Assembly: GCF_000325665.1 (NCBI RefSeq)
Contig: NC_019908.1
Span: 434,001-498,000, forward strand
Direction of reading: 5' to 3'
DNA: 64,000 nt
Source: Brachyspira pilosicoli P43/6/78
GTDB lineage: Bacteria > Spirochaetota > Brachyspiria > Brachyspirales > Brachyspiraceae
Part shown: piece by piece, positions 1-64,000 of the stretch
Numbering within the stretch: the first letter of the stretch is position 1
Layout of the letters: every line of letters begins with the position of its first letter
Position numbers and translations under genes: made by a program
Notes under the pieces: model-generated
The model's input: the letters and a program-made list of their open reading frames with translations, nothing else
The model's database searches: none
Told to the model about the DNA's origin: nothing

Positions 1-2
1 CA

Positions 3-449
3 TATAAAAAAGCTTCTGAATTAAAAACTGCTAACAACAATCAAAAGGCAGCTGCTTTATATTCAATGGGTGTTGTGAGAAAAGTTGAAAATAATAATCA
101 AGAAGCTATGAAATATTTTAATGATGTTATAGCTAAATATCCTAATACTTATTCTTATGGAAATGCTGTATATGAAATTGCTGACAGTTTGAAGCAAATA
201 GGTAAAATTTCTGACGGATTAAATATGTTAGAGAAATCATTAGCTTCAAAAGAGAAATTCTCTAAAAGAGCAGATGCAATGCTTCTTCTTGCAGAGATTT
301 ATGAAACAGGCAACAACAATGTAAGAGATTTTAATAAAGCTTATTTAACATATAATCAATATTTAAGTGAATACCCTAATACTTCAAAAACAAAATATGC
401 TAATGATAGAAAAAACTTCTTATCAAGAAATGCTGTTAATATAAAATAA
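3..449 (+). CDS. TPR-repeat protein, 5' end outside window
   Basis: The reading frame is open from the first base of the window, so this is the C-terminal part of a longer protein. The visible 149 or so residues form tetratricopeptide-type helical pairs, with recurring A/Y/G positions such as YFNDVIAKYPNTYSYGNAVY and YNQYLSEYPNT. The 'YP' at helix ends is typical of TPR proteins of the YbgF/BamD kind, which act as periplasmic scaffolds. No catalytic motif or membrane segment is visible. A strong hairpin terminator follows directly, so it is the last gene of its transcript. The exact family cannot be told without the N-terminus. Confidence 0.75.
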   Translation, partial: YKKASELKTANNNQKAAALYSMGVVRKVENNNQEAMKYFNDVIAKYPNTYSYGNAVYEIADSLKQIGKISDGLNMLEKSLASKEKFSKRADAMLLLAEIYETGNNNVRDFNKAYLTYNQYLSEYPNTSKTKYANDRKNFLSRNAVNIK

Positions 450-470
450 ATAAATAATCTTTAATATATA

Positions 471-511
471 AAAAAGCCATTTAAGAAGTAATTCTTATTT
501 GGCTTTTTTTG
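471..511 (+). terminator. Rho-independent terminator after TPR gene
   Basis: AAAAAGCCA pairs with TGGCTTTTT, with an inner TAAGAA/TTCTTA stem, and is followed by a T tract. It lies 22 bases after the stop codon of the TPR gene. Confidence 0.85.
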
Positions 512-586
512 TATATTTTTTATTGATATTTTTTATAGAATGTATTATATTTTATAAGAAAATAATATATTTATTTAAGAGTGTTT

Positions 587-1324
587 ATGAAAAAAATTGT
601 TATACTCTTTATACTAATATCTTCTTTAGCATATTCATTTCCATATAATATGTACACTGGAATGACAGGTGCACTTCGTTTGGGCGGTACTTTGTACTTA
701 GATAATATGAGAATAGGAAATAAAAAATATACTTTATCAAGTCCTATTATGCTTAATTTTGGTATACTAAAGAATTTTGATATATTTGCAAGAGTGCTTC
801 CTCTTACTTATATTCCAGAAGTGGGTGTTGGTGTTGAAGGAGAGCCTCAATTTTCTATAATGCCTAGATTTCAATTTTTTAATGGATTTATAGGGGCAGT
901 TGAGGTATTATTTCCTGGTTCTTCAAAGCAGAAATTCGGATTAAATCCTCAGATACACTATTTAATAGGGCTTGGAGATTTTCTAACGATGTATGCCAAT
1001 TTGGAAGTACCTATGTTTTTTAATGACCCTAGAGGTGTTGTTAATTATATAAGACTCAAAACTGCTATTGGTGTTTATCCTGGTTCTTTGTTTGGTTTTT
1101 CACTTGCTGGTATATATCTTGAATATCATTTGGCTTATGACTTTTATAATAAGGCTATGTTGGGCTTAAATCGTCTTGGGCTTGGTGTTTATTTAGTGCT
1201 TAATAGTGATGCTAGTTTATCTATCAATTTTAGTCCTTATGTTGAACAGCTTGCAAGCGGATATTATTTTGGTATAGGTGCTTATATTTCTTATACTCTA
1301 GATTTTAATAAGTTTATTAGATAA
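587..1324 (+). CDS. Predicted exported outer-membrane-like protein, 245 aa
   Basis: The N-terminus MKKIVILFILISSLAYSFPY is a clear signal peptide: two lysines, a hydrophobic core and a small-residue exit. The remainder alternates glycine/aromatic and hydrophobic stretches such as YFGIGAYISYTLDF near the end, as expected for a beta-barrel or surface-associated protein. I chose the ATG at 587 over the in-frame GTG at 581 because it gives a normal signal peptide after a purine stretch. I do not recognise a named family. The DUF2147 gene follows after 29 bases and is probably co-transcribed. The role is unknown; envelope location is inferred from sequence character only. Confidence 0.7.
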   Translation: MKKIVILFILISSLAYSFPYNMYTGMTGALRLGGTLYLDNMRIGNKKYTLSSPIMLNFGILKNFDIFARVLPLTYIPEVGVGVEGEPQFSIMPRFQFFNGFIGAVEVLFPGSSKQKFGLNPQIHYLIGLGDFLTMYANLEVPMFFNDPRGVVNYIRLKTAIGVYPGSLFGFSLAGIYLEYHLAYDFYNKAMLGLNRLGLGVYLVLNSDASLSINFSPYVEQLASGYYFGIGAYISYTLDFNKFIR

Positions 1325-1353
1325 TAAAAAACATTAATAGTTTGGATAAAATA

Positions 1354-1860
1354 ATGAAAAAGATTATATTATTAATTATTTTATTTTCTTCATTTGTATA
1401 TGGAGCAAATAATGCTAAAGATATTGAAGGTTTTTGGCTTATGCCTGATAAACCTAAAGGAAGAATGAAAGTTGCTAAGATAATAGTAATTAATAATAAA
1501 CTTTATGCCTATGCAATTGATTTTCAAGATGATGTAAAAACTACTCTTGATATTCATAATCCAGATAAAGCCCTTAGAGATAAAGACCTTAGAGGACTTA
1601 CATTTATTTATGATGTAGAGTTTAAAGATGGTGAGTGGCAAACTGGAAGAATATATCATACAGACCAAGGAAGCTCATATTATGCTAAAATTACTTTGGC
1701 TGATGATAAAAAATCATTATCTCTAAAAGCTTCATTAGATAAAGGCGGAGTAGTTGGTGCTAGTGTAAAATGGACAAGACTATCCGAAGAAGAAGCAAAA
1801 AAATATAATGATATGCCAATTAGCAGTTTAAGAACAGTAGAAGGCAAACCTATAAATTAA
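1354..1860 (+). CDS. DUF2147 family exported protein
   Basis: The 168-residue protein starts with a signal peptide (MKKIILLIILFSSFVYGANN). The mature part matches the DUF2147 pattern: an opening 'IEGFWLMPDK' segment, a central 'WQTGRIYHTDQGSSYYAKITL' region and a closing 'VVGASVKWTRL'. DUF2147 proteins are small periplasmic proteins of uncertain function with a lipocalin-like fold expected. The ATG at 1354 is preferred to the TTG at 1342 because it begins the signal peptide. It sits behind the barrel-like gene in one likely transcript and is convergent with the oppA-like gene, separated by only 23 bases. Confidence 0.8.
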   Translation: MKKIILLIILFSSFVYGANNAKDIEGFWLMPDKPKGRMKVAKIIVINNKLYAYAIDFQDDVKTTLDIHNPDKALRDKDLRGLTFIYDVEFKDGEWQTGRIYHTDQGSSYYAKITLADDKKSLSLKASLDKGGVVGASVKWTRLSEEEAKKYNDMPISSLRTVEGKPIN

Positions 1861-1883
1861 TTATTAAATTATATAATTATCAA

Positions 1884-3489
1884 TTAATTGTCTGCATCTT
1901 CAATAATTTCAGCATTCTTAAAATTGTATACACCAAAATTGTCGCATGTAACATTAATAAGTTTTGGGTTTTGCATAACTATGCTGTTATAATAAAATAT
2001 AGGTATAATAGCCGTATCTTCTATAGCAATCTTTTCTGCTGAATGCAAATATTGTATATCTTGAGTTGTTAAATAATTTCTTATATTCTCATCATATAAA
2101 GGGTTATAATATTTTCCTTCGTTTAGTATATAATCTTTTTGCAGTAATGATAAAAATGACATAGGGTGATTATAGCCTCCAGCCCAACTGCGTCTTGCTA
2201 TATCAAAATTACCTCTTCTTCTTGTTCTTATAAACTCATTATATGGTTTTGAAATAACTATAGTATCTATATTTAAATTTTCTTTAAGCATTTTTTTTAA
2301 TTGCATTAGCTATTTCTAAATGAAGACCATCATCTGTTAATAATTCTATTACAGGAAAATCATCTGCATTTTTGTATCCTGCTTCTTCTAATAAGTTTTT
2401 AGCTAATTCTATATTTTTGTGATAATCTTCAGAATAAAAATAGTTGTTTGTATCTTCTGCTCTAAAATCTTTATTATCATATTTTATATTATAAGGCACT
2501 ATAGCTGATGCTACTATATCATCAGATTTTACTATATTTGTTATTATAAAGTTTCTGTCTATAGCTAATGATATTGCTTTTCTTACCATAGCATTTGAAA
2601 GAGGATTTACTCTATTATTTATTTCATAAAAATATAATGAAGTTTTTGCTGTATTTTTTGCTATATTCCTTTCAAACAATTCATCTTTTTTTTCTATAGG
2701 TATATTATTATAAAAATATAATTCATCTTTTTCTATTAAACTTAGAGCCTCATTAGGATTATTGATAAACTCAAAATTAATTATATCTGCCTTTATGTTT
2801 TTATAATTCCAGTAATCTGTATTTTTTCTTATAACAAGCCTATAATCATCTAGCCTCACAATCTGAAAAGCTCCGTTTCCAATCATAGTATCAGCATTCA
2901 AAGACCAATTATTTTCATTTTTGCTTACTATATCTTCTCTTAAAGGAGTGTATGCACTATGACATACTAATTCATCAAAATATGGAACAGGGTATTCCAA
3001 TTCAACATATAAAGTATCATTATCTAATGCCTTTACTCCTAATTGTTCTTTATCCATATTTCCATTTATTATTTCATGAGCATTTTTTATATTCTCTAAA
3101 TATACAGCAAGAGGCGACTGTGTTTTAGGATCAACAATTCTCCTCCATGCATATACAAAATCATCAGCTTTTAAATCAAATCCATCAGCCCATTTAGCAT
3201 TTGTTCTTATATAAAAAATATATATGGTGTTATTATTTGATGATATCCATTTTTCTGCTGAGCCTGGTATTATATTTCCGTTTTCATCTTTTATGGTAAG
3301 GTTTTCAAATAGATGATTTATATATATCATAGAGCTAATAGAAGAAGTTTTTGAAGGGTCTATTGTATTTGGTTTGCCTCCAACTGATACTGTTATTTCA
3401 TTTAATATTTTTTTAGGCTCTTTGTGGCAGGATAGTAATAAAATTGATGCCAAGATAATTAATATATTCAAAAATCTATTTCTTTCCAT
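1884..3489 (-). pseudogene. oppA: Oligopeptide ABC transporter substrate-binding lipoprotein, frameshifted
   Basis: This is a family 5 extracellular solute-binding protein. The N-terminal 401 residues carry a lipoprotein signal ending LLLSC (Cys21). They continue with typical OppA segments: 'GKPNTIDPSKTSS', 'AEKWISS', 'WADGFDLKADDFVYAWRRIV' and 'IGNGAFQIV'. That frame stops shortly after 'EIANAIKKNA'. The adjacent frame continues with 'KKMLKENLNIDTIVISKP', which is exactly where OppA proteins read 'I...LKKNLGIDV'. The break lies in an A8 run (T8 on the plus strand, 2291-2298). Removing one A joins the parts into about 535 residues, the normal OppA length. Either the gene is inactive, it switches by run length, or the base is an error. 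No permease or ATPase genes adjoin it. Confidence 0.85.
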
Positions 3490-3567
3490 AAAAAATCCAA
3501 AAAATAAAAAGTATTATATTTACATATATCGAAAAAAATGATAACTATATAATTAAAATATACTATT

Positions 3568-4284
3568 TTATTTATTATTTCCACAAATAAAAACAAATTT
3601 ATTAAATATATTTTGCATTTTTATATTGTTTTCAGACATTAACTCTGGGTGCCATTGAAGGGCTAATATAAAATGATTTTTATCTTTATATTCTATAGCT
3701 TCTATAATATCATCATTAGCTTTTGCAGCAATATTAAAATCTTTGGCTGTTTTTCCTATTGCCTGATGATGAAAACTATTAACTTCGCTTTCTTCTCCTA
3801 ATAAATCATAAAGAATAGAAGTTTTATCTATTTTTATTTTATGTGTTGCAACATCTGTCGGAGCTGTTTGAGAATGCAGTATATTGCTTTTTGTTTGAGA
3901 TTCTATATCTTGAATTAAATCTCCTCCAAAATAAACATTAATAAGCTGTATTCCTCTGCATATTCCTAATATAGGTTTTTTCATTTTGAATGCATAATCG
4001 AGTACCGTGAAATCAAACTCATCTCTTTCTTTTGATATAGTACCAATTTTAGGGTGCGGTTCTTGATTAAAATAGAATGGGTGAATATCAACCCCGCCTG
4101 TCATGATAACACCAGAAACATTTTCTAGCGTTTTTTTTATAATGTCTTTATCTTTTATTATTGGCATTATAACAGGTATTCCATTTGCTCTCACAACTGA
4201 TTGTATATAAGAATCGTTTGCAAATGATTTTTTACTGCCATTATCATTTAATATATTTCCAGATATTGCTATAATATTATTCAT
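3568..4284 (-). CDS. Class I glutamine amidotransferase, PuuD-like (peptidase C26)
   Basis: Family hallmarks are visible: 'VSGVIMTGGVDIHP', the nucleophile elbow 'ILGICRGIQLIN', 'NSFHHQAI' and 'ALQWHPEL'. The Cys of GICRG and the His of QWHPE form the catalytic pair. Relatives hydrolyse gamma-glutamyl-gamma-aminobutyrate in putrescine breakdown or other gamma-glutamyl amides; the substrate here cannot be read from sequence. The start is ambiguous between ATG at 4284 and 4296 (four extra residues, MVLS). Neither has a strong ribosome-binding site, and the shorter form begins 'MNNIIAISGN' like relatives. It is a single gene, with no puu neighbours. Confidence 0.85.
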   Translation of the reverse strand: MNNIIAISGNILNDNGSKKSFANDSYIQSVVRANGIPVIMPIIKDKDIIKKTLENVSGVIMTGGVDIHPFYFNQEPHPKIGTISKERDEFDFTVLDYAFKMKKPILGICRGIQLINVYFGGDLIQDIESQTKSNILHSQTAPTDVATHKIKIDKTSILYDLLGEESEVNSFHHQAIGKTAKDFNIAAKANDDIIEAIEYKDKNHFILALQWHPELMSENNIKMQNIFNKFVFICGNNK

Positions 4285-4449
4285 ACTCAAAACCATTTTT
4301 TATATTATATTCAAATTATTATATTTGTCAAACTTAAATATATTGTATAATTTAATATAAATATTTATATTATTGGTATATTAATATGCTTAATTCTTTC
4401 ATATTATTATACATGTGATATTGAAATTTATCTTTCTATATACAATAAC

Positions 4450-4478
4450 TTGACTAATAATAATTTTTTTATTATAAT
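4450..4478 (+). promoter_or_regulatory. Sigma-70-type promoter of nox
   Basis: TTGACT at 4450-4455 and TATAAT at 4473-4478 are separated by exactly 17 bases, upstream of nox and its strong AAAGGGG ribosome-binding site (4516-4522). This is a near-consensus promoter, consistent with high expression. Confidence 0.75.
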
Positions 4479-4530
4479 AAAAGCATTATAATATAATATA
4501 TTTAAATTAATTATTAAAGGGGTTATTTTT

Positions 4531-5889
4531 ATGAAAGTAATAGTAATTGGTTGTAACCATGCCGGCACATGGGCTGCAAAAACTTTAAAAGCTACAGATC
4601 CTAATTGTCAGGTAGTTACTTATGATAGAAACGATAATATATCTTTCTTAGCTTGCGGTATTGCTCTTTGGGTTGGCGGCGTAGTAAAAGATCCTAAAGG
4701 TTTATTCTATGCTAGTCCTGAAGGTTTGAAAAGCGAAGGAATAGAAGTTTATATGGGCCATGAGGTAACAAAAATAGATTGGGCTAACAAAAAAATGACT
4801 GTTAAAGAATTAAAAACTGGTAAAGAGTTTGAAGATAATTATGATAAACTTATTCTTGCTACTGGTTCTTGGCCTGTAACTCCTCCTATTGAGGGTTTAA
4901 AACAAGAAGGTACTACTTATGGTCTTAAAAAAGGTATTTTCTTCTCTAAACTTTATCAACAAGGTCAAGATATTATTAATGAAATAGCTAAACCAGAAGT
5001 TAAAAAAGTTATGGTAGTTGGTGCTGGTTATATAGGTGTTGAACTTATAGAAGCTTTCAAAAATCATGGTAAAGAAGTTATATTAATGGAAGCTATGCCT
5101 AGAGTTATGGCTAACTATTTTGACAAAGAGATTACTGATGAGGCTGAAAAAAGAATTAAAGATGCTGGTATAGAATTGCATTTAGGTGAAACTGTTAAGA
5201 AATTTGAAGGTGATGACAGAGTTAAAAAAGTTGTTACTGACAAAGGTTCTTATGATGTAGATATGGTAGTTATGTCTGTTGGTTTCAGACCTAATAGCGA
5301 ACTTTATAAAGATTATTTAGAGACTTTACCTAATGGTGCTATTGTAGTTGATACTACTATGAAATCTTCTAAAGATGAGAATGTTTATGCTATAGGAGAC
5401 TGTTCTAGTGTATATTCTTGTTCTTCTAAATCTCATGAATATATTGCTTTAGCTACAAATGCTGTAAGAATGGGTATTGTTGCTGCTAATAATATTTTAG
5501 GTAAAAAAGTTAATTATTGCGGTACACAAGGTTCTAACGCTATTTGTGTATTTGGTTATAATATGGCTTCTACTGGTTGGTCTGAAGAGACTGCTAAGAA
5601 GAAAGGTTTAAAAGTTAAATCTAACTTCTTTAGAGATGCTGAAAGACCTGAGTTTATGCCTACTTATGAAGATGTATTAGTAAAAATCGTTTATGAAGAA
5701 GGTACTGGAAGATTATTAGGTGCTCAGATTGCTTCTAAACATAATCATGCTGAAGCTATACACGCATTCTCTCTTGCTATAGCTAATGAAATGACTGTTC
5801 AAGATTTTGCATTATCTGACTTCTTCTTCCTTCCTCACTACAACAAACCATTATCTTGGATGACTATGGTTGCTTATACTGCTAAATAA
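4531..5889 (+). CDS. nox: NADH oxidase, FAD-dependent
   Basis: The 452-residue flavoprotein belongs to the pyridine nucleotide-disulfide oxidoreductase family. It has an N-terminal FAD-binding turn (VIGCNHAG), a single redox cysteine in SFLACGIALW (Cys42, the residue oxidised to sulfenic acid in water-forming NADH oxidases), an NAD-binding turn (VVGAGYIGVEL) and the FAD motif AIGDCSS. The C-terminal dimerisation domain ends in 'FFFLPHYNKPLSWM'. It reduces O2 to water with NADH, giving aerotolerance and NAD+ recycling in these anaerobes. From memory, the sequence closely matches Brachyspira Nox, the gene used for species typing. Its own promoter and terminator make it monocistronic. Codon use leans to GGT/GCT, as expected for a highly expressed gene. 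Confidence 0.97.
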   Translation: MKVIVIGCNHAGTWAAKTLKATDPNCQVVTYDRNDNISFLACGIALWVGGVVKDPKGLFYASPEGLKSEGIEVYMGHEVTKIDWANKKMTVKELKTGKEFEDNYDKLILATGSWPVTPPIEGLKQEGTTYGLKKGIFFSKLYQQGQDIINEIAKPEVKKVMVVGAGYIGVELIEAFKNHGKEVILMEAMPRVMANYFDKEITDEAEKRIKDAGIELHLGETVKKFEGDDRVKKVVTDKGSYDVDMVVMSVGFRPNSELYKDYLETLPNGAIVVDTTMKSSKDENVYAIGDCSSVYSCSSKSHEYIALATNAVRMGIVAANNILGKKVNYCGTQGSNAICVFGYNMASTGWSEETAKKKGLKVKSNFFRDAERPEFMPTYEDVLVKIVYEEGTGRLLGAQIASKHNHAEAIHAFSLAIANEMTVQDFALSDFFFLPHYNKPLSWMTMVAYTAK

Positions 5890-5907
5890 TTATAATAATT
5901 TTTAAAT

Positions 5908-5945
5908 AAAAAGCCTTATAGAATTTTCTATAGGGCTTTTTTTAT
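5908..5945 (+). terminator. Rho-independent terminator after nox
   Basis: AAAAGCC-TTATAGA pairs with TCTATAG-GGCTTTT over a short loop, followed by T7. It begins 19 bases after the nox stop codon. Confidence 0.85.
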
Positions 5946-5978
5946 TTTTGCAATTTTAAAATTTTAAAAAAAATCATA

Positions 5979-6063
5979 CCCGCACGGTAAGCTAAATAAA
6001 AATATATTAATTAATTTGAAATGCAAATTAGATTATATTTATAAATATTATTTAACGTGCGGA
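5979..6063. repeat. Intergenic CCGCACG...CGTGCGG element, copy 1
   Basis: CCGCACG at 5980-5986 and its reverse complement CGTGCGG at 6056-6062 bracket about 70 AT-rich bases. A second copy with matching ends and partly matching interior (a CTAAATA start and a TTAAC-GTGCGGAAAAT end) lies at 25832-25915. The rest of the 418-base gap between nox and the ABC-F gene (5890-6307) shows no gene. Confidence 0.6.
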
Positions 6064-6307
6064 AAATATATTAAGAATCTAATTAAAACTTGGGCGGGCA
6101 TGCTTTTTAAAATTCAGCATTTTAAGAAAATTAAAGTAAAGATTTTTAATGATGCAAAAAATATAATAGGGCGGGGAATGTAAATAAATTAGAATATATA
6201 TGTATTTTAAGAAAAAGATGATTTTTATGTTATTGAATAATTTTTAAAACTGTTATAGAATTGTTTACTAAATTACTAATAAAATATTTTTAAATAAAAT
6301 TAAGAAA

Positions 6308-8119
6308 ATGGCTAAGAGTATTATAAATATAGTTAATATATCAAAGAGATTTATAGACAGAATTTTGCTTGATAATGTTAATTTGCTTATAGAGGAGAAA
6401 TCCAAAATAGGCATGATAGGCAGAAATGGAGCAGGCAAGACTACTCTTTTAAAAATTCTTATGGGGATTGAAGATGCAGATGATGGAGAGGTAATATTTT
6501 CTGATGATGTGCGAATTGGTTATCTTCGTCAGCAGGGAGATTTTGATGAGAGTGAGAAGGTTATAGATTATCTTGTAAGAGTTAGCGGCAAAGAATCTTG
6601 GAAATGTTCTAAGATAGCAAGCAGATTTGGAATTGACCATATAAAAGTTAATTATAATATTGGCAGTTTATCCAGCGGTTATAGAATGAGGGTAAAACTT
6701 GCAGAGATGATGCTTGAAGAGCCTAACTTTTTAATACTAGATGAGCCTTCAAACTTTTTGGATTTAAATACATTAATAGATTTAGAGAATTTTTTAATGG
6801 ATTATAACGGAGGTTTTTTAATAGTTTCTCACGATAGGGAGTTTTTAAAAACCACTTGCGATAAGACTGTTGAAATAGAAAAAGGTAAACTTACTTATTT
6901 TCCAGGTAATATAGAAGATTATTTTGAATATAAAGAAGAGAAAGAATATACAATAAAAAAATATAATAAGAATGTAGAAGAGAGAAAGGCACATTTAGAG
7001 AGATTTGTTGAAAGGTTTAGATATAAAGCATCAAAAGCAAAAGCAGTGCAATCTCGTATAAAACAAATAGAGAAATTAAAAACTATAGAGATTAATCACC
7101 CGGCAAAAAGTGTGAGAATAAGACTGCCTGAAGTTGAATCTAAAAAAGGCTTTGCTATTATATCTGATGATTTATCTGTAGGCTATGGTGAAAAGGTTGT
7201 AGCAACAAGCAGGAGAATGGAGATACCTAGAGGAAGCAGGGTTGCCGTGCTTGGAGAAAACGGAGAGGGTAAAACTACTTTTTTAAGAACTATAGCAGGA
7301 AGGCTTAATCCTGTATCTGGAAGCTATAATTATTCTTATGGTATAAAGCTTGCTTATTTTGGAGAGGACACTTATAAAAATATCACTGCAAATGATAATG
7401 TGCTTTCTTATTTGAAGAAGAATGCAAAACAAGGTCTTTTAACTCAAGAGCTTTTAACTCTTTTGGGAAGTTTTTTATTTTCTGGAGAAGATGTTAATAA
7501 AGATGTAAAAGTGTTAAGCGGAGGCGAAATGGCAAGATTATCTTTGCTTTGTGCTATTACACAATGTGCAGATGTACTTATATTAGATGAGCCTACTAAC
7601 CATTTAGACTTTGAAACTGTTGAGGCTCTTGCTAATTCTTTGCGTGATTATGGCGGCACTATATTTTTTACTTCGCATGATAGAACTTTTGCTAGTCTTC
7701 TTGCTGATACCATAATAGAAGTTAAAGATAAAAAACTTTCTCTATATAATGGTGATTATGAGGCTTATGTTTATAAGGTACGTTTGGAGGCATTGGAAGA
7801 AGAGGAGAGAGAGTTAGAATATCAAGAGGCTAATAACAGCAAAGAAACAAATATTGCAGAAAAAAATAATAGTAATTACGAAGAGAGAAAAAAAATTAGA
7901 AACAGACTTTCTAAAGCTGAATCTATGTTGAAAAAATATGAGAAAGAAATAGAAGATTATAAAAAAGAAGAGACTGATATATTAAAGTTTTTTGAAAAAG
8001 ATTATAATGATGATAAGAGTAAGAGATTATTAGAAGTAAAAAAATTAATAGAAGAAAAAGAAAATGAATGGCTTTTAATAAATGAAGAGATTGATAGTAT
8101 AAAGGCCATGCTAGAATAA
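6308..8119 (+). CDS. ABC-F family ATPase (Uup/EttA-like)
   Basis: Two ABC cassettes lie in one 603-residue chain with no membrane segments. The first has Walker A GRNGAGKTT (38-46), signature LSSGYRMR and Walker B LILDEPSNFLD. The second has GENGEGKTT, LSGGEMARL and LILDEPTNHLD. The roughly 80-residue basic linker between them (YNKNVEERKAHLERFVERFR...) matches the P-site tRNA-interaction arm of ABC-F proteins. The C-terminal 90 residues are a charged coiled coil, as in Uup/YdiF types. ABC-F proteins bind the ribosomal E site and rescue or tune translation; some give antibiotic protection, which cannot be decided here. The amidohydrolase-like gene follows after 41 bases. Confidence 0.9.
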   Translation: MAKSIINIVNISKRFIDRILLDNVNLLIEEKSKIGMIGRNGAGKTTLLKILMGIEDADDGEVIFSDDVRIGYLRQQGDFDESEKVIDYLVRVSGKESWKCSKIASRFGIDHIKVNYNIGSLSSGYRMRVKLAEMMLEEPNFLILDEPSNFLDLNTLIDLENFLMDYNGGFLIVSHDREFLKTTCDKTVEIEKGKLTYFPGNIEDYFEYKEEKEYTIKKYNKNVEERKAHLERFVERFRYKASKAKAVQSRIKQIEKLKTIEINHPAKSVRIRLPEVESKKGFAIISDDLSVGYGEKVVATSRRMEIPRGSRVAVLGENGEGKTTFLRTIAGRLNPVSGSYNYSYGIKLAYFGEDTYKNITANDNVLSYLKKNAKQGLLTQELLTLLGSFLFSGEDVNKDVKVLSGGEMARLSLLCAITQCADVLILDEPTNHLDFETVEALANSLRDYGGTIFFTSHDRTFASLLADTIIEVKDKKLSLYNGDYEAYVYKVRLEALEEEERELEYQEANNSKETNIAEKNNSNYEERKKIRNRLSKAESMLKKYEKEIEDYKKEETDILKFFEKDYNDDKSKRLLEVKKLIEEKENEWLLINEEIDSIKAMLE

Positions 8120-8160
8120 AATAAAATATAAAAAATAGGTGTATTGGAGGAATAAAAATA

Positions 8161-9747
8161 ATGAGAGTTTTTAAGAATGCTAAAATATATTCTATGGATA
8201 AAAATGATAGCATTTATGAGGCAGTTGCTGTTGATAATGGGGTTATAGTTTTTGCAGGAAGTAATGAAGAGGTATTAAAAAAATATAAAGATGCGTCTGA
8301 CATAATAGATTTAGAAGGCAAAACAGTTATACCTGGTTTTAATGATAGTAATGTTAATTTTGTAGTTTATGCTCGTTTTAACACTATGTTGGATTTAGGA
8401 AATTGTAAATCTATAAAAGAGGTTATTGATATTGCTAAGAAGGCTGAAAAGTATGATGATTGGCTTATAGGCAGAGGATGGAATCAGGATTATTTTGAAG
8501 AGAAGAGAATGCTTAATAAACATGATTTAGATGAAATATCTAGTGAATATCCTGTTGCTTTTAGAAGATGCTGCGGAGAGATGATAGTTGCTAATAGTAA
8601 AGCTCTTGAAGTTTGCGGCATTACAGAAAGCATGAAATCTGATACTATAGATTTTGATAATGGTCTTATATCTTCAAAATCTATGACTTTAATATTATCA
8701 AAAATTAAATCTTTTGAGATGGATAAATTAAAAGAGATAATATTAGACACACAAGAAGAGTTTTTTAAGATGGGTATTACATCTGTACAGGCTGATGATT
8801 TAAGAGGTCTTCCTGATTTTGATTATAGAAAGGTAATAGATGCTTATCAAAAGCTTCATAGAGAAAAGAAATTAAAGATAAGAGTATGCGAACAAGCAGA
8901 GTTTATTAACAAACAAGATATAGATGATTTTAGGCAATATTATTACTATCAATATATTAATGATAACAGATTTAAAGTTGCACGTATAAAGCTTATCATA
9001 GACGGCGGTATAGGTTCAAGGACTGCTTTACTTAGAGAAGATTATAATGATGCTAAAGGCTTTAGAGGTGTAAGTCAGTATAAACAAGAAGAGCTTGATG
9101 AATTAGTAAAATATGCAAATAGTTTAGATTATTCTGTTATTATACAGGCTACAGGTGATGGTGCTATAGAGATGGCATTAAACTCTATTGAAAAAATTAA
9201 AGATACTAAAGATTTCAAATATAGAAGAAATGGTTTAATACATTGTCAGATAACTGATAAGAAGTTGTTAGAGAGAATAAAAGAGTTAAATGTGGCTATA
9301 TATTATCAGCCTATATTTTTAAATTATGATATGCATATAGTTGAAGAGCGTGTTGGTGAGGAGAGGGCTAAAACAAGTTATGCTTATAAGACAGCTATGG
9401 ATATGGGCATTAATATAGGTTTTGGTACTGCTGGTCCTGCTGGCGGAATTAATATAATGGAAGGTATTCACTGTGCTGTTAATAGAGAAGATTTAAATGG
9501 CTGGCCAGAGGGCGGTTGGATGCCTGAAGAGAAACTTACTGTTAAAGAGGCAGTTTATTTATATACTATGGGAAGTGCTTATTTGTCTTCTGAAGATAAA
9601 CTAAAAGGAAGCATAGAAGAAGATAAATTAGCTGACTTTATTGTATTAGATAGAGATATTTTTGAAGTGGATAAAAAAGAAATAAAAGATATTAAAGTGT
9701 TAAAAACTATAATTGACGGAGATATTGTATACAGCAGCGATAATTGA
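8161..9747 (+). CDS. Amidohydrolase-3 (YtcJ-like) protein, metal ligands missing
   Basis: The 528-residue protein has the layout of YtcJ-type amidohydrolases: an N-terminal beta-sandwich piece with 'LEGKTVIPGF', the central 'RIKLIIDGGIGSRTALL' and a C-terminal 'LADFIVLDRDIFE'. The residues that normally hold the metals are changed. The HxH after 'PGF.DS' is NVN (64-66), the His of 'HAIGD' is Gln (IQATGDGA, 329 onward) and the Asp of 'GSDAP' is lost (GTAGPAG, about 423-427). Only the Lys of 'IKLIIDGG' and the His of 'IHCQ' remain. Ordinary hydrolase activity is therefore unlikely (inference). A GGAGG at 8147-8151 supports the ATG at 8161. Confidence 0.8.
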   Translation: MRVFKNAKIYSMDKNDSIYEAVAVDNGVIVFAGSNEEVLKKYKDASDIIDLEGKTVIPGFNDSNVNFVVYARFNTMLDLGNCKSIKEVIDIAKKAEKYDDWLIGRGWNQDYFEEKRMLNKHDLDEISSEYPVAFRRCCGEMIVANSKALEVCGITESMKSDTIDFDNGLISSKSMTLILSKIKSFEMDKLKEIILDTQEEFFKMGITSVQADDLRGLPDFDYRKVIDAYQKLHREKKLKIRVCEQAEFINKQDIDDFRQYYYYQYINDNRFKVARIKLIIDGGIGSRTALLREDYNDAKGFRGVSQYKQEELDELVKYANSLDYSVIIQATGDGAIEMALNSIEKIKDTKDFKYRRNGLIHCQITDKKLLERIKELNVAIYYQPIFLNYDMHIVEERVGEERAKTSYAYKTAMDMGINIGFGTAGPAGGINIMEGIHCAVNREDLNGWPEGGWMPEEKLTVKEAVYLYTMGSAYLSSEDKLKGSIEEDKLADFIVLDRDIFEVDKKEIKDIKVLKTIIDGDIVYSSDN

Positions 9748-9792
9748 TTTTCTTATTGATTAAATAATAAATTAGTATATGATTATTGTATT

Positions 9793-10809
9793 ATGTTTAT
9801 AGAAGATTTTAAGTTTGTATTTCTTTTTGTAATTATACCTGTACTAATATTTTTTTTAGTTACTTCTCGTTTTAAGGTGAATAGGGTATTATCTGTATTT
9901 ACTAAGAACACTAATTTTAAAAACGATAAAAATTATAAAAGAATATCTAAACTAAGAATATTTTCTGCTTCATTTTTAATACTTGCTTTATCATTATCAA
10001 TATTTGCATTAATGCAGCCTAAATGGGGTATAATAGAGCAAAAAATAAAAACTAATAATTATATGATAACTATATTATTAGATTTATCTCGTTCTATGGA
10101 GGCTGATGATGTATGGCCTTCAAGATTAGAAAGGGCAAAATTGGAGATAGAAGATTTTGTAAAGAATACTGATAATCTTTCTGTAGCTTTAGTAGGGTTT
10201 GCGGGAACTAGTTTTGTTGCTTCGCCTTTTACTCAAGATATGGAAACTTTTTCTTATATATTAAATGAATTAAATACTAAATCTGTAACTTTGCAGGGTA
10301 CTAGAATTGCTGATGCTTTAGTTACTGCAAAAAATACTTTTAATGTTAATATACCTGGAAAAAAATCTATTATACTTATAACAGACGGTGAAGACCATGC
10401 GGGGTATTTTGATAATATATTAAAAGAATTAAAAGACAATGATATTAGTGTTTATACTGTTGGAGTTGGTTCTGAACTTGGGGCTACTATAAGAAGTGAT
10501 ATTGGATATTCTGAAAATACTGTTATATCAAAAAGAGATGATAAAACATTAAAATTAATAGCAGATTCTACAGGCGGTAAATCTTATATTTCTGATAATA
10601 TATCTTTAAAATCAATATTTGATGATATAAAAAATAATATGGATAGTGTTTCTACAATGAAGAATAATAGAAGCTATAAAGATAGATTTCAAATATTTTT
10701 GTTTGCTTCAACTATTTTAATTATAATTGCTAGCATATTAAATATATTGACTCAAAAAAGAGTTCTTTACAAAAATAATAAAAGTAGTATCATTAAAGAT
10801 ACTAAATAA
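9793..10809 (+). CDS. BatA/BatB-like VWA-domain membrane protein
   Basis: The 338-residue protein has TM segments at about 8-25 and 56-75, a von Willebrand factor A domain (about 90-290) with an intact MIDAS motif DLSRS (97-101) and 'ITDGED', and a C-terminal TM (about 308-328). This is the layout of Bat (Bacteroides aerotolerance) VWA proteins, where the metal-dependent adhesion site faces the periplasm. It opens a four-gene run with a TPR protein, BatD and BatE on the same strand with overlapping or touching ends. Only one VWA gene is present here rather than the batA-batB pair, and no MoxR ATPase or DUF58 gene precedes it. Confidence 0.88.
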   Translation: MFIEDFKFVFLFVIIPVLIFFLVTSRFKVNRVLSVFTKNTNFKNDKNYKRISKLRIFSASFLILALSLSIFALMQPKWGIIEQKIKTNNYMITILLDLSRSMEADDVWPSRLERAKLEIEDFVKNTDNLSVALVGFAGTSFVASPFTQDMETFSYILNELNTKSVTLQGTRIADALVTAKNTFNVNIPGKKSIILITDGEDHAGYFDNILKELKDNDISVYTVGVGSELGATIRSDIGYSENTVISKRDDKTLKLIADSTGGKSYISDNISLKSIFDDIKNNMDSVSTMKNNRSYKDRFQIFLFASTILIIIASILNILTQKRVLYKNNKSSIIKDTK

Positions 10810-10825
10810 ATAGGTGATTTATATT

Positions 10826-11701
10826 GTGTTGTTTAGAATAAAAGTATTACTAGTATTTTTAATATTATTTTCAAGCTCCTATGCTTTTTCTTTAAATGAG
10901 TTTACAGCGAAGATTGATGTTGATAGGGCAAATAGATTATTAAGAAAAGGCGATTATGATAATGCTATAAGCTTGTATGAGAAGGCTTTAAGCAAATTGC
11001 CTACATCTCCTGAAATATATTATAATATGGGTACTACTTTATCTTCTATGGGAGATATGGAGTCAGCAGTTCAAGCTTTTGATATGGCTAAAAAGAATTT
11101 TACAGAAAAAACTTCTAAAGATATAAAAAGCTCAACTTACTATAATGCAGGTATAAGCAAAATAGAAATGGAAGATTATGCTGGTGCCATAGAAGAATTA
11201 ATAGAATCTTTGGTTAATAACCCTAATGATAATAATGCAAAAAGTGCTTTAGAGTACGCCAAAAAGAAATTAGAAGAGCAGAAGAAAAATAGCGGAGAGT
11301 CTGCTCAAAATAATAATAATGATAATCAAGACAATGCTAACTCTAATCAAAATAGTCAAGATAATCAGAATAATAATAATGAAAATAATAATAACAATCA
11401 AAATAATAACCAAGATAATAATCAGAATAATCAAGATAATCAAAACAATAATGAAAACAATCAGAATAATGATAATCAAGAAAATAACAATCAAAACAAT
11501 AACGATAATCAAGAAAATAATAATCAAGACAATAATCAGAATAATCAAGATAACAATAATGGAAACAACAACCAAAATGATGAAGAGCAAAATGCACAAA
11601 CTGATATTGATAGACTGTTAGATTCTTTGAGACAATATAGAAAAGATAAAGAAAATGATGACCAATATTATGGCGGAGGAAGAATTGATAAAGACTGGTA
11701 A
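10826..11701 (+). CDS. BatC-like TPR protein with Asn/Gln-rich tract
   Basis: After a signal peptide ending '..SSSYAFS', three TPR-type repeats follow ('ADRLLRKGDYDNAISLYEKAL'-like pattern, 'PTSPEIYYNMGTTLSSMGD', 'YYNAGISKIEMEDYAGAIEEL'). Then comes a tract of roughly 95 residues made almost only of Asn, Gln, Asp and Glu, and a short charged tail. The GTG at 10826 is preferred: AGGTGAT (10812-10818) sits 7 bases upstream, and that same element would overlap the GTG at 10814. In Bat operons the TPR protein pairs with the VWA protein at the membrane. Its end overlaps the BatD start by 17 bases, so translation is probably coupled. Confidence 0.8.
   Translation: MLFRIKVLLVFLILFSSSYAFSLNEFTAKIDVDRANRLLRKGDYDNAISLYEKALSKLPTSPEIYYNMGTTLSSMGDMESAVQAFDMAKKNFTEKTSKDIKSSTYYNAGISKIEMEDYAGAIEELIESLVNNPNDNNAKSALEYAKKKLEEQKKNSGESAQNNNNDNQDNANSNQNSQDNQNNNNENNNNNQNNNQDNNQNNQDNQNNNENNQNNDNQENNNQNNNDNQENNNQDNNQNNQDNNNGNNNQNDEEQNAQTDIDRLLDSLRQYRKDKENDDQYYGGGRIDKDW
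11302..11592 (+). repeat. Low-complexity AAT/CAA tract encoding Asn/Gln-rich spacer
   Basis: About 290 bases are built from AAT, AAC, CAA, CAG, GAT and GAA codons with recurring 'aataatcaagataat'-like blocks. They encode the N/Q/D/E spacer of the BatC-like protein. The block structure suggests length change by slippage or unequal recombination while keeping frame, since units are multiples of three. Confidence 0.75.
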
Positions 11702-13364
11702 AGTAATAGTTGCTGTATTATTTTTATTAAATGTTTCTGTCTTATTTTCTCAAACTACAATTACGGCTAAACTCTCTGATGAAAAAATAGGTGTCGGTGA
11801 GCTTTTTAGTTTATCTGTAACTATTAATAATACAAAAGGAAAGGTTACAATACCAAACATAGACGGCTTATTATTAAGAGGAACTTCGCAAACAAGAAAT
11901 ATGACATTAAGCGGTGGGACTTTTAAATCTATTCAAACCTATAGCTATACTTATGTTGCAAACAGAGTTGGGGTGTATAAAATAGATAATATCACTGTAA
12001 AAATAGATAATACAACTTACAAGGCAAATACTGTTACTTTAGAGGTTGTAGATGAGCCTGTGAGAGAAAAGCAAAGTGATGCTCCTGATTCTGATTCTTT
12101 TGACAGATTTATGAATTATTCTGAAGATATACATGTTGAAAACACTATAAATAAAACAGAAGTATATTTGTATGAGCCTATATATATTATACAAAAAGCA
12201 TATACTCATATTCCTGTTAATGTGGTTGGTATATCTAAAATAGCAGACAGAACAGATTTTATTTCTTATACAGATTCTTCTGAGTATAATTCTTTTACAG
12301 AGATAATTAATGGTAAAAGAGTGAGCGTTATACCATTAAAAAAAGAAGTGTTATATGCTTTGAAAGAGGGAGAAAAAAGCATTATTACTACTGAGTTTGT
12401 TTTTGAAAAGAATAATATGTTTTTTGATAGAGTTCTTTATGGTGAAGAAGAATATAATATAAAGGTTTTGCCTCTTCCTGATAATACAGGGTACAAAAAC
12501 TTTTCAGGCGGTGTTGGTGAGTTTGATTTTACTGTTAAGGCTAATAAAACTAATTTAAAAATAGGTGAAGAGGTGGTTGTTAGTTTAGAGGTTTTTGGAG
12601 AGGGTAATACTTCTATTATAAATATGCCTAGTATTGACACAAATATCAATAAATATTTTTCTGTTTATCAGCCAAAAACATATGAAACTAATTGGTTTGA
12701 AGATGATAGAATGATGGCCAAAAAGACAAAACAGTATGTTATGGTTGCTACTAATAGCGGAGAGTTTAGTTTGTCAAATATAGCTTTTTGTTATTTTTCT
12801 CCAGAGGCTAAAAGTTATAGTAATGTTTATGCGGAAAATATATCTTTTAATATGATGGGCGGTAATATTGGCTCTTCTTCTTTTATTGATAATAATAATC
12901 AGCCTAATGTTATTAATATCAAAGATACTTATATAAAAAATGAAAAGCCTTTTAATTTGTTAAACATTAATATCGTTTATATTTATATACTTATTTTAAT
13001 AATATTTTCTTTTATTATAGTATTTTCTAAGAAGATTAAAACATTAGCTTTATCTCCTTCAAACAATAATAAAGAATCTGGTATTAGTATTATGATTTCA
13101 AATTATAATGAAGGAAATAGAGAAGAGTATTGTAAAAGTGTTATTTCTTATATAGAAAAAGAGATTAAAAAGAAATTAAATACAAACTCCAAAAATATTT
13201 ATTTGGAATTAAATGGAAAAGTAGAAGAAGAAAAAATAAAAGAGATAAAGTCTATAATAGATTCTTGTGAGAGAGAGCTTTATTCTGGAAATAAACAGAG
13301 TGAGAATACAGATTATCATAGTAAGGCTATTGAAATAATTACTAGTATTAACAAAAAGAAGTGA
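11685..13364 (+). CDS. batD: BatD-like protein (oxygen tolerance)
   Basis: The protein has a signal peptide (MIKTGKVIVAVLFLLNVSVL... ending FSQ). Repeated beta-sandwich domains follow, beginning 'TTITAKLSDEKIGVGELFSLSVTI', the typical BatD opening. The segments 'YVANRVGVYKIDNITVKID' and 'KANKTNLKIGEEVVVSLEVFGEGN' are BatD repeats. A late TM (about 430-450, IYILILIIFSFIIVFS) precedes a cytoplasmic tail. The start chosen is TTG 11685, because GGAGG at 11675-11679 is placed 5 bases upstream and it directly begins the signal peptide. Upstream ATGs would add about 10 residues overlapping the BatC gene. The protein is periplasmic and membrane-anchored, working with the VWA and TPR partners encoded just upstream. 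Confidence 0.85.
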   Translation: MIKTGKVIVAVLFLLNVSVLFSQTTITAKLSDEKIGVGELFSLSVTINNTKGKVTIPNIDGLLLRGTSQTRNMTLSGGTFKSIQTYSYTYVANRVGVYKIDNITVKIDNTTYKANTVTLEVVDEPVREKQSDAPDSDSFDRFMNYSEDIHVENTINKTEVYLYEPIYIIQKAYTHIPVNVVGISKIADRTDFISYTDSSEYNSFTEIINGKRVSVIPLKKEVLYALKEGEKSIITTEFVFEKNNMFFDRVLYGEEEYNIKVLPLPDNTGYKNFSGGVGEFDFTVKANKTNLKIGEEVVVSLEVFGEGNTSIINMPSIDTNINKYFSVYQPKTYETNWFEDDRMMAKKTKQYVMVATNSGEFSLSNIAFCYFSPEAKSYSNVYAENISFNMMGGNIGSSSFIDNNNQPNVINIKDTYIKNEKPFNLLNINIVYIYILILIIFSFIIVFSKKIKTLALSPSNNNKESGISIMISNYNEGNREEYCKSVISYIEKEIKKKLNTNSKNIYLELNGKVEEEKIKEIKSIIDSCERELYSGNKQSENTDYHSKAIEIITSINKKK

Positions 13365-13373
13365 CTTTTATTT

Positions 13374-14050
13374 ATGAGTATTAAAAAATTATTATAATGT
13401 TTTTAGTTTTTGGATGCAATTTCCTTTTTGCTCAAAATGATTTAGAAAATATTAATAATATATTTAAAAATGCAAATGATTTATATAATCAAGGAAGTTA
13501 TATAGAGGCTAATAATTTATATCTTAATTTAATAAGCTCTAATGTGGTGTCTAAAGATTTGTATTATAATTTAGCTTCTTCATATTATGAGATTAATAGT
13601 AATGGTTATGCTGTGTTATGGTATGAGAGAGCTTTGAATATATCGCCTTTCGATAAAGAGATTAAAAACAATATAAATAAAATAACAGAAAGAAAAGATT
13701 ATGATTCTTTTTATATAATTGCTTTTTATATAAGCTTGATTTTATTTGTATTTTTTAGTGTATTTTTATTTGTGTTGTTTATTAAAAAGAAAAATATTAA
13801 TTTCTTGTTGCTGATTAGTTGTGTTATTTTGCTTGTATTTTCTATATATTTATATAAGACTATAAAATCAGATTATATTATAATTATAAGAAATACTAAC
13901 ATATATAGCGGAAGCAGTATAAAGTCTGATATTGTATCTAGTGTATATGAGGGAGAAAAATTTAGAGTGATAAAAGAGTCCTCTAATTGGTATTATGTTA
14001 AAGGAATATCAAAAGGCTGGATTAACAAAGAAGATTTAGAGAAAATATAA
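13374..14050 (+). CDS. batE: BatE-like TPR/SH3 protein, start region possibly frameshifted
   Basis: The body has a TPR pair ('NDLYNQGSYIEANNLYLNL', 'DLYYNLASSYYEINSNGYAVLWYERALNISP'), two TM segments (about residues 105-130 and 134-155) and a C-terminal bacterial SH3 domain ('IRNTNIYSGSSIKSDIVSSVYEGEKFRVIKESSNWYYV' region) ending 'GWINKEDLEKI'. This is BatE architecture. The intact frame has ATG only at 13397, with no ribosome-binding site and a signal peptide lacking basic residues. The ATG at 13374 begins MSIKK. If the A6 at 13383-13388 were A7 it would read on as MSIKKIIIMFLVFGC, a normal signal peptide. I therefore place the likely true start at 13374. Confidence 0.72.
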
Positions 14051-14064
14051 TTTTGTATAGAGAA

Positions 14065-15753
14065 CTATTTTTTCTTTATATATTTTCTTACAAATCTGCT
14101 TATAATCATAATAAAACCCATAATTCCAGATAATAAGAAACCCACAAGTCCAACTAATGATATACCATGTATTAGCGGAGGCATTTTTGTAGCTATTATA
14201 AGTCCGCTTGAAATAATTAATGAAGCTAATACTATAGAATAACTTAATCTATCTCCCAAGCTATCTAAAGTATTTGCAAGTGTATCAAGTTTTTTATGTT
14301 CCAGCTGTATTCTTATATTACCTTTTTTCATTAAGCTTATAACTTCACCTAAATCCGAAGGTACGTTTTTTAAAACATGAAAATAATCATTAATTAAATT
14401 TCTAGATTGTTTTAATAGATTATCAGGCTTTAATTGTTCTTTGACATACTTGAAGGCAAAAGGCTTTATATGTTCTATTAATTTAAGGTCTTTATCTAAG
14501 TCTCTTCCCACACCTTCTAATACTATTAAAGATTTTATAAGAAGCATTATATTTCCAGAGAGCATTAATCTAAACTCTCTTATTATAGATATAAGTTCAT
14601 TAAATATATCTTCTATGTTTATGTTTTCTAATGGCATATCTATATATTTGTTTACAAGCATAAATATAGCCATATTAAAATCTTCCATGTTTTGCACTTC
14701 ACTATGATTGCATAAATCAAGTACAGCTTTAGCAAGATTAATATAATCAGCATTATTAATACTCATTATAAGAGAAGAGAAAGCCTCTTTTGAAGTAGGA
14801 GGTATAAACCCAATCATACCAAAATCTAAAAAACATAATACATTATTATCTAAAGCCATTAAATTACCAGGGTGCGGGTCGGCATGAAAGAAACCTAATT
14901 TAAATATTTGCTCTAATACACAATCAACACCAATAGAAACGAGTTTTTTTCTATCATATTTAGTATCATCAGGACTAATATCAGAGATTTTAATTCCTTC
15001 TATATATTCCATAGTTAATATATTTTTTGTGCTGTACTCTTCGTATATTTTAGCTATTTTTATATTTTTATTATTTTTGAAAAACTTTTGGAATTTTATA
15101 GTGTTATTTTTTTCAAAATTAAAATCCAATTCTTGTAAAAGCTGATTTTTAAAAGCTTTTATTAATTTCTCAGGTCTTATTAAAGCAAACTCTTCATTAT
15201 ATTTTTCTAGTATAGAAGAAAGCCAAGTTATTATTTCAATATCATTAAGTATATTTTCTTCTATGTTTGGTCTTTTTACTTTTATAGCAACTTTTTCGCC
15301 TGTTTTTAATACAGCAGTATGCACTTGAGAAATTGAGGCACTTGCTTTAGGGGTAGTATCAAAAGATTCAAAAGCTTCGCTTATAGGTTTTTGTAATTCT
15401 TGTTCTACTATTGCTACAGCTTCTTTTTCATCGAAAGGCTTAACATTGTTTTGAAGTTTTTTTAATTCATCAATAATGTCTTTTGGAAGTATATCGCTTC
15501 TGTTTGAAAGTATTTGACCTAATTTTACAAATGTAGTACCTAGTTCTTCGCAGGCCATTCTTATTCTCTGACCTCTGCTATAACCTCTTAAATCTATGCC
15601 TTTATATTTTACATTGAATTTCTGTATTGGATTTTTTACCAATTTTAATATAGGCGTAACAGCAATTATATCTTTAAAACCATATGCTATTATAACTGAT
15701 ATAATTTCTTTTGTTCTATTTAAAGACTTTTTCCCCTTCACAATATGCCCCAA
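14065..15753 (-). CDS. ABC1/UbiB atypical kinase family protein
   Basis: The 562-residue protein carries the UbiB hallmarks: 'LGTTFVKLGQILSNRSDILP' (KxGQ motif), 'PKASASISQVHTAVL' (the Ala-rich loop replacing a normal glycine loop), 'VAIKVKRPN', 'FFHADPHPGNLM' and 'FLDFGMIG' (metal-binding DFG). Two C-terminal TM segments anchor it. UbiB/COQ8 proteins are ATPases assisting lipid or quinone metabolism. No quinone-synthesis gene is in the window, so the lipid client is unknown. It lies 28 bases downstream of the phasin-like gene on the same strand and is convergent with batE, with a 14-base gap. Confidence 0.92.
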   Translation of the reverse strand: MGHIVKGKKSLNRTKEIISVIIAYGFKDIIAVTPILKLVKNPIQKFNVKYKGIDLRGYSRGQRIRMACEELGTTFVKLGQILSNRSDILPKDIIDELKKLQNNVKPFDEKEAVAIVEQELQKPISEAFESFDTTPKASASISQVHTAVLKTGEKVAIKVKRPNIEENILNDIEIITWLSSILEKYNEEFALIRPEKLIKAFKNQLLQELDFNFEKNNTIKFQKFFKNNKNIKIAKIYEEYSTKNILTMEYIEGIKISDISPDDTKYDRKKLVSIGVDCVLEQIFKLGFFHADPHPGNLMALDNNVLCFLDFGMIGFIPPTSKEAFSSLIMSINNADYINLAKAVLDLCNHSEVQNMEDFNMAIFMLVNKYIDMPLENINIEDIFNELISIIREFRLMLSGNIMLLIKSLIVLEGVGRDLDKDLKLIEHIKPFAFKYVKEQLKPDNLLKQSRNLINDYFHVLKNVPSDLGEVISLMKKGNIRIQLEHKKLDTLANTLDSLGDRLSYSIVLASLIISSGLIIATKMPPLIHGISLVGLVGFLLSGIMGFIMIISRFVRKYIKKK

Positions 15754-15781
15754 TTATTTAATTATTAGTATTGTTTATAAT

Positions 15782-16090
15782 TTACTGCTGATTGTTTATT
15801 TTGCTTTTTAATTCTTCTAATTCTTTTTTTATAGCATCATATTCTTCTTTTTTTACGTAACCAGCTTTATCCATAGTAGTTTTTATTCTCTCATCTAAAT
15901 ACTGAGTTATTTCTTCTTTAGTTTCATTAGCCTTAGTAACCATTTCTTTTACAAATTTCTCGCCTTCTTCTGTGCTCATGTTCTTATCTTTTATAAACTC
16001 TTTTGCAGCCTCTTCTACTTTTTCTTTTCCTTTAAGCATAAATCCTATACCAGTATAAATGCCAGATTTTATTTCATCAGAAATACCCAT
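15782..16090 (-). CDS. Phasin-like small coiled-coil protein
   Basis: The 102-residue, highly charged, helix-forming protein resembles PHA-synthesis regulator/phasin-family proteins: 'GIYTGIGFMLKGKEKVEEAAKEFI', then 'STEEGEKFVKEMVTKANETKEEI' and a C-terminal coiled coil 'EEYDAIKKELEELKSKI'. A strong GGGGGA ribosome-binding site lies 6 bases before the ATG. Such proteins often precede UbiB/AarF genes in Firmicutes-like genomes, as here. Granule or lipid-surface binding is inferred from family likeness. No PHA synthase gene is visible. Confidence 0.75.
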   Translation of the reverse strand: MGISDEIKSGIYTGIGFMLKGKEKVEEAAKEFIKDKNMSTEEGEKFVKEMVTKANETKEEITQYLDERIKTTMDKAGYVKKEEYDAIKKELEELKSKINNQQ

Positions 16091-16239
16091 AATTATTCCC
16101 CCTTGAAAATTATTAGTTTGTTTTAATATTATCTTTTTTTTAATAAAAAGTCAACACTCTTAAATTACATATTGGTACTTTTTTGAATTATATTTTATTA
16201 GATAACATAATTTTTTTATTAAAATATTTGATTTTGCTA

Positions 16240-16268
16240 TTGCAATATTATTAGAAGTATTATATAAT
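16240..16268 (+). promoter_or_regulatory. Promoter of the ilv leader/ilvBNC operon
   Basis: TTGCAA at 16240-16245 and TATAAT at 16263-16268 are separated by exactly 17 bases. They lie about 30 bases ahead of the leader peptide ATG and 228 bases ahead of ilvB. Confidence 0.7.
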
Positions 16269-16298
16269 AGATACTAAAATAAGATAAGGAGAAGATGT

Positions 16299-16373
16299 AT
16301 GAAGTCATTTTTCAAACATTTCAATCAAACTAACATATCTATTATTCTCCTATCTCTCATTATTATCCTGTAA
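16299..16373 (+). CDS. Ile/Leu-rich leader peptide upstream of ilvB (attenuation)
   Basis: The 24-codon ORF (ATG 16299, TAA 16371) has an AAGGAG ribosome-binding site at 16286-16291, seven bases before the ATG. The product begins MKSFFKHFNQTN and ends ISIILLSLIIIL: six Ile and four Leu in the last twelve residues, no Val. Leu codons are CTC, CTA, CTC and CTG, unlike the TTA/CTT used in surrounding genes, so they should slow when charged tRNA is limiting. It sits between the promoter and ilvB, as ilv/leu leader peptides do. No GC-rich terminator follows. TCTCCTA in the leader (16346-16352) is complementary to the ilvB ribosome-binding site TAGGAGA (16484-16490), hinting at translational control. 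Confidence 0.75.
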   Translation: MKSFFKHFNQTNISIILLSLIIIL

Positions 16374-16483
16374 AGTTTCTTTTTATAAAAAAATACACAC
16401 ATACAAAAAATAAAAAAATAATAAATTGTATTCTGTTATATTTGTATATATTTATAATACTATATATAGAATCTAGTAGATTT

Positions 16484-16490
16484 TAGGAGA
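16484..16490 (+). promoter_or_regulatory. ilvB ribosome-binding site, complementary to leader
   Basis: TAGGAGA lies 5 bases before the ilvB ATG. It can pair 7 of 7 bases with TCTCCTA inside the leader ORF (16346-16352). The same leader stretch can instead pair with the leader's own AGGAGAA (16287-16293). Confidence 0.4.
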
Positions 16491-16495
16491 TTTTT

Positions 16496-18169
16496 ATGCA
16501 ATTGAATGGTTCAGATGTTTTAATTGAAGTTTTAATAGAAGAGGGGGTAGACACTGTATTTGGTTATCCTGGCGGAGCTGCTTTAAATATATATGATGCT
16601 ATTTATAAATATAGAGATAAAATAAAGCATATAATGCCTGTTGATGAGGCAGGAGCTTGTCATGCTGCTGACGGATATGCAAGAGCAAGCGGAAAAACAG
16701 GAGTAGTAATTGCAACAAGCGGTCCTGGAGCTACTAACTTGGTAACACCATTAGCTACAGCATATATGGATAGTGTGCCTTTGGTGGCAATTACAGCTAA
16801 TGTACCTACAAGTTTAATAGGTAAAGATTCTTTTCAAGAGGTTTATATTGCTGGAATAACAATGACTATCACTAAACATAATTTTGTTGTTAGAGATATT
16901 AAAGATTTGGCTGATACTATTAGAAAAGCTTTCTATATAGCAAATACTGGAAGAAAGGGACCTGTTTTAATAGATATACCAAAAAATATAACTGTAGCAG
17001 AAACAGAATTCGTAAGCAAACAAAAAATTACTCCAAAACAGCTTCAAATAAGCTCTGAAGATGAAAACACTATAAAAGAAGTAGCAAAATTGATAAATGA
17101 ATCTAAAAAGCCTATTATATATTTTGGCGGAGGAGCTAAAGATTCAAGCGATAAATTAAGAGAGTTTATGATTAATACTAATATTCCTTCTGTACATACT
17201 TTAATGGGGGCTGGTGTATTAGGATATAATGATAAATTAAATATAGGGCTTTTGGGAATGCATGGCTCTGCTACTGCTAATAAGGTTATGAATGAAGCTG
17301 ATTTGATACTTGCTATTGGTACTAGATTTAGCGATAGGGTTGCTTTGAATACTTCTAAATTTGGAGGAAGTGCTAAAAAGGTGCATATAGACATTGACAG
17401 AAGTGAGATTAATAAAAATGTTAATGTTGATTATAGTATAATAGGTGATTTGAATGATGTATTAGATAGATTTAATAAACTTGTAAAAAGAGTGAAAGAT
17501 GATGAATGGGTAAAATATTTATCTGATTTAATATCAAAAGAAAAAGAAGAGAATTTCAAAAGAAATACAAATAAAGACGGCATTTATCCTAGCAGAGTTA
17601 TGAATATAATAGGGGATAAAACTAAAGATGAAGCTATTTATGTTACCGATGTAGGTCAGCATCAGATGTGGGCTGTTCAATATATACGCCATACTAAGCC
17701 AAGGAGTTTTATAACTAGCGGAGGTTTGGGAACTATGGGCTTTGGATATGGGGCTGCTTTAGGTGTTCAGGTTGCTAAGCCAGATAGGAGAGTAATACAT
17801 ATAACAGGTGACGGCTCTTTTTATATGAACTTAAATGAGGTAGCTACTGCTGTTGAATATAATTTACCTATTATAACAATAATACTTAATAATAGTACAT
17901 TAGGTATGGTAAGACAGTGGCAGACAATATTTTATGAATCTAGATATTCAAGCACTGATATCAATAAAAAAATGGATTATGTTAAAGTTGCTGAAGGGTT
18001 TGGAGCTAAAGGGTTTAGATGCGAAACTATAGGCGAATTTGAAAGTGCTTTTGAAGAGGCATTAAAATGTAAATGTCCTGTTTGGATAGAATGTGTTATA
18101 GATAAAGATTTGAGAGTTTTACCTATGATTCCAGCTGGCGGAACTATAGATGATATAATAGTAGATTAA
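16496..18169 (+). CDS. ilvB: Acetolactate synthase large subunit
   Basis: The 557-residue ThDP enzyme has the PYR domain 'DTVFGYPGGAALNIYDAIY' and 'PVDEAGACHAADGYARASGK' (catalytic Glu), the 'ATSGPGATNLVTPLATAYMDSVPL' region, a central FAD/transhydrogenase-type domain, and the PP domain 'ITGDGSFYMNLNE...ILNNSTLGMVRQWQ' (GDG...N ThDP/Mg motif). It condenses two pyruvates to acetolactate (valine/leucine path) or pyruvate with 2-oxobutyrate (isoleucine path). It is the first gene of ilvB-ilvN-ilvC, with the leader peptide and promoter upstream. Full family length; no visible defect. Confidence 0.96.
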   Translation: MQLNGSDVLIEVLIEEGVDTVFGYPGGAALNIYDAIYKYRDKIKHIMPVDEAGACHAADGYARASGKTGVVIATSGPGATNLVTPLATAYMDSVPLVAITANVPTSLIGKDSFQEVYIAGITMTITKHNFVVRDIKDLADTIRKAFYIANTGRKGPVLIDIPKNITVAETEFVSKQKITPKQLQISSEDENTIKEVAKLINESKKPIIYFGGGAKDSSDKLREFMINTNIPSVHTLMGAGVLGYNDKLNIGLLGMHGSATANKVMNEADLILAIGTRFSDRVALNTSKFGGSAKKVHIDIDRSEINKNVNVDYSIIGDLNDVLDRFNKLVKRVKDDEWVKYLSDLISKEKEENFKRNTNKDGIYPSRVMNIIGDKTKDEAIYVTDVGQHQMWAVQYIRHTKPRSFITSGGLGTMGFGYGAALGVQVAKPDRRVIHITGDGSFYMNLNEVATAVEYNLPIITIILNNSTLGMVRQWQTIFYESRYSSTDINKKMDYVKVAEGFGAKGFRCETIGEFESAFEEALKCKCPVWIECVIDKDLRVLPMIPAGGTIDDIIVD

Positions 18170-18188
18170 AAAATAGTAGGAGCAAAAA

Positions 18189-18716
18189 ATGAATAACAAA
18201 CAAAGAAGGGTTTTAGTTTTATTTGTAGATAATAGTTCTGGTGTATTAAATAGAATAACTTTATTATTTAGTCAAAAGGGATTTAATATAGAAACTATTA
18301 CTTGTTCAGTAACTTGTGTGCCTAGCATATCAAGAATGACTATAGTTACAGATGGAGATGATTTGCATATTACACAGATTATGAAACAAGCTTCTAAACT
18401 TATAGAGGTTCATTCTGTTCATTTAATAGACCATTGTAACAGCATAATAAGAGATTTGTTGTTGGTAAAAATAGAAATAGATGATTCAAATAAACGCAGA
18501 GTTTGTGATATAACAAATGCTCATAATGGACTTATACTTGATATAGGAAGTAAAAGCATGATAGTTGAAATTACAGCTTCTGCTTCTATAATAGACGGCT
18601 ACTTAGAAGCGTTAAAAGATTTCAATATATTAGAGCTTTCAAGGACAGGGGTAACATCTATACAACTGGGTGATGATGTTCCTGATATGAATATAATAAA
18701 TAATTTTGAGTTTTGA
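18189..18716 (+). CDS. ilvN: Acetolactate synthase small (regulatory) subunit
   Basis: The 175-residue protein has an N-terminal ACT domain ('RRVLVLFVDNSSGVLNRITLLFSQKGFNIETIT') and the C-terminal ALS regulatory domain ('RDLLLVKIEIDD..', 'LEALKDFNILELSRTGVTSIQLGD'). It activates IlvB and confers valine feedback inhibition in relatives. The length fits the IlvH/IlvN long form. AGGAG lies just before its ATG, 19 bases after ilvB, so both are in one operon. Confidence 0.95.
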   Translation: MNNKQRRVLVLFVDNSSGVLNRITLLFSQKGFNIETITCSVTCVPSISRMTIVTDGDDLHITQIMKQASKLIEVHSVHLIDHCNSIIRDLLLVKIEIDDSNKRRVCDITNAHNGLILDIGSKSMIVEITASASIIDGYLEALKDFNILELSRTGVTSIQLGDDVPDMNIINNFEF

Positions 18717-18746
18717 TAATTTATAATAAATATTTTAATAAACTAA

Positions 18747-19766
<1,020 letters not shown>

Positions 19767-19872
19767 TTTTTATCCAAGCTTATAATTAAATACTTTTTTA
19801 ATCTAAGTTTTAGATTTTTATTTATTTAATAAATATTACAAAAATGTAAAACTTTAGTATTTGCGTTTTTTG

Positions 19873-19900
19873 CAACTTTTTTGTGCGTCCAAAAAAGTTG
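19873..19900. repeat. Perfect AT-stem/GC-loop hairpin between ilvC and leuA
   Basis: CAACTTTTTT pairs with AAAAAAGTTG (10 bp, perfect) around the 8-base loop GTGCGTCC. The design matches the hairpins at 22992 and 30597: an A/T-rich stem, a G/C-rich 8-base loop and a preceding 'ttgc' stretch. It is the only notable structure in the ilvC-leuA gap. Confidence 0.6.
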
Positions 19901-19999
19901 ATAATAACAAATAGACAAAATGTAATTAGTTTAGTATAACTAAAAATTAAAAACAAAGTATTTGATTATACAATGGTTTATTTATAAAAGGTTTTAACA

Positions 20000-21497
20000 A
20001 TGAGAAAGATTAAAATTTTTTGATACTACTTTAAGAGATGGAGAGCAGTCTCCTGGTTGTACTATGAATTTGGCTGAAAAATTAGAGATGGCAGCTGAAT
20101 TAGATAAATTAGGTGTTGATATCATAGAAGCAGGTTTTGCTATATGTTCTGATGATGATTTCAATGCTATAAGAGAAGTAAGTAAGGTTGTAGAAAATGC
20201 AAAATTGGTAAGCTTAGCAAGATGCAACAAAAAAGATATAGACAGAGCTTATGAGGCACTTGCTGAAGCAAAACACCCTATGCTTCATACGTTTATAGCT
20301 ACAAGTGATATACACTTAAAGCATAAATTAGAGATGACCAGAGAGCAAGTATTAGAAACTATAAAAGAATCTGTTTCTTATGCTAAAACCAAATTTGAGT
20401 TTATAGAGTTTTCTGCTGAAGATGCATCTAGAAGCGACAGAGAGTTTTTAGCAAAAGCTTATACTATAGCTATAGAAAATGGTGCTACTACAATAAATGT
20501 TCCTGATACTGTGGGATATACTACACCTATTGAAATGGCTGACTTAATAAAATATTTAAAAGAGAATGTTAAGGGTATAGAGAATGTTGATATATCTGTG
20601 CATTGTCATGATGATTTAGGACTTGGCACTGCTAACTCTTTATCTGCAGTGTTGGCTGGTGCTACTCAGGTAGAATGTACTATTAATGGTATAGGTGAGC
20701 GTGCCGGTAATGCTAGTTTGGAAGAGATTGTAATGGGGATAAAAACAAGAAAAGATTTTTATAATGCTTATACTGATATTAACACTAAACGCATTTATAA
20801 AGTTTCAAAATTATTATCTACAATTTCTGGTATGGTGGTTGCTCCAAATAAGGCTATAGTTGGTTCTAATGCTTTTGCTCATGAGGCTGGTATTCACCAA
20901 CATGGAGTATTAAAAGAGCGTTCTACTTATGAGATTATGAATGTTGAAGATATAGGAATACCTCAAAATAAAATGGTGTTAGGAAAACATTCTGGTAAAC
21001 ATGCTTTTAAAGACAGAATTGAATCTTTGGGTTATGACATTGATGATAAAGTTTTGGAAGATAAGTTTACAGAGTTTAAAGCTTTGGCAGATAAGAAGAA
21101 GATAGTTACTGATTCTGATATTGAAGCATTGTTAATAGGAAATACAAATATAGAAAATCCTACATATACATTAAAAAGCTTTATGGTTAATGACAGCGAT
21201 TCAATATCTTCTTTTGCTTCTGTTTCTATAGTTGATAATAAAGATAATGTTGTTGAGGCTATAGGAAAAGGAAACGGACCTATTGATGCGGCATTTGGAG
21301 CTATTGACTCTGTAACATCAAATAGAGCTAAATTGGTTACATATAGTATTAATGCTATTACAGAAGGTGAAGATGCTTTAGGAGAGGTTATTGTGAGACT
21401 TGCTTCTGATGATAAAACAGTTATTGGAAGAGCTGTAAATACAGATATTATAAAGGCAAGTTTGATGGCTTATATTAATGGTTTGAACAAATTGTAA
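20000..21497 (+). CDS. leuA: 2-isopropylmalate synthase, frameshift at codon 8
   Basis: The N-terminal motif of the family, 'IFDTTLRDGEQSPG', is present only across two frames. ATG 20000 reads MRKIKIF then TGA, while the next frame reads DTTLRDGEQSPGCT and continues open for the whole protein. Removing one T from the T6 at 20016-20021 joins them into a normal-length enzyme of about 498 residues. Further motifs are 'SVHCHDDLGLGTANSLSAV' (metal HxH), 'NGIGERAGNASLEE' and the C-terminal allosteric LeuA dimer domain ('AIGKGNGPIDAAFGAI'). It makes isopropylmalate from acetyl-CoA and 2-oxoisovalerate, the committed leucine step. The longest unbroken ORF starts at internal ATG 20064 and would lack the catalytic Arg/Asp loop. 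Confidence 0.9.
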
Positions 21498-21504
21498 TTT
21501 TATA

Positions 21505-21546
21505 GGGCTTATGCAATTTTTAATAGATTGTAGAAGCCCTTTTTTA
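21505..21546 (+). terminator. Rho-independent terminator after leuA
   Basis: GGGCTT (21505-21510) pairs with AAGCCC (21534-21539) with an inner CAAT/ATTG stem, followed by T6. This separates leuA from leuC. Confidence 0.85.
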
Positions 21547-21600
21547 TGATATATTATGATTTTATATATTTATGCTAATTAATTATTGAAGGATATAAAA

Positions 21601-22848
21601 ATGACTATCACACAAAAGATTTTAGCTGCACATGCTGGAGTTGATAAAGTTGAAGCAGGTGAGCTTATAATGGTTAGAACCGATTTAGTTTTAGGCAATG
21701 ACATAACAAGTCCTGTTGCTATAAATGAATTTGAAAAGCATGGTTTTAATAAAGTTTTTGATAAAGAGAAAATAGCTTTGGTTATGGACCATTTTGCTCC
21801 AAACAAAGATATTAAAGCTGCAGAGCAATGCAAACAATGTAGAGATTTTGCTAATAAGCATGACATTACTCATTATTATGATGTGGGTGATATGGGTGTT
21901 GAGCATGCACTTTTACCAGAAAAGGGCTTGGTTGCTCCTGGTGAAGTTATAATTGGGGCGGATTCTCATACTTGTACTTATGGGGCTTTTGGTGCTTTTT
22001 CTACTGGTGTTGGAAGTACAGATATGGCTGCTGCTATGGCTACTGGAAAGGTTTGGTTTAAGGTGCCTGCTGCTATTAAATTTAATCTTAAAGGAAAGTT
22101 AAAGCCAAATGTATCTGGTAAAGATGTTATACTTCATATTATAGGTATGATAGGTGTTGACGGAGCATTATATAAGTCAATGGAGTTTAGAGGAGAGGGT
22201 GTTTCATCTCTTACTATGGACGATAGGGCTTGTATTTCTAATATGGCTATTGAGGCAGGTGCTAAAAACGGAATATTTGAAGTTGATGACAAAACTATAG
22301 AATTCTTAAAAGACATAGTAAAAAGAGATTATACTATTTTTAAAGCTGATGATGATGCAGTTTATGAAAAAGAGTATGATATTGATTTATCTGCAATTGA
22401 GCCTACAGTTGCTTGCCCGCATTTACCTGAAAACACAAAAGAAGCTAAAGAATTAAAAGACATAAAAGTTGATCAGGTTGTTATAGGTTCTTGTACAAAT
22501 GGAAGATTGTCTGATATGGCTATAGCTGCCAACATTTTAAAAGGCAAAAAAGTAGCTAAGAATGTAAGATGCATAATTATTCCTGCTACGCAGAAAGTTT
22601 ATAAAGAGTGCATAAAATTAGGCTATATGGATATATTTATTGACGCTGGTTGTGCAGTATCAACTCCTACATGCGGACCTTGTTTAGGCGGATATATGGG
22701 AATACTTGCACATGATGAGGTTGCTGTTACTACAACTAATAGAAACTTTGTTGGAAGAATGGGAGATAAAACTTCAAAAGTATATTTGGCTAGTCCTGCT
22801 ACAGCAGCATATAGTGCTTTGACAGGATACATAACAGAGCCTAAGTGA
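21601..22848 (+). CDS. leuC: 3-isopropylmalate dehydratase large subunit
   Basis: The 415-residue aconitase-family protein has Fe-S cluster cysteines in 'IGSCTNGR' and '[10 protein letters not shown]', plus '[23 protein letters not shown]' and '[23 protein letters not shown]'. It isomerises 2- to 3-isopropylmalate together with LeuD. The shorter length and sequence fit the archaeal/clostridial LeuC/HacA type rather than the roughly 465-residue E. coli form. ATG 21601 follows GAAGGA at 21588-21593; the in-frame TTG at 21586 would overlap that site and is unlikely. LeuD is encoded 287 bases downstream rather than adjacent. Confidence 0.95.
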
Positions 22849-22991
22849 TAAAAATGTAATAATTGTTATAATATTATAATAAAATATAATTTGTTAAAAT
22901 AAATTTATATTTTAGCTTAAATTTAATAATTTATCTTATTAAAGATAAAATTAGTATTATTTGACATTAATTTTTATACTTGCACTTTTTG

Positions 22992-23017
22992 GTTCTTTTT
23001 GCGGCGGGAAAAAGAAC
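22992..23017. repeat. AT-stem/GC-loop hairpin element, leuC-leuD gap
   Basis: GTTCTTTTT pairs with AAAAAGAAC (9 bp) around the loop GCGGCGGG. It is preceded by TTGCACTTTTTG and followed by 'aac/taaaaaattga'. A nearly identical copy lies at 30597-30622, and its 3' half recurs at 36117-36131. Confidence 0.7.
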
Positions 23018-23059
23018 AACAAAAAATTGATAAATTAAAAAATTGTTCATTACTAATTT

Positions 23060-23106
23060 TACGGCTGAAAGTTTTTAGGAATGTAGTTTTTTATAGCCGT
23101 ATTTAT
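23060..23106 (+). terminator. Possible terminator/attenuator ahead of leuD
   Basis: TACGGCT (23060-23066) pairs perfectly with AGCCGTA (23095-23101) over a 28-base loop, followed by TTTATTATT. It lies about 30 bases before leuD, so it would affect leuD expression rather than end leuC alone. The long loop lowers confidence. Confidence 0.4.
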
Positions 23107-23135
23107 TATTAATAATAATTAAATTAGGAGATAAT

Positions 23136-23618
23136 ATGAAAGCTAAAGGTTTCGTTCATAAATATGGAGATAATGTTGATACTGATGTTATTATTCCTGC
23201 AAGATATTTAAATACTGCTAATCATAAAGAGTTGGCTTCTCATTGTATGGAAGATATTGATAAAGATTTTGTAGGCAAGGTTAAAGCAGGCGATATAATG
23301 GTGGGAGGAGAGAATTTCGGCTGCGGTTCTTCAAGAGAGCATGCTCCTATTGCTATTAAAGAATCTGGCATATCCTGCGTTATAGCTTCATCTTTCGCTA
23401 GAATATTTTATAGAAACTCTATTAACATAGGGCTTGCTATATTAGAATGCGATGAGGCTAGTAAAAAAATAAATGCTGGTGATGAGGTTGAAGTTGATTT
23501 TGACAGCGGTATTATTACAAACATTACTAAAAATGAAAGCTACAAAGCAGAGCCTTTTCCAGAGTTTATAAAAAATATTATTAACTCTAATGGGCTTTTG
23601 AACTCTTTAAAAAATTAA
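23136..23618 (+). CDS. leuD: 3-isopropylmalate dehydratase small subunit
   Basis: The 160-residue swivel-domain protein has '[20 protein letters not shown]', '[19 protein letters not shown]' and '[20 protein letters not shown]', all hallmark LeuD segments. It pairs with LeuC. The short form matches the LeuC subtype seen upstream. TAGGAG lies 6 bases before the ATG, and leuB follows after 18 bases, so leuD-leuB form one transcript. Confidence 0.95.
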
Positions 23619-23636
23619 TTTAAGGGATAATTATTT

Positions 23637-24725
23637 ATGGAAAAAAATATTGTTGTTATTGAAGGGGACGGTGTTGGTCCTGAAATTATTTCTAAGGCTA
23701 TTGATGTATTAAAAAAAATAGAGCAAAAATATTCTCATAAATTCAATTTAGAATATGTTGATATGGGCGGGGCTTCTATAGATAAATATGGAGTACCTCT
23801 TACTGATGAAAATTTAGAAAAATGCAAATCTTCTGATTCTGTGCTTTTGGGTGCTGTTGGTGGTCCTAAATGGGATAATGTTCTTCCTGAGAATAGACCA
23901 GAGAAGGGGCTTCTTAAATTAAGAAAAGGTATGGGGCTTTATGCTAATATTAGACCTATAAAAATGCTTAAACCATTAGAATATGCTTCTCCTCTAAAAG
24001 ACATTGTTACTAAAAATGATATTGATTTTGTTATAGTGAGAGAGCTTACTGGTGGCGTATACTTTGGAGAGCATAAATTTGAAAACACTAATAACACAAA
24101 AAAAGCAATAGACATTATGCCTTATGATGAAAATGAAATAAAAAGAATAGGTAAGGTTGCTTTTGATATGGCTAGAAAACTTAAAAAGCCTTTAACTTCT
24201 GTTGATAAAGCTAATGTGCTTCATACTTCTAAATTATGGCGTGAGGTTATGAATAATTTATCAAAAGAATATAGCGACATTAAATATAATGATATGTATG
24301 TTGACAATGCTGCTATGCAGATTATTGCTAATCCTTCTCAATTTGGTATTATAGTTACAGAAAACATGTTTGGAGATATTCTCTCTGATGAGGCTAGCGT
24401 TATAACTGGTTCTATAGGTATGGCTCCTTCTGCAAGTCTTGCTGATAATACTGTTGGTATGTATGAGCCTATTCATGGTTCTGCTCCTGATATTGCAGGT
24501 AAGGATTTGGTTAATCCTATAGGTACTATACTTTCTCTTGCTATGATGCTTAGACATTCTTTTAATTTGGATAAAGAGGCAGAAAATATAGAAAAAGCTG
24601 TTTATAAAACTATAGAAGAAGGTTATAGAACTATAGATATTATGCCTAAGGATAAAAATATATCTAATTTATACAAATTAGTAAAATGTTCTGAAATATC
24701 AGATATTATTGTATCTAATATATAA
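23637..24725 (+). CDS. leuB: 3-isopropylmalate dehydrogenase
   Basis: The 362-residue isocitrate/isopropylmalate dehydrogenase family enzyme has 'VIEGDGVGPEI', 'LLGAVGGPKWD' (substrate loop), 'RPEKGLLKLRKGMGLYANIRP', 'VRELTGGVYFGE' and 'EPIHGSAPDIAGKDLVNPIGT' (NAD-binding). It oxidatively decarboxylates 3-isopropylmalate to 2-oxoisocaproate, the last leucine-specific step before transamination. AAGGGAT lies just upstream of the ATG. It is the last gene of the branched-chain block. Confidence 0.96.
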   Translation: MEKNIVVIEGDGVGPEIISKAIDVLKKIEQKYSHKFNLEYVDMGGASIDKYGVPLTDENLEKCKSSDSVLLGAVGGPKWDNVLPENRPEKGLLKLRKGMGLYANIRPIKMLKPLEYASPLKDIVTKNDIDFVIVRELTGGVYFGEHKFENTNNTKKAIDIMPYDENEIKRIGKVAFDMARKLKKPLTSVDKANVLHTSKLWREVMNNLSKEYSDIKYNDMYVDNAAMQIIANPSQFGIIVTENMFGDILSDEASVITGSIGMAPSASLADNTVGMYEPIHGSAPDIAGKDLVNPIGTILSLAMMLRHSFNLDKEAENIEKAVYKTIEEGYRTIDIMPKDKNISNLYKLVKCSEISDIIVSNI

Positions 24726-24802
24726 AAAATTAATTGTTAAATAATTATTTGTATTATAGTTCATATTTACTTGATTATGATAATATAATTATGTAATTTA
24801 AC

Positions 24803-24830
24803 TTGACAATTCAATTTTAATGTACATAAT
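24803..24830 (+). promoter_or_regulatory. Promoter for the coiled-coil/YfiH gene pair
   Basis: Consensus TTGACA at 24803-24808 is followed by CATAAT at 24825-24830 after 16 bases, and the GTG start is 34 bases further on. Confidence 0.55.
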
Positions 24831-24863
24831 TATATTATATAGAAAAAATTAGGATTTGTATAA

Positions 24864-25100
24864 GTGGAATATAATGATAAAGAAACTATTTTAGAATTGC
24901 AGGAAGATAATAAACTTCTCGCTTCTAAAATAGACATCTATAAAGAAGAGATAAATGAATTAAAGCAAAAATTGGAATATGCACAGAAATTTTTTGTTTT
25001 GTATGAAAATATTATGGAACAATCAAGAAGCGAAACTAAAGACCTTACTAATAAAGTAAAAGAATTAGAGGCGGAGATTAAAAGGTTAAAGAATGCATAA
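24864..25100 (+). CDS. Small coiled-coil protein, 78 aa
   Basis: It starts at GTG with AGGAT 9 bases upstream. The product is a nearly continuous heptad coiled coil ('LELQEDNKLLASKIDIYKEE', 'INELKQKLEYAQKF', 'DLTNKVKELEAEIKRLKNA') with no membrane segment. Length and style recall ZapB/SlyX-type structural proteins, but no family is recognised. Its end overlaps the next gene's ATG by 8 bases, so the two are translationally coupled. A good promoter lies upstream, which supports it being real. Confidence 0.7.
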   Translation: MEYNDKETILELQEDNKLLASKIDIYKEEINELKQKLEYAQKFFVLYENIMEQSRSETKDLTNKVKELEAEIKRLKNA

Positions 25101-25806
25101 TATTTATTATCCTAATAATAAAAATGATAATATATATATAGCTGTGCTTTCTAAAGAATCAAATGTGAATCCTAAAGACATTACTTTAGAATATAGAGAC
25201 AATCAAGAGAAGACTTTTTTTAATACTATTGGTTTTGATATTAATAAAGCCATTTTTATGAATCAAGTCCATAAAGATAATATAGTAAAAATAGATGAAA
25301 CTAATATTAATTCATTTGGAAGCAGAGCAAAATTAGTTAAAGAAACCGATGCTATAATAACAAACTTAAAAAATATTCCTTTAGTAGTGCAAACAGCTGA
25401 TTGTGTTCCTATAATACTTTATTGCAGTGAAAGTAATTCTATGGCGGCAATTCATTCTGGTTGGAGAGGCACTGTTCAAAATATTACAGAAAAAACTATT
25501 AATATTATGATAAAAGAATATAATGCTAATCCATCTAAAATGTATGCCTATATTGGTCCATACATAGCTTTAAAAGATTATGAAGTTGGAGAAGAAGTAG
25601 CAATTCATTTCAAAAATAAAACTATAATTAATAATAAATGGCATATTGATAATGGTTTAGAAGTGAAGAGTCAAATGATAAAATGCGGTATTTTAGAGAA
25701 TAATATTGAGCTTTCTAATCTTAATAGTTATGATGATAATTTTTATTCTTATAGGAGAGATGCTCTTCAGATTGGAAGAATGCTTACTATTGGGGTATTA
25801 TTATAA
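25093..25806 (+). CDS. pgeF: YfiH/PgeF laccase-domain protein
   Basis: The 237-residue protein carries the multicopper polyphenol oxidase-like motifs: 'MNQVHKDNIVKID' (His), 'VVQTADCVPIILY' (Cys) and 'MAAIHSGWRGTVQNI' (His, GWRG), with 'YIGPYIALKDYEVGEEV' following. Members act on purine nucleosides or as peptidoglycan-editing factors that hydrolyse misincorporated precursors. Which applies here cannot be read. Full length. Confidence 0.9.
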   Translation: MHNIYYPNNKNDNIYIAVLSKESNVNPKDITLEYRDNQEKTFFNTIGFDINKAIFMNQVHKDNIVKIDETNINSFGSRAKLVKETDAIITNLKNIPLVVQTADCVPIILYCSESNSMAAIHSGWRGTVQNITEKTINIMIKEYNANPSKMYAYIGPYIALKDYEVGEEVAIHFKNKTIINNKWHIDNGLEVKSQMIKCGILENNIELSNLNSYDDNFYSYRRDALQIGRMLTIGVLL

Positions 25807-25831
25807 TTTTAAATTCATTTTCAATTTTTTA

Positions 25832-25915
25832 ACCGCACGCTAAATAGATTTTATAATTTGTAATAATATTATTTTTTAAATTTTTCTATTTATATAATAT
25901 CGTTAACCGTGCGGA
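25832..25915. repeat. Intergenic CCGCACG...CGTGCGG element, copy 2
   Basis: CCGCACG (25833-25839) and CGTGCGG (25908-25914) bracket an AT-rich core, with spacing almost the same as copy 1 at 5979-6063. Shared internal edges are GCTAAATA after the left end and TTAAC before, GGAAAAT after, the right end. Confidence 0.6.
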
Positions 25916-25948
25916 AAATTAGTTCATAGTACAAATATTATAATCACT

Positions 25949-25976
25949 TTGACAATTATTATTTTAGTATTATAAT
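25949..25976 (+). promoter_or_regulatory. Promoter of acyl-ACP thioesterase gene
   Basis: TTGACA (25949-25954) and TATAAT (25971-25976) with 16-base spacing, 36 bases before the ATG. Confidence 0.65.
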
Positions 25977-26011
25977 ATTTAAAATTATTTAATTAAAAAG
26001 GTTTACTAATT

Positions 26012-26720
26012 ATGTATGAAATGAAAGCAGTTGTAGGTACTAGTCAGATTGATAAAGACGGACTTTTAAAAACTTCATCAATATTTGATTTAATGCAGGA
26101 TTGTTCATTTTTTCAATTAGATTCTGAAGAAGAGCTTACAAAATATTTTAATGAAAATAATGTGAGTATGTTTTTGGTATCTAGACAAGTTGATATATAC
26201 AAGCTTCCAAAATATAGCGACAAAGTAATAGTACGTACTTATGTGTATGAATGCAATGAGGCTTATGGATATAGAAATACTGTAATATATGATGAAAATT
26301 ATAATGAGCTTGTTATTTGCTATGCTATAGGCGGTTTTGTTGATTTATCTAATGGTAATTTAATTAGAGTGCCTTCTGATTTTATCAAAAAAAATTAAAT
26401 TTGATGAAAAGCAGGAAATGAATTATTTACCAAGAAAAATAAAAGTTGATAATGACACTCTAAAAGAAGTTGATAGATTTAAAGTAAAAAAATATTTTAT
26501 AGATGATAATAATCATGTTAATAACGCTAGATATATTGATATGGCAATAGATTATGTAGAAGATAATTATAAAAGAATAAGAATAGAATACAGAGTACCT
26601 GCTGCTTTAGGGGATACTATAGTTGTAAAGAAGGCAGTAATTGATGATAAGGTTTTACTTAAGTTTGATAGTGAAGATAATAAAACTTATGCTATATTAG
26701 AGTTTTCTTATAGTTTATAA
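26012..26720 (+). pseudogene. Acyl-ACP thioesterase, frameshifted
   Basis: The first frame gives the N-terminal hotdog domain (MYEMKAVVGTSQIDKDGLLK, 'FLVSRQVDIYKLPKYSDKVIVRT', 'GYRNTVIYDENY') and stops after 'VPSDFIKKN'. The next frame reads 'IKFDEKQEMNYLPRKIKV' and the second hotdog domain with the catalytic-type 'DDNNHVNNARYIDMA'. Removing one A from the A8 at 26387-26394 fuses them into about 235 residues, the normal acyl-ACP thioesterase length. The family releases fatty acids from acyl carrier protein. The second half has no ribosome-binding site of its own, so separate expression is unlikely. Confidence 0.87.
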
Positions 26721-26788
26721 ATAATTTTACGTTGTTTATTATAAATTGATTTTAATATTAGAAAATATATATAAAAGGAAATAAAATT

Positions 26789-27238
26789 ATGAAAATTGCT
26801 ATAGGCTGCGATCATTCAGCTGTTGAATTAAAAAAAGAGATAATAAAATATTTAGAGGAATTAGGACATACTGTTACTGATTATGGTACGCATACTACAG
26901 AAAGTGTAGACTATCCAATATATGGAAAAAAGGTTGCTGATGCTATTGTAAGTAAAGAATGCGAATGCGGAGTTTTGATATGCGGAACTGGTATAGGTAT
27001 TTCACTTGCTGCTAATAAAGTAAAAGGCATAAGAGCGGCAGTTTGCAGTGAACCTTATTCTGCTAAGCTTTCTAAACAGCATAACAATTCTAACATTATA
27101 GCTTTCGGTGCTAGAGTGGTAGGGGTTGATTTAGCTAAGATGATAGTAAAAGAATGGCTTGATGCTGAATATGAAGGCGGAAGGCATGCTAGGAGAGTTG
27201 ACTTGCTTACTAAAATAGAGAACGGCGAGGAAATCTAA
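26789..27238 (+). CDS. rpiB: Ribose-5-phosphate isomerase B
   Basis: The 149-residue RpiB/LacAB family protein has 'IAIGCDHSAVELKKEI', 'VTDYGTHTTESVDYPIYGKKVA', the active-site 'GVLICGTGIGISLAANK' (Cys), 'SAKLSKQHNNSNIIAFGARVVG' and a C-terminal 'EGGRHARRVDLL'. It interconverts ribose-5-phosphate and ribulose-5-phosphate in the pentose phosphate pathway. A clear AAAGGAAA ribosome-binding site and a terminator make it monocistronic. Confidence 0.95.
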   Translation: MKIAIGCDHSAVELKKEIIKYLEELGHTVTDYGTHTTESVDYPIYGKKVADAIVSKECECGVLICGTGIGISLAANKVKGIRAAVCSEPYSAKLSKQHNNSNIIAFGARVVGVDLAKMIVKEWLDAEYEGGRHARRVDLLTKIENGEEI

Positions 27239-27263
27239 TTTAAACTATAATGAATATAAATAC

Positions 27264-27306
27264 AAAAGGGATTAGAGTTAATTAAAAAACTTTAATCCCT
27301 TTATTT
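27264..27306. terminator. Bidirectional terminator rpiB / ankyrin lipoprotein
   Basis: AAAAGGGATTA pairs with TTAATCCCTTT around a 17-base interior that itself can pair (AGTT/AACT). It is flanked by A and T tracts on both sides, so it can serve both convergent genes. Confidence 0.8.
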
Positions 27307-28895
27307 TATTTATTATATTCTTCTATTAACTTACTAAAGAAACCTCTTTCTAAATCAATAGCTTTTATTCTGTTGGTATGATTAAATTTACTAGCATCTG
27401 TTTTGTAATTATAATAATGCTCTTCGTTTTTTTCTTCTGTAATATTAATATTAGTGCCTGATAGTGAAATATTCTCATTATACTGACCCATAGAAAATTT
27501 ATCTAAATAAAAATCATTATTTTCTATTATGAATGTATAATAATATGTACCATTATCATCGGTTGCTTCTACTGTAACGTAATTTCCTGATGAAGCAATA
27601 TCATAAGTTTGTGAATAGTCATCATTTTGCATTGGATAAAAGCCTGTTATGAACTGCGCTTTATTTTCATCGTTTTTATCTCTTTTCCATATACTTACAT
27701 AATTAAAATATTTGTCGTTTACTTCAAAATCATGTACATATTTTTCCATTGATATAAGATTTTCTACATATTCTTCATTTAATATATGACTTTGTATTAA
27801 AATATATTTTTCATTATTGTTTGTAAACTCAGTTTGTGATGTAGGAGAATAAATGTAACTAGTATCTGCAAATTTAAAAGTTTGAGATATTTTATTTAAT
27901 ATCCTTATCATTAAATCTTCATTATTATTTCCAGTGATAACAGTATTAATTAAATTTGTAGGACTTAAAACAGGAAAATTTTCCATCAATACAAAAGATA
28001 TATGAGGATCATCAGTATGAATACTTTCTAATTCTTCTGTATCTTGAAAGCAGTGAATAGTAATATCAGCATTGTTCTCTTTTAAATAATCCATAATATC
28101 GTACTTTTCATAATAGGCACTATACATTAAAGGAGTTCCAACATAACCGTCTTTCATTCTGTTTATGGAATTAATATCAGCACCAAGCTTTAAAAATAGT
28201 CTTACTAAATCTAAATTATCATTTAAAATAGATTTAAATAATAAGTCGCTTTGTAATTGATAATCTATATCAGAAAAATAATAACCTGCAGATTCTAATT
28301 TTCTAATTAATTTTGATATTAAATTATAATTATTATTTTCTGAGTTAATTTTATTATATATTGTATTATAATCAAAATTAACTCCGCTGTCTAATAAATA
28401 ATCTATAATCTTATCAGTATAATTGTAATTTAGTATTTCAGTATCATCTAAGCTAATGCCATGTTCAACAAGCCATCTTACTAAATCATTATAAGCATAA
28501 TTTCTATAATCAAGTTTAGGTATTAACATTAATACATTATTTCCATTTTCATCTTTGCTATTTATGCCTTTTAATAATAAATCTTTTATAGGCTCTAATC
28601 TTTGTTTCTCTTCTTCTCTTCTTTCTTTTTTGGAATTGTCGGATATTCCATAATCTGCTAATTCTGAGTCAATAGTTTTGTATAATATTTCATCGATTTC
28701 TTCTTCTGTGTAATTTTTAATTGGATATTTATTTTTGAATTCAGGTTTTTTATTTCTTGCTGCAGTTGTTTGCTGAGTTATAATTTTATTTTGAGTAGTA
28801 TTGTTATTAACTGTTGTATTGTTTTGTGTATTATCAGATTTATTATTGCAGCTTATTAAAAAGCTTAAAGCTGTCATTAATATAATTTTTTTCAT
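27306..28895 (-). CDS. Ankyrin-repeat lipoprotein, 529 aa
   Basis: The lipoprotein signal is MKKIILMTALSFLISC with the acylated Cys16, then a Thr/Asn/Gln-rich linker. The middle region holds ankyrin-type repeats: 'ENGNNVLMLIPKLDYRNY', 'NDLVRWLVEHGISLDDTE', 'DLVRLFLKLGADINSINRM' and 'GTPLMYSAYYEKYDIMDYLKENNADI'. The C-terminal 230 residues form a different, beta-rich region with no recognised family. It is exposed on the envelope by inference from lipidation. Ankyrin proteins are expanded in this window (see also 39942 and 46771). A long non-coding gap lies upstream. Confidence 0.8.
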   Translation of the reverse strand: MKKIILMTALSFLISCNNKSDNTQNNTTVNNNTTQNKIITQQTTAARNKKPEFKNKYPIKNYTEEEIDEILYKTIDSELADYGISDNSKKERREEEKQRLEPIKDLLLKGINSKDENGNNVLMLIPKLDYRNYAYNDLVRWLVEHGISLDDTEILNYNYTDKIIDYLLDSGVNFDYNTIYNKINSENNNYNLISKLIRKLESAGYYFSDIDYQLQSDLLFKSILNDNLDLVRLFLKLGADINSINRMKDGYVGTPLMYSAYYEKYDIMDYLKENNADITIHCFQDTEELESIHTDDPHISFVLMENFPVLSPTNLINTVITGNNNEDLMIRILNKISQTFKFADTSYIYSPTSQTEFTNNNEKYILIQSHILNEEYVENLISMEKYVHDFEVNDKYFNYVSIWKRDKNDENKAQFITGFYPMQNDDYSQTYDIASSGNYVTVEATDDNGTYYYTFIIENNDFYLDKFSMGQYNENISLSGTNINITEEKNEEHYYNYKTDASKFNHTNRIKAIDLERGFFSKLIEEYNK

Positions 28896-29280
28896 AAAAC
28901 TTCCTTAATTTATTCATTTTAAAATATTTAGAATATTAAAGGCATTATACTAATATATTTTTGAATTGTCAATTTTTATGTTATTATTTTGCCAATATCA
29001 TACATTACGATACCATAGCGGAACTTTGTCGATGCACATTTAGTTTGACTAACTCATATTAAATTTACAATGCTGTAATTAGTATTTGTTTGCCAATTAG
29101 TGTATATATAGTGGGTTGATAATTTTTTATGTAAATTTATAATTTGAATGATAATGATTTAAGGTGATTGAGAGGTTATTCTTTGGAAATAAAATACTAT
29201 ATAATATCAAAATTATTGAAGTTATATAGCAAAGAAAAAGTAAAAGTAATACTAATAAAATATAATTTTTAGGAGATTTT
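28896..29280. other. Non-coding gap, 385 bases
   Basis: This separates divergently transcribed genes. I see no ORF with a ribosome-binding site, tRNA or repeat match. The only gene-proximal signal is AGGAG at 29271-29275 just before the ATG of the downstream gene. The slightly more GC-rich stretch around 29000-29060 has no clear structure. Confidence 0.5.
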
Positions 29281-30390
29281 ATGGAAGTTTTTAAATTACC
29301 TGCTGTTGGTTATGAAAATTTAATAAAAATAATACAGGCATATGATTCTGTAAAAAAAGAAGTATATTCTTTAAATGATATAGTTAATAATTCTGGATTA
29401 CATAAAGATACCATAATTAAAAATAATCATTTTTTAATTTCAACTGGAATTATTGGAGATGATAAAATTATAACAGAACTTGGTAAGAGTTTATCTAGAG
29501 CCTATGAATTTAATATAAAAGATGAAATTATTAGTATATGGACTGGTATAATTAATAATACTGAATTTTTATCATCGTTAATAAATAATCTTAGAATATC
29601 TGGAAAACATTTTGAATTTGAAGAGTATAAAAATAAGATATTGCATGATTCAAATGATAATAATAATACTTTTACTAAATCTGGTTCTTCATGCATCATT
29701 GAAATATTTAAGATTTGTAATTTTATAGTTATTAATGAGGGAATTATATCATACAATAAGAAATATATAGAATTAAATGATATGAAAAATAAGATTGAAC
29801 AATTAAATAAATTAGAAGAAGAAAATAATAATAATGAGGATAATACAAATGATATAAAAGAAAAAATATATGATTTAAATAAAGATATTTTTAATTATGG
29901 ACTATCTGAAAAATTTTATATAAAATCTATGGAATTGAAAAAAGAATATGTACTTAATCATATATTTTTTATGGTTTCTATACTTGTGGATATATTGGTA
30001 TTGATTACTTTTTTTATTATAAATACTAAGTTGCACACTTATAATTTATTTTTTAATATAAAATTACTTGTATTATCTTTTGGAATTTTAGGTTTATTAT
30101 TATGCGTTACAAAATATTTTAATAGGCGTGTACATGAAACAATACAATTATCAGAAGATTATGAACATAAATCTTTGGTGTTGTCATCTTTTTATATTTA
30201 TAGTAGAGAATTGAAAAAACTAGATACAAGTGATAAAAGAATATTAACTGATTATGTAAATAAAGTTAGCACTACAATAAATAAAAGTCCTGCTGTTAAT
30301 TTAAATAAAAGAAAACCAGATAATTCTCCTGTAGAAGATATAAAAGACTTATTATTACAATTAGTTAGTTTAGCAAATTTAAAGAAATGA
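29281..30390 (+). CDS. Unrecognised two-TM protein with winged-helix-like N-terminus
   Basis: I do not recognise a family. Residues 1-60 look like a helix-turn-helix/winged-helix segment ('AYDSVKKEVYSLNDIVNNSG', 'LHKDTIIKNNHFLISTGIIG'). A helical region with an Asn/Glu-rich linker (about 170-195) follows. Two TM helices ('HIFFMVSILVDILVLITFFII' and 'LLVLSFGILGLLLCV') form a hairpin near 220-275. After it comes a helical 'LSEDYEHKSLVLSSFYIYSRELKKLD' segment and a basic tail, reminiscent of membrane proteins of the DUF6161 kind (weak). AGGAG sits 5 bases upstream. It is isolated between a long gap and a structured intergenic region, close to the restriction system. Confidence 0.7.
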   Translation: MEVFKLPAVGYENLIKIIQAYDSVKKEVYSLNDIVNNSGLHKDTIIKNNHFLISTGIIGDDKIITELGKSLSRAYEFNIKDEIISIWTGIINNTEFLSSLINNLRISGKHFEFEEYKNKILHDSNDNNNTFTKSGSSCIIEIFKICNFIVINEGIISYNKKYIELNDMKNKIEQLNKLEEENNNNEDNTNDIKEKIYDLNKDIFNYGLSEKFYIKSMELKKEYVLNHIFFMVSILVDILVLITFFIINTKLHTYNLFFNIKLLVLSFGILGLLLCVTKYFNRRVHETIQLSEDYEHKSLVLSSFYIYSRELKKLDTSDKRILTDYVNKVSTTINKSPAVNLNKRKPDNSPVEDIKDLLLQLVSLANLKK

Positions 30391-30445
30391 TATTTGGATA
30401 ATAAACCGCACGTATAGTTGGCGTTTGATAATGTTTTGCAGTACA

Positions 30446-30504
30446 GTATAGGATACCTATACAACGAGAACCTATATCCTCGATAAACTCGGATACGTTT
30501 CTCG
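30446..30504. other. Structured intergenic segment, two hairpins
   Basis: Hairpin one is GTATAGG-ATA-CCTATAC (30446-30462, 7 bp perfect). Hairpin two is CGAGAA...TTCTCG (30465-30470 with 30499-30504) enclosing TATCC/GGATA (30475-30479 with 30491-30495). The stretch is visibly less AT-rich than its surroundings, and a CCGCACG motif lies just before it at 30406-30412. Confidence 0.45.
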
Positions 30505-30596
30505 AATGGCTATATTTTAGATTAAATTTATAATTTATATTACATATAATATAAAATTAGTATGATTTAGTATTAATTTTATATTTGCACTTTTTG

Positions 30597-30622
30597 GTTC
30601 TTTTTACGGCGGGAAAAAGAAC
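30597..30622. repeat. AT-stem/GC-loop hairpin element, second copy
   Basis: GTTCTTTTT / AAAAAGAAC around the loop ACGGCGGG, preceded by TTTGCACTTTTTG and followed by AATAAAAAATTGA. It is almost identical to the copy at 22992. It lies between the two-TM gene and the convergent dsbD, 42 bases before the dsbD stop codon. Confidence 0.7.
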
Positions 30623-30664
30623 AATAAAAAATTGACAAACTTAAAAATTTTAAAAATATTAAAT

Positions 30665-32374
30665 TTATTTATTAATTATTTTCTCTAAATCTTCTTTTAT
30701 ACTCAAAGCCATTTTGTCATCAAAACTTGAAAATGAATTCTTTGTATATAATATGTTTTTGTTGCTGTCAATTACTATTATCCAAGGAAGCCATTTAACA
30801 TTATACTCATCAGAAATATTTTTGTATTTGTCAACATCAACTTCGGTGAAAATCAAATTATCATCTATGAATTTTTTAAGCTCTTCATTTACAAATACTT
30901 TCTCTTTAAGCTCATAACAATTCGCACACCAAACAGCAGAGAAATCTATTAGTATCGGTTTGTTGTTTTGTTTTGAAAGCTCTAATGCTTCATTGTATGT
31001 TACGAGATTTGAAACTTCACTTTTTTGTTTTATAATTCCATAAATAGAGCCTAATGCTATAGATATTATAAGCACAGAAACAAATATTTTTTTCTCTAAT
31101 GCACTCAACATAGCAGTTTTATTTTTTATTATGTAAACTAATATAGCAAATATTAATATTGTAGCTGAAGCAAGTATATAACTTATTTTATTAAATCCTA
31201 AAACTCCAAAAAGTATATTAGCATAATAGAAACTTATTATCATCATTAGGAAAGTGAAAATATATTTAACATAAACCATCCAAGTTCCAGCCTTAGGCAT
31301 TTTTGTGAGTATTGAAGCGAATGTACCAAGAACAAATAATACAGAAGCAAAACCCAAAGCATAAACAGCCATATAAAGAGTAGCAAATACAGGATTAAGA
31401 AAACCTATTTCTAATATAACCGCTATTATAGGAGCAGCACAAGGAGTAGCAACTATTCCTGCAAGAAGTCCCATTATGTATTTATGGAATATTGATTGAT
31501 TTTTTTTAGCGTATGCATTTGTTTTAGCAGACTGTAAAAATGAAGGAGCTTTAATCTCATAAAATCCAGCCATTGAAAAAGTAAAGTATAAAAATAGTAG
31601 TACTAATATGGTTAAAACAATAGGATTATATCCAATGCTTCCAAATAGTATAGTTTTATGAAAAGCAAATCCAGCCACAGAAACTACAGCACCCAAAAGA
31701 GTATATGTTGTGATTACTCCTAAAGCAAATAAAAGTGAAGCCAATACACTTGATTTTTTATTGTTTTTAGAATCAGTTGTGGTTCCCAAAATAGATACTG
31801 TTATAGATAGTAGGGGATAAGTACAAGGCAAAAGCACAGATGCAAGTCCTGCTGCAAATATTAAAATTAATGTTATAAATATATTATTGCTTCCTTTTAT
31901 ATAGTTTTCTATTGAGCTTGCATTCTCTGGCTTTTCATCTGTTATATTATTATTTGGTATATCAATTTCTTCACCGTATATTACTTTGCTTTGAGGCTGT
32001 AAGCATACATTGTCTTTTGCTGAGCATAATTGATAAGTTGTTTTTATAAAGTTAATTTTATTTATATCAATATCATTTAATATAAACTCTTGTTCGCCTT
32101 TTATTATAATATCCTCATGATACTTTTCTCCTTTTGGATATGTTGTATTTATTTCTTTATTGTCTGCAAAGAATAATATTTTATTTGCTATCTTTGATTC
32201 TAAATATGCATAATAACCTTCTGGAATATTTGCTTTTACTGTAATTTTATTATCATTAGTTGATAGGCTAAAAACAATTATAGCTTCTGTGTTTTTATTA
32301 AGTAAGCTATTGAAACTCTGACTATAAGCTGTTAAACTAAAAATTATAAACAAAAAAATATATATCTTTCTCAT
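30665..32374 (-). CDS. dsbD: Thiol:disulfide interchange protein DsbD
   Basis: The 569-residue, three-part protein has a signal peptide and a periplasmic alpha domain with the Cys pair in 'YQLCSAKDNVCLQPQ'. An eight-TM core follows with the paired cysteines in 'LLPCTYPLLSITVSILG' and 'ATPCAAPIIAVIL'. The C-terminal thioredoxin domain has 'DFSAVWCANCYELKEKVF' (CANC, 483-486). It carries electrons from cytoplasmic thioredoxin across the membrane to reduce periplasmic disulfides or cytochrome-maturation partners. The rhodanese gene lies 73 bases upstream on the same strand. Confidence 0.95.
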   Translation of the reverse strand: MRKIYIFLFIIFSLTAYSQSFNSLLNKNTEAIIVFSLSTNDNKITVKANIPEGYYAYLESKIANKILFFADNKEINTTYPKGEKYHEDIIIKGEQEFILNDIDINKINFIKTTYQLCSAKDNVCLQPQSKVIYGEEIDIPNNNITDEKPENASSIENYIKGSNNIFITLILIFAAGLASVLLPCTYPLLSITVSILGTTTDSKNNKKSSVLASLLFALGVITTYTLLGAVVSVAGFAFHKTILFGSIGYNPIVLTILVLLFLYFTFSMAGFYEIKAPSFLQSAKTNAYAKKNQSIFHKYIMGLLAGIVATPCAAPIIAVILEIGFLNPVFATLYMAVYALGFASVLFVLGTFASILTKMPKAGTWMVYVKYIFTFLMMIISFYYANILFGVLGFNKISYILASATILIFAILVYIIKNKTAMLSALEKKIFVSVLIISIALGSIYGIIKQKSEVSNLVTYNEALELSKQNNKPILIDFSAVWCANCYELKEKVFVNEELKKFIDDNLIFTEVDVDKYKNISDEYNVKWLPWIIVIDSNKNILYTKNSFSSFDDKMALSIKEDLEKIINK

Positions 32375-32447
32375 GCTCTCTCCATAAAATTAATATACAT
32401 AAAATAAAATAATTGTCAATTTAAGAATTATAAAAAAGAACTGAAAA

Positions 32448-32867
32448 CTATTTTTTTAAAGCATTACTGAGTGCTGAATATCCAGCATATGTAAGATTAT
32501 ATATATTTTTAAAACCCAATTTATACATACGCATACAAGCATAAGAAGACCTAGAACCGCTTGCACAGTAAACTATATATTCTTTATCTTTATCTAGTTT
32601 AGACATTTTATTGTCAAAATTGCTGTCATCTAAAGCTATGTTTATACTGTTTTTTATGTATCCGCTATATTGCACTTCCTGATAACTTCTCACGTCTATT
32701 AAACCTATGTTTTTATTATTTTTATATAGTTCTATAGCTTCATTAAGTTTTATGTTTTTATATTTACCTTTGCTCATAATATTGAATATTATTTTCTTCA
32801 CAAAAGTTATTATTATAAAAAATACTATTAATAATATAATTAATGATAATGTATTGCTCATTTTCAA
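32448..32867 (-). CDS. Membrane-anchored rhodanese-domain protein
   Basis: The 139-residue protein has an N-terminal TM (about 8-28), a short basic stretch and one rhodanese domain: 'IGLIDVRSYQEVQYSGYIKNSINIAL' and the active-site loop 'YIVYCASGSRSSYACMRM' with Cys101. The loop length suits sulfur transfer. The basic residues after the TM suggest the domain is cytoplasmic. The position beside dsbD suggests a shared role in thiol/sulfur handling (inference). Confidence 0.88.
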   Translation of the reverse strand: MKMSNTLSLIILLIVFFIIITFVKKIIFNIMSKGKYKNIKLNEAIELYKNNKNIGLIDVRSYQEVQYSGYIKNSINIALDDSNFDNKMSKLDKDKEYIVYCASGSRSSYACMRMYKLGFKNIYNLTYAGYSALSNALKK

Positions 32868-32973
32868 ATATACCCCATATATGTATAATTAATTATATAA
32901 AAAATATAAAAAAATTCAATAGCTTAAATAAATATATTTTTAATAGATTTTTCTGCTTTAGTTTTATTTTTAA

Positions 32974-33189
32974 TTCACAAAAAAATTATTATTAAAAACT
33001 ATAGATAATATAAAACCAAATAAAGAAAATATACAAAATGGCTCTTATACTCTATCAACTACATTTTATGCTGTAACAACTAAAAAGGCTATGGATAACA
33101 ATCCAAATATAAAAAAACTAATAGATTTTATACTTTCGAAAGAGGGGCAATATTTAGTTGAAGAAAGCGGATATACATTTATAAAATAA
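32974..33189 (+). pseudogene. C-terminal fossil of PstS-like phosphate-binding protein
   Basis: An open frame without a start codon (stop at 32971) encodes 'IKPNKENIQNGSYTLSTTFY', 'AVTTKKAMDNNPNIKKLIDF' and 'ILSKEGQYLVEESGYTFIK'. This follows the C-terminus of PstS-type binding proteins ('VKPT.ENI..G.Y.L...LY..T', '..V..FI.FILS.EGQ.IV...GY'). The rest of the gene is absent: upstream sequence is noncoding, and no pst genes adjoin. It is a remnant left by deletion or insertion at the edge of the hsd cluster. The remainder of the 413-base gap (32868-33280) shows no gene. Confidence 0.75.
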
Positions 33190-33280
33190 TTAATTTCTGA
33201 TTATATTAATTTTTATAATGTTGAAAAAATCATAAAATAATTTTATAATTATGTAAATCTATGTAATTTGGAGCAGAGCA

Positions 33281-34870
33281 ATGGCAGATAATAAAAGCAT
33301 AATAGAGCGTGATGAACTTCATAGCAAAATATGGAAAATAGCTGATGATTTGAGGGGAAGCGTTGACGGTTGGGATTTTAAGCAGTATGTGCTTGGAATG
33401 CTTTTTTATAGGTATATTTCTGAGCACCTTGCAAACTATTTAAATCAAAATGAATGGGACTCTGGCAACAAAGAATTTAACTATGCAGATTTAGATGATA
33501 AAGATGTTGAAGATGTAAAATCTGATATCATAAAAGAACAAGGCTTTTTTATATATCCGAGTGAACTCTTTGAAAATATAAGAAAAGAAGCTAATAATCA
33601 AGATAGTAAAAAAGACAGCAAAGAAAAACATAATCTAAATGAAAAACTTCAGAAAATATTTAAAGATATAGAAAACTCTGCTAAAGGAACTAAAAGCGAA
33701 ACAAAAATTGCAGGGCTCTTTGATGATATAGATGTAAACAGTAATAAATTAGGACCTACTGTAATTAAAAGAAATGAGAGATTAAGAAAACTTATAAACG
33801 GCATTGCTGATATAGAGCTTGGAGATTTTAAAGACCATTCAATTGATGCATTCGGGGATGCTTATGAGTATTTAATGGGTATGTATGCATCAAGTGCAGG
33901 CAAAAGCGGAGGAGAGTTTTTTACACCTCAAGAGGTTTCGGAGCTTCTTACAAGAATTACAATTACAGGAAAGAGTGAAATTAAAAGAGTATATGACCCT
34001 GCATGCGGAAGCGGTTCTTTGCTTTTAAAGTTCAAAAGAATATTAAAAGATGAAGAAAAGAAAATACATTATTTTGGTCAGGAAATAAATATTACTACAT
34101 ACAATCTATGCAGAATAAATATGTTTTTGCATGATATAGGTTTTGAAAAGTTTGATATAGCCCATGGAGATACTTTAACAGAACCTAAACATTTAAGTGA
34201 TGAGCCTTTTGATGCAATAGTTTCTAATCCGCCATACTCTATAAAATGGGAAGGTGAAGATAATACTCTTTTAATAAATGATCCCCGCTATTCTCCTGCA
34301 GGAATATTAGCACCAAAATCAAAAGCCGACTTTGCATTTATTCTTCATTCTCTCTCTTGGCTCGATACTGCAGCACTTGCAGCAATAGTATGTTTTCCTG
34401 GTATAATGTACAGAGGAGGCGCCGAGCAGAAAATAAGAAAATATTTGATAGACAATAACTATATAGAATGCATAATACAGCTTCCAGACAATTTATTTTA
34501 CGGCACATCAATAGCTACTTGTATAATGGTATTATCGAAATCAAAAATAGACAGTAAGACTTTATTTATAGATGCAAGCGAAGATTATGAAAAGGCAACG
34601 AACAATAATAAATTAAGCGATAAGAATATAGAAGATATTTTGTCTTATTTTAAGGCTAGGGAGAGTAAAGCCCATAAATGCTATTTAGCAACAAAGGAAG
34701 AGATAGAGGCACAGGATTATAATTTGTCAGTATCCACTTATGTAGAGCAGAAAGACACAAGGGAGCAAGTAGATATAAAAGTGTTAAATAAAGATTTGGA
34801 GGCAATAGTTTTAGAAGAGAGCAATCTTCGTAAGGCAATAGATAAGATAATCAAGGAAATAGAGGCCTAA
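33281..34870 (+). CDS. hsdM: Type I restriction-modification DNA methyltransferase subunit
   Basis: The 529-residue protein has an N-terminal HsdM helical domain ('KIWKIADDLRGSVDGWDFKQ', 'YVLGMLFYRYISEHLA'), then the N6-adenine methylase: 'KSGGEFFTPQEVSELL', SAM-binding 'YDPACGSGSLLLKF' (about 238) and catalytic 'SNPPYS' (NPPY, 316-319). It methylates adenine in a bipartite target chosen by HsdS and is required for both modification and restriction. Intact. hsdS starts 10 bases downstream. Confidence 0.95.
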   Translation: MADNKSIIERDELHSKIWKIADDLRGSVDGWDFKQYVLGMLFYRYISEHLANYLNQNEWDSGNKEFNYADLDDKDVEDVKSDIIKEQGFFIYPSELFENIRKEANNQDSKKDSKEKHNLNEKLQKIFKDIENSAKGTKSETKIAGLFDDIDVNSNKLGPTVIKRNERLRKLINGIADIELGDFKDHSIDAFGDAYEYLMGMYASSAGKSGGEFFTPQEVSELLTRITITGKSEIKRVYDPACGSGSLLLKFKRILKDEEKKIHYFGQEINITTYNLCRINMFLHDIGFEKFDIAHGDTLTEPKHLSDEPFDAIVSNPPYSIKWEGEDNTLLINDPRYSPAGILAPKSKADFAFILHSLSWLDTAALAAIVCFPGIMYRGGAEQKIRKYLIDNNYIECIIQLPDNLFYGTSIATCIMVLSKSKIDSKTLFIDASEDYEKATNNNKLSDKNIEDILSYFKARESKAHKCYLATKEEIEAQDYNLSVSTYVEQKDTREQVDIKVLNKDLEAIVLEESNLRKAIDKIIKEIEA

Positions 34871-34879
34871 AAAAATATT

Positions 34880-36013
34880 ATGAGCACCCTAAAAGAGCTT
34901 TTAAAGAAATACTGCCCCGACGGTGTGGAGTATAAAACATTAGAAGATGTTTGTATCATCTATACAGGAGAACAATTAAATAGAAAAAATATGATAAAAG
35001 AAGGATATCCTGTAATTAATGGTGGGATACAAGCTTCAGGATATACTAATAATTTCAATGAGTATGAAGAAACAATTACAATTTCACAGGGCGGTGCTTC
35101 AGCTGGATTTGTAAATTTTATGTTAGAAAAATTTTGGGCAGGTGCTCATTGTTATATAATAAAACCAAATACTGATAAATTAATAAATAAATATTTATTT
35201 TTTGTATTAAAAAATATAGAAATACATATAATGGAATTAAAAAATGGTGCTGGTATACCCGGTATCAATAAAAATAAAATTACTAAAATAAAAATTCCGC
35301 TCCTGCCAATAGAAGTACAAAAAGAGATAGTTCGTATATTAGACACTTTTACAAAATATCAAGATTTATTAAATAGAGAATTAGAATTAAGAAAAAAGCA
35401 GTATGAGTATTATAGGGACAAGCTTTTAACTTTTAGCAATGATAAAGCTCAATGGAAAAGACTAGGAGATATTGCTCATATAGTAATGGGACAATCTCCA
35501 GATTCTAAATCATATAATAATAAAAATATAGGTCTTCCATTTTTGCAAGGATGTGCCTCATTTGGTACTATTTACCCTTTAATTAATACATATTCATCTG
35601 ATATAAAAAAAATTGCTGTTAATGGTTCTATATTAATGAGTGTAAGGGCTCCTGTTGGAAAATTAAATATAGCTAATACTGATATATGTATAGGTCGTGG
35701 TCTATGCAGTATCAATTCTAATTGTGAAGTCAGTAATAAATATGTATTTTATAGTTTGAAAAACATCATTAAGTATATTGCAGATAAGTCCAAAGGTGCT
35801 ATATTTGATTCAATAACTTCAGACAGCATAAGAAATATAAAAATCCCAGTACCGCCATTAGAGGAGCAGGAACGTATTGTAAACATATTAGACAAGTTTG
35901 ATGCTTTGTGTAATGACATCACTAGGGGGCTGCCCGCTGAGATTAAATTGCGTAAAAAGCAATATGAATACTACAGAGATAAATTACTTACTTTTAAGGA
36001 GAAGAAGAAATAA
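34880..36013 (+). CDS. hsdS: Type I restriction-modification specificity subunit
   Basis: The 377-residue protein has two target-recognition domains (about 15-150 and 190-345) separated by the conserved helical spacer. The spacer sequence 'LRKKQYEYYRDKLLTF' occurs twice, once in the middle and once at the C-terminus, with different DNA codons for the same residues. The TRD edges read 'LPIEVQKEIVRILDTF' and 'PPLEEQERIVNILDKF'. Each TRD reads one half of a bipartite site; the site is not predictable here. Repeated spacers allow domain exchange. It sits 10 bases behind hsdM. Confidence 0.92.
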   Translation: MSTLKELLKKYCPDGVEYKTLEDVCIIYTGEQLNRKNMIKEGYPVINGGIQASGYTNNFNEYEETITISQGGASAGFVNFMLEKFWAGAHCYIIKPNTDKLINKYLFFVLKNIEIHIMELKNGAGIPGINKNKITKIKIPLLPIEVQKEIVRILDTFTKYQDLLNRELELRKKQYEYYRDKLLTFSNDKAQWKRLGDIAHIVMGQSPDSKSYNNKNIGLPFLQGCASFGTIYPLINTYSSDIKKIAVNGSILMSVRAPVGKLNIANTDICIGRGLCSINSNCEVSNKYVFYSLKNIIKYIADKSKGAIFDSITSDSIRNIKIPVPPLEEQERIVNILDKFDALCNDITRGLPAEIKLRKKQYEYYRDKLLTFKEKKK

Positions 36014-36071
36014 TTGTGTATTAAAAAGCAATACCCCTGCACGCCTAAGAGATTATAATTAAAGAAAAGCA

Positions 36072-36131
36072 TTACCGTGCGGTAAGCCCATACGGCGAGT
36101 ATTGGTACAGCTCGTACGCGGGAAAAAGAAC
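36072..36131. repeat. Composite repeat remnant between hsdS and hsdR
   Basis: ACCGTGCGGTAAGC recalls the ends of the CCGCACG/CGTGCGG element. It is followed about 40 bases later by GCGGGAAAAAGAAC, the 3' half of the AT-stem/GC-loop hairpin. This 150-base gap is thus built from pieces of both intergenic repeat families and is GC-richer than the genes beside it. Confidence 0.45.
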
Positions 36132-36163
36132 ATATTATTAAAAGAAATTAAATAGGAGTTTAT

Positions 36164-39100
36164 ATGCAAAACAAAGAGAAAATTGACGTCATCAAAATGT
36201 CTGAGGAAAGTACCGTTGTCGCTAAATATACTCCTATTGAAAGAACTAGAACTAAATATCAATCTGAAGCAGAACTCGAAGAAGAATTTATTAAACAGCT
36301 CACCGAACAAGGATACGAATACGTAAATATAAAAAATGAAAATGATTTAATTAAAAACCTTAGAACTCAATTAGAAAAATTAAATAATTATACTTTTTTT
36401 GATAATGAATGGAATGATTTTTTTAATTCTATTATAGCTAATGGAAATGAAAATATAATAAACAAAACTGAAAAGATACAAGAAAATTATATTCAAAATA
36501 TAACTTTAGAAAATGGATATATAAAAAATATTAATTTTATAGATAAAGATAATATATATAATAATCATCTGCAGGTTATTAATCAATACACAGAAACACA
36601 CTCAGAGAGAAAAGCGAGATATGATGTTACTATTTTAGTAAACGGCTTTCCTATGGTTCATATTGAGCTAAAAAGAAGGGGCGTTAATATAAGAGAGGCT
36701 TTCAACCAAATAAACCAATATGGAGAAGAAAATTTCTGGGCTGGCTCAGGTCTTTATGAATATGTGCAATTATTTGTAATATCAAACGGCACTAATACAA
36801 AATATTATTCAAACACTACAAGAAGCCTTCATGTGAGTAATACTCAGCATCAAATTAAAACATCAAATACTTTTGAGTTTACTAATTTTTGGGCAGATGC
36901 TGAAAACAAGATTATTCCAGACTTAGTTGATTTTACAAGGACTTTTTTTGCAAAGCACACTCTATTAAATATAATAACTAAATATTGTGTATTTACTTCA
37001 GATAAAAAATTATTGGTTATGCGTCCATATCAGATTGCAGCGGCAGAGAAGATTATAAACAAAATTATAATATCTGAAAATCATAAAATAAGGTCGAAAA
37101 AAGAATCAGGCGGTTATATTTGGCATACCACAGGAAGCGGAAAAACACTTACAAGTTTTAAAACAGCCACTCTTGCTAAAAGTCTTCATTTTGTAGATAA
37201 AGTGCTTTTTGTAGTTGATAGAAAAGACCTTGATTATCAAACAATGAAAGAATATGATAAATTCCAAAAAGGTGCAGCAAACAGCAATACTTCCACAAAA
37301 ATATTAAAATCGCAATTAGAAGACAATGGGGCCAAAATAATTATTACTACCATTCAGAAATTATCAAGGTTCATTCAAAATAATGAAAATCATGAAGTTT
37401 ATAAAAAGCATGTTGTAATGATTTTTGATGAATGTCATCGCTCTCAATTTGGCGATATGAATGAAAAGATAAAAAAGGCTTTCAAAAATTATAATATATT
37501 TGGTTTTACAGGCACACCTATTTTTAAAAAAGAAGAAGACTACGAAAAATATCCAAATCTAAAAACTACTGAAAATTCTTTCGGGGAAAAGCTTCACACC
37601 TACACCATAGTAGATGCCATTCGTGATAAAAATGTTTTGCCTTTCCGTGTTGATTATATTAATACTGTAAAAGAAGTTAAAGATTTTGAAGATAAAAAAG
37701 TGCCGGGCATAAATACTGATGATATACTTTTACATGATGATAGAATAAAACTAATAGTAAAATATATATTAGAACATTTTGAGCAAAAAACTTATAGAAA
37801 TGCAAGTAATTCTTATTATAGTCATGATGTTATTATGAATGTAGAGGCAATGGCTAAATCAAAGTATAACACTGTTGAAGAAATAAAAGAAAAAAAGACA
37901 GTTAAAGGTTTTAATTCTATTTTTGCGGTATCATCTATAAAAGCTGCTAAAAAATATTATAAAGAGTTTCAAAGACAAATGAGTGAAACTGAAAACAAAT
38001 TAAAAGTTGCTACAATATTTAGCTTTGTCAAAAATGAGGATAATGAAATAATTCAAGATGAAGAGTTTGAAACAAAAAATCTTGATAATGATTCAAAAGA
38101 GTTTCTTGAGAATGCTATAAAAGATTATAATAAAATGTTTAATACAAATTATGATACATCTGATGATAAATTTGAAAATTATTATAAAGATGTTTCAATG
38201 AAAATGAAGAATAATCAAATAGATATTTTAATAGTAGTGAATATGTTTTTAACAGGTTTTGATGCTCCTACATTAAATACTTTATGGGTTGATAAGAGAT
38301 TAAGAATGCATGGTCTTATACAGGCTTTTTCAAGAACGAACAGAATTTTAAACTCTGTTAAGACTTTTGGAAATATAGTTTCTTTTATGAACTTAGAAAA
38401 GAATACAAATGAAGCACTTGCAGTTTTTGGTGATAAAGAAGCCAAGTCTATAGCATTACTTAGAGGTTATCAAGACTATTTTAATGGATACAATGAAAAT
38501 GGCGAGCATGTTTTAGGATACACAGAAATTGCTGATTTACTAAAAACTAAATTTCCTATTAATGAAGTTATTGCTACAGAAGAAAAGAAAAAGGAATTTA
38601 TTAAATTATTTGGAGATTTCCTAAAAATAATAAACACTCTTTGTGCTTTTGATAAATTTAGAGAAGACAGAGAGAAAATAATGTCAGATATAGATTTTCA
38701 AGATTATAAAGGAAAGTATAATGATTTATATACAGAGTTTACTCAAAACAAAGACAATAATAACAATCTTGAAATAGAAAATATTCAAGATGATGTTGTA
38801 TTTGAAATAGAGTTAATTAAACAAGTTGAAGTAAATATTGATTATATACTTTTAATAGTTGCAAAATATAAAAATGGAAAATAAAGATAAACCTACTATA
38901 ATAGAATATGTTAGAAAATTAATTAATGCTGGTATTGAATTAAGAAGCAAGAGAGAATTAATTGAAAACTTTATTAATCAAATGAATACTTCTGAAACAG
39001 ATATACAAGAAGAGTTTTATAAATATGTAAGGGAAGAGAAAGAGAAAGACTTAAGTATATTAATTAAAGAAGAAAATTTAAAAGAAAAAGAAACAAAAGA

Positions 39101-39272
39101 GTTTATATCAAGCTGTTTTGAATATGGAGAGATAATAACTTCAGGAAGTGATATTGATAAAATACTTCCTTCAATATCAAGATTTAGTAAACAAGGAAAT
39201 AAAATTGAAAAAAAACAAATTGTTGTAGAAAAATTACAGTCTTTCTTTGAGAAATATTCTGGTTTAGTGTAA
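36164..39272 (+). pseudogene. hsdR: Type I restriction endonuclease subunit R, frameshifted near C-terminus
   Basis: The first frame (906 codons to 38884) has the PD-(D/E)XK nuclease core ('ARYDVTILVNGFPMVHIELK'), translocase Walker A 'WHTTGSGKTLTSF' (about 321), 'DECHRSQFG' (about 422), 'FGFTGTPIF' and 'GFDAPTLNTLWVDK'. It ends 'LLIVAKYKNGK'. The next frame continues 'ENKDKPTIIEYVRKLINAGIELRS', 'EEFYKYVREEKEKDL' and 'GSDIDKILPSISRF', the normal HsdR C-terminal helical domain that docks on the methylase. Removing one A from the A5 at 38870-38874 restores about 1035 residues. The nuclease and motor are intact, but without the tail assembly with HsdM/HsdS is doubtful. Confidence 0.88.
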
Positions 39273-39307
39273 TATATTATATAGCTTTTTTATAAAGGAG
39301 TATTTTT

Positions 39308-39862
39308 ATGAAAAAACTTTTTATTATGTTATTTATGATTTTTGCTTTATCATATGTCAATGAAAATTATGCTCAGAGTAATACTAAAAAAGTTAATATA
39401 ACTTTCGATTATACAAAAAGACCGGGTTATTCCAGTAATCAAATAGCTGCTTGGGCAGAAGATAATAACGGTAATTATATAGCCACAATATATATCACAG
39501 ATTTTACAGGAAGAAGAGAAGGCTGGACATATAGAAAACAATCTCTAAATAATTGGCAGAAAAAAGCTAATGCTCAAAGTATAGATAAAAATATAATTGA
39601 TGCTGTATCAAAACCTACTCCTAAACAAGGAAAGGTTAATATAGTTTGGGACTGTAAAGATAATCAAGGAAACGTAGTAAAAGACGGTACTTATAGAATA
39701 GTTGTTGAAGCTACCATATATCAGGATAATAATGTGCTTTATACTTCTGTTATTAATATAGGAAATCAAGCTAATTCTCAAAAAGCATCAGCTAAATATT
39801 CAAAGCCTGAAGCTCAAAAAATAGACATAATAAAAAATGTAAATGTAAGTTTCATGCCTTAA
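39308..39862 (+). CDS. Exported DUF2271-like protein
   Basis: The 184-residue protein has a signal peptide (MKKLFIMLFMIFALSYVNENYAQ split at about 22). One beta-sandwich domain follows: 'AAWAEDNNGNYIATIYITDF' and 'WTYRKQSLNNWQKKA', then 'GKVNIVWDCKDNQGNVVKDGTYRIVVE'. The latter resembles DUF2271 and the FlgD Ig-like fold. AAGGAG lies 8 bases upstream. It is probably periplasmic. No partner is obvious; it stands between hsdR and the tandem membrane family. Confidence 0.75.
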   Translation: MKKLFIMLFMIFALSYVNENYAQSNTKKVNITFDYTKRPGYSSNQIAAWAEDNNGNYIATIYITDFTGRREGWTYRKQSLNNWQKKANAQSIDKNIIDAVSKPTPKQGKVNIVWDCKDNQGNVVKDGTYRIVVEATIYQDNNVLYTSVINIGNQANSQKASAKYSKPEAQKIDIIKNVNVSFMP

Positions 39863-39882
39863 ATTCCATTTACTCTTTTATA

Positions 39883-39911
39883 TTGACATATACATTTCTA
39901 TAGTATAGGAT
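39883..39911 (+). promoter_or_regulatory. Possible promoter of the tandem family's first gene
   Basis: Consensus TTGACA (39883-39888) with TAGGAT (39906-39911) after 17 bases; the -10 match is modest. Confidence 0.35.
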
Positions 39912-39941
39912 AAAATCCTTATAATCTTTATGAGGTAAAAT

Positions 39942-41810
39942 ATGTTAAAAAATAAAAATATTTTTAGGTTAATTATATCTTTTATTTTATTAATAATAAC
40001 ATCTTTCTTTTTGTACTCAGAGGAATATGATACTAATTACTATAAAAATCTTTTTGATGAAATGTTTGCAAATGAAGATGAATTAAAAGAAATGGCAAAA
40101 GACCCTCAAGGATATATGGAAAATTTTTTAAAAATGGAAGCAGAAAAAGTATTAAAAGAAAAAATAGAACTTTATAAAAAATATAATGTTGTAGAAATAG
40201 ATAGTTTAGAATATGAATATCAAAATGCTGCAGAAGGTTATGGGAATTTAGAAGCTGTTAAGAAGTTTATAGAGAAATATGATATAAACGGAGTATATGA
40301 CGGCTATACTTTGCTTTATACTTATTCAAAATATAATTCCAAAATTGATATAGTGGAGTTCTTACTTAAAAATAATGCTGATGTTTATCAAAAATCTATT
40401 AATGGTAAAACGGCTCTTTACAGTGCTGTAGATGATTATGCTTATGATGTTGTTGAAATTATCTTAAAACATTATAAAAATGATGATGATATAAACGATG
40501 AGTTTTTGTTGGCGGTTAATCAAGAAAATGAACCTATGTTAAAAAGCCTATTGAAAAAGAAATTTTTATTTTTTGGAAATAAATTCAAAATGGATTTAAA
40601 CAAAGGGCTTGAAATAGCACTTGATAAAGGCAATGAAGATATAGCAGCTATATTAGTTTTAAACGGAGCTAAAACTGATAATTTTTTATATTATTTGAAA
40701 TTAGTATTTGGTAAATATTTAATTCTTATAGTTATTATGATTGCTTTATTTTCTTCTCTTATTTATGTATATAAAAGAAGATATATTCCTAGTATTTATG
40801 AAGAGAGCTCAATGTTTATAACTTTTAGAGATAAAGTAAATAATATGTATATTTATTGTTATGCTTATTATGGCGGAGTAGTATCTGTAATGCGTGGTTT
40901 TTTGGGAAATATATTTATAAATAATGATAAGCTAAAAGGATATTATAATATAGTCAGTAATTTTATGGATAATTATATTGTTATTTATGATTTTGATGAT
41001 AATAAAAAAAATGATAAAGAATATTTTAGCTGGTATGATTTTATTATAGAAAAAAATGAAAAAGCCATTATAAAATTTGATTGTTCTCTTTATGATTTTT
41101 TTAATAGTGATAAAACAGAAATTAACTATATTATAGAAATATCTGATTCTAAAATTATAAATGGAGTTTTTGAAGTAAATAGAAATCCTGCTATTAATGT
41201 AGAATATTCTAAATTAATATTTAGTAAGTCTGCAAAACATAATCGTTTTATAAATATTCTTTCTTATTTATTTGACTTATATCATTTCAATATAAAGAAT
41301 AATGATAAAATTAATTCATATATAAACGGAGATAATAAATCGTATTCTGATAAAAAAAAGGAATTGAAGATAAATGTTGAACAGATTTTAAAGAAACATG
41401 AGAGTATGCCATTTAATGATATTAAAATTAAATATTATGACAAACTAAAAGATTTTTATAATGCTGATAATATAGTGTATTTTGATGATAAAACAATATG
41501 CGTATACAAGAGATTTGCTAAGATAGAAGCTAATAATAATCTTACAGTAAATAATATATCACTCATCATTGATTTAGATAATGAAAAATTAATAAGTCCT
41601 TATTTGAAAGATTTTGTTAATAATGCTGATGAGATATTAAAAAGATATGATAGTAATTTTTATAAGAATATAGACAATTTGATTTTTCTTATAACAGAAG
41701 CAGGTATTATATTGATGAGAGAAAGAGGAGAGAAAAAATTATTTATTGCTTTAGATGATATAAAGGATAATATAAACAAGGAGCATTATTTATCTTATTT
41801 ATTTAATTAA
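39942..41810 (+). CDS. Tandem membrane family, member 1: ankyrin fusion
   Basis: The 622-residue protein has a signal peptide or TM (about 9-27), a helical region, ankyrin-like repeats (about 95-245: 'GNLEAVKKFIEKYDINGVYD', 'GYTLLYTYSKYN', 'VEFLLKNNADVYQKSINGKTAL') and a TM (about 253-278). A C-terminal domain of about 340 residues is shared with the next three genes. Shared marks are 'FRDKVNNMYIYCY', 'VYFDDKTICVYKR', 'NEKLISPYLKDFVNNADEIL' and the end 'HYLSYLF'. Positive charges after the TM ('YKRRY') place the C-terminal domain inside and the ankyrins outside (inference). The shared domain is not a family I recognise. Confidence 0.75.
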   Translation: MLKNKNIFRLIISFILLIITSFFLYSEEYDTNYYKNLFDEMFANEDELKEMAKDPQGYMENFLKMEAEKVLKEKIELYKKYNVVEIDSLEYEYQNAAEGYGNLEAVKKFIEKYDINGVYDGYTLLYTYSKYNSKIDIVEFLLKNNADVYQKSINGKTALYSAVDDYAYDVVEIILKHYKNDDDINDEFLLAVNQENEPMLKSLLKKKFLFFGNKFKMDLNKGLEIALDKGNEDIAAILVLNGAKTDNFLYYLKLVFGKYLILIVIMIALFSSLIYVYKRRYIPSIYEESSMFITFRDKVNNMYIYCYAYYGGVVSVMRGFLGNIFINNDKLKGYYNIVSNFMDNYIVIYDFDDNKKNDKEYFSWYDFIIEKNEKAIIKFDCSLYDFFNSDKTEINYIIEISDSKIINGVFEVNRNPAINVEYSKLIFSKSAKHNRFINILSYLFDLYHFNIKNNDKINSYINGDNKSYSDKKKELKINVEQILKKHESMPFNDIKIKYYDKLKDFYNADNIVYFDDKTICVYKRFAKIEANNNLTVNNISLIIDLDNEKLISPYLKDFVNNADEILKRYDSNFYKNIDNLIFLITEAGIILMRERGEKKLFIALDDIKDNINKEHYLSYLFN

Positions 41811-41818
41811 TTTTAAAG

Positions 41819-41854
41819 TGTTAAGCTTGTTGTGTGAGCATAACAAGCTTAACA
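41819..41854. other. Perfect 13-bp hairpin after member 1
   Basis: TGTTAAGCTTGTT (41819-41831) pairs perfectly with AACAAGCTTAACA (41842-41854) around a 10-base loop. It starts 9 bases after the stop codon and has no T tract, so it is not a standard terminator. Its right arm lies inside the first 72-base repeat unit. Confidence 0.6.
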
Positions 41855-42071
41855 GGTGAGTCGAAATGGCTTATAAGTTTAGTTGGCAACTTATATTGAT
41901 CTGAGTCGAGTATAACAATTAAAACAAGTTGTCCGAAACATCTGACAAGTTTAGTTAGCAGTTTACATTAAGCTTAGGCGGGCATAACAACTAAAACAAG
42001 TGAGCCGAAGCAGCTCGCAACTTTAGTTAGTAGTTTACATTAAGCTGAGGTGAGCATAACAACAATAGGAG
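41837..42071 (+). repeat. 72-bp imperfect tandem repeat, 3.3 units
   Basis: The units span 41837-41908, 41909-41980 and 41981-42052, each exactly 72 bases, plus a partial fourth (42053-42071). Each begins (A/G)G(C/T)ATAACAA and contains 'GTYGARxCCGAAxCA'-like and 'TTTAGTTxGxAxxTTA' blocks, ending in xGAGxYG. Units 2 and 3 are the most alike. The last partial unit runs into the AGGAG ribosome-binding site of the next gene, so the array forms its 5' leader. It is GC-richer than the genes around it. Confidence 0.8.
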
Positions 42072-42076
42072 ATATT

Positions 42077-43354
42077 ATGAAAAATTTAATAACTAAATTT
42101 ATGGATAAGGATATAATAATTTTGTTAGCAGCAGTGATTTTAGTAGCTCTTGTCATAATAATTATTAATATACCTAAAAATAATGCTAATAAAAATCCTG
42201 TAAGATTTTATAAAAATAATTTTTTTATGCTTAAAGATAAAGTAAACAATATTTATATTTATGTTTATGAGCATAGAACAAATGATAATCATAATGATTT
42301 ATACTTTGATAAAAATAATGTGTTTCCATATATAGGAAGAATATATATAAATAATGATAATGGTTTTATTATAAATGATGTTTACTTTTCAGCTGAAAGA
42401 ATAGGAATTGACAATTATTATGATAAAGATAATCCAATTTTAATTAATAAACACTCATCAGATGGTCGCAGATCTTCTAGATATGATGCTGAAACTTTTG
42501 CTGAAATAAAATTCAAGACAAAATTAGATGATACATCAAAATCAGAAATTGACTATGTCATTGAGTTTAAGCCTTATGACAGTATTGTTGACTATGTTGG
42601 AGATAATATTAAAAAGACTTTAAGAGAGCCTGTAAAGATAGAGGGAACTTTTGAAATTATAAGAGAAGATGAAGCAGAAATAATAAGACTGCATAATACA
42701 GATATAGTTGGTTTGTATAATGATAAAAGTACTTTATTCAGTTCTGAGAGAATATTTTCTCTAAATGTATTTAATTTTGATTATCTTTTTATAAATGGAA
42801 AAGAAAAAATAAATTCATCTATTAATGGAGTGAAAGAGTTCTCTGATGAGTTTTTAAAAGATAAAATAAATGAAAATAAAGATATAGTAGAATCCTATGT
42901 AAAAGAGTCTAAAAAAAGACATTGGAAATCATTAATGAATGAGAGTATATTAAACTATATTGATAATTATGCTGATTATTATAATGAACTTAAAGAGTTT
43001 AAAAGTTTTAATATATTATACTATGATGATAAAACAATATCTTTATATAAAAGAGTTTCAAAGTTAGAAGATTTGCATCTTGCTGAAATAGATAATATGT
43101 TTATGACATTTGAGTTAGGCAGTCAGAAATTAATAAGCCCTTATCTTAAAGACTTAGTAAATGACCCTGAAGCATTATTAAAAAAATATAATGTACCTAG
43201 AGATTTTTATTCAAATATAGATAGTTTAATTTTTGGCGTAACAGATTCATTTATTATAGTAATGAAAGAAAAAGGCTATGGAAAAATATTTATTGATAAT
43301 AAAAATATAAAAGAGTATATAAATAAAGAAGCATTATTTGGCTTATTTATTTGA
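42077..43354 (+). CDS. Tandem membrane family, member 2
   Basis: The 425-residue protein starts at ATG 42077, five bases after AGGAG (42067-42071); an in-frame GTG at 42050 lies inside the tandem repeat and is unlikely. It has an N-terminal TM ('IIILLAAVILVALVIIIINI') followed by Lys/Asn/Arg residues, so the large C-terminal domain should be cytoplasmic. That domain matches member 1: 'LKDKVNNIYIYVY', 'GRIYINNDNGF', 'KEKINSSINGVKEFSDEF', 'LYYDDKTISLYKR', 'SQKLISPYLKDLVNDPEALLKKY' and 'DSLIFGVTDSFIIVMKEKG'. No catalytic motif is evident. Confidence 0.72.
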   Translation: MKNLITKFMDKDIIILLAAVILVALVIIIINIPKNNANKNPVRFYKNNFFMLKDKVNNIYIYVYEHRTNDNHNDLYFDKNNVFPYIGRIYINNDNGFIINDVYFSAERIGIDNYYDKDNPILINKHSSDGRRSSRYDAETFAEIKFKTKLDDTSKSEIDYVIEFKPYDSIVDYVGDNIKKTLREPVKIEGTFEIIREDEAEIIRLHNTDIVGLYNDKSTLFSSERIFSLNVFNFDYLFINGKEKINSSINGVKEFSDEFLKDKINENKDIVESYVKESKKRHWKSLMNESILNYIDNYADYYNELKEFKSFNILYYDDKTISLYKRVSKLEDLHLAEIDNMFMTFELGSQKLISPYLKDLVNDPEALLKKYNVPRDFYSNIDSLIFGVTDSFIIVMKEKGYGKIFIDNKNIKEYINKEALFGLFI

Positions 43355-43458
43355 TTGATTTTATATATAAAAAATTTTAGTTTTTTAAGTTTTAGGATTC
43401 GTATTAATTGACTATTAAATTATATATGTAAAATAATTTTTGGGGTTAAATAAAGATT

Positions 43459-44554
43459 ATGAAAGAATTATTATATAGTATTTTATATAACGAATATTTT
43501 GTTTTAATTATTGTTACTGTTATTTTGATTATTGTTTTTAAACTTTTAATGAAAAATAAATACCGTCCTTATTTTGAAATAAAGGATACAACTTTTACAA
43601 TACTTAAAGATAAGATTAATAATATATATATTTACTGCAATAAATTTGAAAATATTGATGAGGGTATTCATTATTTGTATAGAGGGAAAATTTTTATAAA
43701 TAATGAAGATTTATTTGGTATTTATGAAATTAGAGGAAACAGCAGTAAAATAGAAGTTTTTGATTATTATACTGAAGAAGACTTTATAAAATCTAAAATA
43801 AAAAATATTGCAGAAATCAATTTAAAAACAAATTTAAATAATGCTAATATTTCAAAAGCTCAATATATTATGGATATTAATTCCAAAAAAATAGAAGGTG
43901 TTTTTGAATTAATAAATGAACCTAAAATAAACATAAAAAACTTTAATATAAACAGATTTGGATATTTAAAAAACTATGGAGAATTAAGCATAATTCTTAG
44001 TTATTTATTTAATTTTTATTATGCATTTATAGACAATAAAGAAAAAATAAATTTTGATATTAACGGAGAATCTAGTTTTTCAAAGGATTTTCAGTATAAA
44101 AAAGAAAATGAACTTTCAGATGAAATTAATTCTTTTTTGAAAAAAATCTCTGTTTATAAATTAAGAAAATATTTTATTAAAATTAAGGATTTATATGCTT
44201 TTAATATATTATACTTTGATGAAAAAACTATTTGTATTTACAAAAGACTTATAAAAATAGAAGATAGTAAAGAAATTATAATAAATAATATTTTCTCTTA
44301 TTTATGATTTGAATAATCAAAAATTAATTACACCTTATTTTAAAGACTTAGTAAATGATGCTGAAGAATTATTAAAAAAATATAATGTCAAAAGTGATTT
44401 TTATTCTAATATAGATAATTTAGTTTTTGGAGTAACTGATTCATTTATTATAATAATGAAAGAAAAAGGATACGAAAAAATATTTATTGATAATAAGAAT
44501 ATAAAAGACTATATAAAGAAAGATCATCATTTATATTATTTGTTTAATCAATAA
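43459..44554 (+). pseudogene. Tandem membrane family, member 3, frameshifted
   Basis: The first frame (282 codons) holds the TM ('YFVLIIVTVILIIVFKLLM'), 'LKDKINNIYIYCN' and 'LYFDEKTICIYKR'. It stops just after 'IIINNIFSYL'. The next frame supplies 'LNNQKLITPYFKDLVNDAEE' and the family's usual end 'YEKIFIDNKNIKDYI'. Alignment to members 1, 2 and 4 ('NNISLIIDLDNEKLISPY' in member 1) shows that removing one T from the T4 at 44291-44294 restores NNISLIYDLNNQKL. Joined length is about 364 residues, shorter than members 2 and 4 because its middle region is compact. No ribosome-binding site precedes the second part. Confidence 0.75.
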
Positions 44555-44561
44555 ATTATTA

Positions 44562-44589
44562 TTGACACAGTAAAAAATATTTTTATAAT
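44562..44589 (+). promoter_or_regulatory. Promoter of small lipoprotein gene
   Basis: TTGACA (44562-44567) and TATAAT (44584-44589) with 16-base spacing, 22 bases before the ATG. Confidence 0.7.
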
Positions 44590-44610
44590 AAAACGATATA
44601 TGGAGGTTAT

Positions 44611-45054
44611 ATGATGAAAAATATTTTTAAATTTTTATTAATTTCAATTTTTTTAGTAACAAATATAGCATGTTCTCAAAAAACAGAAAAAAACACAAAT
44701 ATACCTGAAGAGCTATACGGACAATATTTTATGTCAGCTGATGAAACATATATGAAATCGCTTCTTATAATTGTAGGTTATAATGGTATAGAAATTAATT
44801 ATCCTAATGATGAATCTACAATAGAAGTTGTAAAAAAGTGCGTAGATGTTGTAATGGAAAGCGACAGAGCTATAAAAGGAAATATAGCAAATAATAAATT
44901 ATCTAAAGTATCAGAGAATCATTATAAAACTATATCTACAAATGATGCTTATATAGAGTTTAAATTTACTAATGAAGGACTTGAAATGTCTGTTTATGAA
45001 GGAACAGAGCAAGTTTCATCAATTAATTTGCGTAAATTAAAAAAATTATATTGA
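44611..45054 (+). CDS. Small lipoprotein, unknown function
   Basis: The 147-residue protein has a lipoprotein signal 'FLLISIFLVTNIACSQK' (Cys at about residue 22). The mature part opens 'NIPEELYGQYFMSADETYM' and closes with a beta-rich 'FTNEGLEMSVYEGTEQVSS'. The first part resembles small lipocalin-like domains ('...ELYGQY...'), but no family is recognised. GGAGG (44602-44606) fits ATG 44611 or, with better spacing, ATG 44614. It has its own near-consensus promoter and is inserted between members 3 and 4 of the tandem family. Confidence 0.7.
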   Translation: MMKNIFKFLLISIFLVTNIACSQKTEKNTNIPEELYGQYFMSADETYMKSLLIIVGYNGIEINYPNDESTIEVVKKCVDVVMESDRAIKGNIANNKLSKVSENHYKTISTNDAYIEFKFTNEGLEMSVYEGTEQVSSINLRKLKKLY

Positions 45055-45210
45055 AGAACATATTAAAAAATTATAATTAGATAGAATAAGAGATTTGTAT
45101 AAAAAATCATATTTTAAAATTTTATTTACTTTATTAGTTAGAGCTTTTTGTTTTTAGCAATAAGGTTTATTAACAACTATAAAATATAAACATTACAACA
45201 AAAAATAATT

Positions 45211-45249
45211 TTTTAAACTATAAACTTGCTACTCATTTATAGTTTAAAA
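45211..45249. promoter_or_regulatory. Perfect 14-bp inverted repeat upstream of member 4
   Basis: TTTTAAACTATAAA (45211-45224) pairs with TTTATAGTTTAAAA (45236-45249) around an 11-base loop. It ends only 4 bases before the AGGAG (45254-45258) of the next gene. It could be an operator or an RNA hairpin controlling ribosome access. Confidence 0.55.
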
Positions 45250-45266
45250 CAATAGGAGTTTTTATA

Positions 45267-46682
45267 ATGGAAAATATATTTGACTTTCTATTAAATCAAG
45301 ATGACAATACAAAGTTTATTATAGGTTTAGTTTTTATTATTATCTTTTATATTATTTTTATGTATATAAAGAAGCGTTCAAAGCAATGGTATTCTCAAAA
45401 TAAAATAATAGTAGATGGAAAAGATTTTTTTATGCTTAAAGATAAAGTAAATAATATATATATTTATTGCTATATGTATAAAGATAAAGCCTATGCAAAA
45501 TGGTTTAACGATAACCATTCTAAAATGGAGGATATACTATCATTAAATAATAATTGGGCAGAAGATGAACGAAAAAGACAATTTGACGGCTTTGCAAATG
45601 AATATTTTGACCGTTTTCCAAGTCAAACATTTATAAATAGAGGTGATGAATTAATTATTCGTGAAACTAGTAAATTATATGTAGATGAAATGGTAGTTTA
45701 CCATGATTATGACAAAAAATATTTTAAGGATTTATATTACAGACAATACAAAATAGAAACTCCTTTTCAATATTATGAATTTAATCCAAATGATAAACCT
45801 AAATTTGAGGGTTGGTATTCAAAAGAAAATGTAAGAGACAAATTAGCAAGTATAACATTTAAAAAAGATTTAGATTATGAAAAAACATCTGAAATTGAAT
45901 ATAGTATGAATATTGAAAATAAAATAATAGAAGGAGTTTTTGAAGTTATTAGAAAGCCTGAAATAGAAGTAAAACAATTTTATCTTCCAATTGAACAGAT
46001 GAGTTTTCCTGATAAACTATCTTACAAATATGATGGTTTGGGAGTTGATGAAACAAAGAAAATGCTTACTAATTATTTATTTAATTTCAATTATCCTTTT
46101 ATTAGAGGAAAAGAAAAAATAAATATGGCTATCAGCGGAGCTTACAATTTTGATGAAAGATTCAAACAAGAAAAAGGAAAAGAGCTTGAAGAGAAATTGA
46201 ACAATAAAAATCTTATTTTTGATATATTCTGTCCTTTAGATTATATTGGTCTTATATATTATAGGAAGTTTAAAGACTTTAGATGCCTTGATATATCATA
46301 CTATGATGATGAAGTAATATGCGTATACAAAAGAACTGTAGAAGTAGATAAAGATACTAAAAAAGCTATTGTAAAGAATAATTCTCTTATATTTGAATTA
46401 GATAGTGAAAAAAGTATAAGTTCCTATTTAAAAGATTTAGTTACTGATAGCAAAGGCTTGTTATCTAAATATGATGTTTCTGATTATTTTTATAACAATA
46501 CAGATAGTTTAATATTTCTTTTAACAGATACAGGTATTATAGTTATGCCTGAATATCCTGATCTAGATATTAATGACTCTGCAGATGAATATGAAGAAAT
46601 TGCAGAGAGAATATTTATTTCATCAAATGATTTAAAAGAATATTTAAATAGAAGTCATTATTTGGCTCATTTATATGAATAA
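45267..46682 (+). CDS. Tandem membrane family, member 4
   Basis: The 471-residue protein has an N-terminal TM ('FIIGLVFIIIFYIIFMYI') followed by KKRSKQ, so the body should be cytoplasmic. Family marks are 'LKDKVNNIYIYCYMYK', 'YLFNFNYPFIRGKEKINMAI', 'SYYDDEVICVYKR', 'SEKSISSYLKDLVTDSKGLL', 'DSLIFLLTDTGIIVMPE' and the end 'LNRSHYLAHLYE'. It has a longer acidic/aromatic insertion (about 75-165) not seen in the others. AGGAG precedes the ATG. It is the last member of the cluster. Confidence 0.72.
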   Translation: MENIFDFLLNQDDNTKFIIGLVFIIIFYIIFMYIKKRSKQWYSQNKIIVDGKDFFMLKDKVNNIYIYCYMYKDKAYAKWFNDNHSKMEDILSLNNNWAEDERKRQFDGFANEYFDRFPSQTFINRGDELIIRETSKLYVDEMVVYHDYDKKYFKDLYYRQYKIETPFQYYEFNPNDKPKFEGWYSKENVRDKLASITFKKDLDYEKTSEIEYSMNIENKIIEGVFEVIRKPEIEVKQFYLPIEQMSFPDKLSYKYDGLGVDETKKMLTNYLFNFNYPFIRGKEKINMAISGAYNFDERFKQEKGKELEEKLNNKNLIFDIFCPLDYIGLIYYRKFKDFRCLDISYYDDEVICVYKRTVEVDKDTKKAIVKNNSLIFELDSEKSISSYLKDLVTDSKGLLSKYDVSDYFYNNTDSLIFLLTDTGIIVMPEYPDLDINDSADEYEEIAERIFISSNDLKEYLNRSHYLAHLYE

Positions 46683-46770
46683 TAATTAAGCAGTTATTTT
46701 TGTATTAATATATTGATTATATTATAATATAAAGTATAATGTTAGCAATTTTACTACTAGGGGGTAAAAA

Positions 46771-47464
46771 GTGAAAAGAATAATATTATTAATGATTGCT
46801 GGATTAATGATGTCATTGTCTTTGTATTCACAAGTTGCTAGATTTACAAGATTAACTCCAGAACAATTAACAAATTTAGCAAATCCAAGAAGACTTTCTC
46901 ATAGAATATTTTATAGAGAAAAGTCAAAAGGACCTAATGCTAAATGGTTTGATGCTGTTAAAGAGGGTAATTTAGAAGAGATAAAAAAAATGGTTGAAGC
47001 AGGACAGGATATTGAAGTTCAAGATACAGCAAGTTTAAAACAAACAGCTTTAGGTTGGGCTGCATTTATAGGATATTTAGATGTAGTTCAGTATTTAGTA
47101 AGTAAAGGTGCAAACTTATATGCAGGTGATACTGCTGATGTTACTAGTGCTTTTAAATCTGCTATACTTGGAGGAAATATTGAAGTAATTGAGTATTTGT
47201 ATCCTTTGTATAATGGAAGACTAAATTTAAATGAGCAGGATAAAAGAGACGGTGAAACAATGCTTATGGTAGCAGCTGGCAATAGCAGAGAAGATGCTGT
47301 TAAGTTTTTATTAAGTAAAAATGTAGATGTAAATATTGTAAGCAGACAATTAAATAAAAGTGCTTATACTTATGCTTGCGAATCCAAAAAATCAAAATAT
47401 TATCAGCATGATAAAAGCTGCTGGCGGAACTAACGTAAGAACTGGTAAAGCTTCTTGTAATTAA
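46771..47464 (+). CDS. Exported ankyrin-repeat protein, C-terminal frameshift
   Basis: It starts at GTG with AGGGGG upstream and has a signal peptide (MKRIILLMIAGLMMSLSLYS). Three to four ankyrin repeats follow: 'DAVKEGNLEEIKKMVEAGQD', 'TALGWAAFIGYLDVVQYLVS', 'SAILGGNIEVIEYLYP' and 'ETMLMVAAGNSREDAVKFLL'. The unbroken frame ends at 47433 with the unlikely tail 'YYQHDKSCWRN'. Removing one A from the A6 at 47386-47391 gives 'NIISMIKAAGGTNVRTGKASCN' split over two helices and ending at 47464, a natural last ankyrin repeat. A periplasmic protein-binding role is inferred. Confidence 0.75.
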
Positions 47465-47490
47465 TATTTTATAAGAGTAAATAAAATAAT

Positions 47491-48021
47491 ATGTTTTATT
47501 TAGTTCCAGTATTTATAATTCTTCCATTAATATTAATGGCTGTAATGATATTAGTACCTAACCATATAGGAAAAAAATTACCTCCATCATTTACAAAATC
47601 AAAATCTTCTATTTTACAAATAAAAAGAAATGATTTATTTGATTTACTAGTGAATTATGAGAATTATCCTATATGGTTAAAGTATTTATCACTTGTTCAA
47701 GTAGAAAAAATAGATGATGACAAATTAAAAATCATACAAACTTATAGTAATAAAAAAATATCTCAAGATTTAACTGAGGTAAGAAGAATTAATAATGATG
47801 ATAAATCAGAGATATCTATTGTTAAATTAGAAAATGAATTTACCGTTTTGTGGACATATGTATTAGAAGATTTAGATAACGATAAAACGAAAATAACTAT
47901 AAAAGAAACAACATATGTTTATCACCCTTATTTTAGATTTATTTTTAAGTATGTTCTTACAGATGAAAATGGAAAAAATGAGTTTTTAATTAAACTTAAA
48001 AAATATGTTAATAAAAGATAG
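47491..48021 (+). CDS. Membrane-anchored SRPBCC-like protein
   Basis: The 176-residue protein has an N-terminal TM (about 3-24), then a single alpha/beta domain: 'IKRNDLFDLLVNYENYPIWL', 'KYLSLVQVEKIDDDKLKIIQ', 'WTYVLEDLDNDKTKITIKET'. The pattern is like START/SRPBCC (polyketide cyclase) lipid-binding folds with their 'W..Y...V..V' start. No catalytic residues can be assigned. It stands between the ankyrin gene and the molybdenum cluster, with no clear functional link. Confidence 0.65.
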   Translation: MFYLVPVFIILPLILMAVMILVPNHIGKKLPPSFTKSKSSILQIKRNDLFDLLVNYENYPIWLKYLSLVQVEKIDDDKLKIIQTYSNKKISQDLTEVRRINNDDKSEISIVKLENEFTVLWTYVLEDLDNDKTKITIKETTYVYHPYFRFIFKYVLTDENGKNEFLIKLKKYVNKR

Positions 48022-48064
48022 ACATTGTTGACTAATTTCATTTTTTTAATATACTAATAAAAAT

Positions 48065-48514
48065 ATGAATAATAAAGAATTTAGTTTAGTATCTTTGAAT
48101 ATATCTAAAAATACAGGCACTATAAAAACACCTGTAAAAAGCATTGTTTTAGTTGAAGATAAAGGTGTATTTAATGATGCTCATTTTGATAAATTAACCG
48201 ATAGACAAGTTTCTTTGCTTGCAATTGAAGATATAGAGTATACAAATCAAAAAATGAACTCTAATTTAAAGCCTGGTGATTTTGCTGAAAATATTACTAC
48301 CAAAGGTGTAGAGCTTTATAATTTAAAAATAGGCACTAAAATATATATAGGCGATACAATATTAGAAGTTTCAAAAATAGGAAAAGAATGCCATAGAGGA
48401 TGCGACATAAAAAAGTTGGTTGGTGATTGTATTATGCCTAAGAGGGGCATATTTGCTAGAGTAATTAAGGGAGGAGAGATTACAGTTGAGGATACTTGTT
48501 ATTACTGTATCTGA
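48065..48514 (+). CDS. MOSC-domain protein of the molybdenum cluster
   Basis: The 149-residue MOSC domain has 'VEDKGVFNDAHFDKLTDRQVSLLA', 'LKPGDFAENITTKGVELYNL' and 'GKECHRGCDIKKLVGDCIMP' closing with 'GIFARVIKGGEITVEDT'. The conserved Cys residues are those expected in stand-alone MOSC proteins, which bind sulfur or Moco and are often encoded beside mogA/moaC. It overlaps the mogA start by 29 bases. No strong ribosome-binding site is seen at its ATG. Confidence 0.88.
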   Translation: MNNKEFSLVSLNISKNTGTIKTPVKSIVLVEDKGVFNDAHFDKLTDRQVSLLAIEDIEYTNQKMNSNLKPGDFAENITTKGVELYNLKIGTKIYIGDTILEVSKIGKECHRGCDIKKLVGDCIMPKRGIFARVIKGGEITVEDTCYYCI

Positions 48515-48956
48515 TAGGGCATATAAAGGCATATATCAAGATAAATCTGGTGAGATTATAATAAAAACTTTGGAAGAAGAATTAAAAGATAAAATTATCA
48601 ATAAAATTATTATACCAGATGAATATGATATAATATTAAATACATTAAAAAATAATAAAGATAAGTTTGACATAATAATAACTACAGGGGGAACTGGTTT
48701 ATCACAAAGAGATGTAACTCCTGAAGCTACTATGGAGTTTTGTAAAAAAGAGGTTAGGGGAGTATCAGACTATTTAAGGCAGGAATCTATGAAAGAGACT
48801 ATATTTGCTTCTCTTTCAAGAGGCTATGCTGGAATCAATGATAATGTATTTGTGGTAAACTTTCCTGGAAGTGAGAAGGCAGCAAAATATTGCACTAAAT
48901 TAATTGTTCCTTTGCTTGAACATATTATAGCTATGATAAAAGGTGAAGGGCATTAA
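48486..48956 (+). CDS. mogA: Molybdopterin adenylyltransferase (MogA)
   Basis: The 156-residue MogA/MoaB-type protein opens 'MRILVITVSDRAYKGIYQDK' and has 'DIIITTGGTGLSQRDVTPEAT' (nucleotide/pterin loop), 'EVRGVSDYLRQES' and 'VVNFPGSEKAAKYC'. It adenylates molybdopterin before metal insertion by MoeA. It starts at TTG 48486 with GAGGAGAG about 8 bases upstream, overlapping the MOSC gene. That arrangement implies coupled translation. Confidence 0.92.
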   Translation: MRILVITVSDRAYKGIYQDKSGEIIIKTLEEELKDKIINKIIIPDEYDIILNTLKNNKDKFDIIITTGGTGLSQRDVTPEATMEFCKKEVRGVSDYLRQESMKETIFASLSRGYAGINDNVFVVNFPGSEKAAKYCTKLIVPLLEHIIAMIKGEGH

Positions 48957-48992
48957 TATAAAAATTAAATAAAGGAAATATAAGGGAATTTT

Positions 48993-49772
48993 ATGAAAAA
49001 GATTATATTTGCATTTTTTTTAATATCATATTTGTTTGTATCATGTAATCAATCAAATAATACTCAATCTAATTCAGAAAATAAAGAAATATATGTATTA
49101 GCAGCAGCAAGTCTAACAGATGTGCTTACAGAACTAGCTAATAATTATAAACAAGAAACATCAACAGAAATTATATTTTCTTTTGCTTCATCAGGTGCTT
49201 TGCAAGCTCAAATAGAAGCTTCTGCTCCTGCCGATATATTTTTCTCTGCAGCACAAAAACAAATGAATGCTTTAGAAGAAAAAGGTTTAATTGACAGTGA
49301 AACTAGAAAAGATTTGCTTGAAAATAAAGTTGTTTTAATTTCTCCAAAGAACTCTAATTTAAATATAAAATCATTTACAGATATAACTAATTCTAATGTA
49401 AAAAAACTTGGTCTTGGTGAGCCAAAAAGTGTACCAGTAGGACAGTATTCTGAAGAGATATTAAGTAATTTATCTATACTAGATATTGCTAAAGAAAAAG
49501 CTGTTTATGGTTCTGATGTTAGAAATGTGCTTGATTGGGTAGAGACTGCAGAAGTTGATTGCGGAATAGTGTATGCTACAGATGCTAAAATAGCAAAAAA
49601 TATTAATATAATAGCAGAAGCTCCAGAAGGCACTCATAAAAAAGTTATTTATCCTATATCAATAGTAAAATCTTCTCAAAACAAAGAAGGAGCAAAAAAG
49701 TTTATAGAGTATATTTCTACAGACAAATCAAAAGAGATATTTCAAAATTATGGTTTTACTGTAGTAAAATAA
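48993..49772 (+). CDS. modA: Molybdate ABC transporter substrate-binding lipoprotein
   Basis: The 259-residue protein has a lipoprotein signal ending 'LFVSCNQ' (Cys18) and the ModA core: 'LAAASLTDVLTELANNYKQE', 'FSFASSGALQAQIEASAPAD', 'FFSAAQKQMNALEEKGLI', 'GSDVRNVLDWVETAEVDCGI' and 'VIYPISIVKSSQNKEGAKKF'. It captures molybdate/tungstate outside the membrane for ModBC. It is followed 15 bases later by modB. Confidence 0.94.
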   Translation: MKKIIFAFFLISYLFVSCNQSNNTQSNSENKEIYVLAAASLTDVLTELANNYKQETSTEIIFSFASSGALQAQIEASAPADIFFSAAQKQMNALEEKGLIDSETRKDLLENKVVLISPKNSNLNIKSFTDITNSNVKKLGLGEPKSVPVGQYSEEILSNLSILDIAKEKAVYGSDVRNVLDWVETAEVDCGIVYATDAKIAKNINIIAEAPEGTHKKVIYPISIVKSSQNKEGAKKFIEYISTDKSKEIFQNYGFTVVK

Positions 49773-49786
49773 TGTAGTATAATAAT

Positions 49787-50456
49787 ATGGAATATTCTCC
49801 ATTAATACTTTCTTTAAAAACGGACATTCTATTCTACCATAATAACTTTTTTTGTTGGAATATATATTGCATTTGCAGTTTTTAAAATAAAGAGATTTTC
49901 ATCTATATTTGATATAGTATTTACCCTTCCTTTAGTGCTTCCTCCTACGGTTGTTGGATTTTTTTTGCTTATATTTTTCGGCAGAAATTCTTTCATAGGT
50001 AGCATAGTTGAAAAGTTAGGTTTTCCTTTTATATTTACTTTGAGGGGAGCTATACTTGCTTCTTTTATAGTTTCTTTTCCATTAATGTATAGAACTAGTA
50101 AAGGAGCTTTTGAACAGATAGACACTAATATTATAAATGCGGCTAGAACATTAGGTAAATCTGAAAATTGGATATTTTGGAGAATAATGCTTCCAAATAG
50201 CTGGCAGTCTATATTAGGTGGAGCCATACTTTCTTTTACAAGGGCTTTAGGTGAGTTTGGCGCTACTATTATGATTGCGGGGAATATACCTAATAGAACT
50301 CAAACCATATCACTAGCAATATACACTGCTGTGCAGGCTGGAGATAGGGCATTAGCTTTTAGGTGGGTTATAATAATTGTTGCTATATCATTTATAAGCA
50401 TAATGATGATGAATATTATAATACCTGTTTCTAGCAGCATTAAAAAAAGATTATAA
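49787..50456 (+). pseudogene. modB: Molybdate ABC transporter permease, frameshifted near N-terminus
   Basis: ATG 49787 reads MEYSPLILSLKTDILF and then runs into a stop. The shifted frame reads 'TIITFFVGIYIAFAVFKIKR' and continues with permease sequence: 'LPLVLPPTVVGFFLLIFFGR', the EAA loop 'IDTNIINAARTLGKSENWIF' and 'LGEFGATIMIAGNIPNRTQT'. The junction is at about 49833-49836 (TTCTACC), where removing one T gives a normal ModB of about 222 residues. Unlike the other breaks in this window, the site is not a long homopolymer. The largest open part starts at ATG 49935 and lacks the first TM. Confidence 0.85.
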
Positions 50457-50480
50457 GAAATATATTTTGAGGTTTTAATA

Positions 50481-51515
50481 TTGAGCTTAATAGTTGATAT
50501 TAAAAAGAGATTATCTAATTTTGATTTAGATTTACAATTTGAGACGAGTGATGGTGGAGTGTTTGCCATACTCGGAGCTTCTGGAAGCGGAAAAAGTATG
50601 GCATTAAAATGTATTGCAGGTATAGAGAAACCAGACAGCGGATATATAGAAGTTGATGGAAAAGTTTTTTATGATTCTAAAAAGCATATTAATATTAAAC
50701 CTCAAAAAAGAAATGTTGGATTTTTATTTCAAAATTATGCATTGTTTCCAAACATGACAGTTGAAGAGAATATAAAAACAGGAATTAGAAATAAAGTTAC
50801 TAATATTGAAGATATAATGAAAAAGTTTTTTATATATGATATAAGAAATAAGAAACCAAGAGAGATATCTGGAGGCGAACAGCAAAGAACTGCTTTAGCT
50901 AGAATATTTGTATCGTCTCCTAATATATTATTATTAGATGAACCTTTAAGTGCTTTAGATTATCATATAAAGTTGGAGTTAGAAAAGTTTATTTTATCTA
51001 GCATCAAAGAGTTTAACGGCACTACATTATTTGTATCTCATAACAGAGAAGAAGTTTATAAGATGGCTGATAATATAGGTATATTAAACAGAGGGAAATT
51101 TGAGGTTATAGATTCTAAGCATAATATTTTTAAAAGTCCAAAGACATATTTTTCTGCTTTGCTTGTTGGGTGTGAGAACTTTTCAAGTGTGAGATTATTA
51201 GAAGATAAAAAAATAGAGTGCATTGATTGGAATATTATAATTAATAGTAATAATAATAATATAAATTATGTAGGAGTTAGGGCTAATAGTTTTTTTGAAA
51301 ATAATAATTTCAATGATTCTCAAAACATTAATATAAAATGCCGTATTAAAAAGATAGTAGAAGAGATTTTTTCTTATGTCATCACTGTTACTCCTATAAA
51401 TACTGAAAGTGAGATAATATGGCATTTGCAAAAATGTAATTATAAAAAAGATTATTATGTTGGAATGGAGATAAACTTAGCTATTAATATTGATAATATT
51501 ATGTTTTTAGAATAA
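50481..51515 (+). CDS. modC: Molybdate ABC transporter ATP-binding protein
   Basis: The 344-residue protein starts at TTG 50481 with TGAGGT 8 bases upstream. The ATPase part has Walker A GASGSGKS, Q-loop 'FLFQNYALFPNMTVEENI', signature ISGGEQQR, Walker B 'ILLLDEPLSALD' and switch His 'FVSHNREE'. The C-terminal about 120 residues are a divergent TOBE/MOP-like regulatory domain with an Asn-rich stretch. It drives molybdate import with ModB. Confidence 0.92.
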   Translation: MSLIVDIKKRLSNFDLDLQFETSDGGVFAILGASGSGKSMALKCIAGIEKPDSGYIEVDGKVFYDSKKHINIKPQKRNVGFLFQNYALFPNMTVEENIKTGIRNKVTNIEDIMKKFFIYDIRNKKPREISGGEQQRTALARIFVSSPNILLLDEPLSALDYHIKLELEKFILSSIKEFNGTTLFVSHNREEVYKMADNIGILNRGKFEVIDSKHNIFKSPKTYFSALLVGCENFSSVRLLEDKKIECIDWNIIINSNNNNINYVGVRANSFFENNNFNDSQNINIKCRIKKIVEEIFSYVITVTPINTESEIIWHLQKCNYKKDYYVGMEINLAINIDNIMFLE

Positions 51516-51550
51516 TATAATTTAATATTTTATTTTTGAGGTAATTAAAA

Positions 51551-52759
51551 ATGTCTAGAACTTTTTTGCATCCTGATGAGGCTTTAAAATTGGTATTAGA
51601 AAATATAGAGGATTATGGAGAAGAGAAAATATCTGTACTTGATTCTTATAATAGAGTTTTAGTTAATGATATTTATGCTTTAAATGATGACCCTCCTTTT
51701 AGCAAATCATCTATGGACGGATATGCATACAATAAAGAAGATGAAAATAAAGATGATTATGTTTTAATTAAAAATAAAATTATATATGCTGGGCTTTGTG
51801 AGAAAATAAAAGTTAATAGCGGTGAATGCGTAAAGATTATGACTGGTGCAATGCTTCCAGAAAATTGCAACGCTGTACAGAGGGTTGAATGGACTGAAAA
51901 AATAGAAGCAGATAAAACTACTATTAAATTTACAAAAAAAGAAATTAGTAATAATGTAATAAAAAAAGGAAACAATAAAAAAACAGGTGAAAAGATACTA
52001 GATAAAAAATTTTTACTTCCAAAAGATATAGCAATATTAGCAGGCTTTGGTTTTTCAAATATTGATGTAAAGAAAAAAATTAAAGTAGCGGTTGTTTCCA
52101 CAGGAGATGAAATAGCAAATATTGGAGAGAGCCTAAAAGAAGGACAAATATATGATGCTAATGCGCCTATGCTTGTATCAAGAACTTTAGCATTATCTTG
52201 TGATAGTAAGTTTTATGGCAAAGTAAATGATGATGAAAGAGAGATAAAAAATATACTTTCTAAAGCTATAGAAGAAAATGATATTGTACTTATAAGTGGC
52301 GGAGTATCTATGGGGGATTTTGATTATGTGCATAAAGAGTTATTAGAGCTTGGAGTGAAACAAATATTCCATGGTTTAGCTATGAAGCCTGGTAAACCTT
52401 TATTTTTTGGTAAGCTTAATAAAAAGGCGGTCTTTGCTTTGCCTGGTAATACAGTCTCTTCATTTATGACTTTCGAGATTATGGTAAAGGCGTATATATT
52501 AAGTTGCTTGGGATTAAATTATGATAGTAGTTATACAAATGCTGTATTAACAGATGAGTTTAACAGAAAAGATAATGAAAGACTTGAGTATGTACCTGTA
52601 AAGCTTATTCATAATAATACAAAGTTAGAAGCTAAACTTATAAATTATAATAATTCTTCTATGATAGCGTCATTCTCTGAGGCTAATGGTATATTAAAAA
52701 TAGATATAGGTGTCTCTAACATAAAAGCGGGGAGTGTAGTTGATGTTAGATTCCTTTAA
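51551..52759 (+). CDS. moeA: Molybdopterin molybdenumtransferase (MoeA)
   Basis: The 402-residue protein has the MoeA pattern: 'SFLHPDEALK'-like opening, 'DPPFSKSSMDGYAY' (active-site loop), 'VKIMTGAMLPENCNAVQRVEW', 'VAVVSTGDEIANIGESLKEG', 'DIVLISGGVSMGDFDYV' and 'MKPGKPLFFGKLNKKAVFALPGNTVSS'. It inserts molybdate into adenylated molybdopterin made by MogA. Its last codons overlap the moaA start. Confidence 0.95.
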   Translation: MSRTFLHPDEALKLVLENIEDYGEEKISVLDSYNRVLVNDIYALNDDPPFSKSSMDGYAYNKEDENKDDYVLIKNKIIYAGLCEKIKVNSGECVKIMTGAMLPENCNAVQRVEWTEKIEADKTTIKFTKKEISNNVIKKGNNKKTGEKILDKKFLLPKDIAILAGFGFSNIDVKKKIKVAVVSTGDEIANIGESLKEGQIYDANAPMLVSRTLALSCDSKFYGKVNDDEREIKNILSKAIEENDIVLISGGVSMGDFDYVHKELLELGVKQIFHGLAMKPGKPLFFGKLNKKAVFALPGNTVSSFMTFEIMVKAYILSCLGLNYDSSYTNAVLTDEFNRKDNERLEYVPVKLIHNNTKLEAKLINYNNSSMIASFSEANGILKIDIGVSNIKAGSVVDVRFL

Positions 52760-53540
52760 TAGAGAGATTAATTATATTAGGGTATCTGTTACAGATAGAT
52801 GCAATTTAAGATGTGTTTATTGTATGCCGGAAGAAGGCATTGAGAAAAAAACTCATAATGAAATTTTATCTTATGAGCAAATATATAATGTTGTAAAAGA
52901 AGCGGCAGAGCTTGGAGTTAAAAAGGTTCGTCTTACTGGAGGAGAGCCTTTGGTGAGAAAAAATATTGATGAGCTTGTAGCTATGATTAGAACCTTAAAA
53001 AATATTGAAACTATAGCTATGACTACAAATGCCCTTATCCTATCTCCTATAGCAGAAAGATTAAAAAAAGCTGGTCTTGATTCTATTAATATTTCTCTTG
53101 ATACTTTAGACGATGAAAGATATAAATATATTACAAGAGGCGGTAATTTAAAAGATGCTTTAATAGGAATTGAAACAGCTTCTAAACTTGGTTTTCAATT
53201 AAAGATTAATGTTGTTGTTTATGATGAGAAGAGTAGGGAGGAATTACCGTTATTAGAAAAATATGCAAGTGAAGTTAATGCTAAATTGCAAACTATTCAA
53301 TATTATAATATTAATACTCAAAAGGTTGATAGTATTAATTATGACAGACCTCATAGATGCAAGTATTGTAATAGGATAAGGCTTCTTTCTGATGGTTATT
53401 TGCTTAGCTGTTTACATAGTAATATTAAGTTTAAAATTGATTTTAATGATATAAGAGGCTCTATTATAAAATGTATTGAAGGTAAGCCTGAAAATGGCAC
53501 TTATAGTGATGTAAAATCTATTAGTATGATAGGAGGATAA
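52743..53540 (+). CDS. moaA: GTP 3',8-cyclase (MoaA), short form
   Basis: Radical SAM enzyme with the N-terminal cluster motif 'TDRCNLRCVYCMPEEG' (CxxxCxxC), 'VRLTGGEPLVRKNI' and 'INISLDTLDDERYKYITRGG'. It has the second cluster as 'CKYCNRIRLLSDGYLLSC' (CxxC-13-C) and the functionally important C-terminal Gly-Gly. The chain is only 265 residues against the usual 320-340. The missing part lies between about residues 175 and 205, just before the C-terminal cluster. GGGGAG (52729-52734) supports ATG 52743. It performs the first step of cofactor synthesis from GTP, with MoaC encoded next. Confidence 0.92.
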   Translation: MLDSFNREINYIRVSVTDRCNLRCVYCMPEEGIEKKTHNEILSYEQIYNVVKEAAELGVKKVRLTGGEPLVRKNIDELVAMIRTLKNIETIAMTTNALILSPIAERLKKAGLDSINISLDTLDDERYKYITRGGNLKDALIGIETASKLGFQLKINVVVYDEKSREELPLLEKYASEVNAKLQTIQYYNINTQKVDSINYDRPHRCKYCNRIRLLSDGYLLSCLHSNIKFKIDFNDIRGSIIKCIEGKPENGTYSDVKSISMIGG

Positions 53541-53541
53541 T

Positions 53542-53994
53542 ATGGAATTAACTCATATAGATGAAAATGGCAATGCCAATATGGTTGATGTTGGAAATAA
53601 AGATATTTTAAAAAGAGAAGCCAAAGCTCAGGGAAAAATATATTTATCAAAAGAGACTATTGATTTAATAAAAGAAAACAATATAAAAAAAGGCGATGTT
53701 ATATCGGTTGCAAGAATAGCTGGTATAATGGGAGCAAAACAAACTTCTAATCTTATTCCTTTATGCCATAATATTAATATAGAAAAAGTCTCTATTGATT
53801 TTATTTTGGAAGATGACGGAATAATTGCAATGTCTTATTGCAGATGCAGCTATAAAACAGGAATAGAAATGGAAGCTTTAACTGCAGTTAGTATATCTCT
53901 TTTAACTATATGGGATATGTGTAAAGCAGTAGATAAAAAAATGAAAATAGGCGATATTGTATTAATTTCAAAAACTAAAGAGAATATTTTATAA
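53542..53994 (+). CDS. moaC: Cyclic pyranopterin monophosphate synthase (MoaC)
   Basis: The 150-residue protein has 'MVDVGNKDILKREAKAQGKI', 'VARIAGIMGAKQTSNLIPLCHNI' (active-site Lys/His) and 'CRCSYKTGIEMEALTAVSIS', 'LLTIWDMCKAVDKKMKI'. It completes cyclic pyranopterin formation after MoaA. AGGAGG lies directly upstream; it is the last gene of the cluster and a terminator follows. No moaD, moaE or mobA is in the window. Confidence 0.96.
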   Translation: MELTHIDENGNANMVDVGNKDILKREAKAQGKIYLSKETIDLIKENNIKKGDVISVARIAGIMGAKQTSNLIPLCHNINIEKVSIDFILEDDGIIAMSYCRCSYKTGIEMEALTAVSISLLTIWDMCKAVDKKMKIGDIVLISKTKENIL

Positions 53995-54027
53995 AAGAGC
54001 ATTACTCAGTAAAAAATAATGCTCTTT
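53994..54027. terminator. Terminator after moaC
   Basis: AAAGAGCATTA pairs with TAATGCTCTTT (11 bp) over a 12-base loop, followed by ATATTTTAATTTTT. It may also serve the convergent gene ending at 54033. Confidence 0.8.
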
Positions 54028-54032
54028 ATATT

Positions 54033-54731
54033 TTAATTTTTAGCAGGTTTAAATCTTAAAGAAAGCTGTAAACCAATATCAAAACTGTCTGTTCCTATAT
54101 AATTTTTTGATTTAGGTCCAAAATTATATCCCAAATAAAATCCAATACCCAAATCTCTTGTATCAACAAATTCTCTAGTTTTATAATTAATATCTGAGAA
54201 AAACCAATCAAAAGTTAATTTTATATATGGTATAACATACATTTGATTGTATATTGATTTTATATCATTAAAACTAATCTTCTCATAATGTCTATAACTT
54301 TCAGTATATGATACTCTTGTATATGATTCTATTCTTCCATGAAAAGGAATTTTTACTCCAGCTCCTAATCCAAGAGAAAAATTATTAATATTAAATTTAG
54401 GAAGTACTCCTAATTGTAAACTAGTAAACCTGTTATTAATAGTATTTCTTTGATACATTGTATTAGGAACTTTATAAGCAAAACTATCATGACTAAAACC
54501 TATTTCTCCTAATATACTCATAGCCATGTTATTATTAAAATCTGCTAAAAAACCAAGCTGAGCAGTAAGAGCACCATCAAAACCAAAAGAAACTTTTCTC
54601 TCAAAACCAGCGTCTCCAATAGGTATGCCAATAGATTTACCAATATTAGCATTAATTATAGCTTCAAAACCGCTTTTAGCAAAAACAGAACTATTGATTA
54701 TTAATATCATTAGAAATAGATACTTTTTCAT
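54033..54731 (-). CDS. Outer-membrane beta-barrel-like protein
   Basis: The 232-residue protein has a signal peptide (MKKYLFLMILIINSSVFAK). It then alternates amphipathic strands: 'FGFDGALTAQLGFLADFNNN', 'MAMSILGEIGFSHDSFAYKV', 'FSLGLGAGVKIPFHGRI', 'GIGFYLGYNFGP' and the C-terminal 'FDIGLQLSLRFKPAKN'. The design fits an outer-membrane porin-like fold. No specific family is recognised. An AAGGAGAC ribosome-binding site precedes the ATG, and a promoter lies upstream. Confidence 0.75.
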   Translation of the reverse strand: MKKYLFLMILIINSSVFAKSGFEAIINANIGKSIGIPIGDAGFERKVSFGFDGALTAQLGFLADFNNNMAMSILGEIGFSHDSFAYKVPNTMYQRNTINNRFTSLQLGVLPKFNINNFSLGLGAGVKIPFHGRIESYTRVSYTESYRHYEKISFNDIKSIYNQMYVIPYIKLTFDWFFSDINYKTREFVDTRDLGIGFYLGYNFGPKSKNYIGTDSFDIGLQLSLRFKPAKN

Positions 54732-54759
54732 TATAGTCTCCTTATGTAATTATGTGTTT

Positions 54760-54789
54760 TTATAATAAACTATTATTATCTTTTGTCAA
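54760..54789 (-). promoter_or_regulatory. Promoter of the beta-barrel gene
   Basis: On the minus strand, TTGACA (54789-54784) and TTATAA (54765-54760) are separated by 18 bases, about 30 bases before the ATG. Confidence 0.5.
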
Positions 54790-54813
54790 TTAAAAATTAT
54801 AATGTAAATATTT

Positions 54814-55416
54814 TTATTTTCCTTTGCAAACTCTATTAGATAGCTCATCAAAGCCTTTTTCAATAGTAAGTCCCCAATCTGTTTTTATTTTATACCACTG
54901 TCTAATATATTCGCATTGATACTCTTCATTTTCTGGAAGCCATTCAAGAGGAGATTTATCACCCTTAGAACGATTAGCACTTCTTGAAACAGCTATTAAA
55001 TGATGTTCGTTTTTCAAATAATTATAATATCTATTTTTTTTCTCTTTGCTCCAATTACTAGCACCGCTCATATATGCATTTTTTAAAGGCACTAAATGGT
55101 CTATATCCAAATCTTTAGGGTCATCAAAATATTTGCCTGTGTATTTATCATACCATCTGCCAGATACTATTTTATTATTTGATATTAAAGGCTTTATTAA
55201 AGACTCTTCCAAAAGAACTTCATTTCTTGTATTAAGTCCGTCATTGTCATCATCTGCCCATTTTCCCCAATCATCTCTATTGTATCTTTCAATTTTATTA
55301 TCTATAAAAGAATATTGAGCTTCTATTCTATCATAATAATGATATATTAAAACAAAAACAACTGCTATAAAAAGCAAAAATAATTTATTTAATTTTTTCT
55401 TTTTTCTTCTAGCCAT
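54814..55416 (-). CDS. Membrane-anchored HNH nuclease (DUF1524-like)
   Basis: The 200-residue protein has a very basic N-terminus (MARRKKKKLNK) and one TM (about 12-26), so the body faces the periplasm. The domain is DUF1524/GmrSD-C-like HNH: 'GRWYDKYTGKYFDDPKDLDI', then 'DIDHLVPLKNAYMSGASNW' and 'NRSKGDKSPLEWLPENEEYQ'. The 'D-H-L-V-P-L' His and the downstream Asn/Lys are the expected metal site. Secreted relatives degrade extracellular DNA. It begins 3 bases after the aminopeptidase gene stop on the same strand, so they are co-transcribed. Confidence 0.82.
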   Translation of the reverse strand: MARRKKKKLNKLFLLFIAVVFVLIYHYYDRIEAQYSFIDNKIERYNRDDWGKWADDDNDGLNTRNEVLLEESLIKPLISNNKIVSGRWYDKYTGKYFDDPKDLDIDHLVPLKNAYMSGASNWSKEKKNRYYNYLKNEHHLIAVSRSANRSKGDKSPLEWLPENEEYQCEYIRQWYKIKTDWGLTIEKGFDELSNRVCKGK

Positions 55417-55419
55417 ATT

Positions 55420-56535
55420 TTATAATACAATTAAATCAGTTGGTGTGCTGTTTAAAATTGCAGGACCATCTTTAGTTACTATAGCCATGTTTTCTATTCT
55501 CACTCCTCCAAAATCAGGGAGATATATTCCAGGCTCAATAGTAACTACAGCTCCGCCATCAAGCACATGATTAACTATAGGTGATAATCTAGGAGATTCA
55601 TGTATTTCAAGTCCAACACCATGTCCAAGACCATGTCCGAAATACTGTCCGTATCCTGCATTTTTTATTACTTCTCTTGCAACATTATCAACTTCTTTTC
55701 CAGTTATTCCAGAATGTATAGCAGCTGCTCCTTTCTCATTTGCTTCTTTTACTATATTATATATCTTTTGCATTTCATTAAATTTATCGCCTTTGCCGAA
55801 AAAGAAAGTTCTAGTAATATCGCTTTTGTATCCGTCTCTTGATAAACCAAAGTCCATTAAAATATTATCACCAAGTTTTAATTTTCTATCTGATGGAACT
55901 CCATGAGGAAGAGATGTTCTATCACCAAAAAGAAGTATAGTGTCAAATGCTGTTTTATCTCCGCCTTCTTTTCTCATTTGATATTCAAGTTCAGCTGCCA
56001 AATCTTTTTCTGTAACTCCTTCTTTTACTGTTGATAGCATTTTTATCATAGCCTTTTCAGCACTGTGTAGATTCTCTTTTATTATATTAATTTCTTCTTT
56101 TTCTTTTACTATTCTTATAGAGTCTATATCAGCTTTACTTATAGATACCTTAATAGAATTATTTACCATAGAAGCTACTACGTTTTCATAATCAGTAAGA
56201 TACAATGAGTTTTTAGCAACAGTTATTTCTTTTATATTGTTTTCTTTTATAAAATCAGCTAAAGCATCTTGATAAGTATTTGCAACCAAAACAACTGTAG
56301 TTTTATGTGTGATTTTAGATGCTACTTCAAAATATCTTGAATCTACAAATAAATACTTTTTAGAATCATATATTAAAAGCCAGCCTGCTGTACCTTTAAA
56401 ACCTGTCAAATAAAATATGTTTTCGTTTTTGGTTATTAAAATTGTTTCTTTAGTAATGTTTAATAGTCTATTTAATCTAGAATCATAGTCAAATTTATTG
56501 TTTTCTTTACTTGTAAATGTTTTTAATGTTGACAT
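55420..56535 (-). CDS. Xaa-Pro aminopeptidase (M24B)
   Basis: The 371-residue protein has an N-terminal creatinase-like domain ('RLNRLLNITKETILITKNEN', 'IFYLTGFKGTAGWLLIYD') and the C-terminal pita-bread metalloprotease. Metal ligands lie in 'ILMDFGLSRDGYKSDITRTFF' (two Asp), 'GHGLGHGVGLEIHE' (His), 'VTIEPGIYLPDFGGVRIENM' (Glu, Glu). It removes N-terminal residues preceding proline. Full length for the YpdF/PepQ-like class. Confidence 0.93.
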   Translation of the reverse strand: MSTLKTFTSKENNKFDYDSRLNRLLNITKETILITKNENIFYLTGFKGTAGWLLIYDSKKYLFVDSRYFEVASKITHKTTVVLVANTYQDALADFIKENNIKEITVAKNSLYLTDYENVVASMVNNSIKVSISKADIDSIRIVKEKEEINIIKENLHSAEKAMIKMLSTVKEGVTEKDLAAELEYQMRKEGGDKTAFDTILLFGDRTSLPHGVPSDRKLKLGDNILMDFGLSRDGYKSDITRTFFFGKGDKFNEMQKIYNIVKEANEKGAAAIHSGITGKEVDNVAREVIKNAGYGQYFGHGLGHGVGLEIHESPRLSPIVNHVLDGGAVVTIEPGIYLPDFGGVRIENMAIVTKDGPAILNSTPTDLIVL

Positions 56536-56611
56536 AGTTTGCCTACCTTAATAATTGTTTATATGACTTAATATTATACTAATAAATTATATTTTGTCAA
56601 AATTAATATTT

Positions 56612-58345
56612 TTATAATTTTTTTATAGCTATGTTTATTCTGCTTAAAAAATAGGTAACATTGCTTAATGTTTCAGTTAGAAGAAAGATAAGTTTATTTC
56701 TTTTTGTTGAATTAGCTCTATTTGACATCATCATAGTAGAAGAGAGTATTGTTTTTAATATATTTGCTTTTTTTTGATAAGTTTTTATTGTTTTTATAGA
56801 AGTATTATAAATATTGTTTATTTTTTCTTCATCATTAGTATTTTTTGCTTCATTATAAATATTTAATATTTCAATTTTAAACTCTTCTAATATAGTTTTT
56901 AACTTTTTAAAAGCTTCTTTTATATTAGTTTTATCATTTTCTTTATATTTTTTATCAGCTATATTTAATGCCATATTTCTATCAAATACAAAATCATCAA
57001 TATTTCCCTCTTCAATATACTCTATTTTTACAGCATCATAAGTCAGTCTTTTTATATTCATGTTTTTGTATTTATCTTTGAAACTTTTAAAATACTCTAT
57101 TTGGTTTTCAAATACAAACTCTGTAGGAGGGTAAACATCAATATTAGTGTTGTTTTTTATTGTATTAAAATAATAAGATTCGAATGTTTTTATTTTATTT
57201 GTTTTGTTTATCATATACTCGTATGACAATGTATGCTTAATATGTCTTTGATAAAATGGATAGCTATTATCAAAACCTATTAGAAGTACATCTTTAAAAC
57301 CTGTATAGTATGCAAAATCAATCATAGTGCTTGCTACTGTACTTGAAGTATTTAATGCTGATATAGCAGTATAATCATTAATATATTTTATCAATTCTAA
57401 GTTTTCATTTGAACTAAATCTTATTATATTAGTTTTGTTTTCTAATCTTTTTGGTATTATTTTATTGCATGCTATATCCATTATTAAATATGGAAAATCA
57501 GCACTTTCATAAATAAAATCTAAAGAATTAAAAAATCCTCCGTCTACAGTAACTACAAAATCTGGTATTATATTATTTTTGCAAAGTACACTATAAGCTG
57601 TATCTACGCATATTACTATAAATGATTCTCTGTTATTTTTTATTTTTTTTATAGAATATTCCAAAGTAGGTCCAGGGCATATTAATAAAGCCTTAAAATC
57701 TTTGAATGCATCTTTTAATATAGATACATCAGAAGATTTATTAATATATTCACTATTAAATATAATGTTTTTTGTCCATATATTTTCAAAATACATATTT
57801 GTTAATATATTAGACAATTCTTTTTCCATATTATTTAATATATTAGTATAAAATATATTGGCATTATCTTTTTCCTCTTTTGTAAGTGATGGCAGCATTA
57901 CAAGATTTATACCATTAATATTTTTATAATCTATTATTTTGTTTATATATTCTATGTCATCTTCAGAATCTATAAAAAAAATGTTTTCTTTGTTTGTAGA
58001 GTAAATATTATAGTATGAATACTTAAAAATGGCAGCATCTTCTACTACAATAACTATTTTTAAATCTTTTATAATTTCATCATTAAAATAATTGTTAATG
58101 TTTTCTAATAAATATTTTAATATATATCCTAATCCATAACCGTATATTATTATTAGATTTTTGTTTTTATTTATATTTTCTAATGCTCTTTTACATTCAT
58201 TTTCAATATTATATTTGCTGTGTATTGCTCTATTATTTTTATATATTATTTTTAATCCATCTTTATTTACATCGATTTTATAAATATCAGATAATTCTTC
58301 TTTTTGCTGTTGCAGTTTGTTATGTAATTTTATAGATATATTCAT
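56612..58345 (-). CDS. Maf/DUF115 motility accessory factor, flagellin-modification type
   Basis: The 577-residue protein matches the DUF115 (MptE-like) family: 'LLICPGPTLEYSIKKIKNNR', 'FIVICVDTAYSVLCKNNIIP', 'DFVVTVDGGFFNSLDF' and 'SASTMIDFAYYTGFKDVLLIGFD'-like segments ('TVASTMIDFAYYTGFKDVLL'). The N-terminal 'LIIYGYGLGYILKYLLENI' is the usual Rossmann-like start. The C-terminal 110 residues are helical. Family members attach nonulosonic sugars to flagellins or act as motility accessory factors. It is divergent from the CheY-like gene 125 bases away. Confidence 0.85.
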   Translation of the reverse strand: MNISIKLHNKLQQQKEELSDIYKIDVNKDGLKIIYKNNRAIHSKYNIENECKRALENINKNKNLIIIYGYGLGYILKYLLENINNYFNDEIIKDLKIVIVVEDAAIFKYSYYNIYSTNKENIFFIDSEDDIEYINKIIDYKNINGINLVMLPSLTKEEKDNANIFYTNILNNMEKELSNILTNMYFENIWTKNIIFNSEYINKSSDVSILKDAFKDFKALLICPGPTLEYSIKKIKNNRESFIVICVDTAYSVLCKNNIIPDFVVTVDGGFFNSLDFIYESADFPYLIMDIACNKIIPKRLENKTNIIRFSSNENLELIKYINDYTAISALNTSSTVASTMIDFAYYTGFKDVLLIGFDNSYPFYQRHIKHTLSYEYMINKTNKIKTFESYYFNTIKNNTNIDVYPPTEFVFENQIEYFKSFKDKYKNMNIKRLTYDAVKIEYIEEGNIDDFVFDRNMALNIADKKYKENDKTNIKEAFKKLKTILEEFKIEILNIYNEAKNTNDEEKINNIYNTSIKTIKTYQKKANILKTILSSTMMMSNRANSTKRNKLIFLLTETLSNVTYFLSRINIAIKKL

Positions 58346-58388
58346 TGAAATATGATAACAAAAAAATAGATAAAAATCAAATATGTAA

Positions 58389-58417
58389 TTGACAAAAGTG
58401 TAATAATATAATACTAT
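58389..58417 (+). promoter_or_regulatory. Promoter of CheY-like gene
   Basis: TTGACA (58389-58394) and TACTAT (58412-58417) with 17-base spacing, about 54 bases before the ATG. Confidence 0.6.
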
Positions 58418-58470
58418 ATTACGCGTTATATTTTTAAAAAATATTTACTTATATATTTGGAGAATTAATT

Positions 58471-58893
58471 ATGCCATCAACTCCATTAGGTTTCAATAGT
58501 AAAAACGGTAAACAATATAAAGTGATGATAGTAGATGATTCTAGTATTATAAGAATAGCTGAGAAAAAAATATTATTATCAGAAGATTTTAATGTTGTTA
58601 TGGAAGCAGATAATGCTATGGCTGCTTTGAAATATTTAAGAGAAATACCAGACAAACCAGATATTATAATGTTAGATTTTGAAATGCCTCAGATGAATGG
58701 TATAGATTTACTTAAAAGAATAAGAGCTTTGAATTATGAAGGAAAAATAGTTGTTGTTACTTCACATACTAATAAAGACACTTTTATGGAATTTGTAAAT
58801 CTTAAAGTAGATACCTATATTGCAAAACCAATACAACGTCAAATAATAATTGCACATTTAGCGAGAATACTTGGAAGATTTGATTATTTATAA
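58471..58893 (+). CDS. CheY-like single-domain response regulator
   Basis: The 140-residue protein is one receiver domain: acidic pocket 'VMIVDDSSIIR' (Asp22, Asp23), phospho-acceptor Asp69 in 'IIMLDFEMPQMNG', Thr97 in 'VVVTSHT' and Lys119 in 'YIAKPI'. All five key residues are present. A 16-residue N-terminal extension precedes it and no output domain follows. A switch role in chemotaxis or motility is likely from type and neighbourhood (Maf gene divergently next to it). Confidence 0.9.
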   Translation: MPSTPLGFNSKNGKQYKVMIVDDSSIIRIAEKKILLSEDFNVVMEADNAMAALKYLREIPDKPDIIMLDFEMPQMNGIDLLKRIRALNYEGKIVVVTSHTNKDTFMEFVNLKVDTYIAKPIQRQIIIAHLARILGRFDYL

Positions 58894-58903
58894 TATAAAA
58901 TAT

Positions 58904-59727
58904 TTAATTGTTATTTAATTCTATTATAATATCAACTTCTGTTAATGAGCATTTTAATTTAGCTGCTATTTCTTTATTGCTAAGACCTTCTTTATGTAGC
59001 TTTAGTATATTCTCATGTTTTATTTTTTCATCAGAGTTATAATCATTAGCAGAGTTGTTATCTTCTAAATTATTATTTCTATTTAATGTTATGTTGTTTC
59101 GTATAGTCATATCGAGTTGCTTTCTTAATTTTTCTATGGCTTCTTTTTTACTATTTTCTTTTATTTTTTCTTTATTTCATCATATCTGCTAATTTTTATT
59201 TCTTCTTTTTTAGAATTATTATCTTCTTTAATTGTTTTTTTAACATTATTTTCTTCTATTTGTTTGTTTTCTTTTTCTGTTTTTTCTATTGTGATATCTA
59301 AAATATTATTATTATTTAATGATTCTTTATTTTTTTCCTCATTTTCTTCAGTAATATCTTTTTTATCATCTTCCACTTTTATATCTAATATATTTTTTTC
59401 GTCTAATGCAGATACATCATATTTCATTTTTATGTTGGCATTTAAAGCAGCTTCTTTCTTTTCTTTTAATTGACTAAATTGAGGATCTTTTTCATTTAAT
59501 TGTTTGTTTAAATTATTCGCTCTAGTTATAGCATCTTCTAATAATGATATTCTGCTTAATGCTATATTATTAAATTCTTTAACCAATGCTTCAATTTCAT
59601 CTCTTGCCTTTTTTATAACCTCTTTTTCTAATCTCTCCCTCGCTCTTGAAACTATATATACATAAAATAATGGCATTACAACTGCTAATATTATAACATT
59701 GATTATTATACTAATTAAGATTTGCAT
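58904..59727 (-). pseudogene. TM/coiled-coil/HTH protein (DUF6115-like), frameshifted
   Basis: The 188-residue first part has an N-terminal TM ('IIINVIILAVVMPLFYVYIV') and coiled coil ('RERLEKEVIKKARDEIEALV'), then a long Asp/Glu/Lys/Asn linker, ending 'ISRYDEIKKK'. In the next frame, 'KENSKKEAIEKLRKQLDMTI' leads to a C-terminal helix-turn-helix, 'ILKLHKEGLSNKEIAAKLKC'. That order (TM, coil, HTH at the very end) is the layout of DUF6115-type proteins. Adding one A to the A6 run (T6 at 59164-59169 on the plus strand) joins them to about 275 residues. Alternatively the 68-residue HTH part is a separate small gene starting at 59110. Function unknown. Confidence 0.6.
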
Positions 59728-59747
59728 TTTTTAGAGTTATCCTATTT

Positions 59748-60109
59748 TTATCCAAATATATCTATTTTTAATCCTTTACTTTGTTCAGTAAGGGATACTT
59801 CTTCTATCTCTATATTATTATTTTGGCTATCATCATAGTTTTGATTAAATACAGATTTCTTTTTATTTTTTTTCTATATGACATATAACCTTTATTTTTT
59901 TGATTATCTTTTTTCTCTTTAATTTTATTATCTTCAGCAACGTTTTCAGATTTTACAACTGTTGAATCTTTTATGTATGAATCTCTATGTATATCCTTAT
60001 CTTCAGATTGCATGGCTATTGTTTTGGCTGCCATTCTTACATGTTCCATTCTGCCTATATGCGATTGCTGCATATAAAGCACTTGTAAATCTAAAGGTGC
60101 TATAGGCAT
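59748..60109 (-). CDS. Conserved spirochaete-type low-complexity protein, frameshifted
   Basis: The N-terminus 'MPIAPLDLQVLYMQQSHIGR' recalls short conserved treponemal proteins of unknown function. A charged, disordered middle follows. The unbroken frame ends at 59810 with a basic tail (KRNLYLIKTMMIAKIII) unlike the rest. Adding one A to the A8 run (T8, 59866-59873) gives 'NKKKSVFNQNYDDSQNNNIE' and 'IEEVSLTEQSKGLKIDIFG', matching the acidic style, with a stop at 59748. The TM/coiled-coil gene starts 20 bases downstream with its own AGGAT, so they form a pair. Confidence 0.6.
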
Positions 60110-60214
60110 TTTTTATAAATCTCCGTATATTATGCCATAAATTTATCCTATAATAATAAATATATATAATTTTTATTTTATTGCAAGTTAAAAATATAAT
60201 GCATAATAAAATCA

Positions 60215-60242
60215 TTGACTTTTATTCTATGTATAGTATTAT
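60215..60242 (+). promoter_or_regulatory. Promoter of lysA
   Basis: TTGACT (60215-60220) and TATTAT (60237-60242) with 16-base spacing, followed by TAGGAG (60267-60272) and the ATG at 60280. Confidence 0.55.
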
Positions 60243-60279
60243 AACGTATCCTTAAATAATAATAGCTAGGAGTTTTTTG

Positions 60280-61518
60280 ATGATATACTATAAAGATAAT
60301 ATTTTAATGTGTGAAGATATTGAGATTAGAAATATTACAGATGTTTATAAGACTCCTTTTTATATTTATTCAAAAAACGATATTTTACAAAAGATTAGGT
60401 TTTTAAAAAATGTATTTTCTGATATAGAGAATCATTCTATTGTTTATGCTATTAAGGCTGAGAATAATTTATCTATATTAAAGATGATGATAGAAGAGGG
60501 GATTGGAGGAGATGTAGTATCTATTGGCGAGACTTTGAAATATATAAAAGCAGGCGGAAAGGCAGAGAATATAGTATTTTCAGGTGTTGCTAAAACAGAA
60601 GAAGAGATAAGAAAATCAATAGAATTAAATATAAAGCGTTTTAATATAGAATCTATTCCAGAGGCAATAAGAATAAACTCTATAGCAAAGGAATTAAAAA
60701 GAAGAGTAAAATGTTCTATAAGAGTTAATCCGAATATAGATGCTCATACTCATGAAAAAATTACAACAGGAATTAATGGAAATAAATTTGGTATTAGTAT
60801 AAAGACAATTAGAGAAAATGCTAATATGTTAAAGTCTTTAGATAATATAGAAATAGATTCATTATCTATGCATATAGGCTCTCAAATGGTAGATGCTGAA
60901 CCTTTTTATAAAGCAATACTAGTAATGAGAGATTTGATAGCGGAGGTTAATAGTTTAGGCTTTAATATAACAAATATAGATATAGGCGGAGGATTTGGTG
61001 TAAGATACAACAGGGCACATTCTGGATTTGATTTTGATAAGTTTAAAAAAGATAGTATAAGTCTTCTTAAAGATATGAAACTTAGTGTTACAACAGAGCC
61101 TGGAAGATATTTTGTTGCAGAGTCTGGTGCTTTGATAATGAGAGTTGAATATATAAAAGAAGAGCTTAGCAGAAAGTATGCTATTTTAGACGGCGGTATG
61201 AATGATTATGTTAGGGTTGCTATGTATGAAGCTTATAATGAAATAATGCCTTTAGTAAAAACTGATAAATATTCAAATTATGATTTTGTAGGACCTATAT
61301 GTGAAAGCTCTGATGTGTTTGCTAATGATAGAGAATGCGAAACTCTTAAAGAGGGTGATTATGTTGCTTTGCTTGATGCTGGTGCTTATGGCTTTAGTAT
61401 GGCTAGCAATTATAATTCACGTCCATTAATATCACAGGTGATGATAGACAAAGATAAACATTATATTATAAGAAAAAGACAGAGTTTTGAAGATATGATA
61501 AAAGATGAAATAATATAA
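60280..61518 (+). CDS. lysA: Diaminopimelate decarboxylase
   Basis: The 412-residue fold-III PLP enzyme has 'YAIKAENNLSILKMM' (PLP Lys), 'EGIGGDVVSIGETLKYIKAG', 'CSIRVNPNIDAHTHEKITTG', 'DIGGGFGVRYN' (phosphate loop), 'TTEPGRYFVAESGALIMRVE' and 'GPICESSDVFANDR' (Cys/Glu from the partner subunit). It converts meso-diaminopimelate to lysine. ATG 60280 is preferred to TTG 60277 on spacing. Single gene ended by a strong hairpin. Confidence 0.95.
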   Translation: MIYYKDNILMCEDIEIRNITDVYKTPFYIYSKNDILQKIRFLKNVFSDIENHSIVYAIKAENNLSILKMMIEEGIGGDVVSIGETLKYIKAGGKAENIVFSGVAKTEEEIRKSIELNIKRFNIESIPEAIRINSIAKELKRRVKCSIRVNPNIDAHTHEKITTGINGNKFGISIKTIRENANMLKSLDNIEIDSLSMHIGSQMVDAEPFYKAILVMRDLIAEVNSLGFNITNIDIGGGFGVRYNRAHSGFDFDKFKKDSISLLKDMKLSVTTEPGRYFVAESGALIMRVEYIKEELSRKYAILDGGMNDYVRVAMYEAYNEIMPLVKTDKYSNYDFVGPICESSDVFANDRECETLKEGDYVALLDAGAYGFSMASNYNSRPLISQVMIDKDKHYIIRKRQSFEDMIKDEII

Positions 61519-61624
61519 TTTTTGTATTTGTTTTAATTGTTATGAATGTTTATTAAATCTTTATATTGTTTAAATAGTATTTTGAAATTATAAAAAAGAA
61601 TCACAGAGTTTTTATAAGGTATAT

Positions 61625-61662
61625 AAACTAATAATATTTAATAAAATAAATATTATTAGTTT
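61625..61662. terminator. Bidirectional hairpin lysA / DtxR-type gene
   Basis: AAACTAATAATATTTA pairs perfectly with TAAATATTATTAGTTT (16 bp) around a 6-base loop. It lies across the 3' end of the minus-strand gene and 106 bases after lysA. It is all A/T apart from one C-G pair. Confidence 0.65.
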
Positions 61663-62075
61663 TGTTTATTTAAAATATTTTCTTTCTTACAATAATCGCA
61701 AAGAAACTCTTTAAACTTATGTACTGTATCTCTGCTCATGGCATGTTCTATTAAACAAGCTTCTTCGTCTGCTATTTTTTCATCTATATTTAATACTTTA
61801 GTTAAGAAATAATAGAATATTGCATGTCTTTCAGCTATATCTTTTCCTATAGCTCTTCCAGAATCTGTTAATTCTATATCTCCATAATGTTCATGTTTTA
61901 TATGGCCTAATTTGGATAATGTTTTTATAGCTGTATTAACGCTTGCCTTTGAGCGTCCTACTAAATCTGCTATATCAGTAATTCTAATAGCTTCTTTAAA
62001 CTTTTTTTCTACTTCCAAATTGTATATAGTTTCTAAATAATTTTCTAATATAGGTGTCATTTCTTGTTGTCTCAT
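61656..62075 (-). CDS. DtxR/MntR-family metal-dependent repressor
   Basis: The winged-helix domain is 'ENYLETIYNLEVEKKFKEAI', 'RITDIADLVGRSKASVNTAI', 'KTLSKLGHIKHEHYGDIELT'. The dimerisation/metal domain is 'GRAIGKDIAERHAIFYYFLT' and 'DEEACLIEHAMSRDTVHKF' (Glu/His ligands). At about 139 residues it lacks the SH3-like third domain, as MntR does. Metal choice (Mn or Fe) cannot be read. I chose ATG 62075 (MRQQEM), which leaves the usual short N-terminus. The frame is open to ATG 62132 but the extra residues look like translated noncoding AT-rich DNA. No transporter gene is adjacent. Confidence 0.85.
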   Translation of the reverse strand: MRQQEMTPILENYLETIYNLEVEKKFKEAIRITDIADLVGRSKASVNTAIKTLSKLGHIKHEHYGDIELTDSGRAIGKDIAERHAIFYYFLTKVLNIDEKIADEEACLIEHAMSRDTVHKFKEFLCDYCKKENILNKQN

Positions 62076-62281
62076 ACGAATGATTTTAATATAAAAAATA
62101 TATAAGTCAATATAAAATACATAATTTTTCATTTTTTGTAAAGCTTTTATTAAATATCAATATTAATTTTTCTATATTGTATATAAGTTGTAAAGATGAT
62201 GGAGGTTTGTAAATAATTTTTTATAAATAAAAACTTGAAATTTATTTTAAATATGTTATAATACATGACATATTTAATTTT

Positions 62282-62364
62282 GGAGAGTTCGTTCAATTGG
62301 TAGAGCAGCGGTCTTGAAAACCGCCGGGCTAACACCCATGTGGGTTCGAGTCCCACACTCTCCG
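62282..62364 (+). tRNA. tRNA-Ser (anticodon UGA)
   Basis: Acceptor GGAGAGT/ACTCTCC, D stem GTTC/GAGC, anticodon stem GCGGT/ACCGC with loop CTTGAAA (anticodon TGA), a long class II variable arm and T arm GTGGG-TTCGAGT-CCCAC. Discriminator G. No CCA is encoded. Confidence 0.95.
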
Positions 62365-62389
62365 ATTTGGTTTGAGCTTCTTTAAATAA

Positions 62390-62462
62390 GGGGCTTTAGC
62401 TCATCAGGATAGAGCACTGGTTTCCTAAACCGGGTGGGCAGGTTCGAGTCCTGTAAGCCCCA
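62390..62462 (+). tRNA. tRNA-Arg (anticodon CCU)
   Basis: Acceptor GGGGCTT/AAGCCCC, D stem GCTC/GAGC, anticodon stem CTGGT/ACCGG with loop TTCCTAA (anticodon CCT), T arm GCAGG-TTCGAGT-CCTGT. Discriminator A. It lies 25 bases after tRNA-Ser and only 14 bases before kdsC, so all may share a transcript. Confidence 0.95.
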
Positions 62463-62476
62463 ATTACAATACAATC

Positions 62477-63038
62477 ATGAATTTAAAACTTTTTTATCCT
62501 ATTACTTTAATCTTAAAAAACTCCAAAAAAATAAAATTGTTTGTTTTTGATATAGACGGTGTTATGACCGATGGCAAACTTATATTTGATGATAATGGCG
62601 TAGAAACTAAATTTTTCAATACTTTAGACGGTATGGGTGTAGTAATGGCATTAAAAGCTGGAATTAAAATTGCTGTTATTACTGGAAGTAAGGCTAGTTG
62701 TGTGAAAAAAAGATTTGATAAGTTTAGAGTACATGGTTTTGAAGATTTAATACAGGGTGAAGAATATAAAATGCCTGCTCTTTTGACATTAATAGAAAAA
62801 TATGGTTTAAAAAATGAAGAAGTTGCTTATATGGGTGATGATGTTATAGATTTAGCACCTTCAAAATATGTTGGATTTTCTTTTGCACCAAAAAATGCTA
62901 TTAAAGAAGTAAAAAAAAATTGCTAATATAGTATTAGATAAAGAGGGAGGAAATGGTGCTGTAAGGGCTGCCATAGATATGGTATTAAAGGCTAGGGGTG
63001 ATTATGAAAAAATTCTCAAAGAGTTTTATTCTTTTTAA
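62477..63038 (+). pseudogene. kdsC: KDO-8-phosphate phosphatase (KdsC), frameshifted
   Basis: The HAD-superfamily phosphatase has 'LFVFDIDGVMTDGKLIFDDN' (DxD, Asp25 and Asp27), 'IAVITGSKASCVKKRFDKF', 'LTLIEKYGLKNEEVAYMGDD' and 'SFAPKNAIKEVKK', then a premature stop (KKNC). In the next frame the family's C-terminus follows: 'IANIVLDKEGGNGAVRAAID', 'MVLKARGDYEKILKEFYSF'. Removing one A from the A9 at 62911-62919 gives about 186 residues, close to the KdsC norm. It releases KDO from KDO-8-phosphate for lipid A/core synthesis. The joined gene overlaps lptC by 35 bases. Confidence 0.85.
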
Positions 63039-63570
63039 TATAATGATATTTTCTATAATCTCTTGTACTGATTTTAGCAAGATAGGACAAAATACTGGAG
63101 ATGATAATTTTGAACGCCCTCCTGAGATGGAGTTTTATGGTTTTAGAAGAGAAAGCTATGTTACCAATTTCAAACAAATGGATATGTTTGCAACTAATGC
63201 TAAGTTTTATGACAGCAGAGCTTTAATAGAGTTATATGATTCACGTAATTATACTTATGATGCTGATGGCACTATTGCAGCAAGAGTATCCGGAGAGTTT
63301 GCTAAAATAAATAAAAATACTTTATATACAGAAATATTTACAAATGTTGTTGCAAAGGCTTCTAATAATAGTACTCTATATACTGAGTATGTACAGTATG
63401 ATCATGAGAAAAGCCATTTTAAAAGCCCTGTACCAATTAGAGTAGAGCAAGAAGATGGAAGCTGGCTTACTGGAAGCAGTATGGAAGGTGATTTGGCTAT
63501 GGAAAATATAACTGTATATAATGAAAAAGATGAAGGTGATGCTATAGGAGTGCCAATTGCTGAAGAGTAA
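63004..63570 (+). CDS. lptC: LptC-like LPS export lipoprotein/anchor
   Basis: The 188-residue protein has a lipoprotein-type signal ('FILFNIMIFSIISCTDF'). The mature part follows the LptC pattern: 'NFKQMDMFATNAKFYDSRAL', 'DGTIAARVSGEFAKINKNTL' and 'SPVPIRVEQEDGSWLTGSSM', 'EGDLAMENITVYNE'. The gene order kdsC-lptC-lptA is the same as the yrbI-yrbK-lptA order of E. coli. It should bridge the inner membrane LptFG complex and LptA in LPS/LOS transport. ATG 63004 is preferred over GTG 62998, with AGGGG upstream. Confidence 0.85.
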   Translation: MKKFSKSFILFNIMIFSIISCTDFSKIGQNTGDDNFERPPEMEFYGFRRESYVTNFKQMDMFATNAKFYDSRALIELYDSRNYTYDADGTIAARVSGEFAKINKNTLYTEIFTNVVAKASNNSTLYTEYVQYDHEKSHFKSPVPIRVEQEDGSWLTGSSMEGDLAMENITVYNEKDEGDAIGVPIAEE

Positions 63571-64000
63571 GATTTTTTATTCATTTGTAATTTTATTTGT
63601 ATTAATATCTACATTAATGCCTCAATCTCAAAGAAGTGCTGATAAATTTACATACGACAATAAAAATCAAGTTTTTCAATATACAGGCAATTCTAGATTA
63701 GAAGATAAATCAGCTTTAATAACAAGCTATAAGATGACTTTTTATAAAGAAACAGAGCTTGCAACATTCACAGGAAAGGTTAGACTTTTAAGTAAAACAA
63801 ACGGCTCTACAATAGATGCAGGATATGCTAGCTATAATGGTAAAACTAGATATGCATATGCTAGAAATAATCCAATACTTCGTTCATCTACAAACAATAT
63901 GACAATAAAAAGTACTTTTATGGAGAGAGATTTTAATACTCCTACTGCAAAGGCTATAAGCAATGTTCATCTTATACATATAGATAAAGAAAATGACAGA
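63557..64000 (+). CDS. lptA: LptA/OstA-like protein, 3' end outside window
   Basis: The frame is open from TTG 63557 to the window end (148 codons). AGGAG at 63546-63550 lies 6 bases before TTG 63557, and the product begins MLKSKIFYSFVILFVLISTL, a signal peptide. Then come OstA/LptA beta-jellyroll repeats: 'YDNKNQVFQYTGNSRLEDKS', 'ALITSYKMTFYKETELATFT', 'GKVRLLSKTNGSTIDAGYAS'. The start overlaps the end of lptC by 14 bases. It carries LPS across the periplasm. An unusual start codon and overlap make it easy to miss. Confidence 0.8.
   Translation, partial: MLKSKIFYSFVILFVLISTLMPQSQRSADKFTYDNKNQVFQYTGNSRLEDKSALITSYKMTFYKETELATFTGKVRLLSKTNGSTIDAGYASYNGKTRYAYARNNPILRSSTNNMTIKSTFMERDFNTPTAKAISNVHLIHIDKENDR

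Follow-up and report, generated by a model that had tools for sequence, protein, structure and literature searches.

A tandem array of a dispersed, RNA-structured hairpin repeat of Brachyspira precedes a tandem-family gene in Brachyspira pilosicoli P43/6/78

Results

The window analysed here is a stretch of 64,000 nucleotides, positions 434001-498000 of the single-contig B. pilosicoli P43/6/78 genome (2,555,556 bases); coordinates are those of the window unless the genome is named. Two co-directional paralogues on the plus strand flank the feature under study. The upstream gene (39942-41810) encodes a 622-aa protein with ankyrin repeats, and the downstream gene (42077-43354) encodes a 425-aa protein of a multi-copy Brachyspira family for which no Pfam match was found. 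The two proteins are 35% identical over their common part. A third member of the tandem family (43459-44554) is seemingly split into two open reading frames, 43459-44307 and 44309-44554, which suggests a frameshift or a premature stop.

The gap between the two genes holds a tandem array with a period of 72 bases (TRF: 3.2 copies, score 244, 41836-42063), as the first-pass annotation of this DNA had described. Set in the phase of the conserved unit defined below, the array comprises three units on the plus strand. Unit 1 (41855-41918) is the most decayed, with 10 of the 17 canonical pairs of the conserved fold, and keeps the basal GA/GA mismatch (CM R1 35.5 bits, E 1.3e-6). Unit 2 (41927-41990) has 11 pairs and has lost the basal GA/GA (45.7 bits, E 1.8e-9), while unit 3 (41999-42062), the best preserved, has 14 pairs and its basal tandem GA at 42002-42003 and 42052-42053 (68.9 bits, E 5.3e-16). 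The GC content of the units is 0.36-0.42, where the published genome has 27.9% (PMC3587939), in line with the GC richness noted earlier.

At its 5' edge the array begins with the remnant of a truncated unit (41811-41854, plus strand, direct repeat D1), in which only the right box GTGAGCATAACAA (41834-41846) is recognisable; the position of this box is kept in relatives, as GTTAAGCTGTAGTCGGGAGTATAACAAC in L005 of genome G016 and GTTAAGCTAGCGGCGTCGAACATAACAAC in L033 of genome G005. At its 3' edge the array merges, as first described, into the ribosome-binding site (RBS) of the downstream gene: the junction CAATAGGAGATATT (42063-42076, plus strand) contains AGGAG (42067-42071) and is followed by the ATG at 42077. 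Many other loci share this junction, as CATARYAAYAAWAGGA.

The inverted repeat reported at the array start, as a perfect one of 13 bp, is also present. It is near-perfect (TGTTAAGCTTGTTGTG/CATAACAAGCTTAACA, 41819-41854), with 16-nt arms (41819-41834/41839-41854) that are 94% complementary and a 4-nt loop, and it overlaps the 5' edge of the array. It has no counterpart in the orthologous leaders of the two relatives compared, G016 and G005, where an ordinary remnant unit occupies its position. These observations are most simply explained by local correction of an imperfect palindrome on the remnant unit within this lineage, which probably produced the hairpin.

A search of the genome for the unit revealed a second array at genome positions 237940-238154 (G000:C1; L004:9941-10155). 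Its three units are near-identical to each other and near-perfect, making it a better model than the array in the window, and together the two arrays give this genome (G000) at least six good units. Relatives of the window unit were found by DNA search in 21 of 26 Brachyspira genomes. A covariance model built from 24 units matched 22 of the 26, with up to at least 70 strong matches per genome, these copy numbers being lower bounds. Four genomes (G001, G011, G012 and G019) gave no strong match; with several genomes having few copies or none, the element is not essential. Under stricter filters, the model matched none of 221 other spirochaete genomes sampled. When one genome from each of about 85,000 species was searched with the exact two-box pattern, 53 stretches matched, all labelled Brachyspira. 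Two IMG/VR viral contigs, L183 and L184, carry three and one exact matches to the unit pattern; these contigs are possibly Brachyspira prophages or host flanks.

The window array matched no Rfam family up to E=1, and seven loci gave no match at the gathering threshold, so the element was not assigned to a known RNA family. Literature searches, including term searches inside Brachyspira genome papers and with subscription literature mostly outside their coverage, returned no description of it. The Brachyspira hairpin repeat thus appears to be undescribed so far.

An intact unit is a 62-65-nt hairpin followed 3' by an A-rich tail, CATARYAAYAA, which often leads directly into the RBS. From the base upwards it consists of a 2-bp GY/RC base, a GA/GA tandem mismatch, a stem of 8-9 layers that include purine internal loops, an AU-rich 3' bulge of usually exactly 7 nt and a 10-bp inner hairpin with a 4-nt loop. 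The left arm reads A-GY-[GA]-GCC-[GAA]-GC up to the inner hairpin; the right arm resumes after the bulge with GC-[GWA]-GGC-[GA]-RC and ends in ATARYAA. A kink-turn was rejected because the purine loops are symmetric, and an integron attC-like site because, by sequence reasoning, the ends carry AACAA as direct rather than inverted repeats.

The pairing was examined in 24 units picked solely by their box sequences. In these, 96% of pairing cells are kept, changes on both sides occur in 10 of 17 pairs, and compensatory cells number 62 against 19 expected. None of 500 shuffles attains the covariation score of 0.469 (versus 0.196). Slid control structures are only 26-42% paired, and RNAalifold recovers the same fold unaided. 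The basal GA/AG tandem is invariant among the 24 units. A larger extraction was made by sequence alone, with no pairing condition and the GA bases left free. Here the second base pair, Y3/R57, is TA in 50 units, CG in 30, TG in 7 and unpaired in 6 (Fisher 9e-15, an indicative value, as the units are related to one another and not independent), and GA/GA is present in 80 of 91 units. Pairing is therefore maintained while the sequence is replaced. Conservation of unit and pairing in relatives, whose absence had been named in advance as part of what would refute the first reading, was found for the family.

The same shape is built from different sequences. We assembled a wider collection of units of 60-66 nt by the frame GYGA...GARCATARYAA with at least three pairs inside, so that the outer pairing is set by selection, while bulge, hairpin and spacing are not. 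The outer pair, the unpaired GA and the asymmetric 3' bulge occur together in 85 of these 91 units, and the bulge is exactly 0/7 nt in 62. The inner hairpin measures 24 nt in 56 of 82 units, and in 74 of 82 the GA tandem and the bulge are 8 or 9 layers apart. Frame sequences vary from GAGCCGAAGC to GAGAAAAAGCC, in which GAGAAAAATCC is compensated by GGATTTTTC, and further to GAGAACGAGCC, with two GA tandems, and GAGACAAGCC; unrelated frames share the geometry, with compensated AAAAAGCC/GGCTTTTT and AAAAATCC/GGATTTTT. Near-identical inner hairpins, CCGAGTAATGAAATTRCTCGG, recur in several different frames, which suggests that units exchange modules. Extra hairpin modules such as CGAACCAAGTAGGCACACTTCGTGTGGGCGAGC are inserted in the right box at L030:1428-1514, L122:356-438 and L245, giving nested units of 83-96 nt.

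Against this background, the array in the window is a partly decayed copy of a genus-wide hairpin repeat. Its plus-strand RNA folds at -70.2 kcal/mol compared with -55.4 in shuffles (z -3.3, reached by 0/200), and the minus strand folds more weakly (z -2.6). In the window units, folds alternative to the conserved one are more stable, and the leader of the gene at 42077, with its worn units, need not work today. The small stems pointed out earlier do exist, and GTGAGC/GCTCGC belongs to the minimum-energy fold of unit 3. They are unit-local alternatives, not the pairing conserved in relatives, and the hairpin at the array start is not common to the two relatives compared. That sequence changes between units partly keep pairing, another early remark, holds weakly inside the window, given the pair counts above; in the sister genome G016 the orthologous array retains 14 and 10 canonical pairs.

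We then analysed the genomic context of 77 sampled units, with genes taken from simple ORF calling. The 64 units found between co-directional genes are without exception in the sense orientation; the other 13 lie in gaps between convergent (8) or divergent (5) genes, so that whichever way they point they are sense to one neighbour. The sampled sites form 34 clusters by downstream sequence, and the neighbouring genes have no function in common. In 37 of the 77 cases a start codon follows the end of the unit after 13-21 nt, with the RBS in that interval, and the RBS is left unpaired in four model units. Others lie 50-400 nt upstream or near gene 3' ends, and units also occur ahead of apparent promoters, so that adjacency to the RBS is not universal.

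Orthologous sites differ in the presence, type and number of units. Ahead of the gene with a B12-dependent methionine synthase activation domain, the start codon follows a shared upstream motif at a distance of 42-53 nt in nine relatives, whereas in P43/6/78 the interval is 318 nt and includes the three near-perfect units at genome positions 237940-238154; other species carry arrays of different units in the same place. The short empty gap in relatives suggests that the two genes are co-transcribed, which would place the array inside an mRNA. At serA, six genomes (G000, G001, G011, G012, G013 and G016) have no array, and most others have arrays of varying type and number that run up to the same RBS. 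Several of the arrays in the serA leaders L241-L257 are preceded by an AT-rich hairpin with a T run, 3' of the upstream gene, which might be a terminator. Where empty and filled sites were compared by eye, AATAAT stood near both ends of one insertion, but neither a target-site duplication nor terminal inverted repeats turned up consistently.

Discussion

Together, our results identify a genus-wide repeat that keeps its shape, varies strongly in sequence and is placed only in sense, and that shows selection on RNA shape with unusual clarity. Counting against the reading favoured below, besides the genomes that lack the element, the units distant from an RBS and the alternative folds of the window units, is that perfect 10-bp hairpins can also stem from DNA-level palindrome dynamics. 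The strict sense orientation, together with a conserved GA/GA mismatch whose purine richness is confined to the sense strand, argues for action as RNA, and the orientation towards neighbouring genes with the frequent end at an RBS indicates that the repeat probably acts on mRNA. Action at the RNA level is well supported. The proposal that the array is a structured RNA leader finds support for the family, on the strength of its architecture, covariation, sense-only placement and the unpaired RBS of the model units; it does not apply as a leader peculiar to the gene at 42077, since the element is present in many dispersed copies.

We tentatively favour the reading that this modular, dispersed repeat, of which the window holds a worn copy, serves as an RNA-processing or stability signal. 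Units would be transcribed within mRNAs and act in cis. A double-strand-specific nuclease, for example RNase III, would cut at or near the 3' bulge, so that the upstream message would keep the hairpin at its 3' end and the downstream gene would be left with a short unstructured RBS leader, as happens at phage T7 R-sites. Slippage or unequal recombination may enlarge the arrays, and copying into further intergenic sites may spread the units. Many units resemble a phage T7 R-site in shape and position (an irregular hairpin of about 60 nt with an asymmetric loop, intergenic and upstream of an RBS), and they are presumably co-transcribed with their neighbours. Placement between cistrons, the irregular hairpin and the A-rich RBS leader recall T7 R1.1 and the Correia elements; this likeness, with an RNase III gene encoded in the same genome, is why we lean towards a processing or stability signal rather than a selfish repeat; RNase III-type processing of the Brachyspira units is suggested by analogy. 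A more far-reaching version, which we consider improbable, is that of a genus-specific structured RNA in which shape (GA tandems, 7-nt bulge, near-fixed helical distance) is selected and sequence is almost free. It would be a mobile, sense-only mRNA-processing cassette between stop codon and RBS that re-segments operon mRNAs and is read by a dedicated enzyme or protein.

A serious competitor is a selfish or neutral interspersed repeat of BOX or MITE type, whose hairpin would serve its own copying as DNA or RNA with incidental effects on genes; we regard this as a real possibility, if a somewhat doubtful one. The patchy presence, the many copies per genome, the tandem expansion and decayed copies, the empty and filled orthologous sites beside functionally unconnected genes, and the copies on two viral contigs all fit it. 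A DNA element between co-directional genes would, however, not be expected to be strictly sense, and neither a consistent target-site duplication or terminal inverted repeat nor a Y1 (REP-type) transposase was identified, the latter in any of the 26 Brachyspira genomes. The same search, for PF01797, led us to reject a REP/RAYT element, as control genomes do match. Rather unlikely, in our judgement, is that a Brachyspira RNA-binding protein reads the GA tandem and bulge to control translation or decay of many mRNAs. The near-constant distance between these two features, with free sequence, is what shape recognition would lead one to expect, and RBS adjacency is in keeping with it, but copy number differs widely among species and the downstream genes are diverse.

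If the AU-rich bulge were a -10 box, each unit would contain a transcription start and the array would be a tandem promoter. TATAAT is indeed matched at 5 or 6 positions in the bulge of 25 of 91 units (about 13 in shuffled sequence), and a two-box score of at least 9 is reached in 18 units (about 7 shuffled). Promoter-like sites are not enriched in the window, however (2 found, 2.7 expected), the inner stem, the expected place of a -35 box, changes freely in sequence with pairing kept, and one array lies where relatives have a tight operon gap. With a weak -10-like enrichment alone and no conserved -35, we rejected a sigma-70 promoter array as a class and hold a start in each unit to be very unlikely. 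Even less credible is a substrate for recombination that drives shuffling of the surrounding tandem paralogues. Arrays do recur across the orthologous cluster of paralogues in several species (L101, L104, L110, L123), which keeps such a role in play, but most sampled site clusters lie elsewhere, and recombination accounts for neither the pairing constraint nor the orientation.

The repeat lends itself to comparative work. Orthologous genes come with no unit, one unit or several, a natural series for testing the effect on operon mRNA, and the four genomes without a strong match allow species with and without the element to be compared. One covariance model suffices to annotate the element automatically. 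Some of the variable-number tandem repeat loci by which Brachyspira is typed may be due to the element.

Several known systems resemble the Brachyspira repeat in part. BOX elements of Streptococcus pneumoniae are modular, expandable, RNA-foldable intergenic repeats that are over-represented between convergent genes; their orientation merely mirrors the coding bias (60.8% leading strand), and they are argued to be selfish (PMC3049150). As described, they are set apart from the Brachyspira units, which are sense-only, mostly between co-directional genes and often end at an RBS. REP/BIME sequences with RAYT are likewise numerous short intergenic hairpins, but Brachyspira units run head to tail rather than alternating and occur in genomes lacking the Y1 transposase. 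Correia elements of Neisseria (CREE/NEMIS) are small dispersed repeats adjoining genes, and their hairpin in mRNA is bound or cut by RNase III (PMC2649163); they have inverted-repeat ends, a conserved core and end promoters, whereas Brachyspira units have variable stems, a fixed geometry and tandem arrangement. The RNase III signals of phage T7 are likewise irregular hairpins, about 60 nt long and with an asymmetric internal loop, that separate genes within a single transcript, as does R1.1, a 60-nt element between genes 1.0 and 1.1 (PMC6121014). As putative processing signals, the Brachyspira units carry tandem GA mismatches and a 7-nt one-sided bulge, where R1.1 has a 4/5 loop, and they further differ from the T7 R-sites in forming tandem arrays at scattered sites across a bacterial genus.
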